Shown here piece after piece: positions 1-64,000 of a stretch of 64,000 nucleotides of DNA; position 1 is the first letter of the stretch; each line of letters starts with the position of its first letter. The position numbers were made by a program, and so were the translations under genes. The notes below the pieces were generated by a model. The model ran no database searches. It was not told the origin of the DNA and saw only the letters and a program-made list of their open reading frames with translations. This DNA comes from an uncultured Pelagibacteraceae bacterium (GTDB taxonomy: Bacteria > Pseudomonadota > Alphaproteobacteria > Pelagibacterales > Pelagibacteraceae): NCBI GenBank assembly GCA_902537845.1, contig CACBDC010000005.1, positions 1 through 64,000 on the forward strand, read 5' to 3'.

Positions 1-555
1 AGAGCCAGCTCCAACAGTACTATTTTTTTCAATATTAACTGGTGCTACAAGTGATGAATTTGATCCTATAAAAACATTATCAGAAATTTTCGTTTTTGAT
101 TTTTTAACACCATCAAAGTTACAAGTAATTGTTCCTGCGCCTATATTTGAGTTTTTTCCAATTGAGGCATCTCCAATATAAGACAGGTGATTAACTTTAG
201 AATTTTGATTTATGTTTGATTTTTTAGTTTCAACAAAATTTCCAATTTTAGAGTTACTCTTTAAAACTGTTCCCTCTCTTAATCTGGCATATGGACCTAC
301 AACAACATTTTTTTCAATTGTAGTTCCCTCTAAATGGCTAAAAGATTTTATATATGAATTGTCACCAATTTTTACTTTTGATCCAAAAACTACGTACGGT
401 TCTACAGTAACATTTTTGCCAAATAATGTGTCTTTAGATAAAAATATTGTTTCGGGAGCAATTAAATTCACCCCTTTAGCTAAAGCTTTATTTCTTAAAA
501 CTTCTTGAGAAAGCCTATAGGCATTAGCTTTATTCAATTTATTATTTCTTTTCAT
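1..555 (-). CDS. glmU: GlmU-type acetyltransferase domain, stand-alone (3' end outside window)
   Basis: Reading the minus strand from ATG at 555, 185 codons run off the window edge. The product is a left-handed beta-helix of hexapeptide repeats that matches the C-terminal half of GlmU: an ARLREGT stretch, [17 protein letters not shown] (the catalytic His and following Tyr) and [13 protein letters not shown]. In that family it acetylates glucosamine-1-phosphate with acetyl-CoA on the way to UDP-GlcNAc. The usual ~225-residue uridylyltransferase domain is missing: upstream of 555 the frame does not resemble it, and the divergent gph gene begins at 625. The domain identity is clear. Whether the nucleotidyltransferase half lies elsewhere in the genome cannot be seen here. 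Confidence 0.85.
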
Positions 556-624
556 TAAAAATTTCTTTACATTAATAATGTAACTGAAATAAGTCACAAA
601 ATATTTCTTTTTAATACTTTTAAA

Positions 625-1287
625 ATGACTCAAATTTACACAATTCTTTTCGATTTAGACGGCACAATAGTAAATACTGCTCCAGATTTAATGGCAGCTC
701 ACAATCATGTAATGAAAAAATTTGGTCATGCTGAAAAAAAATTATCTGATATTAAATCATTAGCTGGTAAAGGTGCATGGGTAATGATGCAAAGATCTTT
801 TAAAGAGGAAATCAAAGATGAAAAAGTTAAAAAAGAAATGACCAAAGAATTTCTAGACTACTACTCAAAAAATATTGACCAGAACAGTCAACCACTTAAA
901 GGATCCATAGAATTTTTAAATTGGGCAAAAAATAAAAATATTTCTATGGGTGTTTGCACAAACAAACAGGAAAAATTAGCAATTGATCTTCTAAAAAAAT
1001 TAGATATGTACAAATATTTTGAATACGTTGCTGGTAGTGATACTTTTTCATTTAATAAACCTGATCCTCGACATTTAACAGATGTAGTTGAAATTATCGG
1101 TGGTGATTTAAAAAAAACAATTATGGTTGGAGATAGTGAGGTTGATGCCAATTCAGCACATAATGCAAATTTGCCATTTGTATTAGTAAAAGATGGATAT
1201 ACTGAAAAAACCGAAAAAGAAATCAAGCATGATGAATTAATTAACGACTTTATTGGGTTTGATAAAATTATTGAAAAATATTTATGA
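625..1287 (+). CDS. gph: HAD-family phosphatase, probable phosphoglycolate phosphatase
   Basis: 220 residues, normal for the Gph/PGPase branch of the haloacid dehalogenase superfamily. HAD motif I is seen as FDLDGT at residues 9-14 (nucleophile D10, acid D12), motif II as VCTNK near 112-116, and motif IV as MVGDSEVD near 168-175. It probably hydrolyses 2-phosphoglycolate or a similar small phosphate ester in the cytoplasm. Its start faces the GlmU-domain gene across about 70 bp, and its stop overlaps the LysE-family gene by 4 bp (ATGA), so those two are translationally coupled. Substrate assignment within HAD hydrolases is always loose. Confidence 0.85.
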
Positions 1288-1883
1288 TAACTTTTGCTTT
1301 GTTTTCAGCATTGTCCACTTTTTATTTTACAATGTTTTTTACACCTGGCCCTAATAACGCCATGCTTACTACTTCGGGAATGAAATTTGGTTTTGTAAGA
1401 ACATTGCCTCATTTAATAGGAATTCCTTTAGGTCATATTTTGCAGATTGGTTTAACTTGTTTTGGTTTAGCTAATTTATTTTTACTTTACCCTCAGGTTC
1501 AATTTTATATGAAAATTCTATGTTTCATTTACTTAGTTTATTTAGGATGGAAAATGATTGGCTCATTTAGCTTGGTTCAAAAGGAAACAGGAAGACCGTT
1601 GAGATTTTATGAAGCTTCATTATTTCAATTCATAAACCCTAAAGCTTGGTCTATTGCTGTAACGGTTGCCTCAGGTTTTTTTCCCACTGAAGAAAATATT
1701 CTTATTGGAGTCGCATTTGTAACTATTACAGCTGCAGTTATTTGTTTTCCTACAATAAGCTTATGGGCGCTATTTGGAAGTGGTTTAAGAAAATTTGTTA
1801 CTGATGTAAAAATAAAAAAAATTATTGAATATTTGTTAGCAATTTTATTAGTATTAACTGGTTTATTTATACTGCTTAAATAA
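1284..1883 (+). CDS. LysE/RhtB family amino-acid exporter
   Basis: 199-residue hydrophobic protein with about six predicted membrane helices. It carries the family signature near the N terminus (TPGPNNAMLTTSG around residues 20-32) and the conserved NPKAW at about 117-121. The family exports amino acids such as lysine, threonine or homoserine across the inner membrane, and the substrate here is unknown. The ATG overlaps the gph stop codon. A 40-bp gap separates it from prpB. Confidence 0.88.
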   Translation: MITFALFSALSTFYFTMFFTPGPNNAMLTTSGMKFGFVRTLPHLIGIPLGHILQIGLTCFGLANLFLLYPQVQFYMKILCFIYLVYLGWKMIGSFSLVQKETGRPLRFYEASLFQFINPKAWSIAVTVASGFFPTEENILIGVAFVTITAAVICFPTISLWALFGSGLRKFVTDVKIKKIIEYLLAILLVLTGLFILLK

Positions 1884-1923
1884 TCTTTGATTTTTATACC
1901 CTCCCCTAATATAAGTCTTACGA

Positions 1924-2820
1924 ATGCATTTTACTAAAAAAACAGCTTCAGAAAAACGTTCAGATTTAGTTAAAACTTTACAATCGAAAAAATTATTAAG
2001 ATTTCCCGGCGCATATAATCCTCTTTGCGCAAAACTTATAGCTGAAATAGGATTTGATGGAGTTTACGTTTCAGGTGGTGTTATGTCGAACGATCTTGGA
2101 TTACCTGATATTGGTTTAACTACATTGAACCAAGTAAGTTATAGAAGTGCACAAATATCAAGAGTTACTGATCTTCCAACTATTGTTGATATCGATACTG
2201 GTTTTGGAAATTGTAAAAAATCAATTGAAGTATTTGAAAGCAAAGGTTTAGCAGGCTGTCATTTAGAAGATCAAGTAGCTGAAAAAAGATGCGGTCATTT
2301 AGATAACAAAGAACTTGTGTCAAAAGAAGAAATGGTAAAGAAAATTCAAGACTCCGTAAAAGCAAGAAAAGATAAAAATTTCTTAATTATAGCAAGAACA
2401 GATGCGAATTCTGTTGAAGGACTAGAAAAAACATTAGATAGAATTAAAGCTTATGAAGATGCTGGAGCTGATATGATTTTTCCTGAAGCCATGAAAGATG
2501 AAAGTGAATTTGAAAAAGTTAGAAAAGTAGCTAGAGGGTACTTGCTAGCTAATATGACTGAGTTTGGAAAATCTAAGCTGTTAGATAAAAAACAATTAGA
2601 AAATTTAGGTTACAACCTTGTAATTTATCCTGTGAGCACACAACGTCTTGCAATGCAAAATGTAGAAATAGGTTTAAAATCCATATTTAATGATGGTCAT
2701 CAAAACAATATTGTTGACAAAATGCAGACTAGAAAAAGGTTGTACGAGTTAGTAGAATATGAGAAATACAATACCCCAGATAAAAAAATTACTGATTTTT
2801 CAACAGAGGGACATGAATAA
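1924..2820 (+). CDS. prpB: 2-methylisocitrate lyase (PrpB / isocitrate lyase family)
   Basis: 298 residues, the usual PrpB length. The fold is the PEP mutase/isocitrate lyase TIM barrel. The catalytic loop is KRCGH at residues 121-125 with Cys123, and DIDTGFG near 89-95 and the ARTDA segment near 158-162 are the metal/substrate-binding parts. The family reaction cleaves 2-methylisocitrate to pyruvate and succinate in the propionate methylcitrate cycle. Its stop overlaps the start of prpC (TAATG), giving tight coupling. No prpD or acnD-like gene lies nearby, so the dehydration steps must be encoded elsewhere or done by general aconitase. Confidence 0.9.
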   Translation: MHFTKKTASEKRSDLVKTLQSKKLLRFPGAYNPLCAKLIAEIGFDGVYVSGGVMSNDLGLPDIGLTTLNQVSYRSAQISRVTDLPTIVDIDTGFGNCKKSIEVFESKGLAGCHLEDQVAEKRCGHLDNKELVSKEEMVKKIQDSVKARKDKNFLIIARTDANSVEGLEKTLDRIKAYEDAGADMIFPEAMKDESEFEKVRKVARGYLLANMTEFGKSKLLDKKQLENLGYNLVIYPVSTQRLAMQNVEIGLKSIFNDGHQNNIVDKMQTRKRLYELVEYEKYNTPDKKITDFSTEGHE

Positions 2821-3944
2821 TGAGTGAAGAAATTAAAAAAGGATTACTTGGTATAGTTGTTGATGAAACAACGATTTCGCACGTAGTTCCTGAGTTAAGC
2901 GCACTTACATACAGAGGTTACACAGTTCAAGAACTTTGTGATAAATGTGATTTTGAGGAAGTTGCATATCTAGTTCTTAATGGTGAACTTCCAAATAAAA
3001 GCCAGCTAAAAAAATTTGTAAAACAAGAAAGATCTGAGAGAAAACTTTCAAAACAAATATTAACCGATATTAAAAAGATGCCAAAAAATGCTCATCCTAT
3101 GGATGTTATTAGAACTTGTGTAAGTTTGATGGCATTAGAAGATAAAGATACTAAAGATAATTCTCCTAAAGCAAACATGAGAAAAGCAATGAGAATTTTT
3201 GCAAAAACCCCTACAGCAGTTGCTGCATATTTTAGAGCAAGAAAAGGTAAAAGTATAATCTCCCCAAGTAAAAATTTATCTTTCTCAGAAAATTTCTTTA
3301 AAATGATGTTTAATAAAGTGCCAGATAAAGAAATAGTTAGAGCATTTGATATCTCATTAATTTTATATGCTGAGCATAGTTTTAATGTTTCAACTTTTAC
3401 TGCTAGAACAATTACATCAAGCTTATCAGATTTACATGGAGCTATCACTGGAGCTATAGCTTCCCTAAAAGGTCCATTACATGGTGGAGCAAATGAAGCT
3501 GTAATGCATATGATGAAAGAAATAGGAAAACCAGAAAAAGCTAAAGCTTGGATTGAAAACGCATTAGATAAAAAGAAAGTTGTAATGGGATTTGGTCACA
3601 GAGTTTATAGGACAGGAGACTCTAGAGTGCCTACGATGAAACATTATATGTTCAAAGTAGCTAAGCTTTTAAAAAAAGAAAAGTATACAAGAATTTATGA
3701 AATTTTAGAAAAGGTTATGATAGATAAAAAGAAAATATATCCTAACGTAGATTTCCCTTGTGGTCCAACTTATTACATGATGGGAATAGATATTGATTTT
3801 TATACACCAATTTTCGTTATGTCGAGAATAACTGGTTGGTCAGCACACATCATGGAGCAGCATGCATCTAATAAATTAATTAGACCTTTATCTAAATATA
3901 GAGGTGCTGAGGTAAGAGAAGTAATGCTGTTGAACCAAAGATAA
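2820..3944 (+). CDS. prpC: 2-methylcitrate synthase / citrate synthase family
   Basis: 374 residues, the length of the short citrate/methylcitrate synthases. Recognisable pieces are GPLHGGANE (substrate-binding His), GFGHRVYR (second active-site His) and the NVDFPCG segment carrying the catalytic Asp. It condenses propionyl-CoA (or acetyl-CoA) with oxaloacetate. Immediate coupling to prpB supports the methylcitrate role. In this family sequence alone does not cleanly separate methylcitrate from citrate synthase. Confidence 0.88.
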   Translation: MSEEIKKGLLGIVVDETTISHVVPELSALTYRGYTVQELCDKCDFEEVAYLVLNGELPNKSQLKKFVKQERSERKLSKQILTDIKKMPKNAHPMDVIRTCVSLMALEDKDTKDNSPKANMRKAMRIFAKTPTAVAAYFRARKGKSIISPSKNLSFSENFFKMMFNKVPDKEIVRAFDISLILYAEHSFNVSTFTARTITSSLSDLHGAITGAIASLKGPLHGGANEAVMHMMKEIGKPEKAKAWIENALDKKKVVMGFGHRVYRTGDSRVPTMKHYMFKVAKLLKKEKYTRIYEILEKVMIDKKKIYPNVDFPCGPTYYMMGIDIDFYTPIFVMSRITGWSAHIMEQHASNKLIRPLSKYRGAEVREVMLLNQR

Positions 3945-4130
3945 ATGACTTTAACAAATTTACTTTTATTTTTAATTTTAGTTACTCTGGCCACATACAC
4001 GTTTATGCCTTGGAAAGGTATAGATAAAGGTTCTCTGATCAAAGTGGCATCTCAATGGTTTATGTGGTTTGCAATATTCGCGATCGTAATTTTTCTATCT
4101 ACTCTCTTTGGAATTGAAGTTTCTGGATAA
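3945..4130 (+). CDS. small two-helix membrane protein, unknown function
   Basis: 61 residues beginning at the base after the prpC stop. Two hydrophobic stretches (about residues 4-21 and 36-56) are separated by a short charged loop with MPWKGIDKGS, so two membrane spans are likely. Its end overlaps the following methyltransferase by 23 bp. I do not recognise the family. Coupling on both sides indicates that it is translated as part of the prp operon. Confidence 0.6.
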   Translation: MTLTNLLLFLILVTLATYTFMPWKGIDKGSLIKVASQWFMWFAIFAIVIFLSTLFGIEVSG

Positions 4131-5016
4131 ATATTTTTTTCAAAAAACAAGAATTTTAGACGGAGGTATGGGTCAGGAGCTCCTTAACCGAGGTGTTAAA
4201 CCTCATGGAACTTTGTGGGGAGCCTCGGCATTGTATAAAAAGAAATACCATAAAATAGTTGTCAAAACTCATTTAGACTTCATTAAAGCCGGAGCAGAAA
4301 TTATAGTAACGAATAGTTTTGGTAGCAGAAAACGAAGGCTGATCGAAAATGGTTTAGTAAAAGAATACAAAAACCTGAACGATCTAGCAGGAAAACTTGC
4401 AAAAAAAGCCGTAGGTATCTCCAAGAAAAAAGTTTTGATTGCTGGAAGTCTACCGCCTCAAAATTTTACTTATTTTGCCGACCTTGGAAAAGATCTTAAG
4501 TTTATAAAAGAAAGTTTTAGATCCCAGGCAAAATATCTCAATCCATATGTGGATTTCTTTTATTTAGACGTAATGAGTAGCTGGAAAGAATGTTCATTAG
4601 GTTTAAATGCTATTAAAAAATACAAAAAAAAAATTTTAGTCGGCATCCATATTAGGAGCAAAGGATTATTACCCTCAGGTGAAAAATTTATAAGTGTTGC
4701 AAAAAAAGTCCAAAAACACAAACCCATTGGAATTATAGCTTCTTGTGTTTCGTTTGAGGATCTTAATGAAGTAATAAAAGATGTAAAAAAACTTAAAGTC
4801 CCATTTGGCTTTAAAATTAATGCTTTTGAACATATTCCTCCAGGTTGGAAGCCTGACTCAAATAATCCAAAAGTTCAGCTTGGAAAAAGAAAAGATCTTA
4901 CTCCTAAAAAGTTTTTTGAAATTTGTAGAAAATTAAAAAGTAAAGGAGCTAGAATAATTGGAGGATGTTGTGAAATTACTCCAAAACATATAGAGAAATT
5001 AAAGTCTTTAGTGTGA
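4108..5016 (+). CDS. homocysteine S-methyltransferase family protein (MmuM/BHMT-like)
   Basis: 302 residues. The N terminus carries LDGGMGQELL, and the zinc site is visible as Cys in IIASCVSFED plus the C-terminal GGCCE (C287, C288). This is the three-Cys arrangement of betaine- or S-methylmethionine-homocysteine methyltransferases. These enzymes move a methyl group to homocysteine to make methionine. The first Cys motif reads ASC rather than the usual G-N-C, so the methyl donor is uncertain. It abuts, convergently with 9 bp overlap, the ProW-type permease, which makes a betaine or sulfonium donor plausible. The start at 4108 overlaps the small membrane gene; a later start is possible. Confidence 0.82.
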   Translation: MELKFLDKYFFQKTRILDGGMGQELLNRGVKPHGTLWGASALYKKKYHKIVVKTHLDFIKAGAEIIVTNSFGSRKRRLIENGLVKEYKNLNDLAGKLAKKAVGISKKKVLIAGSLPPQNFTYFADLGKDLKFIKESFRSQAKYLNPYVDFFYLDVMSSWKECSLGLNAIKKYKKKILVGIHIRSKGLLPSGEKFISVAKKVQKHKPIGIIASCVSFEDLNEVIKDVKKLKVPFGFKINAFEHIPPGWKPDSNNPKVQLGKRKDLTPKKFFEICRKLKSKGARIIGGCCEITPKHIEKLKSLV

Positions 5017-5859
5017 TTTAATTATTTTTTGTGTAATTCTATCTAAAATTATTGCTAAAATTACTATTCCTGTTCCGCCAATAACTGCAGAGCCCACGTC
5101 GAGTCTTCCTAGTGCGATATATACAGTTAAACCTAGCCCTCCAGCACCTATAAGAGCTGCAATAACCACCATCGACAATGCAAGCATTAATGTTTGATTT
5201 ACTCCTGCCATTATAGTTTTTAATGACAATGGGATTTCAATTTTAATTAATATTAAAAATTTTGTAAGTCCTAAGCTTGATCCTGCTTCTTTAAATCCTT
5301 TGCCAACCTGTCTAATACCTAAATTTGTTAATCGAATAATTGGTGGCAAAGCAAATATAATTGTAGCAACTACACCAGGGGTTAAACCAACTCCAAAAAG
5401 CATAACTACAGGAATTAAATAAACGAAACTTGGTATGGTTTGCATGATATCAAGTATTGGACGTAAAATTATTTCAAAAGTATTACTTCGAGAAGCAAGT
5501 ATACCTAATGGTATACCAATTAACATACAAAAAATAACTGCTGTAAAAATCATTGCTAATGTGGTCATGCTCTCAGACCATAGATCAACTAGATCTATAA
5601 AAACTAAACTTAAAAAAGAAAATATTGCAAACTTTAGTCCGTTAGTCCTATAAGCAAAAAAAATAAATATTAATAGAATGATTGGAAATGGAATAAAGTT
5701 AAAAAGAGAGTCTAAACTATTTAATACAGTGTCTATTGGGGCTGAAATTTTTTTAAAGAGTGGCCGTTGTTCAAATAGCCACTCTTTAATATTTCCCTCT
5801 ATCCATTCACCTATTGGAATGTATATTTCGTAATCTGAAGGGGCTAATTTTAAACTCAT
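5008..5859 (-). CDS. proW: glycine betaine/proline-type ABC permease
   Basis: 283 residues. An N-terminal segment carries SMT-like SESMTTL, and five or more hydrophobic helices follow, with the binding-protein-dependent permease EAA-type loop (KEAGSSLGLTKF, about residues 191-202). Sequence style and neighbours place it in the ProW/OpuAB family, the inner-membrane channel for quaternary-amine osmolytes. It is the last gene of the proX-proX-proW set and starts 18 bp after the nearer binding protein. No ATPase gene (proV) is present on either side. Confidence 0.88.
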   Translation of the reverse strand: MSLKLAPSDYEIYIPIGEWIEGNIKEWLFEQRPLFKKISAPIDTVLNSLDSLFNFIPFPIILLIFIFFAYRTNGLKFAIFSFLSLVFIDLVDLWSESMTTLAMIFTAVIFCMLIGIPLGILASRSNTFEIILRPILDIMQTIPSFVYLIPVVMLFGVGLTPGVVATIIFALPPIIRLTNLGIRQVGKGFKEAGSSLGLTKFLILIKIEIPLSLKTIMAGVNQTLMLALSMVVIAALIGAGGLGLTVYIALGRLDVGSAVIGGTGIVILAIILDRITQKIIKSH

Positions 5860-5877
5860 TAAAATTAACCTGAACCT

Positions 5878-6819
5878 TTACTTGATCCAACTATCAAATG
5901 TACTTTGATTAGCTTTTATCCATTCAGCTGCGTGTTTCTTAATAGCCTTTTCACTTTTCTCACCCTTGTTCATTTTCAAGTTCTGAGCTGCAATATCTCC
6001 AAGAGGAATAGAAGCTTTTTTAAGCATCTTCTCTACTTTTGGATTTGCTTTAAGAAAATCTACATTTGCTGCTGGTCTGATATCATCAGCACCAAAACCT
6101 AAATTTACTTTAGACTTTGTTGCATTAGCGATCTTAGTAGGTTTTGTTTTACTGTATGGAACTTCAATCCAAACTACATCTTTACCAAGTTTTAAAGCAC
6201 CAACAGTCCAGTTAGGTGTCCATGTATAAAATAGAATTGATTTTCCATTTTTGTATTTAGACACTGCATCTGCCATTGAAGCTGAGTAGTCTGCTTTTAC
6301 CGGATTAATAAATTCACCTAATCCAAGTTCATCAAAGTGTTTTGTGATTTGTTTTTCACATCCCCAACCCGGAGGGCAAGCAACCATGTCTGCTTTTCCA
6401 TCGCCGTTAGAGTCAAACTCTTTTGCATGTTTTTTGATATCCATTACGCTTTTGATACCAAATTTATCTGCTGATTTTTTATCAATTAAGTAACCTTGGG
6501 CTCCCCCGCCTTTCATTACATAACCAACTGGTTTAACTTTTCCTTTGGACTCTGAAATGTAACCATCATGAGTACCGAACCAGCCGTTCACCCATAAATC
6601 AACATCGCCTGATGTTGCCGCTACATAAAATACTTGAGGTTTCATTACAGTTGGGCCTGAAACTTTGTAACCCATTTTCTCAAGAGCCGCCTTATAGATC
6701 TCAGCCTGAAAATAGCCTGTATCCCAGTCTGCTTTACCCATCTTGATCTCATTAGCGAACACAGCACTACTAATAGTAAGAGCTGCAATTATTGACACTA
6801 AATGTTTTAAATATCTCAT
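5878..6819 (-). CDS. proX: ProX-type glycine betaine/proline substrate-binding protein (copy 1)
   Basis: 313 residues with an N-terminal signal peptide ending near ANA/FANE (about residue 23). The mature part starts with KMGKADWDTGYF and contains VNGWFGTHDGY and CPPGWGCEK, Trp-rich segments typical of the aromatic cage that holds a quaternary ammonium group in ProX/OpuAC proteins. It is periplasmic and delivers ligand to the ProW permease encoded 18 bp downstream. It is closely similar along its whole length to the upstream copy, with differences such as CPPGWGCEK here versus CHPGWGCEK there. Confidence 0.9.
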   Translation of the reverse strand: MRYLKHLVSIIAALTISSAVFANEIKMGKADWDTGYFQAEIYKAALEKMGYKVSGPTVMKPQVFYVAATSGDVDLWVNGWFGTHDGYISESKGKVKPVGYVMKGGGAQGYLIDKKSADKFGIKSVMDIKKHAKEFDSNGDGKADMVACPPGWGCEKQITKHFDELGLGEFINPVKADYSASMADAVSKYKNGKSILFYTWTPNWTVGALKLGKDVVWIEVPYSKTKPTKIANATKSKVNLGFGADDIRPAANVDFLKANPKVEKMLKKASIPLGDIAAQNLKMNKGEKSEKAIKKHAAEWIKANQSTFDSWIK

Positions 6820-6901
6820 TTTCCCTCCTAAATTTTAAAAATTTTAACATGATAAGAATTTTATTGTAACCGTAATACAACTAAAAAGTGAGATATGTCT
6901 T

Positions 6902-6925
6902 ATATGCGCACTCTCGTGCGCATAT
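6902..6925 (-). terminator. perfect 10-bp stem-loop between the two proX genes
   Basis: The inverted repeat ATATGCGCAC / GTGCGCATAT has a TCTC loop and is perfectly paired. It sits 22 bp beyond the stop of the upstream proX copy. In the minus-strand transcript the stem is not followed by a clean U-run, whereas on the plus strand TTTT follows. I read it as a 3'-end stabiliser or partial terminator that lowers read-through into copy 1 and proW. Its G+C-rich stem stands out sharply in this A+T-rich DNA. Confidence 0.55.
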
Positions 6926-6947
6926 TTTCTTATTTGCTAATTTTAAC

Positions 6948-7889
6948 TTAATTTATCCAGCTATTAAAAGTTTTTTGATTTGATTTGATCCATTCTTCAG
7001 CATGTTTCTTTATGGCTTTTTCGCTTTTCTCACCTTTATTCATTCTTAAGTTCTGAGCAGCAATGTCAGCTAAAGGTATAGATGCTTTTTTTAAAAACTT
7101 TTCTACTTTTGGATTAGCTTTTAAAAAATCAACATTTGCAGCTGGTCTAATATCGTTTACACCAAATCCCATATTAAGTTTTGACTTTGTTGCATTTGGC
7201 ACACTTACAACTTTTGTTTCGCTAAAAGGAGCTTCAATCCAAACTACATCTTCACCTAATTTTAGAGTTCCAACTGTCCAATTCGGTGTCCAAGTATAAA
7301 ATAATACTGATTTACCATTTTTATATCTTGAAATTATATCTGCCATAGCAGCTGAGTAATCTGCTTTTATTGGATTAATAAATTCACCCAGACCAAGTTC
7401 CTCAAAATGTCTTGATATAATTTTTTCGCAACCCCATCCTGGATGACAAGCTACCATATCTGCTTTACCATCACCATTTGAGTCAAACTCTTTGGCATGA
7501 TTTTTTATGTCCATTACAGATTTTATATTGAATTTGTCTGCAGTTTTTTTATCAATTAAGTAACCTTGCAAGCCACCACTTTTTGCAACATAGCCTACAG
7601 GCTTAACCTTTCCCATAGCTTCTTTCACATATGAATCGTGGTTTCCAAACCATCCATTTACCCAAAGGTCCATATCTCCAGCTGCTGCCGCTACATAGAA
7701 TACCTGTGGTTTCATAACAGTTGGGCCAGTAACTTTATAACCCATTTTCTCTAGTGCTTTTTTATAAACTTCTGCTTGGAAATAACCTGTATCCCAATCA
7801 GCTTTACCCATTTTTATTTCTTTTGCATTTATCGATAAACTTAATGTTGAAACAAAAACTATTGTTATTAATGTTTTAAACAATTTCAT
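6948..7889 (-). CDS. proX: ProX-type substrate-binding protein (copy 2)
   Basis: 313 residues, the same length as the downstream copy and alignable without evident gaps. Signal peptide is residues 1 to about 22 (ending SINA). The same ligand-binding blocks are present: KMGKADWDTGYF, VNGWFGNHDSY, PGWGCEK and FYTWTPNWT. Function is expected to be periplasmic capture of glycine betaine, proline or a related methylated amine. It is first in the minus-strand set. A hairpin separates it from copy 1, so it may be made in excess. Tandem duplication is the simplest origin. Confidence 0.9.
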   Translation of the reverse strand: MKLFKTLITIVFVSTLSLSINAKEIKMGKADWDTGYFQAEVYKKALEKMGYKVTGPTVMKPQVFYVAAAAGDMDLWVNGWFGNHDSYVKEAMGKVKPVGYVAKSGGLQGYLIDKKTADKFNIKSVMDIKNHAKEFDSNGDGKADMVACHPGWGCEKIISRHFEELGLGEFINPIKADYSAAMADIISRYKNGKSVLFYTWTPNWTVGTLKLGEDVVWIEAPFSETKVVSVPNATKSKLNMGFGVNDIRPAANVDFLKANPKVEKFLKKASIPLADIAAQNLRMNKGEKSEKAIKKHAEEWIKSNQKTFNSWIN

Positions 7890-7976
7890 AATTATCCTTT
7901 TGTTGGAGTTATATTAAATTATTCAAAATTTTAATGAAAATAGAGTATTGTCGCAGAAATATTTTTAAGAGGTAAT

Positions 7977-8375
7977 CTAATCTTTTTTGCACTTTTTACA
8001 AATACCAAAGAATTCTAAATTAAATCTTTTAAATTTCATCCCTTTTTTATGATTAAAACCTGATAAATATTTTGAGAGTTTGGTATCACTGATTTCATCT
8101 ACCATTTCACAACTTTCACAGATCGAAAACGCAGTTGCTTTAGAAATTTCACAATCTGAACTCCTGCATGCAACAAAAGCATTTTTGCTTTCTATTTTAT
8201 GAATTTTACCCATTTCAATCAACTTATCTAAAGCTCGATAAATTTGTTGAGGCGCGTTAATTCCTTTTTTTTGTACATTAAAAAGTATGGAATAAGCTTT
8301 TAAAGGACCTTTTGCCTTTTCGATAATATCTAAAACAATTTGCTGATTTCTAGAAAGTATTTGTACTTGTGCCAT
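7977..8375 (-). CDS. zur: Fur-family repressor, probable zinc uptake regulator Zur
   Basis: 132 residues. The N-terminal winged helix contains SRNQQIVLDIIE and GINAPQQIYRALDKLIE (recognition helix). The C-terminal half has two Cys pairs, CESC and CKKC, matching the structural zinc site of Fur/Zur proteins. It lies 23 bp downstream of znuB in the same direction, so it reads as the last gene of a znuC-znuB-zur operon and would control that operon through the sites at 9981-10011. Zur rather than Fur is inferred from the zinc-transporter context. Confidence 0.88.
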   Translation of the reverse strand: MAQVQILSRNQQIVLDIIEKAKGPLKAYSILFNVQKKGINAPQQIYRALDKLIEMGKIHKIESKNAFVACRSSDCEISKATAFSICESCEMVDEISDTKLSKYLSGFNHKKGMKFKRFNLEFFGICKKCKKD

Positions 8376-8398
8376 AAATCTAAATTACCAATTTTATA

Positions 8399-9202
8399 TC
8401 ATTTTTTCAATTCAGAATAATTTTTGATCTTAATAAGTGTAAGACAAAATAAAACTAACGCTGCTGTTATTATCGATGGTCCTGAAGGAGTGTTAATTTG
8501 TAAAGATGAAAACAAACCAATTATTACTGATAACAAGCCACCTATAATTGATAACTTAACCATCTGTGTTGGATTGTTTGAAACGTTTCTAGCCATTGCA
8601 GCAGGCATAATTAACATTCCTGTTATTAGCAGTAGCCCTACAATTTTAATTGATATTGCAATTATCGCTGCTAATAAAACTGTAAAGATTGCATTCACTT
8701 TATCAGGGTTCATGCCCTCGGCTTCAGCAAGTTCATGATTAACTGTTGAAGCAAACAAAGGTTTCCAAATAAATTTAAGTATGAATAAGATAAATGCTCC
8801 ACCGATCCAAATTATCAATAGATCCATTTCATTTACAGCTAAGATGTCACCAAATAACAATCCCATTATATCAAACCGGATCGTGGTAAGAAAACCAATT
8901 ACTACTAACCCAACTGCTAGAGATGAATGTGCTAATAAACCTAATAATGCATCACCAGGTAGTTTTGTAGTTTTTTGAAGTTTTAAAAGTATCAATGCGA
9001 TCGCTGATGAAATTAAAAAAACTGAAAATGCAATATTTAATTCAAAAAAGAAAGCTATAGTTACACCAAGAAGTGCGGAGTGAGATAATGTATCGCCAAA
9101 AAAAGATAATCTTCTCCAAATTATAAAACATCCAAGAGGTCCAGTGACTAATGCGATTCCAATTCCAGCAATTAAAGCTCTTATAAAAAAATCATCAAAC
9201 AT
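8399..9202 (-). CDS. znuB: zinc ABC transporter permease ZnuB
   Basis: 267 residues, almost wholly hydrophobic with about eight helices, of the ABC-3 metal permease family. Family features include GCFIIWRRLSFFGDTLSHSA near the N terminus (conserved GD-LSH) and ITGMLIMPAA in the later half. It forms the inner-membrane channel for Zn2+ (less likely Mn2+). Its ATG follows directly on the znuC stop with no gap, and zur follows. Zinc specificity comes from the adjacent His-rich ZnuA and Zur. Confidence 0.9.
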   Translation of the reverse strand: MFDDFFIRALIAGIGIALVTGPLGCFIIWRRLSFFGDTLSHSALLGVTIAFFFELNIAFSVFLISSAIALILLKLQKTTKLPGDALLGLLAHSSLAVGLVVIGFLTTIRFDIMGLLFGDILAVNEMDLLIIWIGGAFILFILKFIWKPLFASTVNHELAEAEGMNPDKVNAIFTVLLAAIIAISIKIVGLLLITGMLIMPAAMARNVSNNPTQMVKLSIIGGLLSVIIGLFSSLQINTPSGPSIITAALVLFCLTLIKIKNYSELKK

Positions 9203-9955
9203 TTATTGTTTCCTTTTTATTGTTCCGTCTGGTGAGTGAGTATGATCATGTTTGTGTTCGTATACAGATAGAATTGTTGAAGCACGGTCTCCAAACAGCT
9301 CTTGATATTTATTGTTGTTAGCTACAGATTGAGGTGTACCAGAGCAACAAACGTGTCCGTTTAAGCAGACGACATAATCTGTAGAAGACATAACGACATG
9401 TAAGTCATGAGATATTAATAAAATTCCGCAATTAACTTTATCTGAGATTTCTTTTATTAATTCGTAAAGAGAGATTTCACCTTTAAAATCTACACCTTGA
9501 ACTGGTTCATCCAACACTAAAAGATCGGGATTTTTTGCAATAGCTCTTGCAATTAAAACTCTTTGAAATTCACCTCCAGATAAATTACTTAAATTATTAT
9601 TTCTAAGATGTTCTACTCCAGTCAATTTTAAAGCATTTACTATTTCTTGATTGCTTAGATTTTGTGTAAGCAACATAAAATCAACTACTCTTATTGGCAA
9701 TGTCCAATCAATAGAGATTTTTTGAGGGACATAGCCAACTTTTTCAGTAAATTTTAAAACTTTTCCATCGATGTTCTTATAAATACCAAGAGCAATTTTT
9801 GCCGTTGTCGTTTTTCCTGATCCATTGGGCCCAATTAATGTAACGATTTCTCCCCTTTTTACTTTAAAGGATACTCCCTTTACTAGCCATTTATCGTTTT
9901 TAAATAAACCAACATTGTCTACTTTGATTAATGTCTCAGAATTAAATTTATTCAC
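9203..9955 (-). CDS. znuC: zinc ABC transporter ATPase ZnuC
   Basis: About 250 residues from the GTG at 9955. Walker A is GPNGSGKTT, the signature is LSGGEFQRVLIARA, and Walker B is LLVLDEPVQGVD followed by the switch His in LLISHDLHV. It powers zinc import through ZnuB. The longest open frame runs 14 codons further upstream to a TTG at 9997, but I prefer the GTG because AAGGA lies 8-9 nt before it and because the longer form would translate through the first Zur-like operator. The C-terminal tail HKHDHTHSPDG is His-rich and may bind zinc. Confidence 0.88.
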   Translation of the reverse strand: MNKFNSETLIKVDNVGLFKNDKWLVKGVSFKVKRGEIVTLIGPNGSGKTTTAKIALGIYKNIDGKVLKFTEKVGYVPQKISIDWTLPIRVVDFMLLTQNLSNQEIVNALKLTGVEHLRNNNLSNLSGGEFQRVLIARAIAKNPDLLVLDEPVQGVDFKGEISLYELIKEISDKVNCGILLISHDLHVVMSSTDYVVCLNGHVCCSGTPQSVANNNKYQELFGDRASTILSVYEHKHDHTHSPDGTIKRKQ

Positions 9956-9980
9956 AATATTTATCCTTGCAATAACAAAC

Positions 9981-10011
9981 GTTATATTATAACACAATGT
10001 TACTTTATAAC
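9981..10011. promoter_or_regulatory. two tandem Zur-box-like operators in the znuC/znuA divergent promoter
   Basis: GTTATATTATAAC at 9981-9993 is a perfect inverted repeat with a 1-nt centre. GTTACTTTATAAC at 9999-10011 is a second, imperfect copy with the same outer arms. The centres are 18 bp apart. They lie between znuC (GTG at 9955) and znuA (ATG at 10017) and resemble the GTTATA-n-TATAAC type Zur sites described for alphaproteobacteria. The zur gene is in the same cluster, so zinc-dependent repression of both directions is the natural reading. The second copy ends 5 bp before the znuA start codon. Confidence 0.7.
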
Positions 10012-10016
10012 ATATT

Positions 10017-11030
10017 ATGAATAAAATACTTCAAATAATTTTATCTGTATTCATTGCACTTTTAACAACCATTTCAATATCTAAAGCTGAAGTAAAAGTT
10101 GTTGCATCAATTAAGCCAATACATTCCTTAGTTAGTTATGTTATGGATGGTGTTGGAAAACCTGAACTAATTGTTGATGGTTATAATTCTCCTCACGGAT
10201 TTAGTTTAAAACCCTCTCATGCAAAAATGATTGAAAATGCTGATTTAATTATTTGGGTTGGTGAAGATTTAGAGGCTTTCCTAGAAAAACCATTAAATAC
10301 AATAGCTAAAAAAGCTGTAAATATTGAAATAATGGATTTGAGTGGAATTAAAAAACTTAAGTTTAGAGAAAAAAACATATTTGAAGGACATGACGATCAC
10401 GGACATGGACATAAAAAAAAAGAAAAACATGATGATCACGGGCACGGTCATAAAGAAGATAAACATGATGACCATGGACATAAAAAAGATAAACACGATG
10501 ATCACGGACATGAAGGACATGCTCACGGAGAACACGATCCACACGTTTGGCTAGATCCAATGAATGCTAAGATAATTGTTAAAGAAATTGAAAAGCAATT
10601 AATTAAATTAGATCCTGACAATAGCTCAAAATATCAAGCTAATTCTAAAAAGGCTCAGTCTGAATTAGATAATTTAACTAAAAATATTAAAAAAGATCTT
10701 AAAGGGAATTTAAGATTTGTTGTATTCCATGATGCCTACCAATATTTTGAAAATAGATTTGGTATTAAGGTTTTGGGAGCTTTAACAGTAAATCCAGATG
10801 TTTTACCAGGAGCTGAACAGTTATCTGAAATTAGAGAAGTAATCGAACATGAGAAAGTTAATTGCCTTTTTTCAGAACCACAGTTCAATCCAGCAATTAT
10901 AAAATCAATTGCAAAAGATACTAAAATTAAAACTGGTGTTTTAGATCCGCTTGGCGCAACTTTAGATAAAGGCAAAGGCATGTATTCTGAATTATTACAG
11001 AGTATGTATGCATCTTTTAAAGGTTGTTAA
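10017..11030 (+). CDS. znuA: zinc ABC transporter substrate-binding protein ZnuA
   Basis: 337 residues with a signal peptide (cleavage near SKAEV, residue 24). Metal-ligand regions of the cluster A-I binding proteins are present: YNSPHGFSL (His60), EHDPHVWLDP (His176), FVVFHDAYQYF, and a late Asp in GVLDPLG. A charged His/Asp-rich loop covers about residues 125-176 and is characteristic of zinc-specific ZnuA. It is periplasmic, capturing Zn2+ for ZnuBC. It is divergent from znuC and its 3' end overlaps the convergent methyltransferase by 4 bp. Confidence 0.93.
   Translation: MNKILQIILSVFIALLTTISISKAEVKVVASIKPIHSLVSYVMDGVGKPELIVDGYNSPHGFSLKPSHAKMIENADLIIWVGEDLEAFLEKPLNTIAKKAVNIEIMDLSGIKKLKFREKNIFEGHDDHGHGHKKKEKHDDHGHGHKEDKHDDHGHKKDKHDDHGHEGHAHGEHDPHVWLDPMNAKIIVKEIEKQLIKLDPDNSSKYQANSKKAQSELDNLTKNIKKDLKGNLRFVVFHDAYQYFENRFGIKVLGALTVNPDVLPGAEQLSEIREVIEHEKVNCLFSEPQFNPAIIKSIAKDTKIKTGVLDPLGATLDKGKGMYSELLQSMYASFKGC
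10387..10544 (+). repeat. in-frame His/Asp-rich tandem repeats inside znuA
   Basis: Degenerate tandem units encoding KHDDHGHGHK-like decapeptides repeat about four times (for example GHDDHGHGHK, KHDDHGHGHK, KHDDHGHK, KHDDHGHEGH). All stay in frame and encode the zinc-binding loop of ZnuA. The repeat leaves all reading frames open, which produces spurious overlapping frames. Unit number is expected to vary between strains through slippage. Confidence 0.85.
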
Positions 11031-11668
11031 GTAATTATTTCTGCAAACCTATTTTCTATTAAATTTAATTTAAGATTATTTTGTTTAGTAAAATCGTTTA
11101 TTGCTTTTTCAACCTCGGGAATGTAACTCTCTTTACCGTAATCATCACAAAGAATAACTTTTTTTTTATCCTTCATGCTCTCATACAATATTGTGAGATC
11201 ATTAATGACTGTTTGATAACTGTGGCCACCATCTAAAAAAATAAAATCAAACTTTTGAAGATCTAATTCTTTCAAAACTGTATTAGTATCGCCTGCAATT
11301 AATTTAATATTACCACTATATTTTTTTAAAAGTTTACTAACACTATCAATTGAATTTAAATTCTCTCTTAAAATATAGTTATAATAAATATTTTTCAGAG
11401 GGTTTGTAAACTTTTGATCCTTTAAAAAAGTTGGTTCAATCTCATCTTTTTTTTCGCTTTGATTGCTACCAAATAAATCAACTCCAACATAAGTAAAATC
11501 CTTGCCATTAATCTTATCTAAAAAATCGCAAGTGTTTCTTGCAGTCACCCCGCAAAAAACACCAATCTCTAAAACATTTTTTGGATTATAAGTTGAAAGT
11601 CTTTGAAGAAAAATGTTTCCCCATTTTCCTTTTAATCCTGTTTTTCGCCAATAGGTTTTGTAATTCAA
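11027..11668 (-). CDS. class I SAM-dependent methyltransferase (Methyltransf_24 type)
   Basis: 213 residues. The SAM-binding motif I is VLEIGVFCG near residues 33-41. A later FDFIFLDGGHSY near 140-151 is the pattern shared by small O-methyltransferases and cephalosporin-hydroxylase-like glycan methyltransferases. No signal peptide or membrane helix is present. It sits between znuA (convergent, 4 bp overlap) and nrdB (8 bp), on the same strand as nrdAB and probably read through from it. The substrate is unknown; a sugar or small metabolite is the usual target of this family. Confidence 0.75.
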   Translation of the reverse strand: MNYKTYWRKTGLKGKWGNIFLQRLSTYNPKNVLEIGVFCGVTARNTCDFLDKINGKDFTYVGVDLFGSNQSEKKDEIEPTFLKDQKFTNPLKNIYYNYILRENLNSIDSVSKLLKKYSGNIKLIAGDTNTVLKELDLQKFDFIFLDGGHSYQTVINDLTILYESMKDKKKVILCDDYGKESYIPEVEKAINDFTKQNNLKLNLIENRFAEIIT

Positions 11669-11676
11669 ACTAAAAA

Positions 11677-12684
11677 TTACGCAAAAACTTCACCCCACGA
11701 ACCTTTAGTTGAAGCTTTAGAATATTCAGTCGCTCTACCTTCAAAAAAGTTCATGTGCTCAACTCCATTTAACATTGTATCTAACCAAGTTAATGGGTTT
11801 TTTTTAACATCGTAAATTGGATTTAATCCTAATTGCTCAAGTCTTCTATTTCCAATAAATCTAATGTACTGCTTAACTTCTTCGGCTGTTAAACCCTCCA
11901 ACGAGCCCATTTGAAAAGCTAAATCAATAAATGCATCTTCGTGATGTACGATTGTTTTACAAGCGTCGTAAATTTCATTTTTTAGTTTATCATTCCAAAT
12001 TTGTGGTTCTTCTTTAATGAAATCTTTAAATAACCTAATCATAGAATTGCAGTGAAGAGTTTCGTCTCTAACTGACCAAGTTACAATCTGTCCCATACCT
12101 TTCATTTTATTAAACCTTGGAAAGTTTAAAAGAATTGCAAAACTTGCAAATAACTGAAGACCTTCAGTAAAAGCAGAGAACACAGCCATAGTCATTGCTA
12201 TATTGTGTTTTGATTTAACATCAAAACCTTGCATGTAATCGTACTTATCTTTCATTTCTTTGTACTTCATGAACGCAGAGTATTCTGTTTCTGGCATTCC
12301 AATAGTATCTAATAAGTGAGAGTAAGCCGCTATATGAACTGTTTCCATAGCTGCAAACGCAGTCATCATCATTAGTACTTCGGTTGGTTTAAATACAGTT
12401 GTATAATGTCTTAAATAACAATTGTTAACCTCTACGTCTGCTTGAGTAAAAAATCTAAAAATGTGAGTTAGTAAATTTTTTTCTTCAACAGATAAATTTT
12501 TTTGCCAATCTCTTACATCATCCCCTAATGGTACTTCTTCTGGTAACCAGTGAATTCTTTGTTGGGTTAACCAGGCGTCATAGCACCACGGGTATCTGAA
12601 AGGTTTATAGACAGGATTCTCTACTAGTAAACCCATTTTTTTTGGTTGAATTATTCCTGTTTTAATTTTTTCTGCTACTGACAT
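11677..12684 (-). CDS. nrdB: class Ia ribonucleotide reductase, beta (radical) subunit
   Basis: About 335 residues. The di-iron and radical site is visible: a conserved acidic ligand near FTQADVE, ETVHIAAYSH (Glu, His and the radical Tyr four residues after the His), TEGLQ and RDETLHCN. It supplies the tyrosyl radical to NrdA for dNTP synthesis. The ATG at 12684 is chosen over a GTG three codons upstream because AGGAG lies 8 nt before it. The start overlaps the nrdA stop by 10 bp, so translation is coupled. Confidence 0.95.
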   Translation of the reverse strand: MSVAEKIKTGIIQPKKMGLLVENPVYKPFRYPWCYDAWLTQQRIHWLPEEVPLGDDVRDWQKNLSVEEKNLLTHIFRFFTQADVEVNNCYLRHYTTVFKPTEVLMMMTAFAAMETVHIAAYSHLLDTIGMPETEYSAFMKYKEMKDKYDYMQGFDVKSKHNIAMTMAVFSAFTEGLQLFASFAILLNFPRFNKMKGMGQIVTWSVRDETLHCNSMIRLFKDFIKEEPQIWNDKLKNEIYDACKTIVHHEDAFIDLAFQMGSLEGLTAEEVKQYIRFIGNRRLEQLGLNPIYDVKKNPLTWLDTMLNGVEHMNFFEGRATEYSKASTKGSWGEVFA

Positions 12685-14624
12685 GATAAACACTCCTCAT
12701 AGTTATTTGACTCATTGTTTGATTTTTGTCCGTTTGAATAAACATTCTTAGTAACATCGGTTTGTGATGTATTGTTTACATTCTCGGCTCTTTGGATTGA
12801 TTTAGATCTGCAGTAATAAAGACTTTTTAATCCCTTCTTCCAAGCTTGGAAATGAAGATCATGTAAATCTTTTTTATGAATATCTGCAGGTATAAATATA
12901 TTTACAGACTGAGCTTGTGAAATATGAGGAGTTCTATCGGCTCCTAATTCCACAACCCATCTTTGATCGATTTCAAATGCTGTTTTAAAAGTATCTTTTT
13001 CTTCAGCATTTAAAAAATCTAAGTGAGACACTGAACCTTGGTTAGTTGTGATGCTAGACCAAACTTCATCGGTATCCTTTTTGTATTTTTGTAAAAGTTT
13101 TTTAAGATATTTGTTTCTAACGTTAAATGATCCAGATAGAGTTTTGTGCGTATAGCTGTTCGCAGCAATTGGTTCAATCCCTGGTGATGAACCTCCGCAA
13201 ATAATTGAAATTGAAGCAGTTGGCGCAATCGCAGTTTTATTTGAGAACCTCTCTTTAATTCCGTACTCAGCAGCATCAGGGCAAGCACCTCTTTCTTCAG
13301 CAAGGTTGATTGAAGCAGCGTCTACTTTATCTTGGATATTTTTAAATATTTTTTTGTTCCAAACTTTGCTCATTACTGAACCAAAAGGAATATTTTTTTG
13401 CTGAAAATAGGAATGTAAACCCATTACACCAAGGCCGACACTTCTTTCTCTCATTGCAGAGTATTTTGCATGAGCAAATTCATCTGGAGCTCTATTAATA
13501 AAATCTGTCATCACATTATCTAGGAATCTCATTACGTCTTCTACAAATTGAGGATCTTCGCTCCATTGATCGTAAGTATCTAAATTTAAAGATGACAAAC
13601 AACAAACTGCAGTTCTTTGTTTCCCTTCATTATCTTGCCCTGTGGGTAGAGTAATTTCGCTACAAAGATTTGAAGTTTTTACTTTTAATCCAGCAAGTTT
13701 ATGATGTTGAGGTATTTGTCTATTAACGGTATCAATAAAAACTATGTAAGGTTCACCTGTTTCAATTCTTGCAGTTAATAATCTTATCCATAAATTTCTG
13801 GCAGGTATAGTAGATTGAACTGTTCCATCATAAGGACTTCTTAATGCCCACTGGTCTCCTGTTTCTACAGCTCTCATAAATTCATCTGTAACTAACACAC
13901 CGTGGTGTAAGTTGAGTGATCTTCTGTTAACGTCTCCACCAGTTGGTCTTCTCATTTCGATAAACTCTTCAATTTCAGGATGATCAATTTGTAAATAACA
14001 TGCTGCCGAGCCTCTTCTTAAAGAACCTTGGCTAATAGCTAAAGTTAAAGAGTCCATCACTTTAATAAATGGAATTATTCCTGAAGTCTTACCAACCTTA
14101 CCAATTTTTTCACCGATAGATCTTAAGTTACCCCAGTAGCTTCCGATACCACCGCCTCTTGCAGCAAGCCAAACGTTTTCTTCCCAAAGATTTGTTATTC
14201 CTTCTAGGCTATCGCTAGCTTCATTTAAAAAACAAGAAATAGGTAAACCACGCTCAGTACCACCATTTGATAAAACTGGTGTGGCAGGCATAAACCATAA
14301 ATTACTTATATAGTTATAAATTCTCTGTGCATGTAAATTGTCATCAGCATATACGCTTGCGACTCTTGCAAATAAATCTTGGAAGCTTTCATTCTGTCCT
14401 AAGTATCTATCTTGAAGAGTTGCCTTACCAAAATCAGTTAAGTTAGCGTCTCTTGATCTATCAATTTTTATAGTAATGCCTCTATCGTTTTGAAATAGCT
14501 CTGTTTCGCCAGATAAGGAGAATAAATCTGGTTTTTTAGGACCATTATTCTTTTGGTCATTATGGTGCTTCTGGCTTATACTGCCGACAGCTTTCTCTAT
14601 TGCCAATGATACGTTTTTATTCAT
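12675..14624 (-). CDS. nrdA: class Ia ribonucleotide reductase, alpha (catalytic) subunit
   Basis: 649 residues. Active-site cysteines are seen in LPISCFLNE, TSNLCSEIT and TAVCCLSS, with the C-terminal redox pair CLSC at the very end. It reduces ribonucleoside diphosphates together with NrdB. The N terminus (about 80 residues before the barrel) shows no convincing ATP-cone, so the overall-activity site found in E. coli NrdA appears absent. It is first in the nrdAB operon, with an NrdR-like box pair upstream. Confidence 0.95.
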   Translation of the reverse strand: MNKNVSLAIEKAVGSISQKHHNDQKNNGPKKPDLFSLSGETELFQNDRGITIKIDRSRDANLTDFGKATLQDRYLGQNESFQDLFARVASVYADDNLHAQRIYNYISNLWFMPATPVLSNGGTERGLPISCFLNEASDSLEGITNLWEENVWLAARGGGIGSYWGNLRSIGEKIGKVGKTSGIIPFIKVMDSLTLAISQGSLRRGSAACYLQIDHPEIEEFIEMRRPTGGDVNRRSLNLHHGVLVTDEFMRAVETGDQWALRSPYDGTVQSTIPARNLWIRLLTARIETGEPYIVFIDTVNRQIPQHHKLAGLKVKTSNLCSEITLPTGQDNEGKQRTAVCCLSSLNLDTYDQWSEDPQFVEDVMRFLDNVMTDFINRAPDEFAHAKYSAMRERSVGLGVMGLHSYFQQKNIPFGSVMSKVWNKKIFKNIQDKVDAASINLAEERGACPDAAEYGIKERFSNKTAIAPTASISIICGGSSPGIEPIAANSYTHKTLSGSFNVRNKYLKKLLQKYKKDTDEVWSSITTNQGSVSHLDFLNAEEKDTFKTAFEIDQRWVVELGADRTPHISQAQSVNIFIPADIHKKDLHDLHFQAWKKGLKSLYYCRSKSIQRAENVNNTSQTDVTKNVYSNGQKSNNESNNYEECLSCQ

Positions 14625-14658
14625 ATTTTTACTTATTTGCTTCGATTTATTAACAAAA

Positions 14659-14705
14659 CAACTATATGTTGTGTGTTATAATAGTAGATATACTATATAA
14701 CACTA
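14659..14705 (-). promoter_or_regulatory. NrdR-box-like pair upstream of nrdA
   Basis: The first box (14659-14674) matches the NrdR consensus acaCwAtATaTwGtgt at all strongly conserved positions (CTATATgTTGTGT). The second (14690-14705) matches the left half well (CTATATA) but the right half poorly. The CTATAT cores start at 14662 and 14693, a spacing of 31 bp, about three helical turns, which is the classical NrdR arrangement. They lie 35-80 bp before the nrdA ATG. No nrdR gene is in this window, so the regulator is inferred. Confidence 0.55.
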
Positions 14706-14810
14706 AAATCAATAGAACATTATAGGAACATTTAATAAATTTTGCAAGTGGAAAGTTTTGTTAATAAACATTTAATAACAAATAACCCTATACTTTAGTA
14801 TTTATAGATC

Positions 14811-16253
14811 ATGAAAATCAATCCAAATGGTTTTAGAGAGTACGATGCAAGATGGCTTTATGAAAAAGACATCGACTTAGAGGGAATCACCGATCTGGGT
14901 AAAGGGTTGGGATCACAGATTATTAAACATACACACAAAAAAAATCCAAGCATAGTGGTTGGTCATGATTATAGGTCCTATAGCGAGAATATTAAAAAGG
15001 CATTTGTAAATGGTTTGATCTCTACTGGATGTAATGTTGGAGATATAGGTCTGTCTTTATCACCAACAGTTTATTTCTCACAGTTTAATTTAAATTCAGA
15101 CGCAATAGCAATGATAACAGCCAGTCACAATGAAAATGGTTGGACAGGAGTAAAAATGGGTATCAAAAAAGGACTAACTCATGCCCCTGAAGAAATGAGC
15201 GAATTAAAAGATATTACTCTTAATAAAAGATTTATTAAAGGACAGGGATCTTTAAAAAACATCAAGAACTTTAAAAGTGTTTATATGAACAATCTAATAG
15301 AAAATAATAAGATAGGAAAAAAAATTAAAGCTGTTGTTGCTTGTGGGAATGGAACAGCAGGTGTTTTTGCTCCTGAAATTCTAAGAGGCATAGGATGCGA
15401 AGTAATTGAATTAGATTGTGAATTAGATTGGTCATTTCCTAAATATAACCCGAATCCTGAAGATTTAAAAATGCTTCATGCTATTTCAAAAGCAGTAAAA
15501 AATAGCAATGCAGATATTGGATTTGGTTTTGATGGAGACGGAGATAGGTGTGGAATTATCGACGACAAAGGGAATGAAATATTTTCAGATAAAGTTGGTT
15601 TGTTGATTGCAAGAAACCTCTCTAAAAATCACAAAGAGTCTAAATTTGTTGTCGATGTAAAATCTACTGGTTTGTTCTCAAAAGATAAAACGCTTAGTGA
15701 AAATGGATGTAAAACTATTTATTGGAAAACTGGTCATTCGCATATCAAAAGAAAAGTAAATATAGAAAATGCCATTGCAGGTTTTGAAAAAAGTGGCCAC
15801 TTCTTCTTTAATAAACCCCTAGGTTACGGTTATGACGATGGTATTAATTCAGCGATACAAGTTTGTCATCTTTTGGTCAATCAAAACAAAAAAATGAGCG
15901 AAATTGTCAAAGAATTGCCCGTCACATATCAATCACCAACTATGGCTCCTTTTTGTAAGGATGAAGAAAAATACTCGGTTGTAGATGAACTAGTTGAAGA
16001 GATCAAAAATTTAAAAAAAAAAGATTTAAAGATTGATGGACAGGCTATTTCAGAAATTTTAACGGTTAATGGAATAAGATTTACATTAGAAGATGGGTCG
16101 TGGGGTTTAATAAGAGCTTCCTCAAATAAACCCTCTCTAGTTGTTGTTGTAGAAAGTATGACTTCTGATCAAAGAAAAAAGGAAATATTTAATTTCATAG
16201 ATAGTTTGTTAGAAAAAACTGGAAAAATTGGCGATTACGACCAGAAACTATAA
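14811..16253 (+). CDS. phosphomannomutase / phosphoglucomutase
   Basis: 480 residues of the alpha-D-phosphohexomutase family (AlgC/ManB type). The phosphoserine loop is TASHNENGW with Ser105, the metal loop is DGDGDR near residue 243, and the sugar-binding loop is GFEKSGH near 321-327. It interconverts hexose-6-phosphate and hexose-1-phosphate and could supply mannose-1-phosphate or glucose-1-phosphate to the GDP- and dTDP-sugar enzymes of the glycan island 20-35 kb away. It is followed after 23 bp by an acyltransferase, probably in one transcript. Confidence 0.88.
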   Translation: MKINPNGFREYDARWLYEKDIDLEGITDLGKGLGSQIIKHTHKKNPSIVVGHDYRSYSENIKKAFVNGLISTGCNVGDIGLSLSPTVYFSQFNLNSDAIAMITASHNENGWTGVKMGIKKGLTHAPEEMSELKDITLNKRFIKGQGSLKNIKNFKSVYMNNLIENNKIGKKIKAVVACGNGTAGVFAPEILRGIGCEVIELDCELDWSFPKYNPNPEDLKMLHAISKAVKNSNADIGFGFDGDGDRCGIIDDKGNEIFSDKVGLLIARNLSKNHKESKFVVDVKSTGLFSKDKTLSENGCKTIYWKTGHSHIKRKVNIENAIAGFEKSGHFFFNKPLGYGYDDGINSAIQVCHLLVNQNKKMSEIVKELPVTYQSPTMAPFCKDEEKYSVVDELVEEIKNLKKKDLKIDGQAISEILTVNGIRFTLEDGSWGLIRASSNKPSLVVVVESMTSDQRKKEIFNFIDSLLEKTGKIGDYDQKL

Positions 16254-16276
16254 AACTTTGAATTTTAGATTTAAAA

Positions 16277-18304
16277 ATGAATACAAAAATTAAATATAGA
16301 GCAGAAATAGATGGTTTAAGAGCAATAGCAGTATTTGCAGTAATATTTTATCACTCCGAGGCTGAATTATTTGACTCTTATTTTTTCCCCGGAGGTTTTA
16401 TTGGCGTTGATATTTTTTTTGTAATATCTGGGTATTTAATTACTTCGCTCATTTTAAAAGAATTAAAATTTACCAACAATTTTTCTTTTAAAAACTTTTA
16501 TGAACGTAGAACAAGACGAATTATACCAGCGCTATTAACTGTAATATTGTTTTCACTACCAGTGGGTTGGTTCTATCTATTACCCATAGATATAATTGAA
16601 TTTTCAAAATCTATACTTTATTCGATTGGTTTTAGTTCAAATTACTTTTTTTACTTTTCTGATATTGAATACAATGCATTAGATAGTCTATTTAAACCTT
16701 TTTTGCATACTTGGTCATTATCTGTTGAGGAACAATATTATATACTTTTTCCAGTCACTCTATTATTAATTTTTAAATTTTTTAGAAAATTTTTACTTAC
16801 ATTTTTATTTATAATATTGATAGGAAGCTTAATCTTGGCGAATTTAACTGGTCCAGAGAATTTTTCTTTAAATTTTTACTCTATACATACAAGGATTTGG
16901 CAACTTATTTCAGGATCTATTTTAGCCTATATAGAGATATCTAAAAATTATAGATCTAATAATAATTCTCTTAATGAATTTCTTCCAATCTTAGGTTTAA
17001 TATTTATATTTTACTCTTTCTTTTTTTATAATGATAAAATTTTACATCCATCTTTTACAACAATTCTACCAATAATTGGAGTTTGCTTAGTAATTTGGTT
17101 TTCTAATGAAGGAGGAATTGTCACAAAGATTTTATCTTCAAAGTATTTTGTGGGTACTGGATTAATCTCTTATTCTTTATATTTATGGCATTTTCCAATT
17201 TTTTCGTTTGCAAAAATAATTGAATTTACAGAAGGAGATCTTTTAAAAAAAGCTTTTTTAATAATTTTAACAATAATTGTTTCTAAAATTTCTTTTAAAT
17301 TCATTGAGCAGAGATTTAGAAATAGAAATATAACATCATTAAAAACTTTAATTTATTCTATTATTTTTTCTTTAGGATTTATAATAATTTTTAATGTAGC
17401 GATCTTGCAAAATAACGGATTTAAAGACCGATTGCCAAAGATTTTACAACAAAGTTCTGGAACAGAATTTATCTGGAAAACACTTAAAAATGAAAAAGGA
17501 GAAACTTGTTGGAAAAAGGTGGATGATTATTGTATTTTTAATCCTGATGGAAAGAAAAAAGCAATAATAATTGGTGATAGTCAAGTTGGTTCAATTGCTC
17601 CAAATTTAAAGGATAGATTGATAGCCGAAGATTATAGAGTAAAAATAATTTTATTTGGTGGATGTTGGTACCTTCCCGATTTTACTAAGTTTGAGAGTAC
17701 TGGGGAAATTGATGATAGTTGCGACTCAAAAACTCAAAATAAAATAAGAGAAATACTTTTAAGTTCGACAAATGAAACAATCATCATTGGAGGAAGATTG
17801 CCATTGTATTTATCCAAAAAATATTTCGACAATGAAGAAGGAGGTGAAGAAAGAAGATTAATGGGATCTGATTTCGGTTATTTTAAATCGTTAAATAATA
17901 GCCTCACTGTAAAAAAAACCATAAGAAATTCTTTAAATGAATTATTAGAAAAAGGGCATAAAGTCGTCTTAATATATCCAATACCGGAAGTTGGATGGCA
18001 TGTTCCTAAAAAAATAAATTCGAATTGGAAAAATAGATTTTTTAATAACGAATATAAAAAAGATATAACAACTAGCTTCGAAGTGTTTAAAAAAAGAACG
18101 AAAGAAAGTTTTGATTTACTGAATTCCATAAATCATACAAATCTTAGTAAAGTATATCCTCACAAATTATTTTGTAATAATCCAATTAAAGATAGATGTA
18201 TTACACATGACGATAGATTTATATTTTATGCCGACGATGATCACCCTTCAAAGGTTGGTGCTAAAATGATTAATAATTTAATATTGGATAAAATTTTAAA
18301 ATAA
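16277..18304 (+). CDS. OafA-type membrane O-acyltransferase with C-terminal SGNH domain
   Basis: 675 residues. Residues 1 to about 370 form an acyltransferase-3 domain with about ten membrane helices. Its signatures are EIDGLRAIAV (residues 10-19), the conserved H in IFYHSE, and RRTRRIIPAL. The C-terminal part (about 430-675) is an SGNH hydrolase-like domain with IIGDSQVGS and a terminal DDDHPS (Asp-His pair). Proteins of this layout acetylate O-antigen or other surface sugars, passing the acyl group across the inner membrane. It is a modifier of the surface glycan made downstream in the window. Confidence 0.88.
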   Translation: MNTKIKYRAEIDGLRAIAVFAVIFYHSEAELFDSYFFPGGFIGVDIFFVISGYLITSLILKELKFTNNFSFKNFYERRTRRIIPALLTVILFSLPVGWFYLLPIDIIEFSKSILYSIGFSSNYFFYFSDIEYNALDSLFKPFLHTWSLSVEEQYYILFPVTLLLIFKFFRKFLLTFLFIILIGSLILANLTGPENFSLNFYSIHTRIWQLISGSILAYIEISKNYRSNNNSLNEFLPILGLIFIFYSFFFYNDKILHPSFTTILPIIGVCLVIWFSNEGGIVTKILSSKYFVGTGLISYSLYLWHFPIFSFAKIIEFTEGDLLKKAFLIILTIIVSKISFKFIEQRFRNRNITSLKTLIYSIIFSLGFIIIFNVAILQNNGFKDRLPKILQQSSGTEFIWKTLKNEKGETCWKKVDDYCIFNPDGKKKAIIIGDSQVGSIAPNLKDRLIAEDYRVKIILFGGCWYLPDFTKFESTGEIDDSCDSKTQNKIREILLSSTNETIIIGGRLPLYLSKKYFDNEEGGEERRLMGSDFGYFKSLNNSLTVKKTIRNSLNELLEKGHKVVLIYPIPEVGWHVPKKINSNWKNRFFNNEYKKDITTSFEVFKKRTKESFDLLNSINHTNLSKVYPHKLFCNNPIKDRCITHDDRFIFYADDDHPSKVGAKMINNLILDKILK

Positions 18305-18309
18305 AATAA

Positions 18310-19140
18310 TTAAAGTTTGAAAAACTCATACAAAAACCTTGTGCCAATTATTACTAAAAAAAAGCCAAAATATTTTGTCATCTTTTTTTTATTAATTCTG
18401 TGACTCGCTTTAGCGCCTATTCTTGCCATAAATGCCGTGATTGGAAAAAATATTAAAAAAGCAGGTATATTAAGAAAACCAACACTTAAGGGTAAATTAG
18501 CATTAAGAAAAGAGCCTGAGATTAAAAAACCTCCAGCTCCGAATAAGGCTATAATGAAACCGATAGCAGCAGCGCTACCAATTGCTTTGTTAATTGGATA
18601 GCCAAAGAATTTTAAAATTGGAACATTCATTACAGCTCCTCCTATACCCATTGGAGCAGAGATAAATCCACTTATAATCCCGGATATCCCTTTTGCTAGT
18701 AGCCCCATCTTTATTTCAATATTTTCCTCTTTTTCTTTCAGGAAAAGTAAATAAAAAGCCAAAATATAAACAATCACTGTAAAAAATAAGATAAGTGGTT
18801 TGGTTTTTAAACTTGCAGCTAATATTGTTCCTAAAATCACACCTATGGCAACAAAAAAACCGTAGCCCTTAACAATGTTAAAATCTACAGCTTTATGCTG
18901 ATGATGAGTTAAAACAGAAACAATTGAAGTTGGGATGATAATACCAAAAGACGTTCCTACTGCTAAATGCATCAAGTAAGATGGCTCAATACCAGAAGCA
19001 CTAAAAATATAAAAAAGAATTGGAACGGTTATTAACCCACCTCCAATACCAAATAGCCCAGCTGCATAGCCAGCTGGAATTGCTGTTATTACCATAATAA
19101 AAATTAGGTAAATAATTTCTGATTGCGAAAGTATTTCCAA
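18310..19140 (-). CDS. TauE/SafE family membrane transporter
   Basis: 276 residues with about eight hydrophobic helices in two related halves. Glycine-rich repeats GLFGIGGGLITVP (residues ~28-40) and SAPMGIGGAVMNVP (~161-174) are the duplicated signature of the sulfite exporter TauE/SafE family. These are anion exporters or permeases, often for sulfite, sulfonates or sulfoacetate. A link with the taurine-type genes at 54-63 kb is possible but distant. It lies 2 bp downstream of dusA on the same strand. Confidence 0.85.
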   Translation of the reverse strand: MEILSQSEIIYLIFIMVITAIPAGYAAGLFGIGGGLITVPILFYIFSASGIEPSYLMHLAVGTSFGIIIPTSIVSVLTHHQHKAVDFNIVKGYGFFVAIGVILGTILAASLKTKPLILFFTVIVYILAFYLLFLKEKEENIEIKMGLLAKGISGIISGFISAPMGIGGAVMNVPILKFFGYPINKAIGSAAAIGFIIALFGAGGFLISGSFLNANLPLSVGFLNIPAFLIFFPITAFMARIGAKASHRINKKKMTKYFGFFLVIIGTRFLYEFFKL

Positions 19141-19142
19141 AC

Positions 19143-20126
19143 TTATCTTTCTAAAGATAAAGGATTAGTTTTCTTTACCTGGTCCATTATATGATTTACT
19201 TTTTGAAGGTCTGCATCTCGAATACACATATTTTTAGAGAGGTATTGTTTCCATACACGAGATCCATTTTGGCCGTGAAATAATCCTACAGTATGTCTCA
19301 TAATATGGTTTAATTGAACTCCTTTTGAAGTTTGTTCTTGAATATATGGAATTAAATTTTCCATGACTTCTGTTCTAGTTGGAACTTCTTTATTATTAAA
19401 TATTTCTTTTTCAATATCGGCCAAAAAATATGGGGAGTGGTAAATAGCTCTTCCAATCATAACTCCATCAACATGTGATAAGTGAGTCTTAATATCTTCA
19501 GTTGATTTAATTCCACCGTTAATAATGATTTCGTCATTTTTGAAATGTTCTTTAAGTCTATAAACAAAATCGTATTTTAAAGGGGGAATATTTAAATTCT
19601 CTTTTGGACTTAATTTTTTTAATAAAGCTTTTCTTGCATGAATAATAAATTTTTTTGATCCCGCATCTTTTGTTGTTTGAATAAAAGATTTTAAAAATTC
19701 AAAATTTTCTACATCATTATATCCAATTCTTGTTTTAATAGTTATTGGTAGCTTGGTAGTTTTAGCCATAGCTTCAATGCATTTTGCCACAAGCTTAGGT
19801 TCTTGCATTAAGCATGCCCCAAATTTATTTTTTTGAACTTTTTTACTTGGACAACCCAAATTTAAATTTATTTCATTATATCCATAATCTTCAGAAATTT
19901 TACAAGCCTCAGATAGTTCATCTGGATTAGAGCCACCAATTTGTAAAGCTACTGGATTGGTTATTTTATTAAAAGAAAGTAGTTTATTTCTATCACCTCT
20001 GATAATTGCATTAGCAACAATCATTTCAGAATATAATTGAATATTTTTACTGATAAGACTTAAAAAATATATTTCGTGCCTATCAGTGCAATCCATCATC
20101 GGTGCAACTGAAACAGATTTCTTCAT
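19143..20126 (-). CDS. dusA: tRNA-dihydrouridine synthase A
   Basis: 327 residues. An N-terminal FMN-binding barrel begins with VAPMMDCTDRH, which contains the DusA-typical MD-T-R pattern. NLNLGCPSKKVQ and FGACLM (catalytic Cys105) are the Dus active site, followed by RIGYND and NGGIKS. It reduces U20/U20a in tRNA D-loops using NADPH. It follows rpoZ by 3 bp, so rpoZ and dusA are co-transcribed. Confidence 0.93.
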   Translation of the reverse strand: MKKSVSVAPMMDCTDRHEIYFLSLISKNIQLYSEMIVANAIIRGDRNKLLSFNKITNPVALQIGGSNPDELSEACKISEDYGYNEINLNLGCPSKKVQKNKFGACLMQEPKLVAKCIEAMAKTTKLPITIKTRIGYNDVENFEFLKSFIQTTKDAGSKKFIIHARKALLKKLSPKENLNIPPLKYDFVYRLKEHFKNDEIIINGGIKSTEDIKTHLSHVDGVMIGRAIYHSPYFLADIEKEIFNNKEVPTRTEVMENLIPYIQEQTSKGVQLNHIMRHTVGLFHGQNGSRVWKQYLSKNMCIRDADLQKVNHIMDQVKKTNPLSLER

Positions 20127-20129
20127 TAG

Positions 20130-20627
20130 CTACTCTGATTTATTTTCTTCTGCTGGAGCTTCTTCGCTTAACTCAAGTGGAGCTTCTTCAGTATCTAAAT
20201 TTTCTTCTTTTATCTCTGGCTGCTCAGCTTTTAATTCTGATAAAGCCTCATCAGCTAAACTTGGTTTTTTAATCTCAGGAATTCTTCTTGTTCTTTTTGA
20301 TGGAAGAATGGCAACACCGCTTTTAGAAACCTGACCTTTATATAAATTTTCAAAGTCATCATTAGTTTCCTCTTCCGTTTCTTCTTGCTCTTCTAATTCA
20401 TCTGGTTCTTTACGAAGTCTTTTAATAGCGCTAGCCTCAACTTCTTTTACATTAATCTTTCCGTCGCCGATTTCTCGTAGTGAAATTATAGTCCTCTTAT
20501 CGTTATCTTCTTCGACAAGCATAGGAGACCCAGCATTTAATTGAACTGTTCTTTCTTTTGCTAAAAGAACTAAGTCATATTGATTATCAACTTTTTCTAA
20601 ACAGTCTTCTACGGTAATTCTTGCCAT
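20130..20627 (-). CDS. rpoZ: RNA polymerase omega subunit with long acidic C-terminal tail
   Basis: 165 residues. Residues 1 to about 75 are the omega domain (MARITVEDCLEKV, NQYDLVLLAKERT, KRTIISLREI). The remaining ~90 residues are low-complexity and very acidic (runs of E/D with EELEEQEETEEE-like composition, then a basic RTRRIPEIKK patch and another acidic run). Omega helps beta' folding and polymerase assembly. E. coli omega is about 91 residues, so the tail is an extension. Longer omegas occur in alphaproteobacteria, and the function of the tail is unknown. Confidence 0.9.
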   Translation of the reverse strand: MARITVEDCLEKVDNQYDLVLLAKERTVQLNAGSPMLVEEDNDKRTIISLREIGDGKINVKEVEASAIKRLRKEPDELEEQEETEEETNDDFENLYKGQVSKSGVAILPSKRTRRIPEIKKPSLADEALSELKAEQPEIKEENLDTEEAPLELSEEAPAEENKSE

Positions 20628-20667
20628 GATGGTTGTTATTTATTCAATTGAGTTTAATAAATCAAGC

Positions 20668-21885
20668 TTAATTTAGCAGCCTTACGGGTTCTATTGTATT
20701 CCTGATTAAAATTAATAAAGCTAATGAAATTATAACGTAAGCAGCCCCCACAAAAGCAATATTTTCAATAGTATATCCTATATCAATTAACTGGCCAAAA
20801 ACTGCTGTGCCAAATGCAGTTGAAAAAACCATAAATGCAGTAGTTAAGGCTTTTATGCTTCCAATATATTTTACTCCATATATTTCTGCCCAAGTGGAAG
20901 ATCCAAGAATATTTGCTAAGCCGTTAGATACTCCAATTAATCCTAGAAAAACATAAGCGAATATTTCATGGTTAAAATAAAATAAAGTTATCATCGCAAG
21001 TAATAATGGTAAATTCATATAGAGTATAAGTTTTCGCCCTGTAAATTTATCTACTAAGAAACCTGAGATAAATAGTGTAGCTATGGATGTTATTGAATAA
21101 ATCATAAACGCTTTTGGTATCGTATATACTGCCCACATTTTCGAGTCAGATATAAAAGATTGATAAACAAAAACGCCTGTAGCGATCCAAGGCATCGCAA
21201 GCATGTTTAAAGATACTATATAAAATCTATAATCTTTTAAAACATCTCTTCTTCTCCAGCTTTTAATTTTAAGTTTTTTATTTCCAGGATTAGGATCTGC
21301 TTCTCTTGAGTCGAGTTTTATGGACTTAATTGTGTTTAAAATTACAAAAGGCAAAAATAGAATTATTAGTATTGCGATTCCTTGCCAGACAGTTCTCCAA
21401 GAATAAATAAGGAAAAAATAAGTTATAAGAACTGGTAAAATAAATTCTGCTGTAGATAAACCAAACCAAATAGTGCTTAATGCCTTTCCTCTAGATCTTT
21501 CAAAAAATCTGGAAATAGTTGTGGTTGAGGTATGACTCATTAAACCTTGTCCAGAAAATCTCATTAAGAAAATTCCAACCGCTAAAAAGTAAATACTATT
21601 TATAAATGAAAAAAATAATGAAGAAGCAAATAATAATATTACTACAAATAATGAATAATTTAAAATTCTATAATCGTCTATTTTTTTTCCAACCCAAATA
21701 AGAAGCAAACTTGAAAAAATTGTTGCACTTGCATAGATACTGCCGAATTGTCCATGAGTAATACCAAGTTCATTTCTTATCGGTGCGTTAAACAATCCCA
21801 AAAAAAAGCTCTGTCCAAAACTAGAAAAAAATGTAAATATAAATCCAAATATAATTACTTTTTTATTTAACGTGAGGTTAATCAT
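20668..21885 (-). CDS. major facilitator superfamily transporter
   Basis: 405 residues with 12 probable membrane helices in two halves joined by a basic cytoplasmic loop (KKLKIKSWRRRD near residues 200-211). The N-terminal half has GITHGQFGSIYASA, reminiscent of the oxalate/formate-type and MCT-like MFS branch. The substrate is unknown. The ATG at 21885 is only 2 bp from the divergent ATG at 21888 and has no visible ribosome-binding site, so the true start may be further inside the frame. Confidence 0.82.
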   Translation of the reverse strand: MINLTLNKKVIIFGFIFTFFSSFGQSFFLGLFNAPIRNELGITHGQFGSIYASATIFSSLLLIWVGKKIDDYRILNYSLFVVILLFASSLFFSFINSIYFLAVGIFLMRFSGQGLMSHTSTTTISRFFERSRGKALSTIWFGLSTAEFILPVLITYFFLIYSWRTVWQGIAILIILFLPFVILNTIKSIKLDSREADPNPGNKKLKIKSWRRRDVLKDYRFYIVSLNMLAMPWIATGVFVYQSFISDSKMWAVYTIPKAFMIYSITSIATLFISGFLVDKFTGRKLILYMNLPLLLAMITLFYFNHEIFAYVFLGLIGVSNGLANILGSSTWAEIYGVKYIGSIKALTTAFMVFSTAFGTAVFGQLIDIGYTIENIAFVGAAYVIISLALLILIRNTIEPVRLLN

Positions 21886-21887
21886 TA

Positions 21888-22757
21888 ATGAGTTGTAAAG
21901 TTTCTTTCATAGGTCTTGGTGTTATGGGTTATCCCATGGCTGGTTATATATCAAAAGCTGGTCACAATGTAACCGTTTATAATCGTACAAAAGCTAAAGC
22001 TGAAAAGTGGGCAAAAGAATATAAAGGTAATGTTGCAGATACTCCTATGGATGCTGCAAAAGATAGTGACTTTATTTTTACATGTGTTGGAAACGATAAT
22101 GATTTAAGAGAAGTGACTTTAGGTGACAAAGGATTGTTTAAAACTGCAAAAAAAGGTTCAATCTACATAGATAATACAACTGCCTCAGCAAACATTGCTA
22201 GAGAGTTATATAAAGCAGCAAAAGGAAAAGGTTTTGATTTCTTAGATGCTCCCATTTCGGGTGGACAAGCTGGAGCCGAAGGTGGAATTTTAACTGTAAT
22301 GGTTGGAGGGGATGAAGCTCCATTTAAAAAAGCAGAGCCAGTTATTGATTGCTATAGTAAAAAAATAAAATTACTTGGTCCATCTGGGAGTGGCCAGTTG
22401 ACTAAGATGGTTAATCAGATTTGTATTGCAGGACTTGTGCAAGGTTTATCAGAGGCAATTAACTTTGGAATGAATGCAGGATTAAATATGCATGATGTAA
22501 TTGAGGTAATTTCAAAAGGTGCGGCTCAGTCTTGGCAAATGGATAATAGACATAAAACAATGATTGAAGATAAGTTTGATTACGGTTTTGCTGTTGATTG
22601 GATGAGAAAAGATTTAAAAATAGCAATGGACGAAGCTAAGAAAAATAATTCACCACTACCTATCACAAAAATAATTGATGAATATTATGCTGAAGTACAA
22701 AAAATGGGTGGTCAAAGATGGGATACTTCAAGCCTAATTAAAAGATTTAGAAAATAA
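21888..22757 (+). CDS. 3-hydroxyisobutyrate dehydrogenase family (beta-hydroxyacid dehydrogenase)
   Basis: 289 residues. The Rossmann start is FIGLGVMGYPMA, DAPISGG(Q)AGAE at about 120-130 is the substrate loop, and KMVNQ near 173 carries the catalytic Lys. The family oxidises 3-hydroxyisobutyrate or reduces tartronate semialdehyde (GarR), and sequence alone does not fix the substrate. GAGG lies 10 nt before the ATG. It is followed after 3 bp by a GTG-started flavin-binding protein in the same direction. Confidence 0.85.
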   Translation: MSCKVSFIGLGVMGYPMAGYISKAGHNVTVYNRTKAKAEKWAKEYKGNVADTPMDAAKDSDFIFTCVGNDNDLREVTLGDKGLFKTAKKGSIYIDNTTASANIARELYKAAKGKGFDFLDAPISGGQAGAEGGILTVMVGGDEAPFKKAEPVIDCYSKKIKLLGPSGSGQLTKMVNQICIAGLVQGLSEAINFGMNAGLNMHDVIEVISKGAAQSWQMDNRHKTMIEDKFDYGFAVDWMRKDLKIAMDEAKKNNSPLPITKIIDEYYAEVQKMGGQRWDTSSLIKRFRK

Positions 22758-22760
22758 ATC

Positions 22761-23372
22761 GTGTCACAAGAAGTTGTAAGTTACTACGAAGATTCACAAG
22801 AGATAGAAAAAAAAATATGGGACCTTTTAACTAAAGCAGTTAAAGATAGATCCTCAGAGTTTAGAACACCTGTATTCATTTGTGGAAATGATAAAGATCT
22901 CGATGGTAGAGTTGTTGTTTTAAGAAAAGCAGATCAACAACATAACTTTATTCAATATCATAGTGACATTAGATCTTCTAAAATTAATAAAATAAAAAAA
23001 AATCCTCACTGTTCGATTTTGTTTTACGGTAAAGAAGAAAAAATACAACTTAGAGTAAAAGCCGAATGTGAAGTAAATTATAATAATGATATTACAAAAG
23101 AGTCTTGGGAAAAAACAGGGCATATCAGTAGAAAATGTTACTTAGTTACAAATGGACCTGGAACCGAATCTGAAAAACCAACATCAGGTTTAGATAATAA
23201 ATTTGATAACTTTGATTTCACAAAAGAAGAAAGCGAAGCGGGCTACAAAAACTTTTGTGTAATAAGATGTAAAATTAAAAGTATAGAGTGGCTTTATTTA
23301 GCAGCTAAAGGTCATCGAAGAGCTTTAATTGATTTTAATGGATCTAAAAAATTTACTTGGTTAGTTCCCTAG
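22761..23372 (+). CDS. pyridoxamine 5'-phosphate oxidase-like FMN-binding protein
   Basis: 203 residues from a GTG start. A split-barrel fold of the PNPOx family is suggested by FRTPVFICGNDKDLDGRVVVLRKAD, where RVVVLR is the FMN-phosphate site, plus YHSDIRSSKINKI and a C-terminal RCKIKSIEWLYLAAKGHRRA segment resembling the alr4036/PNPOx dimerisation type. It may be a heme- or flavin-utilising reductase rather than true PdxH, since the PdxH C-terminal W-QGxRLHDR-like signature is missing. The 3' end overlaps the convergent lyase gene by 12 bp. Confidence 0.7.
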   Translation: MSQEVVSYYEDSQEIEKKIWDLLTKAVKDRSSEFRTPVFICGNDKDLDGRVVVLRKADQQHNFIQYHSDIRSSKINKIKKNPHCSILFYGKEEKIQLRVKAECEVNYNNDITKESWEKTGHISRKCYLVTNGPGTESEKPTSGLDNKFDNFDFTKEESEAGYKNFCVIRCKIKSIEWLYLAAKGHRRALIDFNGSKKFTWLVP

Positions 23373-24170
23373 GTTTTTAGTTACTTTTTCTTTTGTAGAA
23401 CCTAAATTAACTTCGTCAAAGTAGACAACCATATTTGGATACGGTTTTTCTCCATGTTCCCTCTTCCAACCACTGACAAATGTCTGATAAATTCCAAAAT
23501 CTAATCCAACACCTCTTTTGGTATATGGCGTAATATTTTTTATATTCTCTGAATTTAGTATTAATTTATTATTAATCCAAACTTTCATGTACCCATTTTC
23601 TTCTCTTGAGTATCGAGCATTAATAAGTACATCTGTCCATTTACCCTTCATATCATTTATCTTTATTGCTTTTTTCATCTCAACATACTCACCACTCCAC
23701 ATTCTTCCAACTTCTAGCCACTCTCCACTTCTATCTGTCACCATAAGAATGGGCTTCCAACCTTTTTCATAAAGTTGAGCAAAAGTAGTTCTAACTGGAG
23801 CTACTGATTGATAGTCATTTGGTAAATAGATAGATGCAGAATACCAGTGATCTTTTTTACCCATTTGATATTTTTTAAATTGTAGCTCAGTTCGTTGTCT
23901 ATCTTTTTTACAATCATCGTGTCCGCTATCTTTACCACAATCGCCTAGTCTAACCTCAAATCTGTAAGATTTTTTTCCAGATCTAACAGGATGGCCATCT
24001 TTACTATTAACTAAATTTAAAGAATATTTTTTTTTATGAGAGATAGTTTTCTTTTTCACCTCAGTATTAGAAACATCTTTACTATTTTTGGCTTCCAAAT
24101 TTGAGAAACCTAAACATAAAATGGCAATCAAAAAAAAACTATTTCTTATATTTCTTAAAATTTTCGACAT
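23361..24170 (-). CDS. secreted polysaccharide lyase-like protein (heparin-lyase-type jelly roll)
   Basis: About 269 residues from ATG 24170; an ATG four codons upstream is also possible. Signal peptide covers residues to about 28 (ILCLGFSNLEA). The mature part has RFEVRLGDC, KKDRQRTELQ, YSASIYLPNDY and VYFDEVNLG, the order of elements in the Polysacc_lyase (PF14099-like) concanavalin-type fold. It would act in the periplasm or outside on an acidic glycan. The conserved R-x-E and the late H-G-E pieces are consistent with that family, but catalytic residues cannot be fixed by eye. Its start overlaps the end of the gamma-carbonic-anhydrase gene. Confidence 0.72.
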   Translation of the reverse strand: MSKILRNIRNSFFLIAILCLGFSNLEAKNSKDVSNTEVKKKTISHKKKYSLNLVNSKDGHPVRSGKKSYRFEVRLGDCGKDSGHDDCKKDRQRTELQFKKYQMGKKDHWYSASIYLPNDYQSVAPVRTTFAQLYEKGWKPILMVTDRSGEWLEVGRMWSGEYVEMKKAIKINDMKGKWTDVLINARYSREENGYMKVWINNKLILNSENIKNITPYTKRGVGLDFGIYQTFVSGWKREHGEKPYPNMVVYFDEVNLGSTKEKVTKNLGN

Positions 24171-24642
24171 AGTCTCTAGCATTTTCTTTAATATGTTCTA
24201 TTTCCTCGTCTGTAACTTGTCTGACTACTTTACCGGGACTACCAAGCACTAATGATCTTTCAGGTATAACTTTATTTTCTGTAACAAGTGCGTTAGCGCC
24301 AATGATACAATTTTTTCCAATTTTGGTTTTATTTAGTATTGTTGAACCTATTCCAATTAAACAATCATCAGCAATCTCACAACCATGAAGCATCACCATA
24401 TGTCCTATGGTAACTCCTTTTCCAACTATAGTTGGACAACCCGGATCAGTATGAATAACACTTCCGTCCTGAACGTTTGAATTTTCACCAATGGTAATTG
24501 GCTCAAGATCTCCTCTCAAAGTTGTATTGAACCAAATATTAGAATTTTTTTTAAGTTCTACCCTACCGATGATAACAGCATTAGGTGCAACCCAACTACC
24601 TGGATCTATTTTTGGAGTTTGTCCTTCAAAATCATAAATCAT
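24139..24642 (-). CDS. gamma-carbonic anhydrase family protein
   Basis: 167 residues of hexapeptide-repeat left-handed beta-helix, the standard length for YrdA/CaiE/PaaY-type proteins. The three zinc-ligand histidines are in place: H64 (VIHTDPG), H81 and H86 (GHMVMLHGC). Arg43 and Asp45 in TLRGDLEPI match the family. It may hydrate CO2 or act as an acyl-CoA-related hydrolase; many homologs have no proven activity. It is first of two genes on the minus strand and divergent from a thioredoxin-fold gene 41 bp away. Confidence 0.88.
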   Translation of the reverse strand: MIYDFEGQTPKIDPGSWVAPNAVIIGRVELKKNSNIWFNTTLRGDLEPITIGENSNVQDGSVIHTDPGCPTIVGKGVTIGHMVMLHGCEIADDCLIGIGSTILNKTKIGKNCIIGANALVTENKVIPERSLVLGSPGKVVRQVTDEEIEHIKENARDYVENFKKYKK

Positions 24643-24683
24643 AAAATTGCTGTAATGTATTATTAATTAATTTATAATACATT

Positions 24684-25241
24684 ATGGCTCTAACTAAAAC
24701 CCCGGTTTGTGATTTTGGAAAAAAAGCTGAGGATTTCAAACTAAAATCAATCAATAATAAAGTAATCTCTTTAAATGATATCAAGGGCGAAAAAGCTACT
24801 CTTATAATGTTTATCTGCAATCATTGCCCTTATGTAAAAGCAATTATTAAAGATTTAGCTAAAGATTGCAATGAACTTAAAAAAAATGGAATTAACTCTG
24901 TAGCTATCATGTCAAATGATACAAAAAATTATCCTGAAGACTCATTCGAGAACATGATCAAATTTGCTGATAACAATAATTTTGGTGAGATAAACTATTT
25001 ATTTGATGAAACGCAAGAAATTGCTAAAAAATATGGTGCAGTATGTACGCCTGATTTTTTTGGTTATAATAAAGATTTAAAACTTCAATACAGAGGTAGA
25101 TTTAGAGAGTTAAAAGATTTAAAACCAATAAATAATGGTGACAGTGATTTAAAGATAGCTATGAAAATAGTTGCACAAACTCAGAAAGGTCCTGATCAAC
25201 AAATTCCAAGTATGGGCTGTAACATAAAGTGGTTTAATTAA
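24684..25241 (+). CDS. thioredoxin-fold (AhpC/TSA/Redoxin-like) protein
   Basis: 185 residues. After a peroxiredoxin-like start (DFGKKAEDFKLKSINNK) comes MFICNHCPYVKAI, where CNHC is the redox pair of this thioredoxin-like family. A later CTPDFFGYN includes the cis-Pro region (CTPD). No signal peptide is present, so it is cytoplasmic. It is likely a thiol peroxidase or disulfide reductase of unknown partner. The stop overlaps the next ATG by 1 base. Confidence 0.85.
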   Translation: MALTKTPVCDFGKKAEDFKLKSINNKVISLNDIKGEKATLIMFICNHCPYVKAIIKDLAKDCNELKKNGINSVAIMSNDTKNYPEDSFENMIKFADNNNFGEINYLFDETQEIAKKYGAVCTPDFFGYNKDLKLQYRGRFRELKDLKPINNGDSDLKIAMKIVAQTQKGPDQQIPSMGCNIKWFN

Positions 25242-26326
25242 TGTTTTTGGTTTCTACTAGAAATTTTCCTCCTGAGCTTGGCGGGATGCAGAACCTAATG
25301 GAGGGTTTATCTAATGCACTTTTAAATCATGGTCCGGTAAAAGTTTTTGCGGAAACTCACGATGGAGATAAAAATTATGATCAAAATTCAAAATTAAATA
25401 TACAAAGAGTGTCAGGTTTAAAAATTTTTCGTAAATATAGAAAAGCAAACCTAGTAAAGGAGTTCTTAGTATCTAACGAGGTAAGAGCTTGTTTTTTTGA
25501 TCATTGGAAAAGTATTGAAAATATTGAAAAAAATTTATTGAATAGAACTAAATCATTTTGCTTAATTCATTCAAAGGAAATTAATCATCCAGTTGGATCG
25601 TCATTAAATAAAAGAGTTTTAACTGCCCTAGCTAAGGCAGACCACGTTATAGCTAATTCAAAATTTACAAAAGAGTTTGCAATTAAGCTGGGTGTTAAAA
25701 ATGTTACTGTAATCAATCCAGGTTGCAACTACCCTATTCCTATAAATGATGAAGCAAAGGAATTTGCAAAAAAAATATATGGAAATGCTTCACCAAAATT
25801 AATTACTATTTCAAGATTAGATGGAAGAAAAAGTCATCACAATGTAATGATGACGGTTAAGAATCTTCTTACAAAATATCCAAGCCTTAAATATGTCTCA
25901 ATAGGTGATGGTGATGAAGGAAATAATCTTTTAAGACTTAGAAAAACACTTGGATTAGAAAAGAGTGTTGAATTTATATTCAAATCTACCGAACAGGAAA
26001 AAGTAGCTTTATTAGAACAGTCAAATATATTTGTTATGCCGTCAGTAATTTATAAAAAATCTGTTGAGGGATTTGGTATTACTTATATTGAGGCAGCCTC
26101 ATATGGCAAACCCTCCATTGGTGGAATTTATGGTGGAGAAGGTGATGCTATTAAAAGTGGTCAAACTGGTTATCTATGTAATGGAAATGATTTAAATGCA
26201 ATTTACGACACTTTGTTAAAAACTTTAGCTAATGATCACTATTTAGAGTTGGGATCTAATGCTTTAGAATTTTCAAAAAAATTTAGTTGGGAAAAAATTA
26301 TAAAAGAATATATTAATCTAATTTAG
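25241..26326 (+). CDS. glycosyltransferase family 4
   Basis: 361 residues with a GT-B fold. FPPELGGMQ at residues 6-14 is the N-terminal glycine loop, ITISRLDGRKSHH (~188-200) the start of the nucleotide-sugar domain, and EGFGITYIEAASYGKPSI (~273-290) the E-x7-E donor site. It is similar in style to PimB-like mannosyltransferases. It transfers a sugar in cell-envelope glycan synthesis. It is convergent with a GT9 gene (14 bp overlap). Confidence 0.88.
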   Translation: MFLVSTRNFPPELGGMQNLMEGLSNALLNHGPVKVFAETHDGDKNYDQNSKLNIQRVSGLKIFRKYRKANLVKEFLVSNEVRACFFDHWKSIENIEKNLLNRTKSFCLIHSKEINHPVGSSLNKRVLTALAKADHVIANSKFTKEFAIKLGVKNVTVINPGCNYPIPINDEAKEFAKKIYGNASPKLITISRLDGRKSHHNVMMTVKNLLTKYPSLKYVSIGDGDEGNNLLRLRKTLGLEKSVEFIFKSTEQEKVALLEQSNIFVMPSVIYKKSVEGFGITYIEAASYGKPSIGGIYGGEGDAIKSGQTGYLCNGNDLNAIYDTLLKTLANDHYLELGSNALEFSKKFSWEKIIKEYINLI

Positions 26327-27245
26327 CTTTCGCTTCTTTAAGGACAGTATTAACGTCTAAATCGTTTAAATTTTTTACTGAGATAGCTTTAAAATTAAAG
26401 TTTTCAATACTCACTTTTTTTGCTGATGTATGACTACCGAATAAAACTAACCCCTTTTTATCTAGATGAGAGGCAATATGTGCTGGTCCTGTATCATTTG
26501 CAATAATAAGTTTTGCACTATTTATTAAAGATACTAAAGTTTTTAATGTTACATGTTCGTTATTCTCCAAAACAACTTTTGCATTTAATTCAAAAGCTTC
26601 TTTAATTTCATTGGGTCCTGGAGCAAGAAGCACTGAATATTTATTTTTAAATTCTTGTTTTAATTTTTGAACTAGTTCTTTGTAGTAAGGCCATTTTTTA
26701 TTTTTTAACTTTGGAGAGCAAAATGGAAATAAAAGGATATATTCTCTATTTGTATATTTTTTAACTAAATGAGAAGTATTTTCAATTGCCCAGCTTAAAT
26801 CAATATTTTTGGTAAATTCAGTTTGAATGCCACTTTTTTTAAGTTGTATTTCCATTCTATCTAGAACAGGTTCTTTATTAAAATCACTTTTCCGCTGACC
26901 TGGTTCTAAAGCTGTTTCAGATGATGACCATTCAACATTTTTTATTACAAATCTCTTGTAAAATTTTGTCCGACTTGAATTTTGTAGATCGAAAACTTTA
27001 CTAAAATCGTACTTTGATAAAGTTTTTTTTAAACTATTTAAATAGAATAAATTCCATCTAGGTAATCTTTTGTCAATTAACACTCCATCCAAATAAGGAC
27101 ACTCAGACATAAAAATTGAGTAAGGTTGAGTTGTAAGTAAAAAAACTTTTCTATTCGAATGAAATTTTTTAATATCTTTAATTGCACCATTAGCTTGAAT
27201 TAAGTCCCCAAGTGAACCATGTTTAATTATTAATATATTTGACAT
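26313..27245 (-). CDS. glycosyltransferase family 9 (heptosyltransferase-like)
   Basis: 310 residues. N-terminal LIIKHGSLGDLIQANGAIKDIKK is the GT9 start, FPFCSPKLKNKKWPYYKELV begins the second domain, and IIANDTGPAHIASHLDKKGLVLFG is the donor-binding signature. The family adds ADP-heptose to lipopolysaccharide core. The sugar used here is not known. It lies alone on the minus strand, divergent from the DUF6165 gene by 46 bp. Confidence 0.88.
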   Translation of the reverse strand: MSNILIIKHGSLGDLIQANGAIKDIKKFHSNRKVFLLTTQPYSIFMSECPYLDGVLIDKRLPRWNLFYLNSLKKTLSKYDFSKVFDLQNSSRTKFYKRFVIKNVEWSSSETALEPGQRKSDFNKEPVLDRMEIQLKKSGIQTEFTKNIDLSWAIENTSHLVKKYTNREYILLFPFCSPKLKNKKWPYYKELVQKLKQEFKNKYSVLLAPGPNEIKEAFELNAKVVLENNEHVTLKTLVSLINSAKLIIANDTGPAHIASHLDKKGLVLFGSHTSAKKVSIENFNFKAISVKNLNDLDVNTVLKEAKAKLD

Positions 27246-27291
27246 TATTAATTCCGAGTATATTTAAAGAATGATATAGTCAAATATTAAT

Positions 27292-27687
27292 ATGAGCAAT
27301 AAAATAGACAAAATATTAGCAGAAATTTCAGCAGGAGAATTGTTTGATAAAATTACAATTTTAGAAATCAAAAAAGCTAAAATATCTAATAAAGAAAAAT
27401 TAATTGATATAAATAGAGAACTTTCATCTTTAAATGAAACAGTAAAAAAATTTATCCCAGATCAAAGTGGTATCTCAAAATATATTAATGATTTAAAGAA
27501 TATAAATCTGAAACTTTGGGATATTGAGGATGGAAAAAGATCTGCAGAAAAAAATAAAAATTTTGATGAAAAATTTATAGAGCTTGCAAGAAATGTTTAT
27601 AAATTTAATGACGAAAGAGCAAAGATTAAATTAGCAATTAATACTTCACTTGGTTCCAACATCAAAGAAGTTAAATCATACGAATAA
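27292..27687 (+). CDS. DUF6165 family protein (copy 1)
   Basis: 131 residues, soluble and mostly helical with heptad-like character. The conserved N-terminal block is ILAEISAGELFDKITILEIK. A central LWDIEDGKRSAEKNKNFDEKFIELARNVY and the final NDERAKIKLAINTSLGSNIKEVKSY follow. It is clearly paralogous to the protein at 49015-49401, which shares all three blocks. No function is known to me. Both copies sit beside GT9-type glycosyltransferases, which suggests a role in surface-glycan assembly. Confidence 0.82.
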   Translation: MSNKIDKILAEISAGELFDKITILEIKKAKISNKEKLIDINRELSSLNETVKKFIPDQSGISKYINDLKNINLKLWDIEDGKRSAEKNKNFDEKFIELARNVYKFNDERAKIKLAINTSLGSNIKEVKSYE

Positions 27688-28485
27688 TTAGTCAGATTTT
27701 AAGCTAGGGATTATAGCTCTTAACTTTTTAGGAAGAGCAGGATCAATTGAAACTGTTATTACGCCCTCTGATTTTTTAAGTTCTTTAATTATTTTACCAT
27801 CTGGCGAGACTATCATTGAATGTCCAAAAGTTTTTCTGCCGTTGTAATGAGTGCCTCCTTGAGCTGGAGCAAAAATATAACAGAAATTTTCTATTGCTCT
27901 TGCTTTTAATAAAGAATGCCAATGCCTTTTTCCAGTTGTCTCCGTAAATGCTGAAGGAATAGAGATATAATCACATCCAACTTTTGATAGTTTTCTAAAC
28001 ATGTTCGGAAATCTTAAATCGTAACAAATGGACAAACCAAGCTTTCCCCACGGTAGATTAGAAGACTTTATCTTTTTTCCAGCGGTAAAAGTTTTTGACT
28101 CAAAGTACTTTTCTCTTTTACTAAGTACAACATCGTACATATGAATTTTGTCATAATAAGTTCTTATCTTTCCGGATTTATCTACAAGTACCGATCTATT
28201 TACTAATCTATTTCTTGAAACTTTAATAATTAATGAGCCAATTAAAATCCATTTTTTGTACTTTTTTGCTAATTTTTTTATACCACTAAGATAAATATCA
28301 TCTTTCATTGATTTACAAATTTTAAGTAACTTTTTTTTTTCTAGTGAAAACAAAGAAGATATCTCTGGGGTTAATATAAAATCAGATTTTTGTTTTACAG
28401 CTTTGGAAATAAGTTTTTCTGTTTTTTTTAAATTATATAAAATATTATTATTTGATTTTAATTGAATACAGGAAACTCGAAACAT
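27688..28485 (-). CDS. carbon-nitrogen hydrolase, Nit1/Nit2-type amidase
   Basis: 265 residues with the nitrilase-superfamily catalytic triad Glu41 (LTPEISS), Lys113 (YYDKIHMYDV) and Cys154 (SICYDLRFP). YDKIHMYDV and ENFCYIFAPAQGG are typical of the Nit1/Nit2 branch, which hydrolyses deaminated glutathione or alpha-keto-acid omega-amides such as ketoglutaramate and KMTB-linked products of methionine salvage. It is last of the eight-gene minus-strand MTA/polyamine cluster, overlapping the SpeD-SpeE gene by 1 bp, which makes a salvage-related amidase plausible. N-carbamoylputrescine amidase is a less likely alternative because those are longer. Confidence 0.82.
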   Translation of the reverse strand: MFRVSCIQLKSNNNILYNLKKTEKLISKAVKQKSDFILTPEISSLFSLEKKKLLKICKSMKDDIYLSGIKKLAKKYKKWILIGSLIIKVSRNRLVNRSVLVDKSGKIRTYYDKIHMYDVVLSKREKYFESKTFTAGKKIKSSNLPWGKLGLSICYDLRFPNMFRKLSKVGCDYISIPSAFTETTGKRHWHSLLKARAIENFCYIFAPAQGGTHYNGRKTFGHSMIVSPDGKIIKELKKSEGVITVSIDPALPKKLRAIIPSLKSD

Positions 28486-29525
28486 TACTTCATTATAGAT
28501 GAAGCAAAATTCCAGTTACAGTCAAAACTTGGGATATAAGCACCTGATAATTTAACATTTCCGAAGCTTTTTGATAAAACTTTGCACCAGTTGTCTACTT
28601 GTTTTGGTTTTTTATCATAGCTTCCAACCTGTGCAGTAATTACCCCACCCTTTTTAAGAATTCTTTTCAAGCCTTTCATGTTTTTCTTTGCTAGATCTAT
28701 ACAATATTGATCATCGTTTAAATCAACAAAAATTTTATCATATTTAGAGTCTTCAATTTCTTTTATGCTTTTAAAAGCATCTCCCCAGAAAGTTTTTATT
28801 TTGTTACTCTTTTTAACTTTAGAGCAAACCTTAGGCAAATGACGATAACAAGCTTCTACTATTTCCGGATCAAGCTCAAACCAATCAATATAATTTGAAT
28901 TATTTTCTAGACAAGCACGCGCTACACCGCCGTCCCCTCCTCCAATAATAGCTACATTATTATTTTTTTTACTTAAATTATAACTAGATTTAAAAAAATT
29001 TGAGCTATAAATTTTTTCATCTTTTTCTGCTACTTGAATTTCATGATCAATAAATAAAGCATGGCCAAACTCTTCGATATCCATAACTTCAACAAATTGA
29101 CCTACTTTAGATGTAAATTTTTCTAAAACGTCTTTAACAACATAAAACTTTTTTTGACCTGGAGTGCTATAAATATCATCATAAAGACCGATGCTGCTTC
29201 TATCAAAAGCGTTAGTAACAACTCTTTTATGTTCAATTTCCTTTCTCAGAATCTTTAAAGCAACTTTTGGATTTACTTTGCCACAAGTGAAGAAATCGAA
29301 ACTAATTACACCTCTCTCAGGAAAAGTATGAAAACTAAAATGGCTTTCTGATAGCAGCGCTACTAATGTAAAACCCTGGGGCTCAAATTTATGTGATGCT
29401 ACATTTAGTATCTCGACTTTAGCTGCCTTTGCAATTTTATAAATTACTTTTTCGTAGAATTCGGCTGAATAATCTTTTTTTACACCTAAGAAATCGATGG
29501 TAATATGTTCACCAACTTTAATCAT
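28485..29525 (-). CDS. fused S-adenosylmethionine decarboxylase-spermidine synthase (SpeD-SpeE)
   Basis: 346 residues. Residues 1 to about 120 are a bacterial-type AdoMet decarboxylase: SESHFSFHTFPE places the self-cleavage bond at Glu60-Ser61 (pyruvoyl Ser61), with His66 and Cys81 (FFTCGKVNP) matching catalytic residues. Residues from about 125 are an aminopropyltransferase: GGGDGG (195-200) binds decarboxylated AdoMet, FELDPEIVE follows, and VDLNDDQ (D268) replaces the usual D-S-T-D-P. It would make spermidine from putrescine and release MTA, which the mtnP-mtnA genes upstream can recycle. No putrescine-forming enzyme is in this window. Confidence 0.88.
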   Translation of the reverse strand: MIKVGEHITIDFLGVKKDYSAEFYEKVIYKIAKAAKVEILNVASHKFEPQGFTLVALLSESHFSFHTFPERGVISFDFFTCGKVNPKVALKILRKEIEHKRVVTNAFDRSSIGLYDDIYSTPGQKKFYVVKDVLEKFTSKVGQFVEVMDIEEFGHALFIDHEIQVAEKDEKIYSSNFFKSSYNLSKKNNNVAIIGGGDGGVARACLENNSNYIDWFELDPEIVEACYRHLPKVCSKVKKSNKIKTFWGDAFKSIKEIEDSKYDKIFVDLNDDQYCIDLAKKNMKGLKRILKKGGVITAQVGSYDKKPKQVDNWCKVLSKSFGNVKLSGAYIPSFDCNWNFASSIMK

Positions 29526-29531
29526 TAAAAA

Positions 29532-30176
29532 CTATCCCTTTTTATAATTTTTAAATTTTCCTAAGACAATTTTCATTTCTTTTTTTGAAAGAATCTTAGG
29601 TATTCCAATTCTTAGGGCATTTATATATTGATGGCAAATATTTTCGATCTCCTGAGCAAGCTCAAAAGTCGTTTCTAAATTTTCTCCAAAAGCAACCTGA
29701 CCGTGATTAGCAATTAGACATGCTGTTCTATTTTTTAATGCTTTGATAATATTTCTTGAAAGATTTTTTGTTCCAAAAGTTGCGTATTTACTGCACTTAA
29801 TGTCTTCTCCGCCTGCTACTGCAACCATGTAGTGAAATGCTGGAATACTTTTTTGATGAGTAGAGACAGCGGTGGCACAAGTTGAGTGAGCATGCACTAT
29901 GGCTTTAGCTTCTTTTTTATTCACATAAATATCTTGATGAAATCTCCACTCTGAAGATGGTTTACCTTTTTTTTTATCATAAACACCTTTAAGCGAAACA
30001 AAGACGATGTCTTTTGTTTTTAAAGACGAATACTTTCTCCCCGATGGAGTTATATAAAAACCATCCACTCCTTTTTCTTTTGCTCTTGCAGAGATATTTC
30101 CTGATCTTAAAGCAGATAAATTAGTTATATTTAATTTTTTAGAATATTTTATTACTTCTGACTTTAGATAGCTCAT
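29532..30176 (-). CDS. class II aldolase, FucA-like (candidate 5-methylthioribulose-1-P aldolase)
   Basis: 214 residues aligning well with L-fuculose-1-phosphate aldolase. It shows SGNISAR, ITPSGRKYSSL, SSEWRFHQDIY (catalytic Glu), VHAHSTCATAVS and the later NHGQVAF, giving the three zinc His. The family cleaves ketose-1-phosphates to DHAP and an aldehyde. In the MTA-DHAP shunt a FucA-like aldolase splits 5-methylthioribulose-1-P to DHAP and methylthioacetaldehyde. Linkage to mtnP, mtnA and speD-speE makes that the best guess here. MtnB-type dehydratase, a member of the same superfamily, is the alternative. Confidence 0.83.
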   Translation of the reverse strand: MSYLKSEVIKYSKKLNITNLSALRSGNISARAKEKGVDGFYITPSGRKYSSLKTKDIVFVSLKGVYDKKKGKPSSEWRFHQDIYVNKKEAKAIVHAHSTCATAVSTHQKSIPAFHYMVAVAGGEDIKCSKYATFGTKNLSRNIIKALKNRTACLIANHGQVAFGENLETTFELAQEIENICHQYINALRIGIPKILSKKEMKIVLGKFKNYKKG

Positions 30177-31102
30177 TAAATTCTGGAAGATATATAATCT
30201 AAGATTTTTGGATTATAATATTGAAAGCAAGTTGCATGATCCATTCTATGACCATCTTTAACAGGTTCTTTTCCATTGGCAAATTCTAAAAAACATTTTT
30301 GACCGTTGATTGTGTAGTCTTCTGAAATAATAATTCTTTCTAAACCAGGTATTTCATCAAGCCAGTCAGACAATAATCCTTCATAACTATCTTTTGGATG
30401 AGTAAATGCAAGTAAAGGTAAATTTTTTGCACTTTTAATTTCGTCAATTTGTGATTGTCTAACAACTGAAGGTCCTGGTCTTCGTTTTTTAAAACTTTCT
30501 AAAGCTGCCTCGGGGCCAACTTTTGCTGCTTTATCTTTTTTTGAAATTTTTCCAAAACAGGCTTGATTAAAAGAGATACCGCCGCCTGCTGCGTTAGGAT
30601 ATTTAGCAAAAAGCATTAAAGTCATAAGCCCTCCACATGAGTGTCCGGTAATTATTATTTGTTTTTTTGGAACACCCATACTAATTAATTGCTCTATAAG
30701 TTTGATGTTTGCATCAACCCTTTTTTCGAGTTTGTGTTTTCCTTTATAGGGGCCAACGTATTTTTTATGGTACAAATGGTATTTTTCTGACATTTGATCT
30801 CCCTCTAAGTGATTAGTGCAGAAATTGTACACCATAATTTCTTTGTTATTTACTTTTTCCCCAATAAGTGATGCCATATTTCTAACATTACCTATCCAAG
30901 TGCATTTATTTTTTTTTTTAGAGTCGTTAGAAGACTGCCCATGATTAAAAATAATAATTATTTTATTTTTAGGATCAGTGATTTCTAGTTCATCTACTTT
31001 AGTACTTATTGGATTTTTTAAGAAGCCACTTTTTTTTATATCATCACTTCCTGCAAATACTAAGGAAGGAAACATTGTTAAAATAAGTAAAAATTTTTTC
31101 AC
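30176..31102 (-). CDS. exported alpha/beta-hydrolase, unknown substrate
   Basis: 308 residues with a signal peptide (cleavage after VFAG, about residue 18). An alpha/beta-hydrolase core is shown by FNHGQSSNDS (oxyanion region), the nucleophile elbow TGHSCGGLMTL near 153-163, and late Asp/His candidates in FTHPKDSYEGLL and DGHRMDHATCF. Overlaps by 1 bp at both ends with neighbours place it firmly in the MTA/polyamine operon. I do not recognise a named subfamily. A periplasmic esterase or amidase role is inference. Confidence 0.7.
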   Translation of the reverse strand: MKKFLLILTMFPSLVFAGSDDIKKSGFLKNPISTKVDELEITDPKNKIIIIFNHGQSSNDSKKKNKCTWIGNVRNMASLIGEKVNNKEIMVYNFCTNHLEGDQMSEKYHLYHKKYVGPYKGKHKLEKRVDANIKLIEQLISMGVPKKQIIITGHSCGGLMTLMLFAKYPNAAGGGISFNQACFGKISKKDKAAKVGPEAALESFKKRRPGPSVVRQSQIDEIKSAKNLPLLAFTHPKDSYEGLLSDWLDEIPGLERIIISEDYTINGQKCFLEFANGKEPVKDGHRMDHATCFQYYNPKILDYISSRI

Positions 31103-32232
31103 TAAAATAAATTATCTTTAAAGAAATTAATGAATTGAGGCATGTAAGCATCAGCGTTATCTCCCCCAATGGTAACCCCTTTGGAAATACATTTTTCTTT
31201 CTTCATAACTTTAAAACCAGTTTTCCAAGCTTTTCTTGGATCTTTTTGTGCGGCTTCATAAAATGCTTCCACTGAGGGATATTTTTTGTGTTTATTTACC
31301 ATCCACTCTACCCATATTGGATTAGTAAACCTACCTTCATTATCAACATAAAAATCAGGACAATCGTGTAGAGTCATTGCCATTTTCTCTCTCCACGGTT
31401 TTTTACCAGCATGCCATACATGATACCAGCCTTCTTTAATATCAACTTTTACTTTTCCTGGAGGAGCTTTAATTCTCTCGGCATGTTCTTTACAAAATTT
31501 AGCTAATGTATAATCATCTGCACCACCATGCACTACAAGCATTGTTGTGTTAGAAGTTATTTCTGGTTCTGCAAAAAAACCAGCCATCCTACATTCTGCT
31601 GCTTCTGGAAGAATAGCGTCAAAACCTTTTGTGCCACCAAGGAGCTTCGATGTAAGTTTAACATCTGATACAAAAAATGAATTAGTTCCACCTCTCGAGT
31701 GGCCAGTTGTACCAAATTTACCGTTAGATCTAGGATGAGATTGTAAAACTTTTAAAGCTAAAAGTGCATCGATTGCCCCGTTTATTAAAGGCACTTTAGA
31801 TTGATCTCTCCAAGTTGATCTGGCGCCTCTGGGACAAAAATTATCTATATACATTACACCTATACCTTCTTTTAAAAGATTATGAGCTGCATGATATACA
31901 AAGTCATCCCAAACATAATCTCCAGGCCCTCCACTACTGTGGGTATAAATAACTATAGGAACTTTACCTGTTCCCTCTGGCAATCGAAGATAACCTGTTA
32001 TTTCAACAGGATTATTCAAATGACCATCTATTAAAACTGTTCTTTGATCAAATCCAGTATAAGAATTAAATTTGATTATTTCACCTCCATCATAACCTTT
32101 TAATTTGGAGATACCTTGAAGCATTGATAATTTTTTTCTGCAGTTATCTTTAGAATTAAAATTTGGTGGTTCATGAGCTAGTAAGCTATTTGAAAATAAT
32201 ATTACAAATAAAATTAATATAATTTTTCTCAT
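31102..32232 (-). CDS. exported dienelactone-hydrolase-like alpha/beta-hydrolase
   Basis: 376 residues with a signal peptide (about residues 1-19, ending SLLA). The hydrolase elements are IYTHSSGGPGDY, the nucleophile elbow TGHSRGGTNSF near 177-187, LVVHGGADDYT carrying the acid, and WYHVWHAGKK carrying the His. These are typical of the DLH/DUF-type carboxylic ester hydrolases in which a large C-terminal lid follows. It would be periplasmic. It overlaps mtnA by 4 bp upstream. Its presence with a second secreted hydrolase inside a cytoplasmic salvage operon is unexplained. Confidence 0.75.
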   Translation of the reverse strand: MRKIILILFVILFSNSLLAHEPPNFNSKDNCRKKLSMLQGISKLKGYDGGEIIKFNSYTGFDQRTVLIDGHLNNPVEITGYLRLPEGTGKVPIVIYTHSSGGPGDYVWDDFVYHAAHNLLKEGIGVMYIDNFCPRGARSTWRDQSKVPLINGAIDALLALKVLQSHPRSNGKFGTTGHSRGGTNSFFVSDVKLTSKLLGGTKGFDAILPEAAECRMAGFFAEPEITSNTTMLVVHGGADDYTLAKFCKEHAERIKAPPGKVKVDIKEGWYHVWHAGKKPWREKMAMTLHDCPDFYVDNEGRFTNPIWVEWMVNKHKKYPSVEAFYEAAQKDPRKAWKTGFKVMKKEKCISKGVTIGGDNADAYMPQFINFFKDNLF

Positions 32233-33299
32233 TTAAATAATCCTTTCAATCCTTTTTCCGATGCTTCACAAATCCCTCTTTCTGTAATTAAACCAGTTAC
32301 TAGTTTAGCAGGTGTTATATCAAAGGCTAGGTTTAAAGACTTACTTTTTTGTGGGTAAATTCTTACTTTTTTAATTTCATTATTTTCGTCAATTCCTTCA
32401 ACATGTGATAATTCCTTCGAGTTTCTCTCTTCGATAGGAATTTGTTTGTGATCTTTTATGCTCCAGTCTATAGTCGAACTTGGCAAGGCGACATAAAAAG
32501 GAACATTATTATCTTTTGCAGATAAAGCCTTTAGATAAGTTCCAATTTTATTGCACACATCACCATTGGATAAAGTTCGGTCTGTTCCAACAATACACAT
32601 ATCCACTTCTCCTCTTTGCATTAATATACCCCCAGCATTATCAGTGATTACCGTATTTGAAATTCCCTCCTCATTTAATTCATAAGATGTCAAGTTGGCT
32701 CCTTGATTTCTAGGTCTAGTTTCATCAACCCAAACATGAACTTTAATTCCTTTTTGATGTGCATGATAAATCGGTGAAGTAGCAGTTCCCCAATCTATTG
32801 TTGCTAACCATCCTGCATTACAATGAGTTAAAATATTAACTGTATCTTTTTTTTTATTTGAAATTTCCTCAATAATTTTAAGACCGTTTAAACCGATATT
32901 TTTACAAAATTTTTCATCCTCTTCTATAATAGCTTTTGCCTCATCTAAAGCTATTTTCAATATATCTTTATCATTAACTCCGGTGAGCTTTTTCATCATT
33001 CTGTCTACTGCCCATTTTAGATTGATTGCAGTGGGCCTTGATGCAATTAACTCTTCACTAGATTTCTTTAGAAAAGATAAATCGTTTTTTTCAATAATAG
33101 ATAAAACTAAACCATAGGCAGCAGTTGCGCCAATTAATGGAGCGCCTCTCACCTCCATTGTTTTAATAGCATAAATCGCGTCTTTCACGTTTTTTAAATC
33201 TTTAATGACAAACTGATGAGGAAGTTTTGTTTGATCAATAATTTTCACTAAATTGTTTTCAAACCAAATTGTTTTGTATGATTTTCCCTCTATTCTCAT
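32229..33299 (-). CDS. mtnA: 5-methylthioribose-1-phosphate isomerase
   Basis: 356 residues, standard for MtnA. The substrate loop RGAPLIG lies near residues 51-57, the active-site Cys is in LTHCNAGWLAT, and the active-site Asp is in VGTDRTLSNGDVCNKIGTY. It converts 5-methylthioribose-1-phosphate to 5-methylthioribulose-1-phosphate, next after MtnP. It lies between the tautomerase-like gene and the DLH-like gene, overlapping each by 4 bp. Confidence 0.93.
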   Translation of the reverse strand: MRIEGKSYKTIWFENNLVKIIDQTKLPHQFVIKDLKNVKDAIYAIKTMEVRGAPLIGATAAYGLVLSIIEKNDLSFLKKSSEELIASRPTAINLKWAVDRMMKKLTGVNDKDILKIALDEAKAIIEEDEKFCKNIGLNGLKIIEEISNKKKDTVNILTHCNAGWLATIDWGTATSPIYHAHQKGIKVHVWVDETRPRNQGANLTSYELNEEGISNTVITDNAGGILMQRGEVDMCIVGTDRTLSNGDVCNKIGTYLKALSAKDNNVPFYVALPSSTIDWSIKDHKQIPIEERNSKELSHVEGIDENNEIKKVRIYPQKSKSLNLAFDITPAKLVTGLITERGICEASEKGLKGLFK

Positions 33300-33742
33300 T
33301 TACTTTTTTCCATTTTTTTTAATTTTTTTTTTAAGCTTGATGATAACGAATTAAACCATTTTTTTTCTTGTCCTGATTTAGGCAAAACTTCTCCGTACTC
33401 AATCATTTGATCTGGCAATAAATCTTCTAAGTAAACCCAAACAAAATTGCTCTGTAACTTTGTGTTCTTAATCAAAATTTTTTTTAAATCTAAAATCAAT
33501 TTTTTTTTAACTCTTGATGTTCGTCCAGCTCTTATCTGTCCATTTAAAAAAATTTCTTTAGTTTTTACTAATTTACCACCCATGAAATGAGCATCTTTTT
33601 CATTTTTTTGAAATATTACTTGTGCAAAAAAAGTATTTGCACCAGTAAATTTACTATGAGAATTTGTTATATCCTTTGCTATAGATTTTTTTTGTTTTTG
33701 TGAAAGATTAATATTTGAATATTTTACAGTATAAGTTGGCAT
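33296..33742 (-). CDS. tautomerase superfamily protein, cis-3-chloroacrylic acid dehalogenase (cis-CaaD)-like
   Basis: 148 residues. After Met removal the protein begins with Pro-1 (PTYTVKYS). Counting from Pro-1 gives His28 (TNSH), Arg70 and Arg73 (QIRAGR), Tyr103 (FVWVY) and Glu114 (QMIEYG), the exact positions of all six catalytic residues of cis-CaaD. The surrounding text (TGANTFFAQV, FMGGKL, EYGEVLP) also matches that family. Known members hydrate haloacrylates, propiolate or similar unsaturated acids. The natural role here is unknown; it sits between mtnP (5 bp) and mtnA (4 bp overlap). Confidence 0.83.
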   Translation of the reverse strand: MPTYTVKYSNINLSQKQKKSIAKDITNSHSKFTGANTFFAQVIFQKNEKDAHFMGGKLVKTKEIFLNGQIRAGRTSRVKKKLILDLKKILIKNTKLQSNFVWVYLEDLLPDQMIEYGEVLPKSGQEKKWFNSLSSSLKKKLKKMEKSK

Positions 33743-33747
33743 AAAAT

Positions 33748-34623
33748 TTATTTTTTATTTAAAACTCTCCCGGCAATATTTTTTAATTTCTTTATTGTTT
33801 TTTTTGTTCTTAACTTTGGATCAGTGATAATGGCAACGTCTAAACAATAATTTGCAGGATCTTTATCTACTGAATAATCTTTAAATGTTTTTATTATTTC
33901 TTTAATCATATTTTGTGCGTTAGCTGCATTTTTCATAAGAGTTTTAACAACCATGCTTACATCAACTTCATCATGGTCAGGATGCCAACAGTCATAGTCT
34001 GTCACCATTGCTACAGTGCAATATCTAATTTCTGCTTCTCGTGCCAATTTAGCTTCAGGCATATTAGTCATACCAATTACATCTGCTCCCCATGTTCTAT
34101 AAAGTTTTGATTCTGCTAAAGTTGAGAACTGCGGACCCTCCATTACAATATAAGTTCCGTTCCTTTGATTTTTAATATTGAGTTTTTTTAAAGCTGCCTC
34201 ACAACAATCAGACAAACCTGGGCTTGTGGGTTTAGCCATTGACACATGAGCTACAATTTCTTCATCAAAGAAAGTTTTTTTTCTTGAAAAAGTTCTATCA
34301 ATAAATTGATCAACTATTACAAACTTTCCTGGCTCTAGATCTTCTTTTAATGATCCAACTGCTGATACTGAAATAATGTCTGTGACTCCCAATTGTTTTA
34401 ATGCATCAATATTAGCTCTAAAATTGATATTTGTAGGGTTAATTTTGTGTCCTCTTGAATGTCTAGGTATAAAACAAATTTCTTCTTTTCCCAAATTTGC
34501 TATCAGGATTTCATCTGAGGGATTTCCCCAAGGAGTTTTTACTTTTTTCCACTTGGTTTTTTCAAAACCTTCCATTTTATAAAGTCCGCTTCCACCAATT
34601 ATCCCAAGCTTTCTTTTTTTCAT
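33748..34623 (-). CDS. mtnP: S-methyl-5'-thioadenosine phosphorylase
   Basis: 291 residues. The start GIIGGSGLYKMEGF, CFIPRHSRGHKINPTNINFRAN (phosphate and substrate site) and MEGPQFSTLAE followed by IGMTNMPEAKLAREAE are the PNP/MTAP signatures. The NMPEA context, and a DCW near the end of the active site, favour MTA over nucleoside substrates. It releases adenine, which Apt, encoded divergently 44 bp away, can turn into AMP. It is first gene of the minus-strand salvage cluster. Confidence 0.93.
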   Translation of the reverse strand: MKKRKLGIIGGSGLYKMEGFEKTKWKKVKTPWGNPSDEILIANLGKEEICFIPRHSRGHKINPTNINFRANIDALKQLGVTDIISVSAVGSLKEDLEPGKFVIVDQFIDRTFSRKKTFFDEEIVAHVSMAKPTSPGLSDCCEAALKKLNIKNQRNGTYIVMEGPQFSTLAESKLYRTWGADVIGMTNMPEAKLAREAEIRYCTVAMVTDYDCWHPDHDEVDVSMVVKTLMKNAANAQNMIKEIIKTFKDYSVDKDPANYCLDVAIITDPKLRTKKTIKKLKNIAGRVLNKK

Positions 34624-34667
34624 TATTTAATTATTAAAGCTTTTTTGTTAGAACTTGAAGCAAAATT

Positions 34668-35195
34668 ATGGATTTAAAAAAACATATTAGATCAATTCCT
34701 GACTATCCAAAAAAAGGAATTTTATTTAGAGATATTACAACTCTTATCAAAAATGCTGAAGCTTTTAAGTATGCAAATGATAAAATTATTGAACTAGCAA
34801 AGAAAATAGAATTTGATAAAGTTGCAGCTATCGAGTCAAGGGGTTTTGTTTTTGCATCTACACTATCCTATCAATTGAAAAAGCCATTCATTCTTTTAAG
34901 AAAAAAAAATAAGCTTCCAGCTGAAACCCATTCGATTGATTTTGAATTAGAATATGGAAAAGCGACGATAGAAGTACATAAAGACTCTATTCAAAAAAAT
35001 GAAAAAGTATTGGTAATAGATGATTTAATTGCAACTGGTGGCACTGCAGAGGCAGCTGGGAAACTAATTGAAATTTCTGGAGGAAAAGTTGCTGGTTTTA
35101 TATTCGTTATAAATCTTTTTGATTTGCCAGGAAATAATCTTTTAAAAAGTAAAGGATATTATACTGAGAGTTTAATAGAATTTCCTGGACATTAA
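34668..35195 (+). CDS. apt: adenine phosphoribosyltransferase
   Basis: 175 residues, normal Apt size. The N-terminal IRSIPDYPKKGILFRDITTL, AAIESRGFVFA and the PRPP-binding loop VLVIDDLIATGGTAEA are present. It forms AMP from adenine and PRPP, recycling the adenine made by MtnP, with which it is divergently paired. Its 3' end overlaps the convergent epimerase gene by 4 bp, marking the edge of the glycan island. Confidence 0.95.
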   Translation: MDLKKHIRSIPDYPKKGILFRDITTLIKNAEAFKYANDKIIELAKKIEFDKVAAIESRGFVFASTLSYQLKKPFILLRKKNKLPAETHSIDFELEYGKATIEVHKDSIQKNEKVLVIDDLIATGGTAEAAGKLIEISGGKVAGFIFVINLFDLPGNNLLKSKGYYTESLIEFPGH

Positions 35196-36208
35196 ATTTC
35201 TTTATTCTTCCAAGTTGATGGCGTTAACTCATTATCTATTTCAATATTTATATTATAATCGAAGGGTCGAGTACCTCTTTCTTTAATATAATCAAAAGTT
35301 TTTTTAATTCCTTCTTGTAAGGAAACTGTAGTTTTATAATTCAAAAGCGATCTAGCCTTATCAGCAGAACATGTTGCGTGTTTAACTTCTTGTGGTCTAT
35401 CTTTTTTGTGTATCGGCTGTAAATTTACTCCTGTAAGATTTGAACAAATTTCTGCAATTTTATTAATTGTTACAAATTCTTCATCAGGGCCAATATTGAT
35501 TATTTGTTTATTTAAATCTTTTTGATCTAACATTGGAATTAAACAACTGAGACAGTCGTCAATATAAGAAAAACACCTAGTTTGATTTCCATCACCATAA
35601 ATTATTGGCGCTTTACCTTGCATCATTCTGTTAATCATAATTGAAACAACATTTCTAAAAGGATCATCATATTTTTGTCTAGGACCAATAATATTATGTG
35701 GTACAGCTATTACATATTCAATATTATTTAGTTCACAAAGATTTTTAAGTACTTCCTCTGAAGCTACTTTTGAAATTGCGTAGGGATCGACAGGTAAAGG
35801 TTTCATATCTTCTCTGAATGGTGTTTTTTGATCTCCATATCTTGCCATTGAGGAACAAAAAATAATTCTTTTTACTTTTTCATTTACAGCTGCAGAAAAA
35901 ATAGAGACTGAAGCTAAATAGTTATTCTTTGTAATTTCAAATGGAGAAAAAACTGAGAGACCCTCGTGAGCAGTTGCGGCACAATGGTATACGACATCGA
36001 CGCCTTTCATTAAAGATTTAATTTTTTCAAAATCACAACAATCTCCTCTATGAAACTCAATGTTGCTCGGTACATTGTCTTGGTATCCTCCCAACATATT
36101 ATCTATCCCTACAACTTTATGACCTAATTCAACTAGTTTTTCTGAAAGATGTGAACCAAGAAAACCAGCAACGCCGGTAACTAAAATTTTTTTACTGCTT
36201 GAGAGCAT
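35192..36208 (-). CDS. NAD-dependent sugar-nucleotide epimerase/dehydratase
   Basis: 338 residues of the extended SDR family. The NAD site is VTGVAGFLGSHL at residues 11-22, the catalytic pair is in DPYAISKVASE (YxxxK), and HNIIGPRQKYDDP and RCFSYIDDC are UDP-glucose 4-epimerase-like features. It probably interconverts UDP-sugars for the surface glycan. The exact substrate is not determinable. It precedes, on the minus strand, nothing closer than apt, and follows a GT2 gene by 30 bp. Confidence 0.85.
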   Translation of the reverse strand: MLSSSKKILVTGVAGFLGSHLSEKLVELGHKVVGIDNMLGGYQDNVPSNIEFHRGDCCDFEKIKSLMKGVDVVYHCAATAHEGLSVFSPFEITKNNYLASVSIFSAAVNEKVKRIIFCSSMARYGDQKTPFREDMKPLPVDPYAISKVASEEVLKNLCELNNIEYVIAVPHNIIGPRQKYDDPFRNVVSIMINRMMQGKAPIIYGDGNQTRCFSYIDDCLSCLIPMLDQKDLNKQIINIGPDEEFVTINKIAEICSNLTGVNLQPIHKKDRPQEVKHATCSADKARSLLNYKTTVSLQEGIKKTFDYIKERGTRPFDYNINIEIDNELTPSTWKNKEI

Positions 36209-36238
36209 ATCAGTTTTATATATAAAATTTAAATTATA

Positions 36239-37090
36239 TCAATTTATTATTATTTTAGGTCTATACCAGGATTTTTTTCCTAGTATTGAATTCATTAGTC
36301 CTGAGAAACGCTGATAATAAATTTTTTTCTCTTTTTTTTTGAAAATTAATGTAAAGAAGATCATTTTATAAAACGAAGAGAAGAGTTTCCCACTTACTTT
36401 GATTAAAGAATTAAAATAACCATAATGCTTTTTATTAAAATAAAAAGTAGACCACATCCAATGCCAGTTCCTTGATAATTCCATTTCGAAATTAATTGAC
36501 TCATTATGAGAACTCCCTCCTAGATGGTGAATAATAAGTTTTTTATCTAAAAAAATTTTCTTGTTATGATTTTTAAGTCTCATACATAAGTCAATCTCCT
36601 CTAAGTAAATAAAAAAATTACTATCAAAAAATCCAATTTCTTTAAATTGATCAAGATTCAAAAACATTGCAAATCCTTTTAATCGATTTACCTGAAAAAC
36701 CTGTTTGCTATCTTTGTTATTCTCCTCGTTGCTAAATTCATCTTGTTTTGCTGGTCCTAAAATTGCAAAATCATTAATTTTTTTTGCAGTAATCAGAAAA
36801 TTTTTAATTGTATTATTTTCAAGAATTGCATCAGGATTTAAAATTAAAGCATATTTACTTTGTGCTTTTGAAAGGCCGAAATTATTTCCTTTAGCATAAC
36901 CAAGATTTTCGCCGGTTAAAAAACATTTTACATTAATATATTTTTTTTCTAATTGATTTTTAAGATCACTATTATTCGAATTCTCAACAACCATTACTTT
37001 ATAAATAGAATCAATAGAGTCTAAACAACGAAATATTTTATCCTCACTTTGAAAAGTATTAATAATTATTGTAATATCGTTATTGGTCAT
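36239..37090 (-). CDS. glycosyltransferase family 2
   Basis: 283 residues with a GT-A fold. IIINTFQSEDKIFRCLDSI starts it, GENLGYAKGNNFGLSKA and ILNPDAIL (DxD-like NPDA) are donor-binding, and FFIYLEEIDLCMRLK is the ED motif of rhamnosyltransferase-like GT2 enzymes. A short hydrophobic/basic C-terminal part (LFSSFYKMIFFTLIFKKK) may bind membrane. Such enzymes often add rhamnose, consistent with the divergent rfb operon 77 bp away. Confidence 0.87.
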   Translation of the reverse strand: MTNNDITIIINTFQSEDKIFRCLDSIDSIYKVMVVENSNNSDLKNQLEKKYINVKCFLTGENLGYAKGNNFGLSKAQSKYALILNPDAILENNTIKNFLITAKKINDFAILGPAKQDEFSNEENNKDSKQVFQVNRLKGFAMFLNLDQFKEIGFFDSNFFIYLEEIDLCMRLKNHNKKIFLDKKLIIHHLGGSSHNESINFEMELSRNWHWMWSTFYFNKKHYGYFNSLIKVSGKLFSSFYKMIFFTLIFKKKEKKIYYQRFSGLMNSILGKKSWYRPKIIIN

Positions 37091-37167
37091 ATTTAAATTA
37101 TTGATTTAAGCAACTATCTATCTTAATACATTATATGAAAATGAATGTCTCTCAAATCTGAACATTA

Positions 37168-38190
37168 ATGAAAAAAATTATTGTTACTGGCGGAAACGGC
37201 TTTATTGGAAGTAATTTGGTAAGTTTTCTTCTCAAAAAAAAATTCTTTGTTATTAGCATTGATAATAATAAATATTCTAAAAACTCCTTCTTATTAAAAA
37301 AATCTAATAAAAAATATTATAGATTTCTTAAAATTGATATTAATAGTAAAAAGATTTTTGATGTTTTATCGACCCATAAACCGGTAGCAATTTTTAATCT
37401 TGCTGCTGAAACACACGTAGATAGATCTATAGACATGCCGACCGATTTCATTAACTCAAATATTTTAGGAACATTCAATATATTAGAACAAATAAGAAAA
37501 TATAAAAAAAGATTTAATAAAAAAATTAAACTTGTTCATGTGTCTACAGATGAAGTTTTTGGTGATTTAAGAGGCAATAACAGAGCGAATGAAACAAGTC
37601 CTTATAAGCCAAGTTCTCCTTACTCAGCGAGTAAAGCAAGTGCGGACCATATTATAAAATCTTATTGTCGAACATATAAGATCGACGCTGTTATATCTAA
37701 TTGTTGCAACAATTATGGACCTGGTCAATTTCCTGAAAAATTAATTCCAACTTTAATTTTCAATATTTTAAACAATTCTCCATTACCAATTTATGGAAAA
37801 GGAAAAAATTCAAGAGAATGGATACATGTGGAAGACCATTGTAGAGGGTTATTTTTAATTTTTAAAAAGGGTAAAAATGGTGAAAGTTATAATATCGGAA
37901 CAGGTCTTAATATTAATAATCTTAATTTGACCAAAGTTTTATTAAAAATTGCAAATAAAAAAATTAAAATTGGTAAAAAAGTAAAAGTAAAGTTTGTTAA
38001 AGATAGACCGGGACATGATTATAGATATGCAATTAATAGTAATAAGATTAAAAACGAACTTAAATGGAAACCTATTAAAAGGTTTGCTGACGGTTTAGAA
38101 GAAACTTTTGAATGGTATTTACTAAATTATAAATTTTTCAATTTTTTTTCTAAGAAAAAATTTTTTAAAAGATTGGGCTTAAGTAAATGA
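37168..38190 (+). CDS. rfbB: dTDP-glucose 4,6-dehydratase
   Basis: 340 residues. VTGGNGFIGSNLV (NAD site), LAAETHVDRSID, STDEVFGDL, SPYSASKASADH (YxxxK), NCCNNYGPGQFPEKLIP and GKGKNSREWIHVEDH are the full set of RfbB motifs. It makes dTDP-4-keto-6-deoxyglucose. It is first of a four-gene rfbB-A-D-C operon with overlaps of a few bases. An extra basic C-terminal stretch (FFSKKKFFKRLG) goes past the usual end. Confidence 0.93.
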   Translation: MKKIIVTGGNGFIGSNLVSFLLKKKFFVISIDNNKYSKNSFLLKKSNKKYYRFLKIDINSKKIFDVLSTHKPVAIFNLAAETHVDRSIDMPTDFINSNILGTFNILEQIRKYKKRFNKKIKLVHVSTDEVFGDLRGNNRANETSPYKPSSPYSASKASADHIIKSYCRTYKIDAVISNCCNNYGPGQFPEKLIPTLIFNILNNSPLPIYGKGKNSREWIHVEDHCRGLFLIFKKGKNGESYNIGTGLNINNLNLTKVLLKIANKKIKIGKKVKVKFVKDRPGHDYRYAINSNKIKNELKWKPIKRFADGLEETFEWYLLNYKFFNFFSKKKFFKRLGLSK

Positions 38191-39056
38191 TTAAAAAAGG
38201 AATAATACTTGCTGGAGGATATGGAACAAGAATGAGCCCCCTTACAAAGGCAGTGAATAAACAACTTCTTCCAGTTTATGATAAACCTCTTATTTATTAT
38301 CCGTTATCAGTTTTGATGCTTGCAGGAATAAAAAATATTTTAATAATTGTGAATAAAGGCCAACTTAGACAATTTAGAAATTTGCTACAAGATGGATCTA
38401 GGCTTGGAATAAAAATAACTTACGCAGAACAGTCAAAGCCTAGAGGCCTACCGGATGCTTTTGTGTTAGGAGAAAAATTTATTGGAAAGGATAACGTTGC
38501 TTTAATACTCGGTGATAATTTTTTTTATGGCCAAAGTTTAACAAAAAAGTTAAAAAGCTGTTTATCTTTAAAATTTGGTTGTAAAATCTTAGTTCATCCA
38601 GTTAGTAAACCAGAACTATATGGTGTTGCAATTACAGATAAGAAAAATAAGATATTATCAATAAAAGAAAAGCCTAAAAATTCAAAATCAAATCTTGCTA
38701 TTACTGGTCTTTATTTTTTTGATAATAAGGTAGTAAATTATAGTAAAACGCTAAGACCCTCTAAAAGAGATGAATTAGAAATAGTTGATTTGTTAAATAT
38801 TTATAAAAGAAAAAAAAAACTTAGTGCTGAATATTTGGGTCGTGGTGGCGCATGGTTAGATACTGGATCCTTGGATGATTATTATAATACATCTATATTT
38901 GTATCAACTTTAGAAAATCGACAAGGTTTTAAAATTGCATGTTTAGAGGAAATAGCTTTTAAAAATAGTTGGATAAATAAAAAAGATATCAAAGCAGCTA
39001 TAAGTTTTTATGGAAATTGTGTTTATTCAAATTATCTAAAAAAATTAATAAAATAA
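38187..39056 (+). CDS. rfbA: glucose-1-phosphate thymidylyltransferase
   Basis: 289 residues, standard length. LAGGYGTRMSPLTKAVNKQLLP is the nucleotide loop with activating residues, followed by YAEQSKPRGLPDAF, LGDNFFYG (metal Asp) and GGAWLDTGSLDDY. It forms dTDP-glucose from dTTP and glucose-1-phosphate. The ATG overlaps the rfbB stop by 4 bp. Confidence 0.94.
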   Translation: MIKKGIILAGGYGTRMSPLTKAVNKQLLPVYDKPLIYYPLSVLMLAGIKNILIIVNKGQLRQFRNLLQDGSRLGIKITYAEQSKPRGLPDAFVLGEKFIGKDNVALILGDNFFYGQSLTKKLKSCLSLKFGCKILVHPVSKPELYGVAITDKKNKILSIKEKPKNSKSNLAITGLYFFDNKVVNYSKTLRPSKRDELEIVDLLNIYKRKKKLSAEYLGRGGAWLDTGSLDDYYNTSIFVSTLENRQGFKIACLEEIAFKNSWINKKDIKAAISFYGNCVYSNYLKKLIK

Positions 39057-39057
39057 A

Positions 39058-39759
39058 ATGTTAAATAAAATAATTGTTACTGGTGGTGACGGAAGATTTG
39101 CTAAAGAATTAAAGAAATTTAAGAGTAAATATAAATTTTTTTTCAGAGGAAAAAAACAATTAAATATTTTATCCAGTAAATCAATTGAAAATAATTTAAA
39201 AATTTTTAGACCTCACGCAGTTCTTCATTTAGCTTCATTGTCTAGACCGATGTCTTTACATGAAAAAGATATTGGTAAGAGTATAGATATAAATGTTATT
39301 GGAACTGCAAACCTTGTGAAAGCGTGTAATAAAAAAAGGATAAAGATAATATATTTATCGACGAGTTACTTGTATCCCGGTAAGAAAGGAAATTATAAAG
39401 AGTCTGATCCTTTATTACCTTGGAATAATTACGGTTGGTCAAAACTTGGCGCGGAGTCAGTCGTTCAAATGTATAAGAACTCATTAATTATCAGAGCATG
39501 TATGACAGAAAAACCTTTTGTTCATAAAAAAGCTTTTACAAATGTAAAATGTAATTTTATTTTTCATGATGATTTTATAAAGATTTTACTAAAAGTTTTA
39601 AGATTTAAAGGAGTACTAAATATAGGAGGAAAATCTCAAACTATTTTTCAATTTGCAAGAAAATATAAAAAAAATGTAAAGAAAAAAAAATCAAAAGGTG
39701 AATTGCCACCAAATATTTACATGAGTCTGGGTAAATTGAGTAGATTAATAAGAAAATGA
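39058..39759 (+). CDS. rfbD: short RfbD-like dTDP-4-dehydrorhamnose reductase
   Basis: 233 residues, about 50-60 shorter than ordinary RfbD. VTGGDGRFAKELKKF is the NAD(P) site, LHLASLSRPMSLHEKDI and IYLSTSYLYPGKKG follow the family, and NNYGWSKLGAE gives the YxxxK catalytic pair. The substrate-binding C-terminal lobe is reduced. Its position between rfbA and rfbC, and the order, make rhamnose synthesis the best guess; a reductase for another 6-deoxy sugar is possible. Confidence 0.75.
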   Translation: MLNKIIVTGGDGRFAKELKKFKSKYKFFFRGKKQLNILSSKSIENNLKIFRPHAVLHLASLSRPMSLHEKDIGKSIDINVIGTANLVKACNKKRIKIIYLSTSYLYPGKKGNYKESDPLLPWNNYGWSKLGAESVVQMYKNSLIIRACMTEKPFVHKKAFTNVKCNFIFHDDFIKILLKVLRFKGVLNIGGKSQTIFQFARKYKKNVKKKKSKGELPPNIYMSLGKLSRLIRK

Positions 39760-40289
39760 AGATAATTAAAACTAAAATTAAAGATTTACTCATCATTAAG
39801 CAAAAAAATAATTTTGATAAAAGAGGAAATTTAAGAGAAACTTTTAATGATAAGATACTTAAAAAAAAATTTATATTTGAATATTGTACATCGTCTAAAG
39901 CTAACTCCTTACGTGGATTTCATTTTCAACACAAATTTCAACAAGCAAAATATATTAATGTTTTAAAGGGAAAGATAATGGATTGTGTTATTGATTTAAG
40001 AAAGAATTCAAAAACATTTGGTAAAATATTTAAGATAATTCTCTCAGATAAAAATTGTCTAAGTTTATATGTGCCAAAAGGATTCGCTCACGCATATTAT
40101 AGTTATGAAAAATTAAATATAGTTTATTATAAATTAACAAATTATTATAAACCTCAATACGAAAGTGGTATCAATTTATTAGATAAAAAAATTAAAATTA
40201 AATGGCCTAAAAGGAATTTTAAAATTTCAAAAAAAGATAATGGGCTTCCTTCTTTTGAGGAGTTTTGTAAAAATTATAAATTTTTGTAA
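39756..40289 (+). CDS. rfbC: dTDP-4-dehydrorhamnose 3,5-epimerase
   Basis: 177 residues, cupin fold. FDKRGNLRETF, SLRGFHFQ (catalytic His), VIDLRKNSKTFGK, YVPKGFAHAYY and the late YYKLTNYYKPQYE (catalytic Tyr region, then ESGI) are RfbC hallmarks. It follows rfbD with 4 bp overlap and is last in the operon. It is convergent with the DUF4422 gene, overlapping it by 16 bp. Confidence 0.92.
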   Translation: MKIIKTKIKDLLIIKQKNNFDKRGNLRETFNDKILKKKFIFEYCTSSKANSLRGFHFQHKFQQAKYINVLKGKIMDCVIDLRKNSKTFGKIFKIILSDKNCLSLYVPKGFAHAYYSYEKLNIVYYKLTNYYKPQYESGINLLDKKIKIKWPKRNFKISKKDNGLPSFEEFCKNYKFL

Positions 40290-41095
40290 TCTGATAAGTC
40301 TTTTCCAAGAATAGGAATCTCTTTAACTCTAAAATTTTTATTAAACCAATAGGACATAAATCTTTCTGCAAGAAAACCGTAAATTCTCTGTTGACCATAT
40401 TCTGAGGTATCATTAAAACCAAAAAGACTTTCACATTTTTTTAACCAAGGAAAAATTGTCTCATAATATTTTTTTAGCAAGTTTGACTTACAAATAAACA
40501 TATTGTGAGGATTAAATGCATTATTATTTTCCATATAATTTTTAAAGTCCTCTTGATGATTTTTTTCAAGAAGATTTATAGCTTTAGACAAATTTCCTTT
40601 ACCATGGAATAAATCAAAATGTAATCTCAAATTTCTTTTTTTTTTATTAATAAATAAATTTGGTTCTTTTAAAAATGAAAAAAAATGATTTTTAAAAATT
40701 TTTGAAATTTTATAATTCTCTACTGAAAATTTTTCGCCTAATATACATTCATATTTCATATCTTCATTGTTGATTTCTTTAACTATTAATGTTTGAAAAC
40801 TTTGAAAATTAATATTTTGATCATAAATTTTATTTTTAATGAAAAATTTTCTGTACTGACAAAATCCTACCCAATCTGTTTTAATTTTATCTAAATAATT
40901 TTTCCACAACCAATAATGAAATGTATATTCTCCATAAAAAGGGTTTTTTTCTGAAATATTTTGATGACTTTTATCTGTAAAACATTGATTACTAAATTTT
41001 TTTTCTCCAAGACCAACCGGTATGTAAGATAATTTTTTAATAACTTCCTCGTGATCAGGATCTAATGTTAAGCAGAATATTGAAATATTTGACAT
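40274..41095 (-). CDS. DUF4422-type putative glycosyltransferase
   Basis: 273 residues. IPVGLGEKKF, NISEKNPFYGEYTFHYWLWKN and WVGFCQYRKFF reproduce the order seen in DUF4422 capsule proteins, which look like retaining GT-A enzymes (NISEKN, Y-R-R/K-F). A late HNMFICKSNLLKKYYETIFPWL segment fits the family. It has no signal peptide. It begins only 6 nt after the CCA end of the tRNA on the same strand, with a leader of six A residues and no ribosome-binding site. Confidence 0.72.
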   Translation of the reverse strand: MSNISIFCLTLDPDHEEVIKKLSYIPVGLGEKKFSNQCFTDKSHQNISEKNPFYGEYTFHYWLWKNYLDKIKTDWVGFCQYRKFFIKNKIYDQNINFQSFQTLIVKEINNEDMKYECILGEKFSVENYKISKIFKNHFFSFLKEPNLFINKKKRNLRLHFDLFHGKGNLSKAINLLEKNHQEDFKNYMENNNAFNPHNMFICKSNLLKKYYETIFPWLKKCESLFGFNDTSEYGQQRIYGFLAERFMSYWFNKNFRVKEIPILGKDLSDYKNL

Positions 41096-41101
41096 TTTTT
41101 T

Positions 41102-41178
41102 TGGTAGCGAGGGGCGGATTCGAACCGCCGACCCCAGGCTTATGAGTCCTGTGCTCTAACCAACTGAGCTACCTCGCC
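41102..41178 (-). tRNA. tRNA with CAT anticodon, elongator Met (tRNA-Ile2 not excluded)
   Basis: 77 nt on the minus strand with CCA encoded. Acceptor GGCGAGG pairs with CCTCGCT (G1-U72 wobble), then A73. The D arm is GCTC-AGTTGGTTA-GAGC, the anticodon loop CTCATAA, and the T arm GGCGG-TTCGAAT-CCGCC. The anticodon stem CAGGA/GCCTG has an A-G mismatch next to the loop. It is not initiator tRNA (no C1-A72 mismatch and no GGG/CCC anticodon stem). A CAU tRNA could also be the lysidine-modified Ile2 form. It is nested between FkbM and DUF4422 genes with 6-nt gaps on each side. Confidence 0.93.
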
Positions 41179-41184
41179 TCTTTA

Positions 41185-42063
41185 TTAATTAAAGATTAAT
41201 ATATCTGTATAATTATTGTTTACAATATATTCATCTTTTAAATTTTCTAATTCCTGTACAGAAAAATTTTTTTTACGTTCATTTTTTTTTAAATCGTAGA
41301 AATATTTATAATTTCTAATTAAATGTGACATTTTTTTAATCCATTTTGCATTAAATAACGAGGGCATGAATTCTGTAATTATAGGAATTTTTTTTAATAT
41401 TGTTTTTCTTGCTCCTAAAAAGATCTCGGGTTCGTGGCCTTGAGCATACATAAAAATAAGAGAGTTGCCCTTATTATAACTTTTTGTATATTGATCTAGT
41501 TGATAGCAGCTAATTTCATGCGCGTTCTTCTCTTTTTTATTCAATATTCTACAATCACCTGAATTTACTCCAAATTGTTTTATAAATAATTTTTTTTTTT
41601 TATCGCTCAAAGCAATATTATGAGTACTAATTTTATCCTCAAGAGAATTTAAAAAAATATTCGTTGTTAAAAGTTTAAAATTTATAGGGAAAGGTTCAAA
41701 CGCAATTGCTTGATTGAAAAGTTTACTTTTCACTGCTGGAATACAGGTTGAGCCTACATGGGCTCCAATATTAATTAAGTTAGAAATTGATCTTTTTTTT
41801 TTAAGTAGTTTACAAGCCTTCTTTAAAACGTGAAAATTCCATGAATTATTTATGTACAAATATTTTGCAATATCATCTCCTGATTTCAACAGGTATTTTA
41901 TTTCACTATTGTTTGATAATAAATATTGTCTGTCAAATTGATTTTTATACTGCGCAGAATTTATTGATTGTATAAATCTTTTATTTTTTATTTTTGAAAA
42001 TAAAGATAAGGTCTTATAAACCACCGATTCAAAAACTCTAAAAATTCTTTTATTAAAAAACAT
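41185..42063 (-). CDS. FkbM-family SAM-dependent methyltransferase
   Basis: 292 residues. The SAM site is LINIGAHVGSTCIPAVKS at about residues 95-112. AIAFEPFPINFKLL and the N-I-A-L-S-D block (HNIALSDKKK) are FkbM features, and LIFMYAQGHEPEIFLGA is the matching motif of the C-terminal half. FkbM enzymes usually O-methylate sugars or polyketides. It starts 3 bp after the VTC-domain stop, so it belongs to the same operon as VTC, CotH-like and DUF4956. Confidence 0.82.
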   Translation of the reverse strand: MFFNKRIFRVFESVVYKTLSLFSKIKNKRFIQSINSAQYKNQFDRQYLLSNNSEIKYLLKSGDDIAKYLYINNSWNFHVLKKACKLLKKKRSISNLINIGAHVGSTCIPAVKSKLFNQAIAFEPFPINFKLLTTNIFLNSLEDKISTHNIALSDKKKKLFIKQFGVNSGDCRILNKKEKNAHEISCYQLDQYTKSYNKGNSLIFMYAQGHEPEIFLGARKTILKKIPIITEFMPSLFNAKWIKKMSHLIRNYKYFYDLKKNERKKNFSVQELENLKDEYIVNNNYTDILIFN

Positions 42064-42066
42064 AAA

Positions 42067-42660
42067 TTATAAATGGTATAATTTTTCCATGCCAAAACAA
42101 TATTTTGAAAATCTTATTCTTTGGATTGGGAAATCTTTTATTAATTCATCGACATCTTTATTAATTGATGTTTTTAATTCAGCGATTACTCTATCATCAT
42201 AAATTTGAAAATTAGTTTTGTAATCTCTATATTGTATGTTGGTATCAACAGAAACTCTTACGTCTTTAACTTTGAAATATTCTCTTAAATATTTCACATA
42301 AATTTTTGGTAAACATAAGCCATATTGCTCATCAAAAATCCCAACTTTTTTTATTTCTTCAAAAGCTTTTTTGTCTATAATTTTTCTAGTTTTATATCTA
42401 CCCTCTACTGATGAATTTTTTATTTCATAATAATATTTATGATCATCACTTGACGGATAATTTCTTATTCTAATTTTTTTCCTTGGTACCATACCTTCAA
42501 TTGAGTCATTATATGTTTGAAGATTTTGATTATCAAAATACAAACTTTCTATTATCCTGGGTTTGTGAAGCGTTTTACAAGAATGAGTATTTAAAAAATG
42601 TTTAAAATCAATTAAATTTTCATTTTTTATATAAAGTTTATCCTCGATTCTAAAACTCAA
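42067..42660 (-). CDS. VTC-domain (polyphosphate polymerase-like, tunnel metalloenzyme) protein
   Basis: 197 residues. It begins with FRIEDKLYI (acidic/basic first strand, Glu6, Lys8), then RKKIRIRNYP, YYYEIKNSSVEGRYKTRK (Glu79, Lys81, Arg88, Lys90), IAELKTS (Glu161, Lys163) and the terminal RFSKYCFGME. The alternating charged strands and final S-K-Y signature are those of the VTC catalytic tunnel domain, which in yeast polymerises ATP phosphate into polyphosphate. Here it is a soluble stand-alone domain between CotH-like and FkbM genes. Enzymatic activity is inference. Confidence 0.82.
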   Translation of the reverse strand: MSFRIEDKLYIKNENLIDFKHFLNTHSCKTLHKPRIIESLYFDNQNLQTYNDSIEGMVPRKKIRIRNYPSSDDHKYYYEIKNSSVEGRYKTRKIIDKKAFEEIKKVGIFDEQYGLCLPKIYVKYLREYFKVKDVRVSVDTNIQYRDYKTNFQIYDDRVIAELKTSINKDVDELIKDFPIQRIRFSKYCFGMEKLYHL

Positions 42661-42674
42661 GATTGCTCCTAATA

Positions 42675-45062
42675 TTAATTTTTTGATTTATTGTTTTTAA
42701 CATAAATTTTTGAAAATTTATCAAAACTTGTTTTTGTTTTAGATTTTAAACAGATCAGTTCATCTATCTCGATATATCCCCCCATAAACTCCTGTTTTTT
42801 TTTGTAAGCGGAAATACAAGTATTCGAGTCACTTATCGAAGCATCTTTTAAAGTAAGAACTGAACTATCTTTCGTTGCAACTCCAATATTAGCGATTTGA
42901 ATATTAATATTTTCAAGATCAACTTTTGATTTTTCACCTATCGAAAGTCCTTTATCTCCACAATTTTTTAACTCTAAATTTTTTAAAATGTATTCTCCAT
43001 AAGAAAAATCTACACAGTCATTAATTGCATTTGAAATTTTTATTTTATTAAAACTTACATTAGAGAAATCTACATCTAATGCATCGCTAAATGAATTCTC
43101 TATATTTACACTTTCGATATTACCACTTGAATTTATAATATTTATTGTATCCTCACAATTAGAGTTATTAGCTTTAATTTTAAGATTTGTTAGTTTTAGG
43201 TTAATGAGAGAAACACAGCCTGTTAACCCAAGAGTGTCTATAGGATATTTAGGAGGTAATATTTTTGAATTGTTAGTTCCTTGATTAAGTTGAGTGCTCA
43301 TTCCAGTGTAATAAATAGAGTAATTGTCTAAATTTCCATCAATCAAATAAACTTTTGATCCTAGCTCTGTCTGTTTGATTGTTATATTTTTCAAATTTTC
43401 ATCTATTTTTACTTCGATGCCATCCTCAAAAAAAATATTTGTTTTTTCTACTGAAATTTTATTTTTGTAGTTACTTTTTTTTTTTAAACTATTTAAATCA
43501 AAATTTTGACCAACAAATTGAAAATTTTTCTTATCGATTTTTAGCTCTCCTTCTAAAAGATCTGCAAATTGATCACTATTTAACACGAGTTTTTCACAAT
43601 TTTTAAATGCTACTTTACATTTTTCTAATTGATAATTCTTATTAAATTTTACTAGAAGAACTTCAGTGTCTATGTCTTTTATATTTTCATTAAATTTAGA
43701 TAATACATTATCAATTGGTTTAAATTTATTATGCAAAATTAATTCGTTGTTGTCAGTTTGAAGGTAGTTACTTTTAATCTTTGATAAATTTTTTTTTATT
43801 TTATTTATTTTTTTTTTCAGTTCTATATCTGTTAATATAAGACCATGTACTTTTAATCCCTTATTAAAGCTTAATAAATTAATTTTATCTAAATCTTTTT
43901 CTAACTTTAAAAAAGAATCTTCATAAAAGGTTGAAATTGGCAAACGATAACTTGCTGTTGTTGTGGTGGGTGTGTCTCTATCAATTTCTGGATTTGCATC
44001 ATAGTTTATTGGTTCAAATAAATTTTCTACTGCATTCCAATAAAATTTTCTAGCGTCTGGACCTAATGCATGTTGACTGTTTGTAGCTTGCATTAATAGA
44101 TTATATTTTTCAAGACGAATAATATTTGATTTATCAAATAATCCTAAAAGTTCATTATCTAAATCGTAATCAAAAAAGAAATAATTATTTTTATCGTCTT
44201 GAAACCTATTTGCCCAATATAGGTAAATTAAGTTTAAATTATTAATTGTTTTTAAAAAAATTTCTTTGTGCACATCGCCTTTCTCAATAACTTTTGAATT
44301 TGTTGACTTGGTCAGCATGACTTTCATACTTTTGTTTCTTAAAAATGGCGTTCCTACAGACCAGTTACTTTTATTGTCGTCAGGTATGTCTTTTACTAAT
44401 TCAAAGAAATATTTTTGATCTCCCTCAAGAATAGGGCCCTCTCTTCTATTATTAAATTCGAGTAATTCTTTCGCAGCTTTTTCTTGAAATAACATTACGG
44501 ACTCAGTTTCATTAACTCTTGCATGTACTTTTTTAGATCTAGGTGCCAGATATCCTAATTCTCTTAAAAGATTTGTTTGAATGATAACGTCTTCCAAATT
44601 ACCTCTTACATCTGGCTTAAATAATTTAAATTTTGTAATCCCTTTTATATTTCCATAAGTAAGTATTACGTCTAAGCTTTGAATAATTGAATTTCCCTTA
44701 AGAGCAATATGATCTTTTGCATCCCCGCTATGTCTAACTCGGCCGGTCAAAATACAAAAAGAATCATCTTCAAATGTTACTTTAATAGTTGCATCAAATC
44801 TTTTCTTAAGATTGTTTGGTATAAATCTTGTATTATGTGTAATAATTCTGACGTTATTCACCGTCCAATTTCGGTAATTATGGGTATCTATCTCTATTTT
44901 TTTTATTGATAAATTGTAATAGTTTAAAAAAAAACTTTTTGTTAGTTCACTGGAGCAACCTAAAGGTAAATTTGAAATATTATTTTTTGCAAGTAGGTTA
45001 TAATAGTTTAAACTTGAAAAAAAAAAGATTATAAAAAGTGTTAAAGCTTTTACTTTTCTCAT
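42675..45062 (-). CDS. CotH-kinase-like protein with C-terminal parallel beta-helix
   Basis: 795 residues with an N-terminal hydrophobic signal segment (residues ~4-25). Residues ~90-420 resemble a CotH-type atypical kinase: RVRHSGDAKDH, KFKLFKPDVRGN, FFFDYDLDNELL and INYDANPEIDRD provide acidic residues in the order expected for metal/ATP binding. Residues ~560-770 have repeated short N/D/S-rich strands (for example NCGDKGLSIG, IKISNAINDCVDFS) typical of a right-handed parallel beta-helix, like surface or carbohydrate-binding proteins. It is exported or surface-facing by prediction. Gene neighbours DUF4956 and VTC strengthen the CotH call. Kinase activity is unproven. Confidence 0.7.
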   Translation of the reverse strand: MRKVKALTLFIIFFFSSLNYYNLLAKNNISNLPLGCSSELTKSFFLNYYNLSIKKIEIDTHNYRNWTVNNVRIITHNTRFIPNNLKKRFDATIKVTFEDDSFCILTGRVRHSGDAKDHIALKGNSIIQSLDVILTYGNIKGITKFKLFKPDVRGNLEDVIIQTNLLRELGYLAPRSKKVHARVNETESVMLFQEKAAKELLEFNNRREGPILEGDQKYFFELVKDIPDDNKSNWSVGTPFLRNKSMKVMLTKSTNSKVIEKGDVHKEIFLKTINNLNLIYLYWANRFQDDKNNYFFFDYDLDNELLGLFDKSNIIRLEKYNLLMQATNSQHALGPDARKFYWNAVENLFEPINYDANPEIDRDTPTTTTASYRLPISTFYEDSFLKLEKDLDKINLLSFNKGLKVHGLILTDIELKKKINKIKKNLSKIKSNYLQTDNNELILHNKFKPIDNVLSKFNENIKDIDTEVLLVKFNKNYQLEKCKVAFKNCEKLVLNSDQFADLLEGELKIDKKNFQFVGQNFDLNSLKKKSNYKNKISVEKTNIFFEDGIEVKIDENLKNITIKQTELGSKVYLIDGNLDNYSIYYTGMSTQLNQGTNNSKILPPKYPIDTLGLTGCVSLINLKLTNLKIKANNSNCEDTINIINSSGNIESVNIENSFSDALDVDFSNVSFNKIKISNAINDCVDFSYGEYILKNLELKNCGDKGLSIGEKSKVDLENINIQIANIGVATKDSSVLTLKDASISDSNTCISAYKKKQEFMGGYIEIDELICLKSKTKTSFDKFSKIYVKNNKSKN

Positions 45063-45069
45063 TGTGAAA

Positions 45070-45687
45070 CTAGTTTAAAACTACATTAATTTTTTCAATA
45101 TCTTTTTCTTTAGAAAGTTCATCTCTAAATTTTTCTAAAGATTCTTTATTTGCAAAATTTAATCTGTAGTTATATTGTTTGCTTTCAAAATCGCTAAAAT
45201 AATTTACTAAATTTTCATGTTTTTCAATCTTATCTAATCTTTTTTTTGAAACGATTTCTAAAGTATTGCTAACATTGCCCTCGTTAAATGAGACATTATA
45301 AAATGATTTTCCAAATTTTTTGGAGAAAGTTTGAACTAATTTGACTATCAATATTATAATTATTGTACATACAATTAATTGAATTGCCCATTTTGTCCTT
45401 ACACTTGCGGCTATTCCAATAGTTATTAAAGCAAAGTAAACTACTAACTCTAGCGCACTTTTTACTGGATGCCTAAATCTTACAATCGATAAAGCTCCAA
45501 TCATTCCTAATGATAACGCAATATTACCTGAAATAGTTTTTGTTATTATATAAGTAATTAAAGGAAGTAACATGAAAGTAACAGTCTGAGCATGTGATTT
45601 TGCCCAAGCTTGACCTGTAAAAGTTAGTGAAAATCTTAAAAGAATTCCGCTTGAGACTAACAGTATGATTGGCTTTAATTCATCCAC
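45070..45687 (-). CDS. DUF4956 membrane protein
   Basis: 205 residues. Four to five hydrophobic helices lie in residues ~5-125, containing SIVRFRHPVKSALELVVYF (the F-R-x-P-x-K-x-x-x-E signature of DUF4956 membrane proteins). A soluble C-terminal domain of about 80 residues follows (from SFNEGN to the end). It is first gene of the operon DUF4956, CotH-like (7 bp), VTC (14 bp), FkbM (3 bp). It could be the membrane channel or anchor that partners the VTC and CotH-like proteins, by analogy with the separate membrane part of yeast VTC; that is inference. Confidence 0.8.
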   Translation of the reverse strand: MDELKPIILLVSSGILLRFSLTFTGQAWAKSHAQTVTFMLLPLITYIITKTISGNIALSLGMIGALSIVRFRHPVKSALELVVYFALITIGIAASVRTKWAIQLIVCTIIIILIVKLVQTFSKKFGKSFYNVSFNEGNVSNTLEIVSKKRLDKIEKHENLVNYFSDFESKQYNYRLNFANKESLEKFRDELSKEKDIEKINVVLN

Positions 45688-45774
45688 AATGATTTTTATA
45701 CTTTTTTTTAATCAAATAGCAACAATAATCAAATTTTTACTAAAAATTTGAGGTAGAATCATATTAATCTCAAT

Positions 45775-46869
45775 TTACAATTTTAATTTATTTTTTAATT
45801 CTTCCAAGTTTATCTCGATATCTCCAGCCTGATTATTAAAATTAATTGTTTTAGGCATAACACTAATATCATAATAGATATGTTTATTAGCCTCTGCCAA
45901 ATTCTTTATTACATCACCTGCTGAATTAGGTCTTATTTCAATAATTTTACTTCCTTGTTTGCAAAAAACAATATTAGCAAAACCAGCTCCATGAAGACCA
46001 ATGATCTCATTAGCATTATAAAATAGCGCAACTTGATCAACAAAACTATAGTCGCTCATTGTTAAATTTTCATAACCAAAATTTGATAATATATTTTCTA
46101 CCTCCTCTTTATTTATAATATATCTTAATGAGGTTGCGTCTTTTCTATTAATGTAAATCTTTTTCGGAAAGTTTTTTATCTTAGATTTCGTAACTGCTTT
46201 TTCTAAGAATTTTAAATTTAGATACTTTGAAATCCAAATTGGTATCTTCAAAGAATCGACATTTGGATCATTTAAAATAGTATATGGATGTGAAGTAATA
46301 ATTATTTCTCTTGCATAAAAGTGTCTTAATTTTCTACTCGAGAGTCTTTTTTTTTCTTTTATATCTAACAAATCTAAAGTTTCTTTTTGAAATCTTGTAT
46401 TTAAATCTGGAAATAAATAATAATCTGGATCTAAAGTTTTTTTTTCAAAAATATTTAATCTCGGCAAAACATCAAACATCCAATGCCAATAATTAGAATT
46501 ACCACCTCCGCCAGTTAACAGTGAAAATACTGCACCATTTATTTTTTTTCTAAATCTTGGTGTCCCTTTTGAAAAAACTGAATTTTTAAGGCAATCAACA
46601 TTAGTATTATTTCTTAATTGAAAAGATGGACCATCAACAATTTTATTATTCTTTATAATCGCTGTATCGTGAATTCTATCCGTATAAAATGAACAACTTT
46701 TACAATTATAAATATTATAATAATTTTCGTCTATTTTGACCTTTGTAAGAATTATATCTTCATCATCAATATGTGATGTTTTTCCATCCACAGTTCCATA
46801 TATAGTTTTAAAAAACTTATATGAAATTGATTTGAAATAATTTTGTAAGATTTTTTTATTATTTAACAT
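45775..46869 (-). CDS. glycosyltransferase family 61 protein
   Basis: 364 residues. GGGGNSNYWHWMFDVLPRL (residues ~114-132), IYINRKDATSLR and EIIGLHGAGFANIVFCKQGSKIIEI are the GT61/DUF563 motifs (the H-W-x-x-D and HGAG-L/F-x-N elements). Such enzymes transfer xylose, GlcNAc or other sugars. It lies alone on the minus strand between DUF4956 (87 bp) and the divergent GT9-like gene (61 bp). Confidence 0.85.
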   Translation of the reverse strand: MLNNKKILQNYFKSISYKFFKTIYGTVDGKTSHIDDEDIILTKVKIDENYYNIYNCKSCSFYTDRIHDTAIIKNNKIVDGPSFQLRNNTNVDCLKNSVFSKGTPRFRKKINGAVFSLLTGGGGNSNYWHWMFDVLPRLNIFEKKTLDPDYYLFPDLNTRFQKETLDLLDIKEKKRLSSRKLRHFYAREIIITSHPYTILNDPNVDSLKIPIWISKYLNLKFLEKAVTKSKIKNFPKKIYINRKDATSLRYIINKEEVENILSNFGYENLTMSDYSFVDQVALFYNANEIIGLHGAGFANIVFCKQGSKIIEIRPNSAGDVIKNLAEANKHIYYDISVMPKTINFNNQAGDIEINLEELKNKLKL

Positions 46870-46930
46870 TTTAAATAAAACATAGTTAATATATAAGATT
46901 CTATAATGTTTGACTAATTATTAAACACTA

Positions 46931-47842
46931 ATGAATATAAAAAAAATTTTTTATAAATTCACTAATAAAGACAAATATAAGAAGCTCAAAAATAAACTTC
47001 TTGTTGATGATAAAATTAAAATTTTAAAATCTGGTTTTGAAGAAGAAATAAATAGAATTTCTCAAGTTACTGAGCAAAAAGAGATATCATTTTTACACTC
47101 AGGTCATTTAGGTGATGTTATTAACGCTCTACCTGTATTAAAAGAATTATCACAAAAATCAAAATGTAATTTATATTTACAAATTGGGAAAGATTTAGAG
47201 CGCGATGCTATAAACTATAAGCATAAAGGTGATAAAATTTATATGACTGAACGTATGGTTAGTATGGTTTTACCTTTACTAAAAAATCAAAACTATATTA
47301 ATCAAGTTGAAATATTCAAAGACCAGAAAATTGATATAAATTTAGATTTATTTAGAAAAATACCAATGAATTTTAATTTAGACGAGGTAAGATGGTATTT
47401 TCATTTAACTGGAGTTCATGTTGATTTAAGTAAACAATATTTGTTTGCGAATGAACACCAATTAATAAAAAATAAGATTGTTATAATGAGAAGCACAAGA
47501 AGAAAAAATACTTTTATAAACTATAAATTTTTAAAAAATTTTAAAGATGTTCTTTTTTTGGGATTACAAGAAGAGTACGATGATTTAAAAAAAGAAATAC
47601 CTAATTTAGATTTTTATGATTGTAAAAACTTTCTTGAAGCAGCTGAAATAATAAAATCATCAAAATTTTTTATAGGAAATTCTTCTTTTGGATTTACTAT
47701 AGCTGAGGGGTTAAAAGTTCCTCGTGTTATGGAGTCCTACCCAGATTTTCCAGTCATTTATCCAAGCGGTGGTTTAGGATATGACTTTTATTTTCAAAAA
47801 CATTTTGAGAAAATCTGCAATAAATTAAATGAAAAGTGTTAA
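46931..47842 (+). CDS. GT9-like (heptosyltransferase-fold) glycosyltransferase
   Basis: 303 residues. SFLHSGHLGDVINALPVLKELS (~54-75) is the GT9-type N-terminal loop, and FIGNSSFGFTIAEGLKVPRVMES (~240-262) corresponds to the donor-binding ND-GP-H region, but with S-S-F in place of T-G-P. It is a distant member. The substrate is unknown. Its 3' end overlaps the convergent aminotransferase by 4 bp. Confidence 0.7.
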   Translation: MNIKKIFYKFTNKDKYKKLKNKLLVDDKIKILKSGFEEEINRISQVTEQKEISFLHSGHLGDVINALPVLKELSQKSKCNLYLQIGKDLERDAINYKHKGDKIYMTERMVSMVLPLLKNQNYINQVEIFKDQKIDINLDLFRKIPMNFNLDEVRWYFHLTGVHVDLSKQYLFANEHQLIKNKIVIMRSTRRKNTFINYKFLKNFKDVLFLGLQEEYDDLKKEIPNLDFYDCKNFLEAAEIIKSSKFFIGNSSFGFTIAEGLKVPRVMESYPDFPVIYPSGGLGYDFYFQKHFEKICNKLNEKC

Positions 47843-48936
47843 ATTGATCTAAACCTTTTGATTGTATTATAAATCTTTTTTATCTGATTATTTTTTAAAC
47901 TAGCATAAAAAGGAAGACAGATAACTTTTCTAGACAAATAATTAGAGTTTTTCAAATGTGACGTTTTATATTTGTTATATAACTTCATCCTGCATGGTGA
48001 ATAAAATCCATTTCTAGTTTCAATACCTTTTTTTAAAAGGTTTTTAATCAATTTGTCTCTTTTTGGAAAATATTTTTCATCTAAAACTAGTGCGAAAGTC
48101 CAAACAACAGGCGAGACATTTTTATTAAATTTTTGGATTTTGACACCTTTAAAATTAAAAAATAATTTTTCATAATATTTAAAAATTCTTTTTCTTTCTT
48201 TTATAATTTTTTCAAACCTTTTTAATTGCGCGCAACCAACAGCTGCCTGTAGATTAGTTAATCTAAAGTTGTGCCCAGGATATACATGTAGGTACCTAGT
48301 TTTTAAAACTCCATGAGTTTTTAAAGATCTAACCTTTTTAATAAAACTTTTTCCTTTTTTGGTAACAATCATGCCGCCTTCTCCAGTTGTAATAGTTTTT
48401 GTTGCTTGAAAACTAAAAGTAGCAAAATCACCAAAAGTACCTGATTGTTTTTTATAATATCTTGAACCAAATGACTCTGCTGAGTCTTCTAACAATGGAA
48501 TTTTTCTTTTTTTAGATAATTTAATAATTGGTTTTATATCGCAAACATTTCCATAAGTATGAGTTATAACTATCAATTTTGTTTTTTTTGAAATTTTTTT
48601 TTTTATGTTTTCTGCAGTAACGCAAAAAGTATCTAAATCAACGTCTGCAAAAATTGGTTTTAAACCCATCTGTATGGCTAGATTTGCAGCGGCCATATAT
48701 CCGAAACCAGGAACAATTATTTCATCACCTTTTTTCAAATCCATAGCTAAATAAATTAAGTGAATCGCAGCTGTGCCATTACTTACCGCTATCGACTCTC
48801 TCACACTCAAATAATTTGAAAAGTTTTTTTCTAATTTTGTTAAAAATTTTCCGTCAGAAATCCAAGTGGATTTTAAGGCTTCTTTGAGATATTTTTCTTC
48901 ATATCCATAAAAATCTGGTTTGGCCCAAGGTATCAT
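47839..48936 (-). CDS. DegT/DnrJ/EryC1 aminotransferase, GDP-perosamine synthase-like
   Basis: 365 residues. MIPWAKPDF and ALKSTWISDGKFLTKLE start it, EDSAESFGSRY carries PLP-contacting residues, and TFSFQATKTITTGEGGM gives the PLP Lys180. The F-S-F-x-x-x-K-T-I-T-T-G-E-G-G-M stretch resembles perosamine synthase (RfbE/Per), which aminates GDP-4-keto-6-deoxymannose. Because gmd lies 3 kb away that substrate is plausible. Unlike the paralogous protein at 50723-51952, it keeps the catalytic Lys. Confidence 0.85.
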   Translation of the reverse strand: MIPWAKPDFYGYEEKYLKEALKSTWISDGKFLTKLEKNFSNYLSVRESIAVSNGTAAIHLIYLAMDLKKGDEIIVPGFGYMAAANLAIQMGLKPIFADVDLDTFCVTAENIKKKISKKTKLIVITHTYGNVCDIKPIIKLSKKRKIPLLEDSAESFGSRYYKKQSGTFGDFATFSFQATKTITTGEGGMIVTKKGKSFIKKVRSLKTHGVLKTRYLHVYPGHNFRLTNLQAAVGCAQLKRFEKIIKERKRIFKYYEKLFFNFKGVKIQKFNKNVSPVVWTFALVLDEKYFPKRDKLIKNLLKKGIETRNGFYSPCRMKLYNKYKTSHLKNSNYLSRKVICLPFYASLKNNQIKKIYNTIKRFRSI

Positions 48937-49014
48937 ATATATTTATATTAAGTTATAATCTTTTATTATCTTTTTAAATTCTTTAATGTATATATATCAA
49001 TTAATTAACACTTT

Positions 49015-49401
49015 ATGGGTAAAATTTTAACAGAAATTTCTCAGGGCGAGTTACTTGATAAACTATCAATACTTGAGATTAAGTTAAAAGAAATTAAAGA
49101 TAAGTCCTCTCTTAAAGAGGTAAAAAAAGAACACGAAATCTTATCTAAAATAAAATCCGAAAACATTAAAAATAGCGAAATTATTAATGATCTTTTTAAA
49201 AAACTAAAGGCAGTTAATGAAAAAATTTGGGAAATCGAGAACATAAAGAGGAATTACGAGAAAAATAAAAACTTTGATGAGGGATTCATTAAAATTTCTC
49301 GAGAAGAATATAAAGCCAATGATGAGAGAGCGAACATAAAATCAAAAATAAATCATATTTTAGACTCAAATATTAAAGAAGTTAAGCAGCATGTTCTTTA
49401 A
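49015..49401 (+). CDS. DUF6165 family protein (copy 2)
   Basis: 128 residues, paralog of the protein at 27292-27687. The shared blocks are ILTEISQGELLDKLSILEIK, KIWEIENIKRNYEKNKNFDEGF and a final NDERANIKSKINHILDSNIKEVKQ. It is soluble, helical and rich in Lys/Glu. Function is unknown. It stands 21 bp before a sugar C-methyltransferase and 78 bp from the divergent aminotransferase, again in glycan context. Confidence 0.82.
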   Translation: MGKILTEISQGELLDKLSILEIKLKEIKDKSSLKEVKKEHEILSKIKSENIKNSEIINDLFKKLKAVNEKIWEIENIKRNYEKNKNFDEGFIKISREEYKANDERANIKSKINHILDSNIKEVKQHVL

Positions 49402-49422
49402 AACTTCTTATTAAAACATTAA

Positions 49423-50718
49423 ATGAAAAATATTATAAAGTTATTAGATAAATGTAAGATTTGTGGAAATCGAGACTTAATAGAAGTTTTAACTCTTGAT
49501 GAGCAATATCTTTCTCCAACTTTTGTTTTAAGTAATGAAAATAATGAATTAGCAGAGATAAAAACACCTTTAACGCTGGTACTTTGTGATAAAAGTAAAA
49601 ATGAAAACAACTGTGGATTGTTGCAATTGAGGGAGATCACTGAACCAGACTATTTGTATAAAGAGTATTTTTATAGGACTGCCACTAACGATACGATGCG
49701 AAAGGATCTGAAAGAATTAGTAGATCAAGTTTTAAAAATTTCAAATCCAAAAAGTAAAGACATTATAGTAGATATAGGAGCAAATGATTGCACAATGTTA
49801 AATTTTTATGATGAAAAATTCGATTTAGTGGGATTTGAACCTGCAAAAAATATTAAATTTCTGGATAAAGGAAAAAAAATTAAATTAATAAACAACTATT
49901 TCAATTCAAAAAATTTTAAAGATTTTTTTGGTAGTAAAAAGGCAAAGATCATTACTTCCTGTGCAATGTTTTACGATCTTGAAAACCCAATTCAATTTGT
50001 AAGTGATATAGAGGAAATTTTAGATAATGATGGTATTTGGTGTTGTCAAATAAGCTACTTAGACTCCATGATAAGATATAATAATTTTTATGATATTTGT
50101 CATGAACATTTATCATATTATTCATTAGAAAGTTTTGAATATTTAATTAATAAGCAAAATTTAAAATTATTTTATGCCGAAACTAATGAAGTAAACGGAG
50201 GAAGTGTTAGACTTTATATTTGTAAAAAAAATTCAACAAAATATGATAAAGACATGTTCATCAAAAAGTTAAATGATTTAAGAAAAAAAGAAAAAATGCT
50301 AAATTTAACATCAATTGAAACTTATTCAGATTTTGAAAACATAGTTAATAATTTAAAAAACAAAACTGTTCAATTTGTTGATAAAATCATAAAAAGTAAG
50401 AAAAAAGTCTTAGCTTTAGGTGCAAGCACTAAAGGAAACATCATTCTTCAACATTTTGGTTTAACAAAAGATAAAATTCCTTACATAAGTGAAAGAAATC
50501 CAGAAAAGGTTGGATTAAAGTGCTTAGGATCTGATATCGAATTGATTTCTGAAGAAAAAGCAAGGGAAATAAATCCTGAAGCATTTATCGTTTTACCTTG
50601 GAATTTTAAAAAGGAGATAGTTGAAAGAGAAAGAAAATATTTAAATGACGGAGGAAAATTAATGTTTGTAATGCCCTTTCCTCATGTTGTGACAAAAGAT
50701 GGAGAGATTAAACTTTAA
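49423..50718 (+). CDS. sugar C-methyltransferase (three-domain, TylC3/TcaB9-like)
   Basis: 431 residues in the order zinc-binding Methyltransf_13 (CKICGN at 12-17, CDKSKNENNCGLLQL), SAM domain (VDIGANDCTML at ~115-125) and C-terminal Methyltransf_14 (ALGASTKGNIILQHFG). DICHEHLSYYSLESF carries the HEH motif of enzymes that methylate carbon 3 of 4-keto sugars. It is probably the branching step for a GDP- or dTDP-4-keto-6-deoxysugar. It directly precedes the 3-dehydratase and gmd in one plus-strand operon. Confidence 0.85.
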   Translation: MKNIIKLLDKCKICGNRDLIEVLTLDEQYLSPTFVLSNENNELAEIKTPLTLVLCDKSKNENNCGLLQLREITEPDYLYKEYFYRTATNDTMRKDLKELVDQVLKISNPKSKDIIVDIGANDCTMLNFYDEKFDLVGFEPAKNIKFLDKGKKIKLINNYFNSKNFKDFFGSKKAKIITSCAMFYDLENPIQFVSDIEEILDNDGIWCCQISYLDSMIRYNNFYDICHEHLSYYSLESFEYLINKQNLKLFYAETNEVNGGSVRLYICKKNSTKYDKDMFIKKLNDLRKKEKMLNLTSIETYSDFENIVNNLKNKTVQFVDKIIKSKKKVLALGASTKGNIILQHFGLTKDKIPYISERNPEKVGLKCLGSDIELISEEKAREINPEAFIVLPWNFKKEIVERERKYLNDGGKLMFVMPFPHVVTKDGEIKL

Positions 50719-50722
50719 TAAT

Positions 50723-51952
50723 ATGAATAGAAAAGAATATAAATTCTTAAATAATTTAATAAAGAAATACAATAAGTCTAAAGATAAAAAGTTTTATTCG
50801 CTAGTCGGTGAACCTTTTACAAATGAGGATATTATTGCAGGTATAGAAACGCTTTTAAGTGGAAGAATAACAATGTCCTCAATTACAAAAAGGTTTGAAG
50901 AAAATTTTGCAAAATTTGTTGGTTCTAAACACGCTTTAATGGTGAATTCTGGTTCATCGGCAAATTTATTAGCTTTTTTTTCCTCGATAAACCCAAAAAA
51001 TTATAAGAGACTACATAAAAATGATGAGTGTTTAATACCAGCAATTTGTTGGTCAACGTCATTATGGCCAATTGTTCAAGCAGGACTTAAGCCAAAATTT
51101 GTGGATGTGAGTTTAGATGATTTTAATTTTGATCTAAAAAAATTAGAAAGAAAAATTACAAAAAAAACCAAAGCAATTATGGCTGTTCATGTTTTAGGCA
51201 ATTCTACCCGTATGTCAAATTTGATGAAAATTGTAAAAAAATATAATCTTACATTAATTGAAGATACCTGTGAGTCATTGGGATCAATTTATAAAGATAA
51301 ATATTTAGGTACATTTGGTAGATTTGGAACTTATTCCTTTTACGTTTCTCACCAATTAATTGCTGGTGAAGGAGGAATGTTGGTCTGTAATGACAAAAGA
51401 GACTACGAAATAGCGCACACTTTAAGAGCTCATGGATGGGATAGAGGTTTAAGAAAAAAACAAAATACAGAGTTTAACTTCATAAATTCTGGTTTTAATT
51501 TAAGACCTTTAGACCTAACAGCGTCAATAGGATTAAATCAATTAAAGAGATTAAATAAATCAATAAAAATTAGAAGAAACAATAGAGATAAAATTTTAAA
51601 GTCTGTAATGAGTTCTCATAAATGGAAAGATCAGTTGACTTTTTTAAAACCAAATAAAAATTTAAAACCAAGTTGGTTTGGAATTCCAATCCTGCTTAAT
51701 AAAAAATACGTAAAACAAAAGAAAAAATATCTCAAAAAGTTAAATCAAAATGGAATAGAAACTAGGCCGATTATCAGTGGAAATTTTTTAAATCAACCAA
51801 GTATTAAGTTATATAAGCTTAATAGTAAGAGAGAAAAATTCCCAATAGCCCAAGAAATTGAAAATAGAGGTTTTTTTATAGGGCTTCATACTAAAGACAT
51901 TGAGAAAAAGGAAATAATTAAATTAACTAATAATTTGTTAAGTATTGATTAA
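50723..51952 (+). CDS. PLP-dependent sugar 3-dehydratase, ColD/RfbH-like
   Basis: About 409 residues in the DegT fold (a start eight codons earlier at 50699 overlaps the previous gene). LMVNSGSSANLLAF, LIPAICWSTSLWPI, EDTCESLGS and RAHGWDRGL align with GDP-4-keto-6-deoxymannose 3-dehydratase. Where aminotransferases have the PLP Lys, this protein has His210 (SFYVSHQLIAGEGG), the hallmark of ColD and E1/RfbH dehydratases. I see no clear [2Fe-2S] Cys set, so ColD is favoured over RfbH. The reaction would give a 3,6-dideoxy sugar. It is followed after 26 bp by gmd. Confidence 0.83.
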   Translation: MNRKEYKFLNNLIKKYNKSKDKKFYSLVGEPFTNEDIIAGIETLLSGRITMSSITKRFEENFAKFVGSKHALMVNSGSSANLLAFFSSINPKNYKRLHKNDECLIPAICWSTSLWPIVQAGLKPKFVDVSLDDFNFDLKKLERKITKKTKAIMAVHVLGNSTRMSNLMKIVKKYNLTLIEDTCESLGSIYKDKYLGTFGRFGTYSFYVSHQLIAGEGGMLVCNDKRDYEIAHTLRAHGWDRGLRKKQNTEFNFINSGFNLRPLDLTASIGLNQLKRLNKSIKIRRNNRDKILKSVMSSHKWKDQLTFLKPNKNLKPSWFGIPILLNKKYVKQKKKYLKKLNQNGIETRPIISGNFLNQPSIKLYKLNSKREKFPIAQEIENRGFFIGLHTKDIEKKEIIKLTNNLLSID

Positions 51953-51978
51953 TAATATATCAATTAAAAAATATTAAA

Positions 51979-53013
51979 ATGCCTAGAAAAACTGCATTAA
52001 TAACCGGAGTTACAGGACAAGATGGTTCATACCTAACCGATTTTTTGCTTAAAAAAGGATATAAAATTATAGGAGTTAAACGAAGATCCTCTAGCTTCAA
52101 CACACAAAGAATTGACCATATTTATAATGACATTAAGCAATCAAAAAACTTCATTCCCTATTACGGAGATCTGACTGATTCGAGTAATATTTTAAGAATT
52201 ATTCAATCAACAAAACCTGATGAAATATATAATCTTGGGGCACAATCTCATGTTCACACAAGTTTTGAAATACCCGAGTATTCTGCTAACGCCGATGCGT
52301 TAGGAACACTAAGAATTTTAGAGGCTTTAAGAGTTTTAAAACTTCAAAAAAAAACAAAATTTTATCAAGCATCAACTTCAGAAATTTTTGGTAACACCGA
52401 AATTCCGCAAAATGAAAAAACACCTTTTAGGCCGAGGAGTCCTTACGCAATTTCAAAATTATATGCATATTGGACTACAGTCAACTACAGAGAAGCTTAT
52501 GGAATTTTTGCAGTGAACGGAATTTTATTTAACCATGAGGGCCCAAGGAGAGGAGAAACATTCGTTTCAAGAAAAATTACACGCGCTGTGTCTGAAATTT
52601 ATAGAAATAAGAGAAATTTTTTTACTTTAGGAAACTTAAATGCAAAAAGAGATTGGGGATCAGCAAAAGATTATGTGGAGAGTATGTGGTTAATGCTAAA
52701 AGCTAAAAAGGCATCAGACTATGTAATCTCAACTGGTAAAAGTTATTCGGTAAAAAATTTTGTTGAGGAAGCATTTAAATATATCAATGTAAGAATTGCT
52801 TGGAAAGGTAAAGGATTAAAAGAAGTTGGTTACGACAAAAAAACTGGCAAAACCCATATTAAAGTAGATCCTGTCTACTTTAGACCAACGGATGTTGATG
52901 AATTAAGAGGCGACTCTTCAAAAGCAAAAAGAGATCTTAATTGGAAACCAAGGACTGACTTTAAAACACTTGTTGGTGAAATGATGAAGGCAGATCTTAA
53001 AAAAATTAGATAG
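51979..53013 (+). CDS. gmd: GDP-mannose 4,6-dehydratase
   Basis: 344 residues. ALITGVTGQDGSYLTDFLL, GVKRRSSSFNTQRIDHIY (the RRSSSFNT NADP/dimer motif), STSEIFGN, SPYAISKLYAYW (YxxxK) and NHEGPRRGETFVSRKITRA are diagnostic. It makes GDP-4-keto-6-deoxymannose, precursor for fucose, perosamine, rhamnose or colitose. It is last gene of the C-methyltransferase/ColD/gmd operon, and convergent with a small membrane gene. Confidence 0.95.
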   Translation: MPRKTALITGVTGQDGSYLTDFLLKKGYKIIGVKRRSSSFNTQRIDHIYNDIKQSKNFIPYYGDLTDSSNILRIIQSTKPDEIYNLGAQSHVHTSFEIPEYSANADALGTLRILEALRVLKLQKKTKFYQASTSEIFGNTEIPQNEKTPFRPRSPYAISKLYAYWTTVNYREAYGIFAVNGILFNHEGPRRGETFVSRKITRAVSEIYRNKRNFFTLGNLNAKRDWGSAKDYVESMWLMLKAKKASDYVISTGKSYSVKNFVEEAFKYINVRIAWKGKGLKEVGYDKKTGKTHIKVDPVYFRPTDVDELRGDSSKAKRDLNWKPRTDFKTLVGEMMKADLKKIR

Positions 53014-53015
53014 AC

Positions 53016-53219
53016 TTAAATTGTAAGTATAATACCAAAAACCGTTACTGCTGATACTGCTGCAACACCTAGAGCTAAATTTCTTTTTTTCTCAATTTTT
53101 TTTTCCTCGTTTAATCTCGAAAGAAGGTCAGTAACTTTTACTTTATTTTGAATGTCATTTATTTCTGAATGACTATTATTTGTATCAAATTGTGAACTCA
53201 TAAGGTTATTAAAGCACAT
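53016..53219 (-). CDS. small C-tail membrane protein, unknown function
   Basis: 67 residues. The first ~45 are polar and charged (TDLLSRLNEEKKIEKKRN), and the last ~20 are one hydrophobic helix (LALGVAAVSAVTVFGIILTI), giving a tail-anchored layout. GAGAAG-like purine-rich sequence lies before the ATG at 53219; an internal Met at residue 7 is an alternative. Conserved small proteins like this are common in the lineage, but I do not recognise a family. It lies between gmd (convergent) and ald. Confidence 0.5.
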   Translation of the reverse strand: MCFNNLMSSQFDTNNSHSEINDIQNKVKVTDLLSRLNEEKKIEKKRNLALGVAAVSAVTVFGIILTI

Positions 53220-53303
53220 TTCTTCTCAAATAGAATATTTGTGAAGAGCAAAATGGGTTTAATAAAAAACTTGACCCAAAATGAGTTAAAATAATATTTT
53301 AAT

Positions 53304-54416
53304 TTATAATAGTTCTAAAGCAGGAGTGTATTTTAAATTTAAAGCATCAGAGACACCCTTATGAGTAATTTCTCCTCTATAAATATTTAAACCAGCTAGA
53401 AAATTTTTGTTTTCAGTAAGAGTTTTTTTGTAACCTTGATCTGCTAATTTTAATAATAAAGGTAAAGTAGCTTTATTAAGAGCCATTGTAGATGTTCTTG
53501 GAACGCCCCCTGGCATATTTGCAACACAATAATGAACAACCTCATCAACCATATAGGTTGGGTTTGCATGTGTTGTAGGTTTACTTGTTTCTACACATCC
53601 TCCTTGATCAATAGCAACATCTACTATTACTGAGCCTCTTTTCATTGTTTTAATCATTTCTTTTGTTACTAATTTAGGCGCTTCTGCTCCCGGAATTAAA
53701 ACTCCACCTACCAATAAATCACATTCAGAAATTAATTTTTTTAAATCTGTCTTGTCACTCTCTGCAGGAATAATTTTGTCACCGAACTGTTTGTGTAATT
53801 CTTCTAATCTTTTTTTTGACTTATCAACCACAAAAACTTTTCCTCTCATACCTGTAGCTATAATCGCAGCATTTTCTCCAACCACCCCTCCCCCAAGTAT
53901 AACTACATTTGCTGATTCTACACCTGGAGCTCCACCAATAAGTAAACCTCTACCCTTTTGATTTTTTTCTAAACAATGAGCTCCGGCTTGAATGGACATT
54001 CTACCAGCCACAGCACTCATAGGGGCGAGTAATGGTAATCGGCCGTCATCATCTGTTACTGTCTCGTAAGCTATACAGATTGATTTTGAATTTATTAAAC
54101 CTAAAGCTAATTCCTTCGCAGCAGCTAAATGTAAATAAGTATAAATTATTTGACCTTCTCTTATCATATTTACTTCATTCATTTGAGGTTCTTTAACTTT
54201 AACTATTATTTCAGCTTTTTTGAAAATTTCTTTTGGAGTATTAATTATTTTAGCTCCAACTTTAAGGTAGTCTTCATTAGTAAATCCTGCTCCTAAACCT
54301 CCATTAGACTCGATTAATACTTCGTGATTTCTTTTAACTAAAACTTTAACACTTTCGGGAGTTAAACCTATCCTGTGCTCTTGAAGCTTAATTTCCTTTG
54401 GAACGCCAATGATCAT
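53304..54416 (-). CDS. ald: alanine dehydrogenase
   Basis: 370 residues, standard. IGVPKEIKLQEHRIGLTPESV at the N terminus, KVKEPQ (substrate Lys), VILGGGVVGENAAIIATGM (NAD site) and DVAIDQGGCVET follow the family exactly. It interconverts alanine and pyruvate with NAD. It starts 1 bp after the class III aminotransferase stop, so the two form an operon in which Ald would regenerate pyruvate from the alanine made by the transaminase. Confidence 0.95.
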   Translation of the reverse strand: MIIGVPKEIKLQEHRIGLTPESVKVLVKRNHEVLIESNGGLGAGFTNEDYLKVGAKIINTPKEIFKKAEIIVKVKEPQMNEVNMIREGQIIYTYLHLAAAKELALGLINSKSICIAYETVTDDDGRLPLLAPMSAVAGRMSIQAGAHCLEKNQKGRGLLIGGAPGVESANVVILGGGVVGENAAIIATGMRGKVFVVDKSKKRLEELHKQFGDKIIPAESDKTDLKKLISECDLLVGGVLIPGAEAPKLVTKEMIKTMKRGSVIVDVAIDQGGCVETSKPTTHANPTYMVDEVVHYCVANMPGGVPRTSTMALNKATLPLLLKLADQGYKKTLTENKNFLAGLNIYRGEITHKGVSDALNLKYTPALELL

Positions 54417-55760
54417 TTATGACTTTGAGTAATTAGAAATACCTGTTCTTAATTTTTCTATAATTTCATCAATATGTTTTTTCTCACATATAAATTGAGG
54501 TGCAATTATTAATGAATCTCCGGTATTTTTGAAGTTAACGCCAGCATCGTAGCAATGCTTAAAGGTCTGAAAGCCTGCTTTCCCTGGTTTATCTTTCATT
54601 TTCATTTCAATTCCACCCATCATTCCGTATCCTCTAATACTGACAACTTCCTTTAAATCTTTCAATGAATGTAAACCATCTTGAAAATATGGAGACATTT
54701 CTTTTGCTCTTTTAAAAATATCCTCTTTATCGAAAATATCTTGAACGGCTAAACCTGCGGCAACTGCAACTGGAATTCCTGAATATGTATATCCATGAAA
54801 TAACTCTGGAGTTCCTTCAGGTGCTGTAGAGCCATCCAAAACTGTATCATAAATTTCTTCTTTAACTGCTACTACTCCCATCGGAACTACTCCATTCGTA
54901 GTTGCTTTAGCCATAGTAATTATATCTGGCGTAACTCCAAACTCTTGTGAGGCAAATGCTGAGCCTGTTCTACCCCATCCCGTGATTACTTCATCAAATA
55001 TTAAAAGAATTTTGTGTTTGTCACAAATTTCTCTTATACGTTTCAAATAACCTTTGGGTGGTACTAAAGTTCCAGTTGAACCCGCAATAGGTTCTACTAT
55101 ACAGGCTGCTATATTCTCACCACCAAAATTCATTGCAATTCTTTCTAGGTCTTCTGCCATTTCAACACCGGTGTCTGGTTGTCCTTTTACAAATTTATGT
55201 TCTGGCATGTGAGTATGTCTCATATGTTGAACGCCTGGCATTAATACACTTGCGAATGTTTTAACGTTATTAATCATTCCACCAACTGTAGTCGCACCAA
55301 TATTCATTCCATGATAACCTCTTTCACGTCCTACAAATCTAAATCTTTTTGAGTCACCTCTTGCTCTATGATAAGCTATTGAAATTTTAATTGCTGTTTC
55401 AACTGCGGTAGAACCACAAATAGTATAAAATATTCTATTAATTCCTTCTGGAGTTTTCTTAGCTATTCTGGTAGCCAATTCGAATGAACCTCCATACCCT
55501 TGATTAAATGGTTGGCAATAATCTAGTTTATCAAGTTGTTTGGATACAGCTTCGGTAATTTCTTTCCTGCCATGTCCTAAAGGATTACAGAATAGGCCTG
55601 AACTTGCATCAATCATTTTTTTACCCTGGTGGTTAGTTAAATAAACACCTTTCGCATCAGTAATTAATCTTGGATTTTTTTTAAATGACTTATTATCTGT
55701 AAACGGCATCCAATGCTCGTTTAATGAATTTGGGATGTTTGTTCTATTCGATGAACTCAT
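54417..55760 (-). CDS. class III aminotransferase, omega-amino acid/taurine-pyruvate type
   Basis: 447 residues. HWMPFTDNKSFKK at the start, YHGMNIGATTVGG, LIFDEVITGWGRTG (PLP-binding Asp) and MAKATTNGVVPMG (PLP Lys) are class III omega-transaminase features. The W-M-P-F-T start is typical of omega-amino acid-pyruvate transaminases, including Tpa. It is divergent from tauA by 158 bp and coupled to ald, which fits taurine plus pyruvate giving sulfoacetaldehyde plus alanine. beta-Alanine or another omega-amine is an alternative. Confidence 0.85.
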   Translation of the reverse strand: MSSSNRTNIPNSLNEHWMPFTDNKSFKKNPRLITDAKGVYLTNHQGKKMIDASSGLFCNPLGHGRKEITEAVSKQLDKLDYCQPFNQGYGGSFELATRIAKKTPEGINRIFYTICGSTAVETAIKISIAYHRARGDSKRFRFVGRERGYHGMNIGATTVGGMINNVKTFASVLMPGVQHMRHTHMPEHKFVKGQPDTGVEMAEDLERIAMNFGGENIAACIVEPIAGSTGTLVPPKGYLKRIREICDKHKILLIFDEVITGWGRTGSAFASQEFGVTPDIITMAKATTNGVVPMGVVAVKEEIYDTVLDGSTAPEGTPELFHGYTYSGIPVAVAAGLAVQDIFDKEDIFKRAKEMSPYFQDGLHSLKDLKEVVSIRGYGMMGGIEMKMKDKPGKAGFQTFKHCYDAGVNFKNTGDSLIIAPQFICEKKHIDEIIEKLRTGISNYSKS

Positions 55761-55918
55761 GTTTAAATTAGTAGACCTTTGTTAAATTAAATCAAGAATT
55801 ATTGTTTACAATTCAAAGTTGTACATTAAATTAGACCCAATTTCAATTTTCTTGCTATTTACATAAGCCAAAAATTCATTTTAGATCTCAATTAATTAAC
55901 AAACCATATGGGAGAACT

Positions 55919-56857
55919 ATGAAAAAAATAATAAGCACAGTTCTTGGGATTTTATTTGCGTTTACTCTAACTGCTACAGTAGCTAACTCAGCTGCAAAAG
56001 AAGTAAGAGTTGCGTACTTTTTGGAATGGCCATCTCCAAATCTTGAGGACATGAATAAAAAAGCATATTCAAAAGCACTTGGTGTACCGGTTAAGTGGAC
56101 TAATTTCACAAACGGTGTAGCAATGACTGATGCTATGCTAGCGGGAGATATTGATATATCTTACTCACAAGGTTTAATGCCTTACATAAATGCTGTTAAG
56201 GCTAAAGCGCCAATAAGTTTAGTAGACGTTGCAATGGAATACGGAATGGGAGGAACAACGTGTGTTACTTCTAATAAGTCTGGTATTACTAAAGCTAATG
56301 CTTCTGAACTTGAAGGTAAAAAAGTAGCAGTTCCACTAGGAACAATGGCTGAATATGTTTTTACTGAAAGTATGAAAATAGTTGGTGCTGACAGAAAAAA
56401 AATGAACATTATTGCTATGGACCCTGAAGAAGGTGCAGCAGCATTAGTAAGTGGTGACGTGGTAATGGCATGTCTGTTCGGAGGTAACTCTATTAAATCA
56501 GCTACATCTGTTGGAACAAGACTATTAACAGTTGATGAAGCTCGTGCTGGAGGCATCATGGGAATAGATATCGTTTCTGTAACGAATAAATTTATGAAAG
56601 AAAATCCTGGTATGTTGAAGGCTTTCGTAGAATTAACTCATGAAGCTAATGAGAGATACAGAAAAGGTGGAAGTGATATGAAAGCTATGTCTAAAGAGTC
56701 AGAAATGAAAGTTGCTGACATGAAAGACACTTTAAGTGGCTTCAAATTCTTAACGCCAAAAGAAACAAAAAAATCTATGAAGAGTGGAAACCTTGCTAAG
56801 TTTTTAAAAGGTTTTGATACTCCAAGAGGTACAGTAACAACTAAGTTTTTACCGTAG
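55919..56857 (+). CDS. tauA: taurine-type ABC transporter substrate-binding protein
   Basis: 312 residues. Signal peptide to about residue 23 (TVANSAAKE). Mature KEVRVAYFLEWPSPNLEDM, TDAMLAGDIDISYSQGLMP, VAVPLGTMAEYVF and DPEEGAAALVSGDVVMACLFGG are of the SsuA/TauA fold. GGGAGA lies just before the ATG. It is periplasmic capture of taurine or a related sulfonate/amine. A strong terminator 19 bp after the stop separates it from tauB. Ligand identity is inferred from neighbours. Confidence 0.88.
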   Translation: MKKIISTVLGILFAFTLTATVANSAAKEVRVAYFLEWPSPNLEDMNKKAYSKALGVPVKWTNFTNGVAMTDAMLAGDIDISYSQGLMPYINAVKAKAPISLVDVAMEYGMGGTTCVTSNKSGITKANASELEGKKVAVPLGTMAEYVFTESMKIVGADRKKMNIIAMDPEEGAAALVSGDVVMACLFGGNSIKSATSVGTRLLTVDEARAGGIMGIDIVSVTNKFMKENPGMLKAFVELTHEANERYRKGGSDMKAMSKESEMKVADMKDTLSGFKFLTPKETKKSMKSGNLAKFLKGFDTPRGTVTTKFLP

Positions 56858-56875
56858 TTCTTGAATAATAAAATT

Positions 56876-56912
56876 ATAGGCACCGATCTAATAAATTGGT
56901 GCCTATTTTTTT
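56876..56912 (+). terminator. strong Rho-independent terminator between tauA and tauB
   Basis: ATAGGCACC (56876-56884) pairs perfectly with GGTGCCTAT (56898-56906). The stem extends inward by G-U, A-T and T-A around a CTAATAA loop, and is followed by seven T (56906-56912). This is a textbook terminator lying inside an otherwise co-directional tauA-tauB-tauC set, so it is likely to set binding-protein mRNA above transporter mRNA. A new promoter must lie in the ~25 bp before tauB, or read-through supplies tauBC. Confidence 0.9.
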
Positions 56913-56938
56913 ATAAAAATATCTAATATAGTTCTTTT

Positions 56939-57736
56939 ATGAGTGATCTGATTTCTCAAAATTTAAATATGATTTTTAAAACTCCTAAAGGAGAAACAGT
57001 TCATGCTCTTAAAGATTTAAATTTCACAATTAAAAAAGGAGAATTATTAACTGTTCTAGGACCTTCAGGTTGTGGAAAGACGACTTTATTAAATATTACT
57101 GCAGGTTTTATTAGACCTACTTCAGGAAAAATTACACTTAACAATAAAGAAATTAACGGACCGGGTGTCGATAGAGGTATGGTTTTCCAACAAGGTGCTT
57201 TATTTGAATGGTTAACTGTTGCTGAAAATGTAAATTTTGGTTTGAGGATGAAGGAAGAAGACGTGGCTCAAACTCAAAAGAAAGTTGACGAATGGTTAGA
57301 TATAGTTGGGCTTAAAGGTTTCGGTAATACACCTACTTATCAATTATCTGGGGGGATGCAGCAACGAGTAGCACTAGCGAGATGTTTAATTAATGATCCT
57401 GACTTAATTTTAATGGATGAACCGTTAGGAGCTTTAGATGCTTTGACTAGAGAAAAAATGCAATCTTTAGTTCTTAAAATTTGGAAAGAAACTGGAAAGA
57501 CTATAATTCTAATAACTCACTCTGTGGAGGAAGCGTTATTACTTGGAGAAAAAGTTTATGTAATGGCACCTAGGCCAGGAAGAATACACAAGGAATATAA
57601 ATTACCTTTCGCATCGATGGGTCTTAAAGGAGACTTAAGAGATATCAAAAATAACAAAGAGTTCGTATCAAAGAGAGAAGAAATTCTCTCAATGATATGG
57701 GACATGGAAGAAGAAATTATGGGAAAAGAAGTTTAA
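56939..57736 (+). CDS. tauB: taurine-type ABC transporter ATPase
   Basis: 265 residues. Walker A is GPSGCGKTTL, Q-loop GMVFQQGALFEW, signature LSGGMQQRVALARCL, Walker B DLILMDEPLGALD, and the switch His lies in LITHSVEEA. Like SsuB/TauB it energises sulfonate, taurine or nitrate-type uptake. It ends 1 bp before tauC. The extra C-terminal part (KREEILSMIWDMEEEI) is a short helix often seen in this family. Confidence 0.93.
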   Translation: MSDLISQNLNMIFKTPKGETVHALKDLNFTIKKGELLTVLGPSGCGKTTLLNITAGFIRPTSGKITLNNKEINGPGVDRGMVFQQGALFEWLTVAENVNFGLRMKEEDVAQTQKKVDEWLDIVGLKGFGNTPTYQLSGGMQQRVALARCLINDPDLILMDEPLGALDALTREKMQSLVLKIWKETGKTIILITHSVEEALLLGEKVYVMAPRPGRIHKEYKLPFASMGLKGDLRDIKNNKEFVSKREEILSMIWDMEEEIMGKEV

Positions 57737-59644
57737 ATGATCACAGGTTTTTTAACATTTTTGTTTTTTTTCGCCATAGTAGGCTGTGTTCTCTATGGAA
57801 GAAAGTTAATTAGAACTGAAAAAGTTGACGCTGTATTTGGAAATCCTGAGAGAGCAAAAGGAGGAATTCATTGGGTAATAGTAGGCAGCAGCTTTCTTTT
57901 ATTGATATGGCTTTATTATTCATGGGATATAGCTAAATCTTTTTTTCCAAAGTCAGCAAATGAACTTTGCCAAGTTGGTAAAGTAAATGAGTCACTTCTT
58001 TCGCTTAAATATCTTTTTCCAATAGAAGAACGTCAACTTAAGAGTACGTCTGTGATAGAGACTGAAACAGAAAATTTAAATAAAATCAGCACAGAAATTC
58101 AAAAATCAGGTATCAAAAATCAAGACAAAAGTAAGTTAGTAGATTTTATCGTACAAACTAAAAATACAATTCCATTACTTACAAATGAACAGCTTTTAAA
58201 TAGCGATACCAGAGAGCAAATTAAAATAATTAACAAAAAAATTGTGAATTTAACCGAGAACTTTAAAAGAAGCGATTATCCCAATGAGAGTGCTGAACAA
58301 GAGATAGAAAGAATTAAAGCTGCTAAAGAAGAGGGTTCTTGGAAAGCATCAAGTACCTCGATTGAAAATACAATTGAAATTCCCTTTATCCCAAAAACCA
58401 AGCGAGGCTTAAAATTTCAGGCAGCAGCAATAGAATTAAATTTAATAAGTGATGAATTCTTTGAACTTAGAAATCATAATGAACAATATGCTTCTGCGTT
58501 AGAAAAACTTAAAAAAGAAATAAAAGATTATAGAACTAGTTTAGGTTCATCTGAGGAAATTTCTTCTTCATTCGCAAAAGATATTCTAAAAATTGCAAGA
58601 AGAATTGAATATGCGAGTATATTCCCACCTAATACTCTTAAAGACATGCAGGCATCAATAATCAATTTTGATAATGTACAAAAAAAAGAACAAGGCACTC
58701 TTAGATGGGTTGATATTCTTTTGTTTCCGTCAGGTACGATCATTTCTAGTGGTCCAAGTTGCTCGGAACAAGGATCTGGTAGATGGTTGCCTAAACCATC
58801 AGATACATTAAATAAATTTACATTAATGTTGAACCCTAATGTGGGTTACAAACAAATTCCATTAATCTGGTACGAAATGATGGACGTAAGTAAGATCATT
58901 GGTTTCTTAATACCTGATTGGTTCGCTGATATTTTGCCTGGGGAATATCCAGTTCATAATGAAAAAGGTGAAGTAAAGCCCAACTTTAAAAGTAAGGTTT
59001 TAAGTTTTGTAACTGGAGACTTTAATTTATTTAAAATTCCAATTCCAACTGGCCACATATGGGATTCATTTTTGAGAGTATTTCTTGGATTAGTAGCCGG
59101 GATAATAGTTGGTGTTCCATTAGGATTATTCATGGGATTAAACAGATTTGCTAAAGGATTTTTTGATCCTTTGATTGAATTATACAGACCTGTTCCGCCA
59201 TTGGCATGGGCGCCATTAGTGATTTCAGTACTTGGAATAGACAATCTTGGAAAAGTATTTTTATTATTTATGGTTTCATTATCGATTATGATAATTTCAG
59301 CACGAGCTGGCGCCTCAGGAACTCAATTATCAAAAATTCATGCTGCACATTCTCTTGGAGCATCCAAGTGGCAAATACTAAGACATGTTATTTTTCCAAA
59401 TTCCTTACCAGAAATACTGACAGGAATAAGAGTTGCAACTGGAATGTGTTGGGGAACATTAGTAGCTGCAGAATTTTTAGCTGGAACTACAGGAGTTGGA
59501 TTCGTAGAAAATGTCGCTAAAAAGTATTTCCAATATGAAGTAATATGGATCACTATATTTATTATGGGAATGTTAGGTTTAATTTTTGATATCACGATTA
59601 GAAAGATAATAGATAAAACTATTCCTTGGCGAGGAAAAGGTTAA
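57737..59644 (+). CDS. tauC: taurine-type ABC permease with large N-terminal extension
   Basis: 635 residues, against about 250-290 for ordinary TauC. The C-terminal ~240 residues are a normal permease: SFLRVFLGLVAGIIVGVPLGL, PPLAWAPLVIS, the EAA loop AAHSLGASKWQILRHVIFPNS (~535-555), and TGVGFVENVAKKYF. The N-terminal ~370 residues hold two helices (about 3-22 and 46-64) and then a long hydrophilic, helix/coiled-coil-like region (~70-340) that should lie in the periplasm. A short segment with Cys pairs (GPSCSEQGSG) precedes the permease part. No frameshift or stop breaks the reading frame. The role of the extension is unknown. Confidence 0.9.
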   Translation: MITGFLTFLFFFAIVGCVLYGRKLIRTEKVDAVFGNPERAKGGIHWVIVGSSFLLLIWLYYSWDIAKSFFPKSANELCQVGKVNESLLSLKYLFPIEERQLKSTSVIETETENLNKISTEIQKSGIKNQDKSKLVDFIVQTKNTIPLLTNEQLLNSDTREQIKIINKKIVNLTENFKRSDYPNESAEQEIERIKAAKEEGSWKASSTSIENTIEIPFIPKTKRGLKFQAAAIELNLISDEFFELRNHNEQYASALEKLKKEIKDYRTSLGSSEEISSSFAKDILKIARRIEYASIFPPNTLKDMQASIINFDNVQKKEQGTLRWVDILLFPSGTIISSGPSCSEQGSGRWLPKPSDTLNKFTLMLNPNVGYKQIPLIWYEMMDVSKIIGFLIPDWFADILPGEYPVHNEKGEVKPNFKSKVLSFVTGDFNLFKIPIPTGHIWDSFLRVFLGLVAGIIVGVPLGLFMGLNRFAKGFFDPLIELYRPVPPLAWAPLVISVLGIDNLGKVFLLFMVSLSIMIISARAGASGTQLSKIHAAHSLGASKWQILRHVIFPNSLPEILTGIRVATGMCWGTLVAAEFLAGTTGVGFVENVAKKYFQYEVIWITIFIMGMLGLIFDITIRKIIDKTIPWRGKG

Positions 59645-59659
59645 TCAATTTAATAATTT

Positions 59660-60352
59660 ATGATTGGAATTCTTGGTGGCATGGGCACACAAGCAGGCTT
59701 AGATTTTTGTTCAAAGCTTGCAAAATTAAATAGAGGAAAAGTAGATCAAAAGTATCCCCTATTCATTTTATATAACAAAGCTAACATTCCTGACCGAAAA
59801 CAAAATCTAAAAAAATACAATAAAGTTTTGAAAAGCCTTATTCACGGATGTAAGTTTTTACAAAAAAATAAATGTAAGTTTATATCAATCCCATGTAACA
59901 CTGCACATTATTGGTATAAAGATCTTAAGAAAAAAATAAAGATTCCGATTTTAAATATGCCAGAGATTGTATATTTGAACGCGAAAAAAAATTGTAAAAA
60001 GAATTCTAAAATTGGCCTTTTAGCGACAGATGCCACTATTAAAACAGGGGTTTACAGTTATTATTTTAACAAAAATTATAAATTAATATCACCTAATAAA
60101 AATCTACAAAGGAAGAGCGTAAATAAATCAATAAAACTGGTGAAAATGGGTAAAACTAAAGAAGCTGAAAGAGCTATTAAACCTGCTGTAAATTATTTGA
60201 TAAAAATGAACTGTAAAAAAATCATTTTGGGCTGTACTGAGTTGCCAATTGCAATTTTTGCCTATAAGTCTTTTAAGAAAGCTAAGCTTTCAAAAATATT
60301 TATGGACCCAAATTTAATATTAGCTGAAGCTTCCATGAGAAAATATAAATGA
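59660..60352 (+). CDS. aspartate/glutamate racemase family protein
   Basis: 230 residues. GILGGMGTQAGLDF at residues 3-16, the first catalytic Cys79 in SIPCNTAHYWY and the second Cys192 in ILGCTELP define the two-Cys, PLP-independent racemase family. It interconverts D- and L-aspartate (or related amino acids). It follows tauC by 15 bp and overlaps the next gene by 4 bp, so it is part of the long plus-strand run. Confidence 0.9.
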   Translation: MIGILGGMGTQAGLDFCSKLAKLNRGKVDQKYPLFILYNKANIPDRKQNLKKYNKVLKSLIHGCKFLQKNKCKFISIPCNTAHYWYKDLKKKIKIPILNMPEIVYLNAKKNCKKNSKIGLLATDATIKTGVYSYYFNKNYKLISPNKNLQRKSVNKSIKLVKMGKTKEAERAIKPAVNYLIKMNCKKIILGCTELPIAIFAYKSFKKAKLSKIFMDPNLILAEASMRKYK

Positions 60353-60783
60353 AAAAAATTTTATTATTAATTTTAATTATTGCCCCCTTTTCTTTAAATG
60401 CAAATGAAAATGCTAAAGAAAAAAAAGTTGCTAAATATGTTATGGAAAATATTCAAAAAGATTATGTAAATTGTTATAGTTTCTACAAAGTTGCGGCACA
60501 AAGTTTTAAAGATGCTGGAAAAGATAAAAGTATAATAGATAGTCTGGAAAATAGTGCTGATGTGTCTTTAAAATATAATTATGATCTAGGCGAAATAATG
60601 GGATTAAATCCTGAGGTTATGTCTCAAATGACTAAAGATAATGTAGAAAAATTTATTAAACTAGCCAAAAAAGATTTTTCCTTACTAGCTAAAGATTATG
60701 GCATGATGTGCAAGAATTTAGTTGAGAACCCAGAACAAAGAACAAATTTTTGGGAAAAAAAAGGTAAAAAAAAATTTAAGTGA
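60349..60783 (+). CDS. small exported protein, unknown function
   Basis: 144 residues. Signal peptide is residues 1 to about 18 (LILIIAPFSLNANE). The mature part is Lys/Glu-rich and mostly helical. A pair of Cys lies near 38 (VNCYSF) and 122 (MMCKNL), perhaps a disulfide. I do not recognise a family. Overlaps by 4 bp with genes on both sides tie it to the racemase and Ldh2 genes. Confidence 0.6.
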   Translation: MKKILLLILIIAPFSLNANENAKEKKVAKYVMENIQKDYVNCYSFYKVAAQSFKDAGKDKSIIDSLENSADVSLKYNYDLGEIMGLNPEVMSQMTKDNVEKFIKLAKKDFSLLAKDYGMMCKNLVENPEQRTNFWEKKGKKKFK

Positions 60784-61784
60784 AAAAAAATCTTCTAAAA
60801 TCAAAACTTAAACAAATTTTTCTTAAACATAAACTTTCAAATAAACATGCTGAACTTTGTTCCAACTATTTAATTAAAGCTGAAATTCTGGAAGCTAAAG
60901 GTCATGGTCTAGCTAGGCTTAAAATGTACTGTGATAGAATTAAAGCAAAAGTTATAAATCCTAAACCCAAAATCAAAATAAAAAAAATAAGTTCTTCAAT
61001 TTCTTATATTAACGCTGACAATAGTATTGGTTTTGTAAGTGCTGATTTAGGTATAAAACAAGCAATTAAAAATGCTAAGAAAACTGGAATAGGTTTAGTG
61101 GCTATAAAAAAAAGCGGACATTACGGACTTTCAAGTTTTTATGCAGAACAGGCGGTAAATAATAAATTGATGGTTTTTTGTTTTACTAATGCACCAGCCG
61201 CTTTAGCTCCACATGGTGCAAAGAAATCTCTATTTGGAACAAACCCTATTTGTTTTGGTGTTCCTACAGGAAAAGTTCCTTTTATTTATGATGCCTCAAC
61301 GTCAATGATAAATAGAGGAACTATACGTAGAGCTGACAAATTAGGTTTGAAAATTCCATACGGTGTTGCTCTTAACACAAAAGGCAAAATTACTACTAAC
61401 GCTAAAGAGGCCCTTAAGGGCACTCAATTACCTATTGCAGGTTTTAAAGGTTCTGGTTTAGCTTGGATGGTTGATATTCTAAGCGGTGTTTTTACAGGCA
61501 GTAGCCATGGAGGAAAAACAAAAGATCCTTTTGATGATTTTTCAGGACCCCAAAATATGGGTCATTTATTTATTACTCTTAATCCAAAAATTTTTATCGG
61601 GAATAGGTTTGTTAAAGAAATGCAGAAAAATATAAAGCTTGTCAAAAAACTTCCAAAAGCAAAAGGATTTTCAAATATTTTATATCCAGGTGAAAGAAAA
61701 AATAAGACATATAAAAAGAATTTAAATAAAGATATATTTATTCCTACGAAAATTTTAAGAGAAATGGAAAACTTAAATGCTTAG
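60780..61784 (+). CDS. Ldh2-family (malate/L-lactate/sulfolactate-type) dehydrogenase
   Basis: 334 residues from a GTG start (no ATG near; GTGA overlaps the previous stop). IKKSGHYGLSSFYAEQA, NAPAALAPHGAKKSLFGTNPICFGVP, YDASTSMI and the late FKGSGLAWMVDILSGVF are the Ldh2/MDH2 family blocks, including the catalytic His in SGHYG. Members use NAD(P) to oxidise malate, lactate, ureidoglycolate or (R)-sulfolactate. The taurine-type context makes the last worth testing, but sequence does not decide. Confidence 0.88.
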   Translation: MKKNLLKSKLKQIFLKHKLSNKHAELCSNYLIKAEILEAKGHGLARLKMYCDRIKAKVINPKPKIKIKKISSSISYINADNSIGFVSADLGIKQAIKNAKKTGIGLVAIKKSGHYGLSSFYAEQAVNNKLMVFCFTNAPAALAPHGAKKSLFGTNPICFGVPTGKVPFIYDASTSMINRGTIRRADKLGLKIPYGVALNTKGKITTNAKEALKGTQLPIAGFKGSGLAWMVDILSGVFTGSSHGGKTKDPFDDFSGPQNMGHLFITLNPKIFIGNRFVKEMQKNIKLVKKLPKAKGFSNILYPGERKNKTYKKNLNKDIFIPTKILREMENLNA

Positions 61785-62685
61785 TAAAAAAGATATTATT
61801 TGTCCTGAGAATTTACTTAATTTAGCTAAAACAAAAGGACCGGCAAAAGCAGTAATAGTTAACGCGGTAAAGCCGGTTTCAATTGAATCTGCAAAACAAG
61901 CTGTAGATGCAAATTTAATTATACCAGTGTTTATAGGTGATAAGTCAGTTATTGAAAGCAATGCTAAGCAATTAAACTGGGATATTTCTAAATATGAATT
62001 AATTCATGAACCAGATGAAAATAGTACTGCACCAATCGCAGCAAAACTGGCAAGTGAAGATAAAGTGAAAATAATTGTTAAAGGACATATTCATACAGAC
62101 GTGCTTATGAAAGCAGTTTTAAAAAGAAATTTGAATTTAATAGGAAAAAAAAGACTAAGTCACATTTGGCATATGACTTTAGAGAAAGACGATAAACCAT
62201 TTATCATTACTGATGGTGCATTAAATGTATTGCCAAAATTAGAAACTAAAATGCATATATTAAAAAATTCGATAGATTTTGCGAATAGGATAGGAATTGG
62301 AAAACCTAAAGTGTCAGTGCTATCAGCAACTGAGGAGATTTTAGACAGTATGCCTAGTTCTTTAGAGGCAAACGAACTTACCAAAAGAGCAAAAGAAGAA
62401 GGTTTGAACGCAGAAGTATTTGGACCAATGGCATTTGATAATTCCGTTTCTGAAAAAGCTGCTCAAATTAAAGGGATTAAAAATGTTGTTGCTGGTAATA
62501 CGGATATACTTTTAGTTCCAAATGTAGAAACTGGAAATGCTTTAGTCAAAATGATGATTTTTTTTATGGGAGCCTGTGCAGCTGGTGTAGTGGTTGGTGG
62601 GAAAGTACCTGTTGTAATAACAAGTAGAGCTGATGATACTCAAGCAAGACTTGCTTCCATGGCTGCTGCTGTTGTTGCGCTTTAA
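61777..62685 (+). CDS. phosphate acetyl/butyryltransferase-like protein
   Basis: 302 residues, the short phosphotransacetylase form without an extra N-terminal domain. VIVNAVKPVSIESAKQAV, KIIVKGHIHTDVLMKAVLKR, ITDGALNVLPKLETKMHIL and AGNTDILLVPNVETGNAL plus the final TSRADDTQARLASMAAA are the PTA_PTB family blocks. It would convert acyl-phosphate to acyl-CoA. In taurine-degradation clusters Pta turns the acetyl phosphate from Xsc into acetyl-CoA, but xsc itself is not in this window. Confidence 0.88.
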   Translation: MLSKKDIICPENLLNLAKTKGPAKAVIVNAVKPVSIESAKQAVDANLIIPVFIGDKSVIESNAKQLNWDISKYELIHEPDENSTAPIAAKLASEDKVKIIVKGHIHTDVLMKAVLKRNLNLIGKKRLSHIWHMTLEKDDKPFIITDGALNVLPKLETKMHILKNSIDFANRIGIGKPKVSVLSATEEILDSMPSSLEANELTKRAKEEGLNAEVFGPMAFDNSVSEKAAQIKGIKNVVAGNTDILLVPNVETGNALVKMMIFFMGACAAGVVVGGKVPVVITSRADDTQARLASMAAAVVAL

Positions 62686-63860
62686 TGAAAAGACTTTTAC
62701 CAATTCTAATTTTAATCTTACTTTTGTTAAATACAAGTCCTTCACTTGTATTGGCTCATCACGCTAATGAAAAATACTGTTTTGATTGTATGCACAAATA
62801 CAAAATAGGTAATAAGAAAAATGACACCTATAATTTTGAGATTAATTTACAAAATAACGATTTATCTAAGAAAGTAGATGAGCAACTTAAAGATAAAAAA
62901 ACAGGCCTAGTAAGTTATATCTTATTTAAAAATAATAAAATTTTAGTTGATCAAAATAGAAAAAGTAAATACAGAGGAGGTTACTATCCTTCACATTCTG
63001 TAGGGAAAAGTTTAGTAAGTCTTGTTACTGGTTATGCTGTATGTGATGGTTATATTAATTCAGTTTTTGATAATATAGATTACCCAACTGTTGCTAATAC
63101 TTTATACAAAGATCAAAAATTATTAAATTTACTAAACATGCAAGCAGGTGATGAACCCATTGTTGGTCAAAGATTTTATAGAAAAGATAACAGAATTAAC
63201 GGTAAAGGAACTAATGTTAATTCAACACCTATTAAATCTGTTTTGAAAAGACACTTTGAAGGTAAAACTGGTTATGACCCTGGCAATCATTACAACTATA
63301 GTGCCATGACTACTAATGTAATTATGAATTATGTTATTTATAAAACTGGTGATGATTGGGAAAAATTACTACATAAGATATTTGTTGAGGACGCAAAGGT
63401 AGAAAAAAGTGTTTATTTTGGAAAGTCTTTAGAAAAACACAAATTCAGTAACAGAAAAAAAGGAGAATACGGTAGATATTCTTTTTATGCACAAAGGTAT
63501 GACTATTTAAGAATAGCTAAACTAATAATGGATCATTGGAAGAATGATACTTGTGTTGGCAAATACTTAAAAACAATCTACGAGAATAGAGTCGATAAGA
63601 AAAAAGATAAATATAGTAAGTTTATCGGTAATCATGCTGCAACACAAAGTTATGGGGGTCAGTTTCACTTTGATCCTATTGGAATTGAAGAAAGACCAAT
63701 ACTAATGATGGATGGTTTTGCAGGTCAACAAGTAGTAATTGATTTTTCTAAGAACAAAATTATCACTGTTCATTCCACTGATGCACACTATGATTGGTAT
63801 AGTCTTGTTTATTTACAATTAGAACCAGATCTTTTTTATAAACCTGTTAGAAATAACTAA
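62685..63860 (+). CDS. exported serine beta-lactamase-like hydrolase
   Basis: 391 residues with a signal peptide (about residues 1-24, ending VLAHH). SHSVGKSLVSLVTG carries the SxxK motif (Ser-Val-Gly-Lys), YNYSAMTTNVIMNY the Y-S-A second motif, and a later HAATQSYGGQFH the K/H-T-G-like third region. This is the class C beta-lactamase/DD-peptidase-like fold, usually an esterase or peptidase in such organisms. Its ATG overlaps the previous stop by 1 base. Confidence 0.82.
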   Translation: MKRLLPILILILLLLNTSPSLVLAHHANEKYCFDCMHKYKIGNKKNDTYNFEINLQNNDLSKKVDEQLKDKKTGLVSYILFKNNKILVDQNRKSKYRGGYYPSHSVGKSLVSLVTGYAVCDGYINSVFDNIDYPTVANTLYKDQKLLNLLNMQAGDEPIVGQRFYRKDNRINGKGTNVNSTPIKSVLKRHFEGKTGYDPGNHYNYSAMTTNVIMNYVIYKTGDDWEKLLHKIFVEDAKVEKSVYFGKSLEKHKFSNRKKGEYGRYSFYAQRYDYLRIAKLIMDHWKNDTCVGKYLKTIYENRVDKKKDKYSKFIGNHAATQSYGGQFHFDPIGIEERPILMMDGFAGQQVVIDFSKNKIITVHSTDAHYDWYSLVYLQLEPDLFYKPVRNN

Positions 63861-64000
63861 ATGAAAAAACTTAAAAACTGGGATAATAAAACCTGGTTAT
63901 CATCTAAATCGTATATCTCTCAATTTAATAAGTTTCTTAAAAGAAAAAGTAATTTAAATAAAAATTCAAAAATATTAGACATTGGATGTGGAAGAGCAAA
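63861..64000 (+). CDS. class I SAM-dependent methyltransferase, 5' part only
   Basis: 46 codons from the ATG, running off the window end. After a polar helix (MKKLKNWDNKTWLSSK) comes SKILDIGCGRA, the glycine-rich SAM-binding motif I. It starts directly at the base after the TAA of the serine hydrolase gene, so it is operonic. Nothing more can be said from this fragment. Confidence 0.75.
   Translation, partial: MKKLKNWDNKTWLSSKSYISQFNKFLKRKSNLNKNSKILDIGCGRA

Follow-up and report, generated by a model that had tools for sequence, protein, structure and literature searches.

A stand-alone cassette of VTC, DUF4956 and CotH-fold/beta-helix genes in SAR11 bacteria, occurring outside Pel loci

The 64,000-nucleotide stretch of DNA from an uncultured Pelagibacteraceae bacterium, referred to here as the window, carries three adjacent minus-strand genes encoding a VTC tunnel domain, an exported or membrane-anchored protein with a CotH fold and a beta-helix, and a DUF4956 membrane protein. 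The trio is a stand-alone cassette subject to gain and loss, and a glycan island is not essential for it, because in one SAR11 clade it is flanked by a TENA-like gene and by sulfur genes, and relatives show the exact empty site. Three features are new: the trio occurs outside Pel loci in several phyla, the Gram-negative class has His where CotH has its catalytic Asp, and among the partners are a phosphate transporter and a fusion of PelG with CotH. The first-pass annotation had proposed a candidate undescribed system set in a glycan island. The window's copy is located among glycan genes, but the clade mentioned above does not share that setting, and the three families have already been described as accessory genes in the Pel loci of Gram-positive bacteria (PMC7112168), with known deletion phenotypes (PMC12345266). 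The arrangement was reported as not found outside Pel loci (PMC12345266); the present results turn it into a general module of many phyla, among them the ocean's most abundant bacteria.

The open reading frames of the trio were confirmed at 42067..42660 (VTC, 197 residues, TTG start), 42675..45062 (795 residues) and 45070..45687 (DUF4956, 205 residues, GTG start), all on the minus strand. The gaps of 14 bp between the VTC and 795-residue genes and of 7 bp between the latter and DUF4956 agreed with those described before. Relatives of the VTC gene have ATG at the site of the window's TTG start. The transcription unit probably extends past the end assigned to it earlier, since an FkbM-type methyltransferase gene (41185..42063, minus strand; PF05050) begins only 3 bp after the VTC gene. 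This local downstream neighbour lies outside the cassette and its family is not common to the other compared loci. Also outside the cassette are a DUF4422 gene (40274..41095, minus strand; PF14393), recurring in the window's clade and at locus L059, and an upstream GT61 glycosyltransferase gene (45775..46869, minus strand; PF04577), recurring in the window's clade. No NCBIfam model matched any of the seven proteins searched.

The VTC protein, soluble and devoid of SPX and membrane parts, matched the curated PF09359 profile with 86 bits (cut-off 23) and yeast Vtc4 with E 2e-11 in a profile search. The acidic and basic strands and the final SKY signature recognized in the first-pass annotation were all seen (RIEDK, PRKKIRIRNY, YEIK, RFSKY). 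The equivalents of Vtc4 R264, R266, K281, R361, R373, E426, K428 and K458 were present in 24 of 24 SAR11 VTC proteins and in 61 of 61 other bacterial VTC proteins encoded near DUF4956; position 455 is the exception to tunnel-residue retention among these 61 and is Arg in 22 of the 24 SAR11 proteins. A lack of the tunnel basic residues, named at the outset as an argument against the system, was therefore not observed. Mutation of R264/R266/E426 inactivates Vtc4 (PMC9911596), and K458 has been termed catalytic (PMC4641920). Four basic residues guide the chain in Vtc4, and their counterparts in hydrolytic tunnel enzymes are four Glu (PMC4641920); two of these positions could be mapped in the window's protein and both are basic (R4 and K163). 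The position of Vtc4 T198 is occupied by Glu (E6) in every bacterial member examined, and an acidic residue of this type also occurs in hydrolytic tunnel enzymes. The conserved active-site residues suggest polymerisation of polyphosphate by the VTC protein. The literature search returned no report on the activity of any bacterial VTC protein. As in the yeast VTC complex (Vtc1/Vtc3/Vtc4), the tunnel domain has a membrane partner, and its active-site residues are those of yeast. In contrast to yeast, where the tunnel domain is fused to SPX and membrane domains, SPX is absent, the tunnel and membrane parts are separate genes, the membrane part has no visible sequence relation to that of yeast, and an extra exported partner is present.

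The DUF4956 protein scored 45 bits with the PF16316 profile against a cut-off of 30.6, and five membrane helices were predicted, which supports its earlier assignment as an integral membrane protein. Its GALSIVRxR motif was invariant in 48 sequences across phyla. In the AF2 model (pLDDT 86), residues 139-205 form a C-terminal ACT/PII-like domain (structural match Z about 8). All the matches listed fell on this half and none provided a solved fold for the membrane half, which does not imply a new fold.

The Pfam search of the 795-residue protein resulted in no match up to E = 1, PF08757 included, whereas 4 of 20 relatives matched PF08757 with a best E of 3e-12. In the AlphaFold model (pLDDT 84), residues 52-434 matched Bacillus cereus CotH over 305 residues with rmsd 4.4 (VIA Z 18.8; Foldseek E 2e-9), and the CotH kinase-fold domain was delimited to residues 52-437 (43752..44909, minus strand; VIA Z 18.8/18.2 with 5jd9/5jda). 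Residues 1-25 (44988..45062, minus strand) constitute a signal peptide or anchor, seen in the sequence and as helix 2-26 of the model; a hydrophobic N-terminus was found in the 20 family members listed. Thus, the assigned CotH-like identity and beta-helix stood, but the claim of CotH-kinase-like residues required correction: the catalytic Asp228 is absent, and two alignments placed His331 (codon 44070..44072, minus strand) in its column. The His is a trait of the Gram-negative class. An ordinary ATP kinase role of the domain is doubtful because His331 occupies this position. The near-invariant Asp355 (codon 43998..44000, minus strand) is the probable counterpart of CotH Asp251, its exact register differing between the two alignments; His331, Asp355 and Glu194 are highly conserved in the family. 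The protein resembles the CotH spore-coat kinases of B. subtilis and B. cereus in its fold, the conserved Glu and, probably, one active-site Asp, and differs from them by the His, the joined beta-helix, the signal peptide and a host that is not a spore former.

The right-handed beta-helix, residues 529-795 (42678..43478, minus strand), matched epimerases, lyases and polygalacturonases with VIA Z about 20. Its ladder of D638, D660, D663, D665, D682, D703, K704, E710 and D732 was invariant across several phyla. The GH28 endopolygalacturonase profile aligned with the helix at E 0.02, which is below significance; in this alignment, D660, D682 and K731 coincided with the GH28 catalytic motifs, and K704 took the place of the GH28 His. 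By its fold, the helix may be considered a candidate enzyme. Single-sequence searches with the helix gave weak matches alone, and sequence-profile searches of solved structures with the whole protein gave none that were significant.

Within this SAR11 genus, each of the 26 VTC loci examined had a CotH-like gene, together with DUF4956 unless the contig ended. The trio was carried by about a fifth of the genomes of the genus (22 of 101), and a second, paralogous trio was detected in the window's own genome. DUF4956 and VTC occurred together in 6 of 385 alphaproteobacterial genomes, always at one locus (p = 4e-11), and pairwise distances among the three proteins correlated with r of 0.96-0.97. 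The linkage of DUF4956 and VTC was strong in many phyla, contrary to the initial concern that the association might be confined to this genome, and the trio was also found in Prochlorococcus. In another alphaproteobacterial family, a PHO4 phosphate transporter gene followed DUF4956-VTC at two of three loci, the two being in different genomes; the third locus (L162) had no PHO4. Several Bacteroidota loci contained CotH and DUF4956 with VTC absent within 3.5 kb. These distributions suggest that DUF4956 and VTC form the core and that the exported partner varies by lineage.

The Streptococcus intermedius counterparts of CotH, VTC and DUF4956 are SIR_1594, SIR_1593 and SIR_1592, in that order, and deletion of the DUF4956 or CotH homologue alters Pel level and aggregation: Pel rises upon the former and falls upon the latter, and no altered phenotype was reported for the mutant of the VTC homologue, SIR_1593 (PMC12345266). 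The Gram-positive group and the window share three contiguous families in one operon, with an exported CotH protein, a soluble VTC and a membrane protein with a C-terminal ACT-like domain. Unlike that group, the window's cassette stands alone, with PelG, the Pel polysaccharide exporter, found neither in its own genome (75% complete) nor near the trio at the named SAR11 loci, and its CotH fold, with His for Asp228, is fused to a polygalacturonase-like beta-helix. At three Paenibacillus loci, PelG and CotH shared one open reading frame (1036, 1088 and 1035 residues), with Pfam confirmation for L082.

It is tentatively proposed, with clearly less than even confidence, that the three genes form an envelope cassette complete in itself, in which VTC makes polyphosphate, DUF4956 translocates it and the exported CotH/beta-helix protein applies it to a glycan. 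The cytosolic VTC domain would polymerise phosphate from ATP. By analogy with yeast VTC, DUF4956 might oligomerise into a membrane pore whose cytosolic mouth is made basic by R70, R72 and K76, threading the chain outward under the regulation of its own cytosolic ACT/PII-like domain. The exported protein would receive the phosphate outside, where ATP is absent, and act with it on a glycan, either secreted or of the envelope, that its beta-helix binds or cuts. The retained Vtc4 residues, the linkage of DUF4956 with VTC, the PHO4 neighbour, the PelG-CotH reading frames, the S. intermedius deletions (PMC12345266) and the correlated distances favour the proposal. Against it stand E6, the SIR_1593 mutant with no altered phenotype reported (PMC12345266), the Bacteroidota loci lacking a nearby VTC, and His331, which makes phosphotransfer by the CotH domain uncertain. 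If true, it would represent portable, PPK-independent polyphosphate synthesis and inner-membrane export in bacteria, account for the working of an exported kinase-fold protein where ATP is lacking, and give DUF4956 a testable role.

Somewhat less probably, polyphosphate is itself the end product, placed in the periplasm or on the cell surface by VTC and DUF4956, with the CotH/beta-helix protein as a non-catalytic holder tethering the chain to a glycan; in SAR11 it would serve to store phosphate externally or as a surface polyanion. The loss of the catalytic Asp and the PHO4 neighbours are in line with this, as is the presence of the trio in SAR11 and Prochlorococcus, both of which accumulate extracytoplasmic phosphate by a mechanism that has yet to be explained (PMC7250820). 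However, the conservation of His331, Asp355 and Glu194 is higher than a decayed domain would show, the trio is limited to those 22 genomes of the genus, and the same study denies periplasmic polyphosphate synthesis by bacteria and calls the store labile phosphate (PMC7250820). For this extracytoplasmic phosphate, the cassette is a concrete but minority candidate. On a further reading of about the same, low likelihood, VTC is not a polymerase but a tunnel-type triphosphatase or nucleotide enzyme; it and the ACT/PII-like domain of DUF4956 would sense the status of nucleotides or phosphate and thereby control the surface protein or the output of polysaccharide. The conserved E6, the PII/ACT-like domain itself and the regulatory-looking opposite effects of the two deletions on Pel (PMC12345266) would fit such sensing, but hydrolases have Glu at the positions of R4 and K163, which are basic in Vtc4 too (PMC4641920), and the combination of a cytosolic enzyme, a membrane protein and an exported partner points to delivery more than to sensing alone.

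A bolder reading, an extracytoplasmic glycan kinase run on polyphosphate instead of ATP, is quite improbable; in it, the His-bearing CotH fold would pass phosphate from the polymer supplied by VTC and DUF4956 to an exported glycan that the beta-helix holds. The literature search found no case of polyphosphate as donor for extracellular kinases. A role in defence, against phages or otherwise, would also suit the patchy presence, the empty site and the gain and loss at changing positions; it is very unlikely, as PADLOC gave no relevant match, on which ground a defence system was rejected, and the homologues act on biofilm polysaccharide (PMC12345266). Mere chance proximity in a glycan island, with no joint function, finds its one argument in the glycan genes around the window's copy and is close to negligible, having been refuted by the linkage data: the invariable association at the inspected loci, the paralogous second trio, the exact three-gene empty site, the co-occurrence statistics and the matching distances.

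A phage or viral origin of the trio was rejected, since phage records and IMG/VR, the latter by the pattern used, gave no match; the plasmid search resulted in one match, to DUF4956 alone. In Bacteroidota, a CYTH tunnel protein in the place of VTC was encountered at L101 alone, with a signal peptide, and the next genes at L125 and L128 were unrelated. A VTC-DUF4956 fusion was sought in two long open reading frames. The one at L135 was rejected because it looks like frame read-through, and in that at L110, DUF4956 follows an N-terminal PelG-like sequence.

The three-gene run noted by the first-pass annotation was found on the minus strand, its genes separated by 14 and 7 bp, and consisted of the VTC gene at 42067-42660 (Pfam, 86 bits), the gene of the exported 795-residue CotH/beta-helix protein at 42675-45062 and the DUF4956 gene at 45070-45687 (Pfam, 45 bits). 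The Pfam scan returned no match for the 795-residue protein; a Pfam CotH match was obtained with 4 of 20 relatives. Its AlphaFold model (pLDDT 84, pTM 0.84) had two distinct parts: a predicted CotH kinase fold at residues 52-437 (5jd9, Z 18.8 over 305 residues; Foldseek E 2e-9) and a predicted right-handed beta-helix of the polygalacturonase/epimerase type at residues 529-795 (Z about 20).

The nearest named relatives carry the label Pelagibacteraceae (SAR11), and VTC was present in 22 of 101 genomes of the genus. A CotH-like gene adjoined VTC in all 26 VTC loci examined in the genus, and DUF4956 lay within the same run except at contig ends and at one locus (L063), where it was about 3 kb off on the opposite strand. 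The pairwise distances of the three proteins correlated with r of 0.96-0.97, to which the shared species history contributes. A second trio with identical gene order was detected on contig C3 of the window's genome, between genes which we take to be GalE-like and isopropylmalate-dehydrogenase-like. The two copies were only 30-39% identical to each other, whereas copies in other genomes were 56-74% identical to that of the window; each copy therefore moves as a unit.

The trio of the window's clade was surrounded by glycan genes, GT61 and DUF4422 being recurrent neighbours. In another SAR11 clade it was flanked by a TENA-like gene and by TauE or adenylylsulfate-reductase genes. The flanking genes were directly adjacent in 8 trio-less genomes, including contig C1 of the window's own genome, and exactly DUF4956-CotH-VTC stood between them in the 3 of 3 carriers compared. 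The trio is thus a cassette rather than, as the first-pass annotation had proposed, a component of a glycan island.

The linkage of the three families extended to several phyla; the first-pass annotation had noted their co-occurrence in other bacteria. Among 385 alphaproteobacterial genomes, 7 had VTC and 8 had DUF4956; in the 6 with both families (Fisher p 4e-11), these always shared a single locus; in a control set of 14 genomes, both were found in the same 3. Of 80 named DUF4956 loci, picked by similarity to the window's DUF4956, 63 had VTC within 3.5 kb and 51 had VTC and CotH, the CotH counts being approximate due to widening of the profile during iterations, with Pfam confirming CotH in the examples scanned. 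These loci belonged to Bacillota, Bacteroidota, Verrucomicrobiota, Planctomycetota, Elusimicrobiota, Campylobacterota, Cyanobacteriota and Proteobacteria. The trio was also present in two Prochlorococcus single-cell genomes, whose DUF4956 shares about 40% identity with the SAR11 form; the occurrence in both groups suggests transfer between marine lineages.

The trio, put forward as a candidate undescribed system, had already been published: CotH, polyphosphate polymerase and DUF4956 together form an accessory set in the Pel loci of Gram-positive bacteria (PMC7112168). Deletion of the DUF4956 homologue increased Pel and deletion of the CotH homologue decreased it; aggregation fell in both mutants, while for the VTC homologue no change of phenotype was reported (PMC12345266). 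Contrary to that study, which did not find the arrangement outside Pel loci, the trio does occur there. PelG was absent from the window's genome (75% complete) in a genome-wide search and from the flanks examined of the named SAR11 and Prochlorococcus loci; at other loci the search spanned about 7 kb, and some PelG-less Bacillota loci may have PelG farther off. Three Paenibacillus loci had PelG and CotH in one ORF (L082:3020-6130, checked with Pfam; L083:2887-6153; L097:3068-6175), which is a direct link of the polysaccharide exporter to the kinase fold. In an alphaproteobacterial family, adjacent DUF4956 and VTC were followed by a PHO4 phosphate transporter with no CotH nearby (L161:5621-8772, L163:4023-7012), and a second copy in one of its genomes was without PHO4. 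In Virgibacillus the pair was followed by a Cthe_2159 carbohydrate-binding protein. The constant core is thus associated with phosphate transport in one lineage, and elsewhere with polysaccharide that is exported.

The profile of 24 SAR11 VTC sequences matched yeast Vtc4 (E 2e-11). The tunnel residues of the domain were retained: K200, R264, R266, K281, R361, R373, E426, K428 and K458 of Vtc4 had identical counterparts in 24/24 SAR11 sequences and in 61/61 VTC proteins from other loci. The R264A/R266A/E426N substitution inactivates Vtc4 (PMC9911596), K458 is catalytic, and Vtc4 has basic residues where hydrolytic tunnel enzymes have Glu (PMC4641920). R4 and K163 of the window's VTC are basic residues, which favours the polymerase type; E6 differs from Vtc4 in being acidic. 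PPK1 was not found in the window's genome (75% complete), and in the genus (G000 plus 100 genomes) it was present in 6/22 VTC carriers versus 43/79 others (p 0.03), which could be explained by genome incompleteness and lineage. Judged from the sequence, VTC would probably make polyphosphate.

Given this synthesis, passage of the chain through the inner membrane by DUF4956 is rated slightly more probable still. The DUF4956 model (48 sequences, pLDDT 86) predicted helices at 4-23, 32-52, 56-69, 78-96 and 98-124, followed by a ferredoxin-like domain resembling PII-like and ACT domains (Z about 8). G61, G64-A65-L66-S67-I68-V69-R70, R72, F85 and G91 were invariant in the 48 sequences and K76 nearly so. 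We infer that R70, R72 and K76 lie at the cytosolic face, on the side of the C-terminal domain, and that DUF4956 may form a pore.

Outside, the CotH/beta-helix protein would use polyphosphate on a glycan or, alternatively, would merely hold the chain. Asp228 and Asp251 are required in B. subtilis CotH, according to PMC7821199, which reports Nguyen et al. 2016. The two Asp of B. cereus CotH had the expected spacing of 23 residues, and both positions were Asp in 11 of 13 PelG-linked CotH proteins, the remaining 2 being unaligned there. His occupied the first position in SAR11, Bacteroidota, Prochlorococcus, Campylobacterota, gammaproteobacterial, Elusimicrobiota and Planctomycetota members; the His and Asp pair was present in 41 sequences, with Glu in place of His in four SAR11 rows. 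Glu at this position characterises a SAR11 subgroup with the order DUF4956-VTC-CotH (L028, L056, L057 and L059, L028 and L057 being one locus). The register differs between two alignments, and Asp355 probably replaces Asp251, since PIEWD/PIQWD members bridge both forms. His331, Asp355, Glu194, Asn184 and the GD..DH motif were fully or almost fully conserved in 20 members, which speaks for an altered yet working site rather than a decayed one. In the beta-helix, 11 positions, mostly Asp, were invariant across several phyla. The match of its profile to endopolygalacturonase 1k5c (E 0.02) was below significance taken alone; in it, D660, D682, K704 and K731 aligned to the columns of the NTD, DD, GHG and RIK motifs of GH28. 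This suggests a carbohydrate-active site. Use of the chain on a glycan, in whatever form, is considered fairly probable if the two preceding steps hold. As the three grades combine, the whole path from VTC synthesis through DUF4956 to the glycan is tentative and clearly below an even chance, and its strict version, in which polyphosphate drives a glycan kinase by His chemistry, is improbable.

Several loci deviated in composition. An extra gene of about 340 residues, of one family, lay between DUF4956 and CotH at L029:1423-5799 and L030:5357-9751. In two genomes of one genus, DUF4956 occurred without VTC nearby (L164:4811-5545, L165:268-981), beside a 352-353-residue protein with no Pfam match. 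At a VTC-less Bacteroidota locus, a CYTH-type tunnel protein with a signal peptide and a C-terminal membrane segment was encoded directly after CotH (L101:10676-11695); a location outside the cytoplasm would be unusual for a tunnel enzyme.
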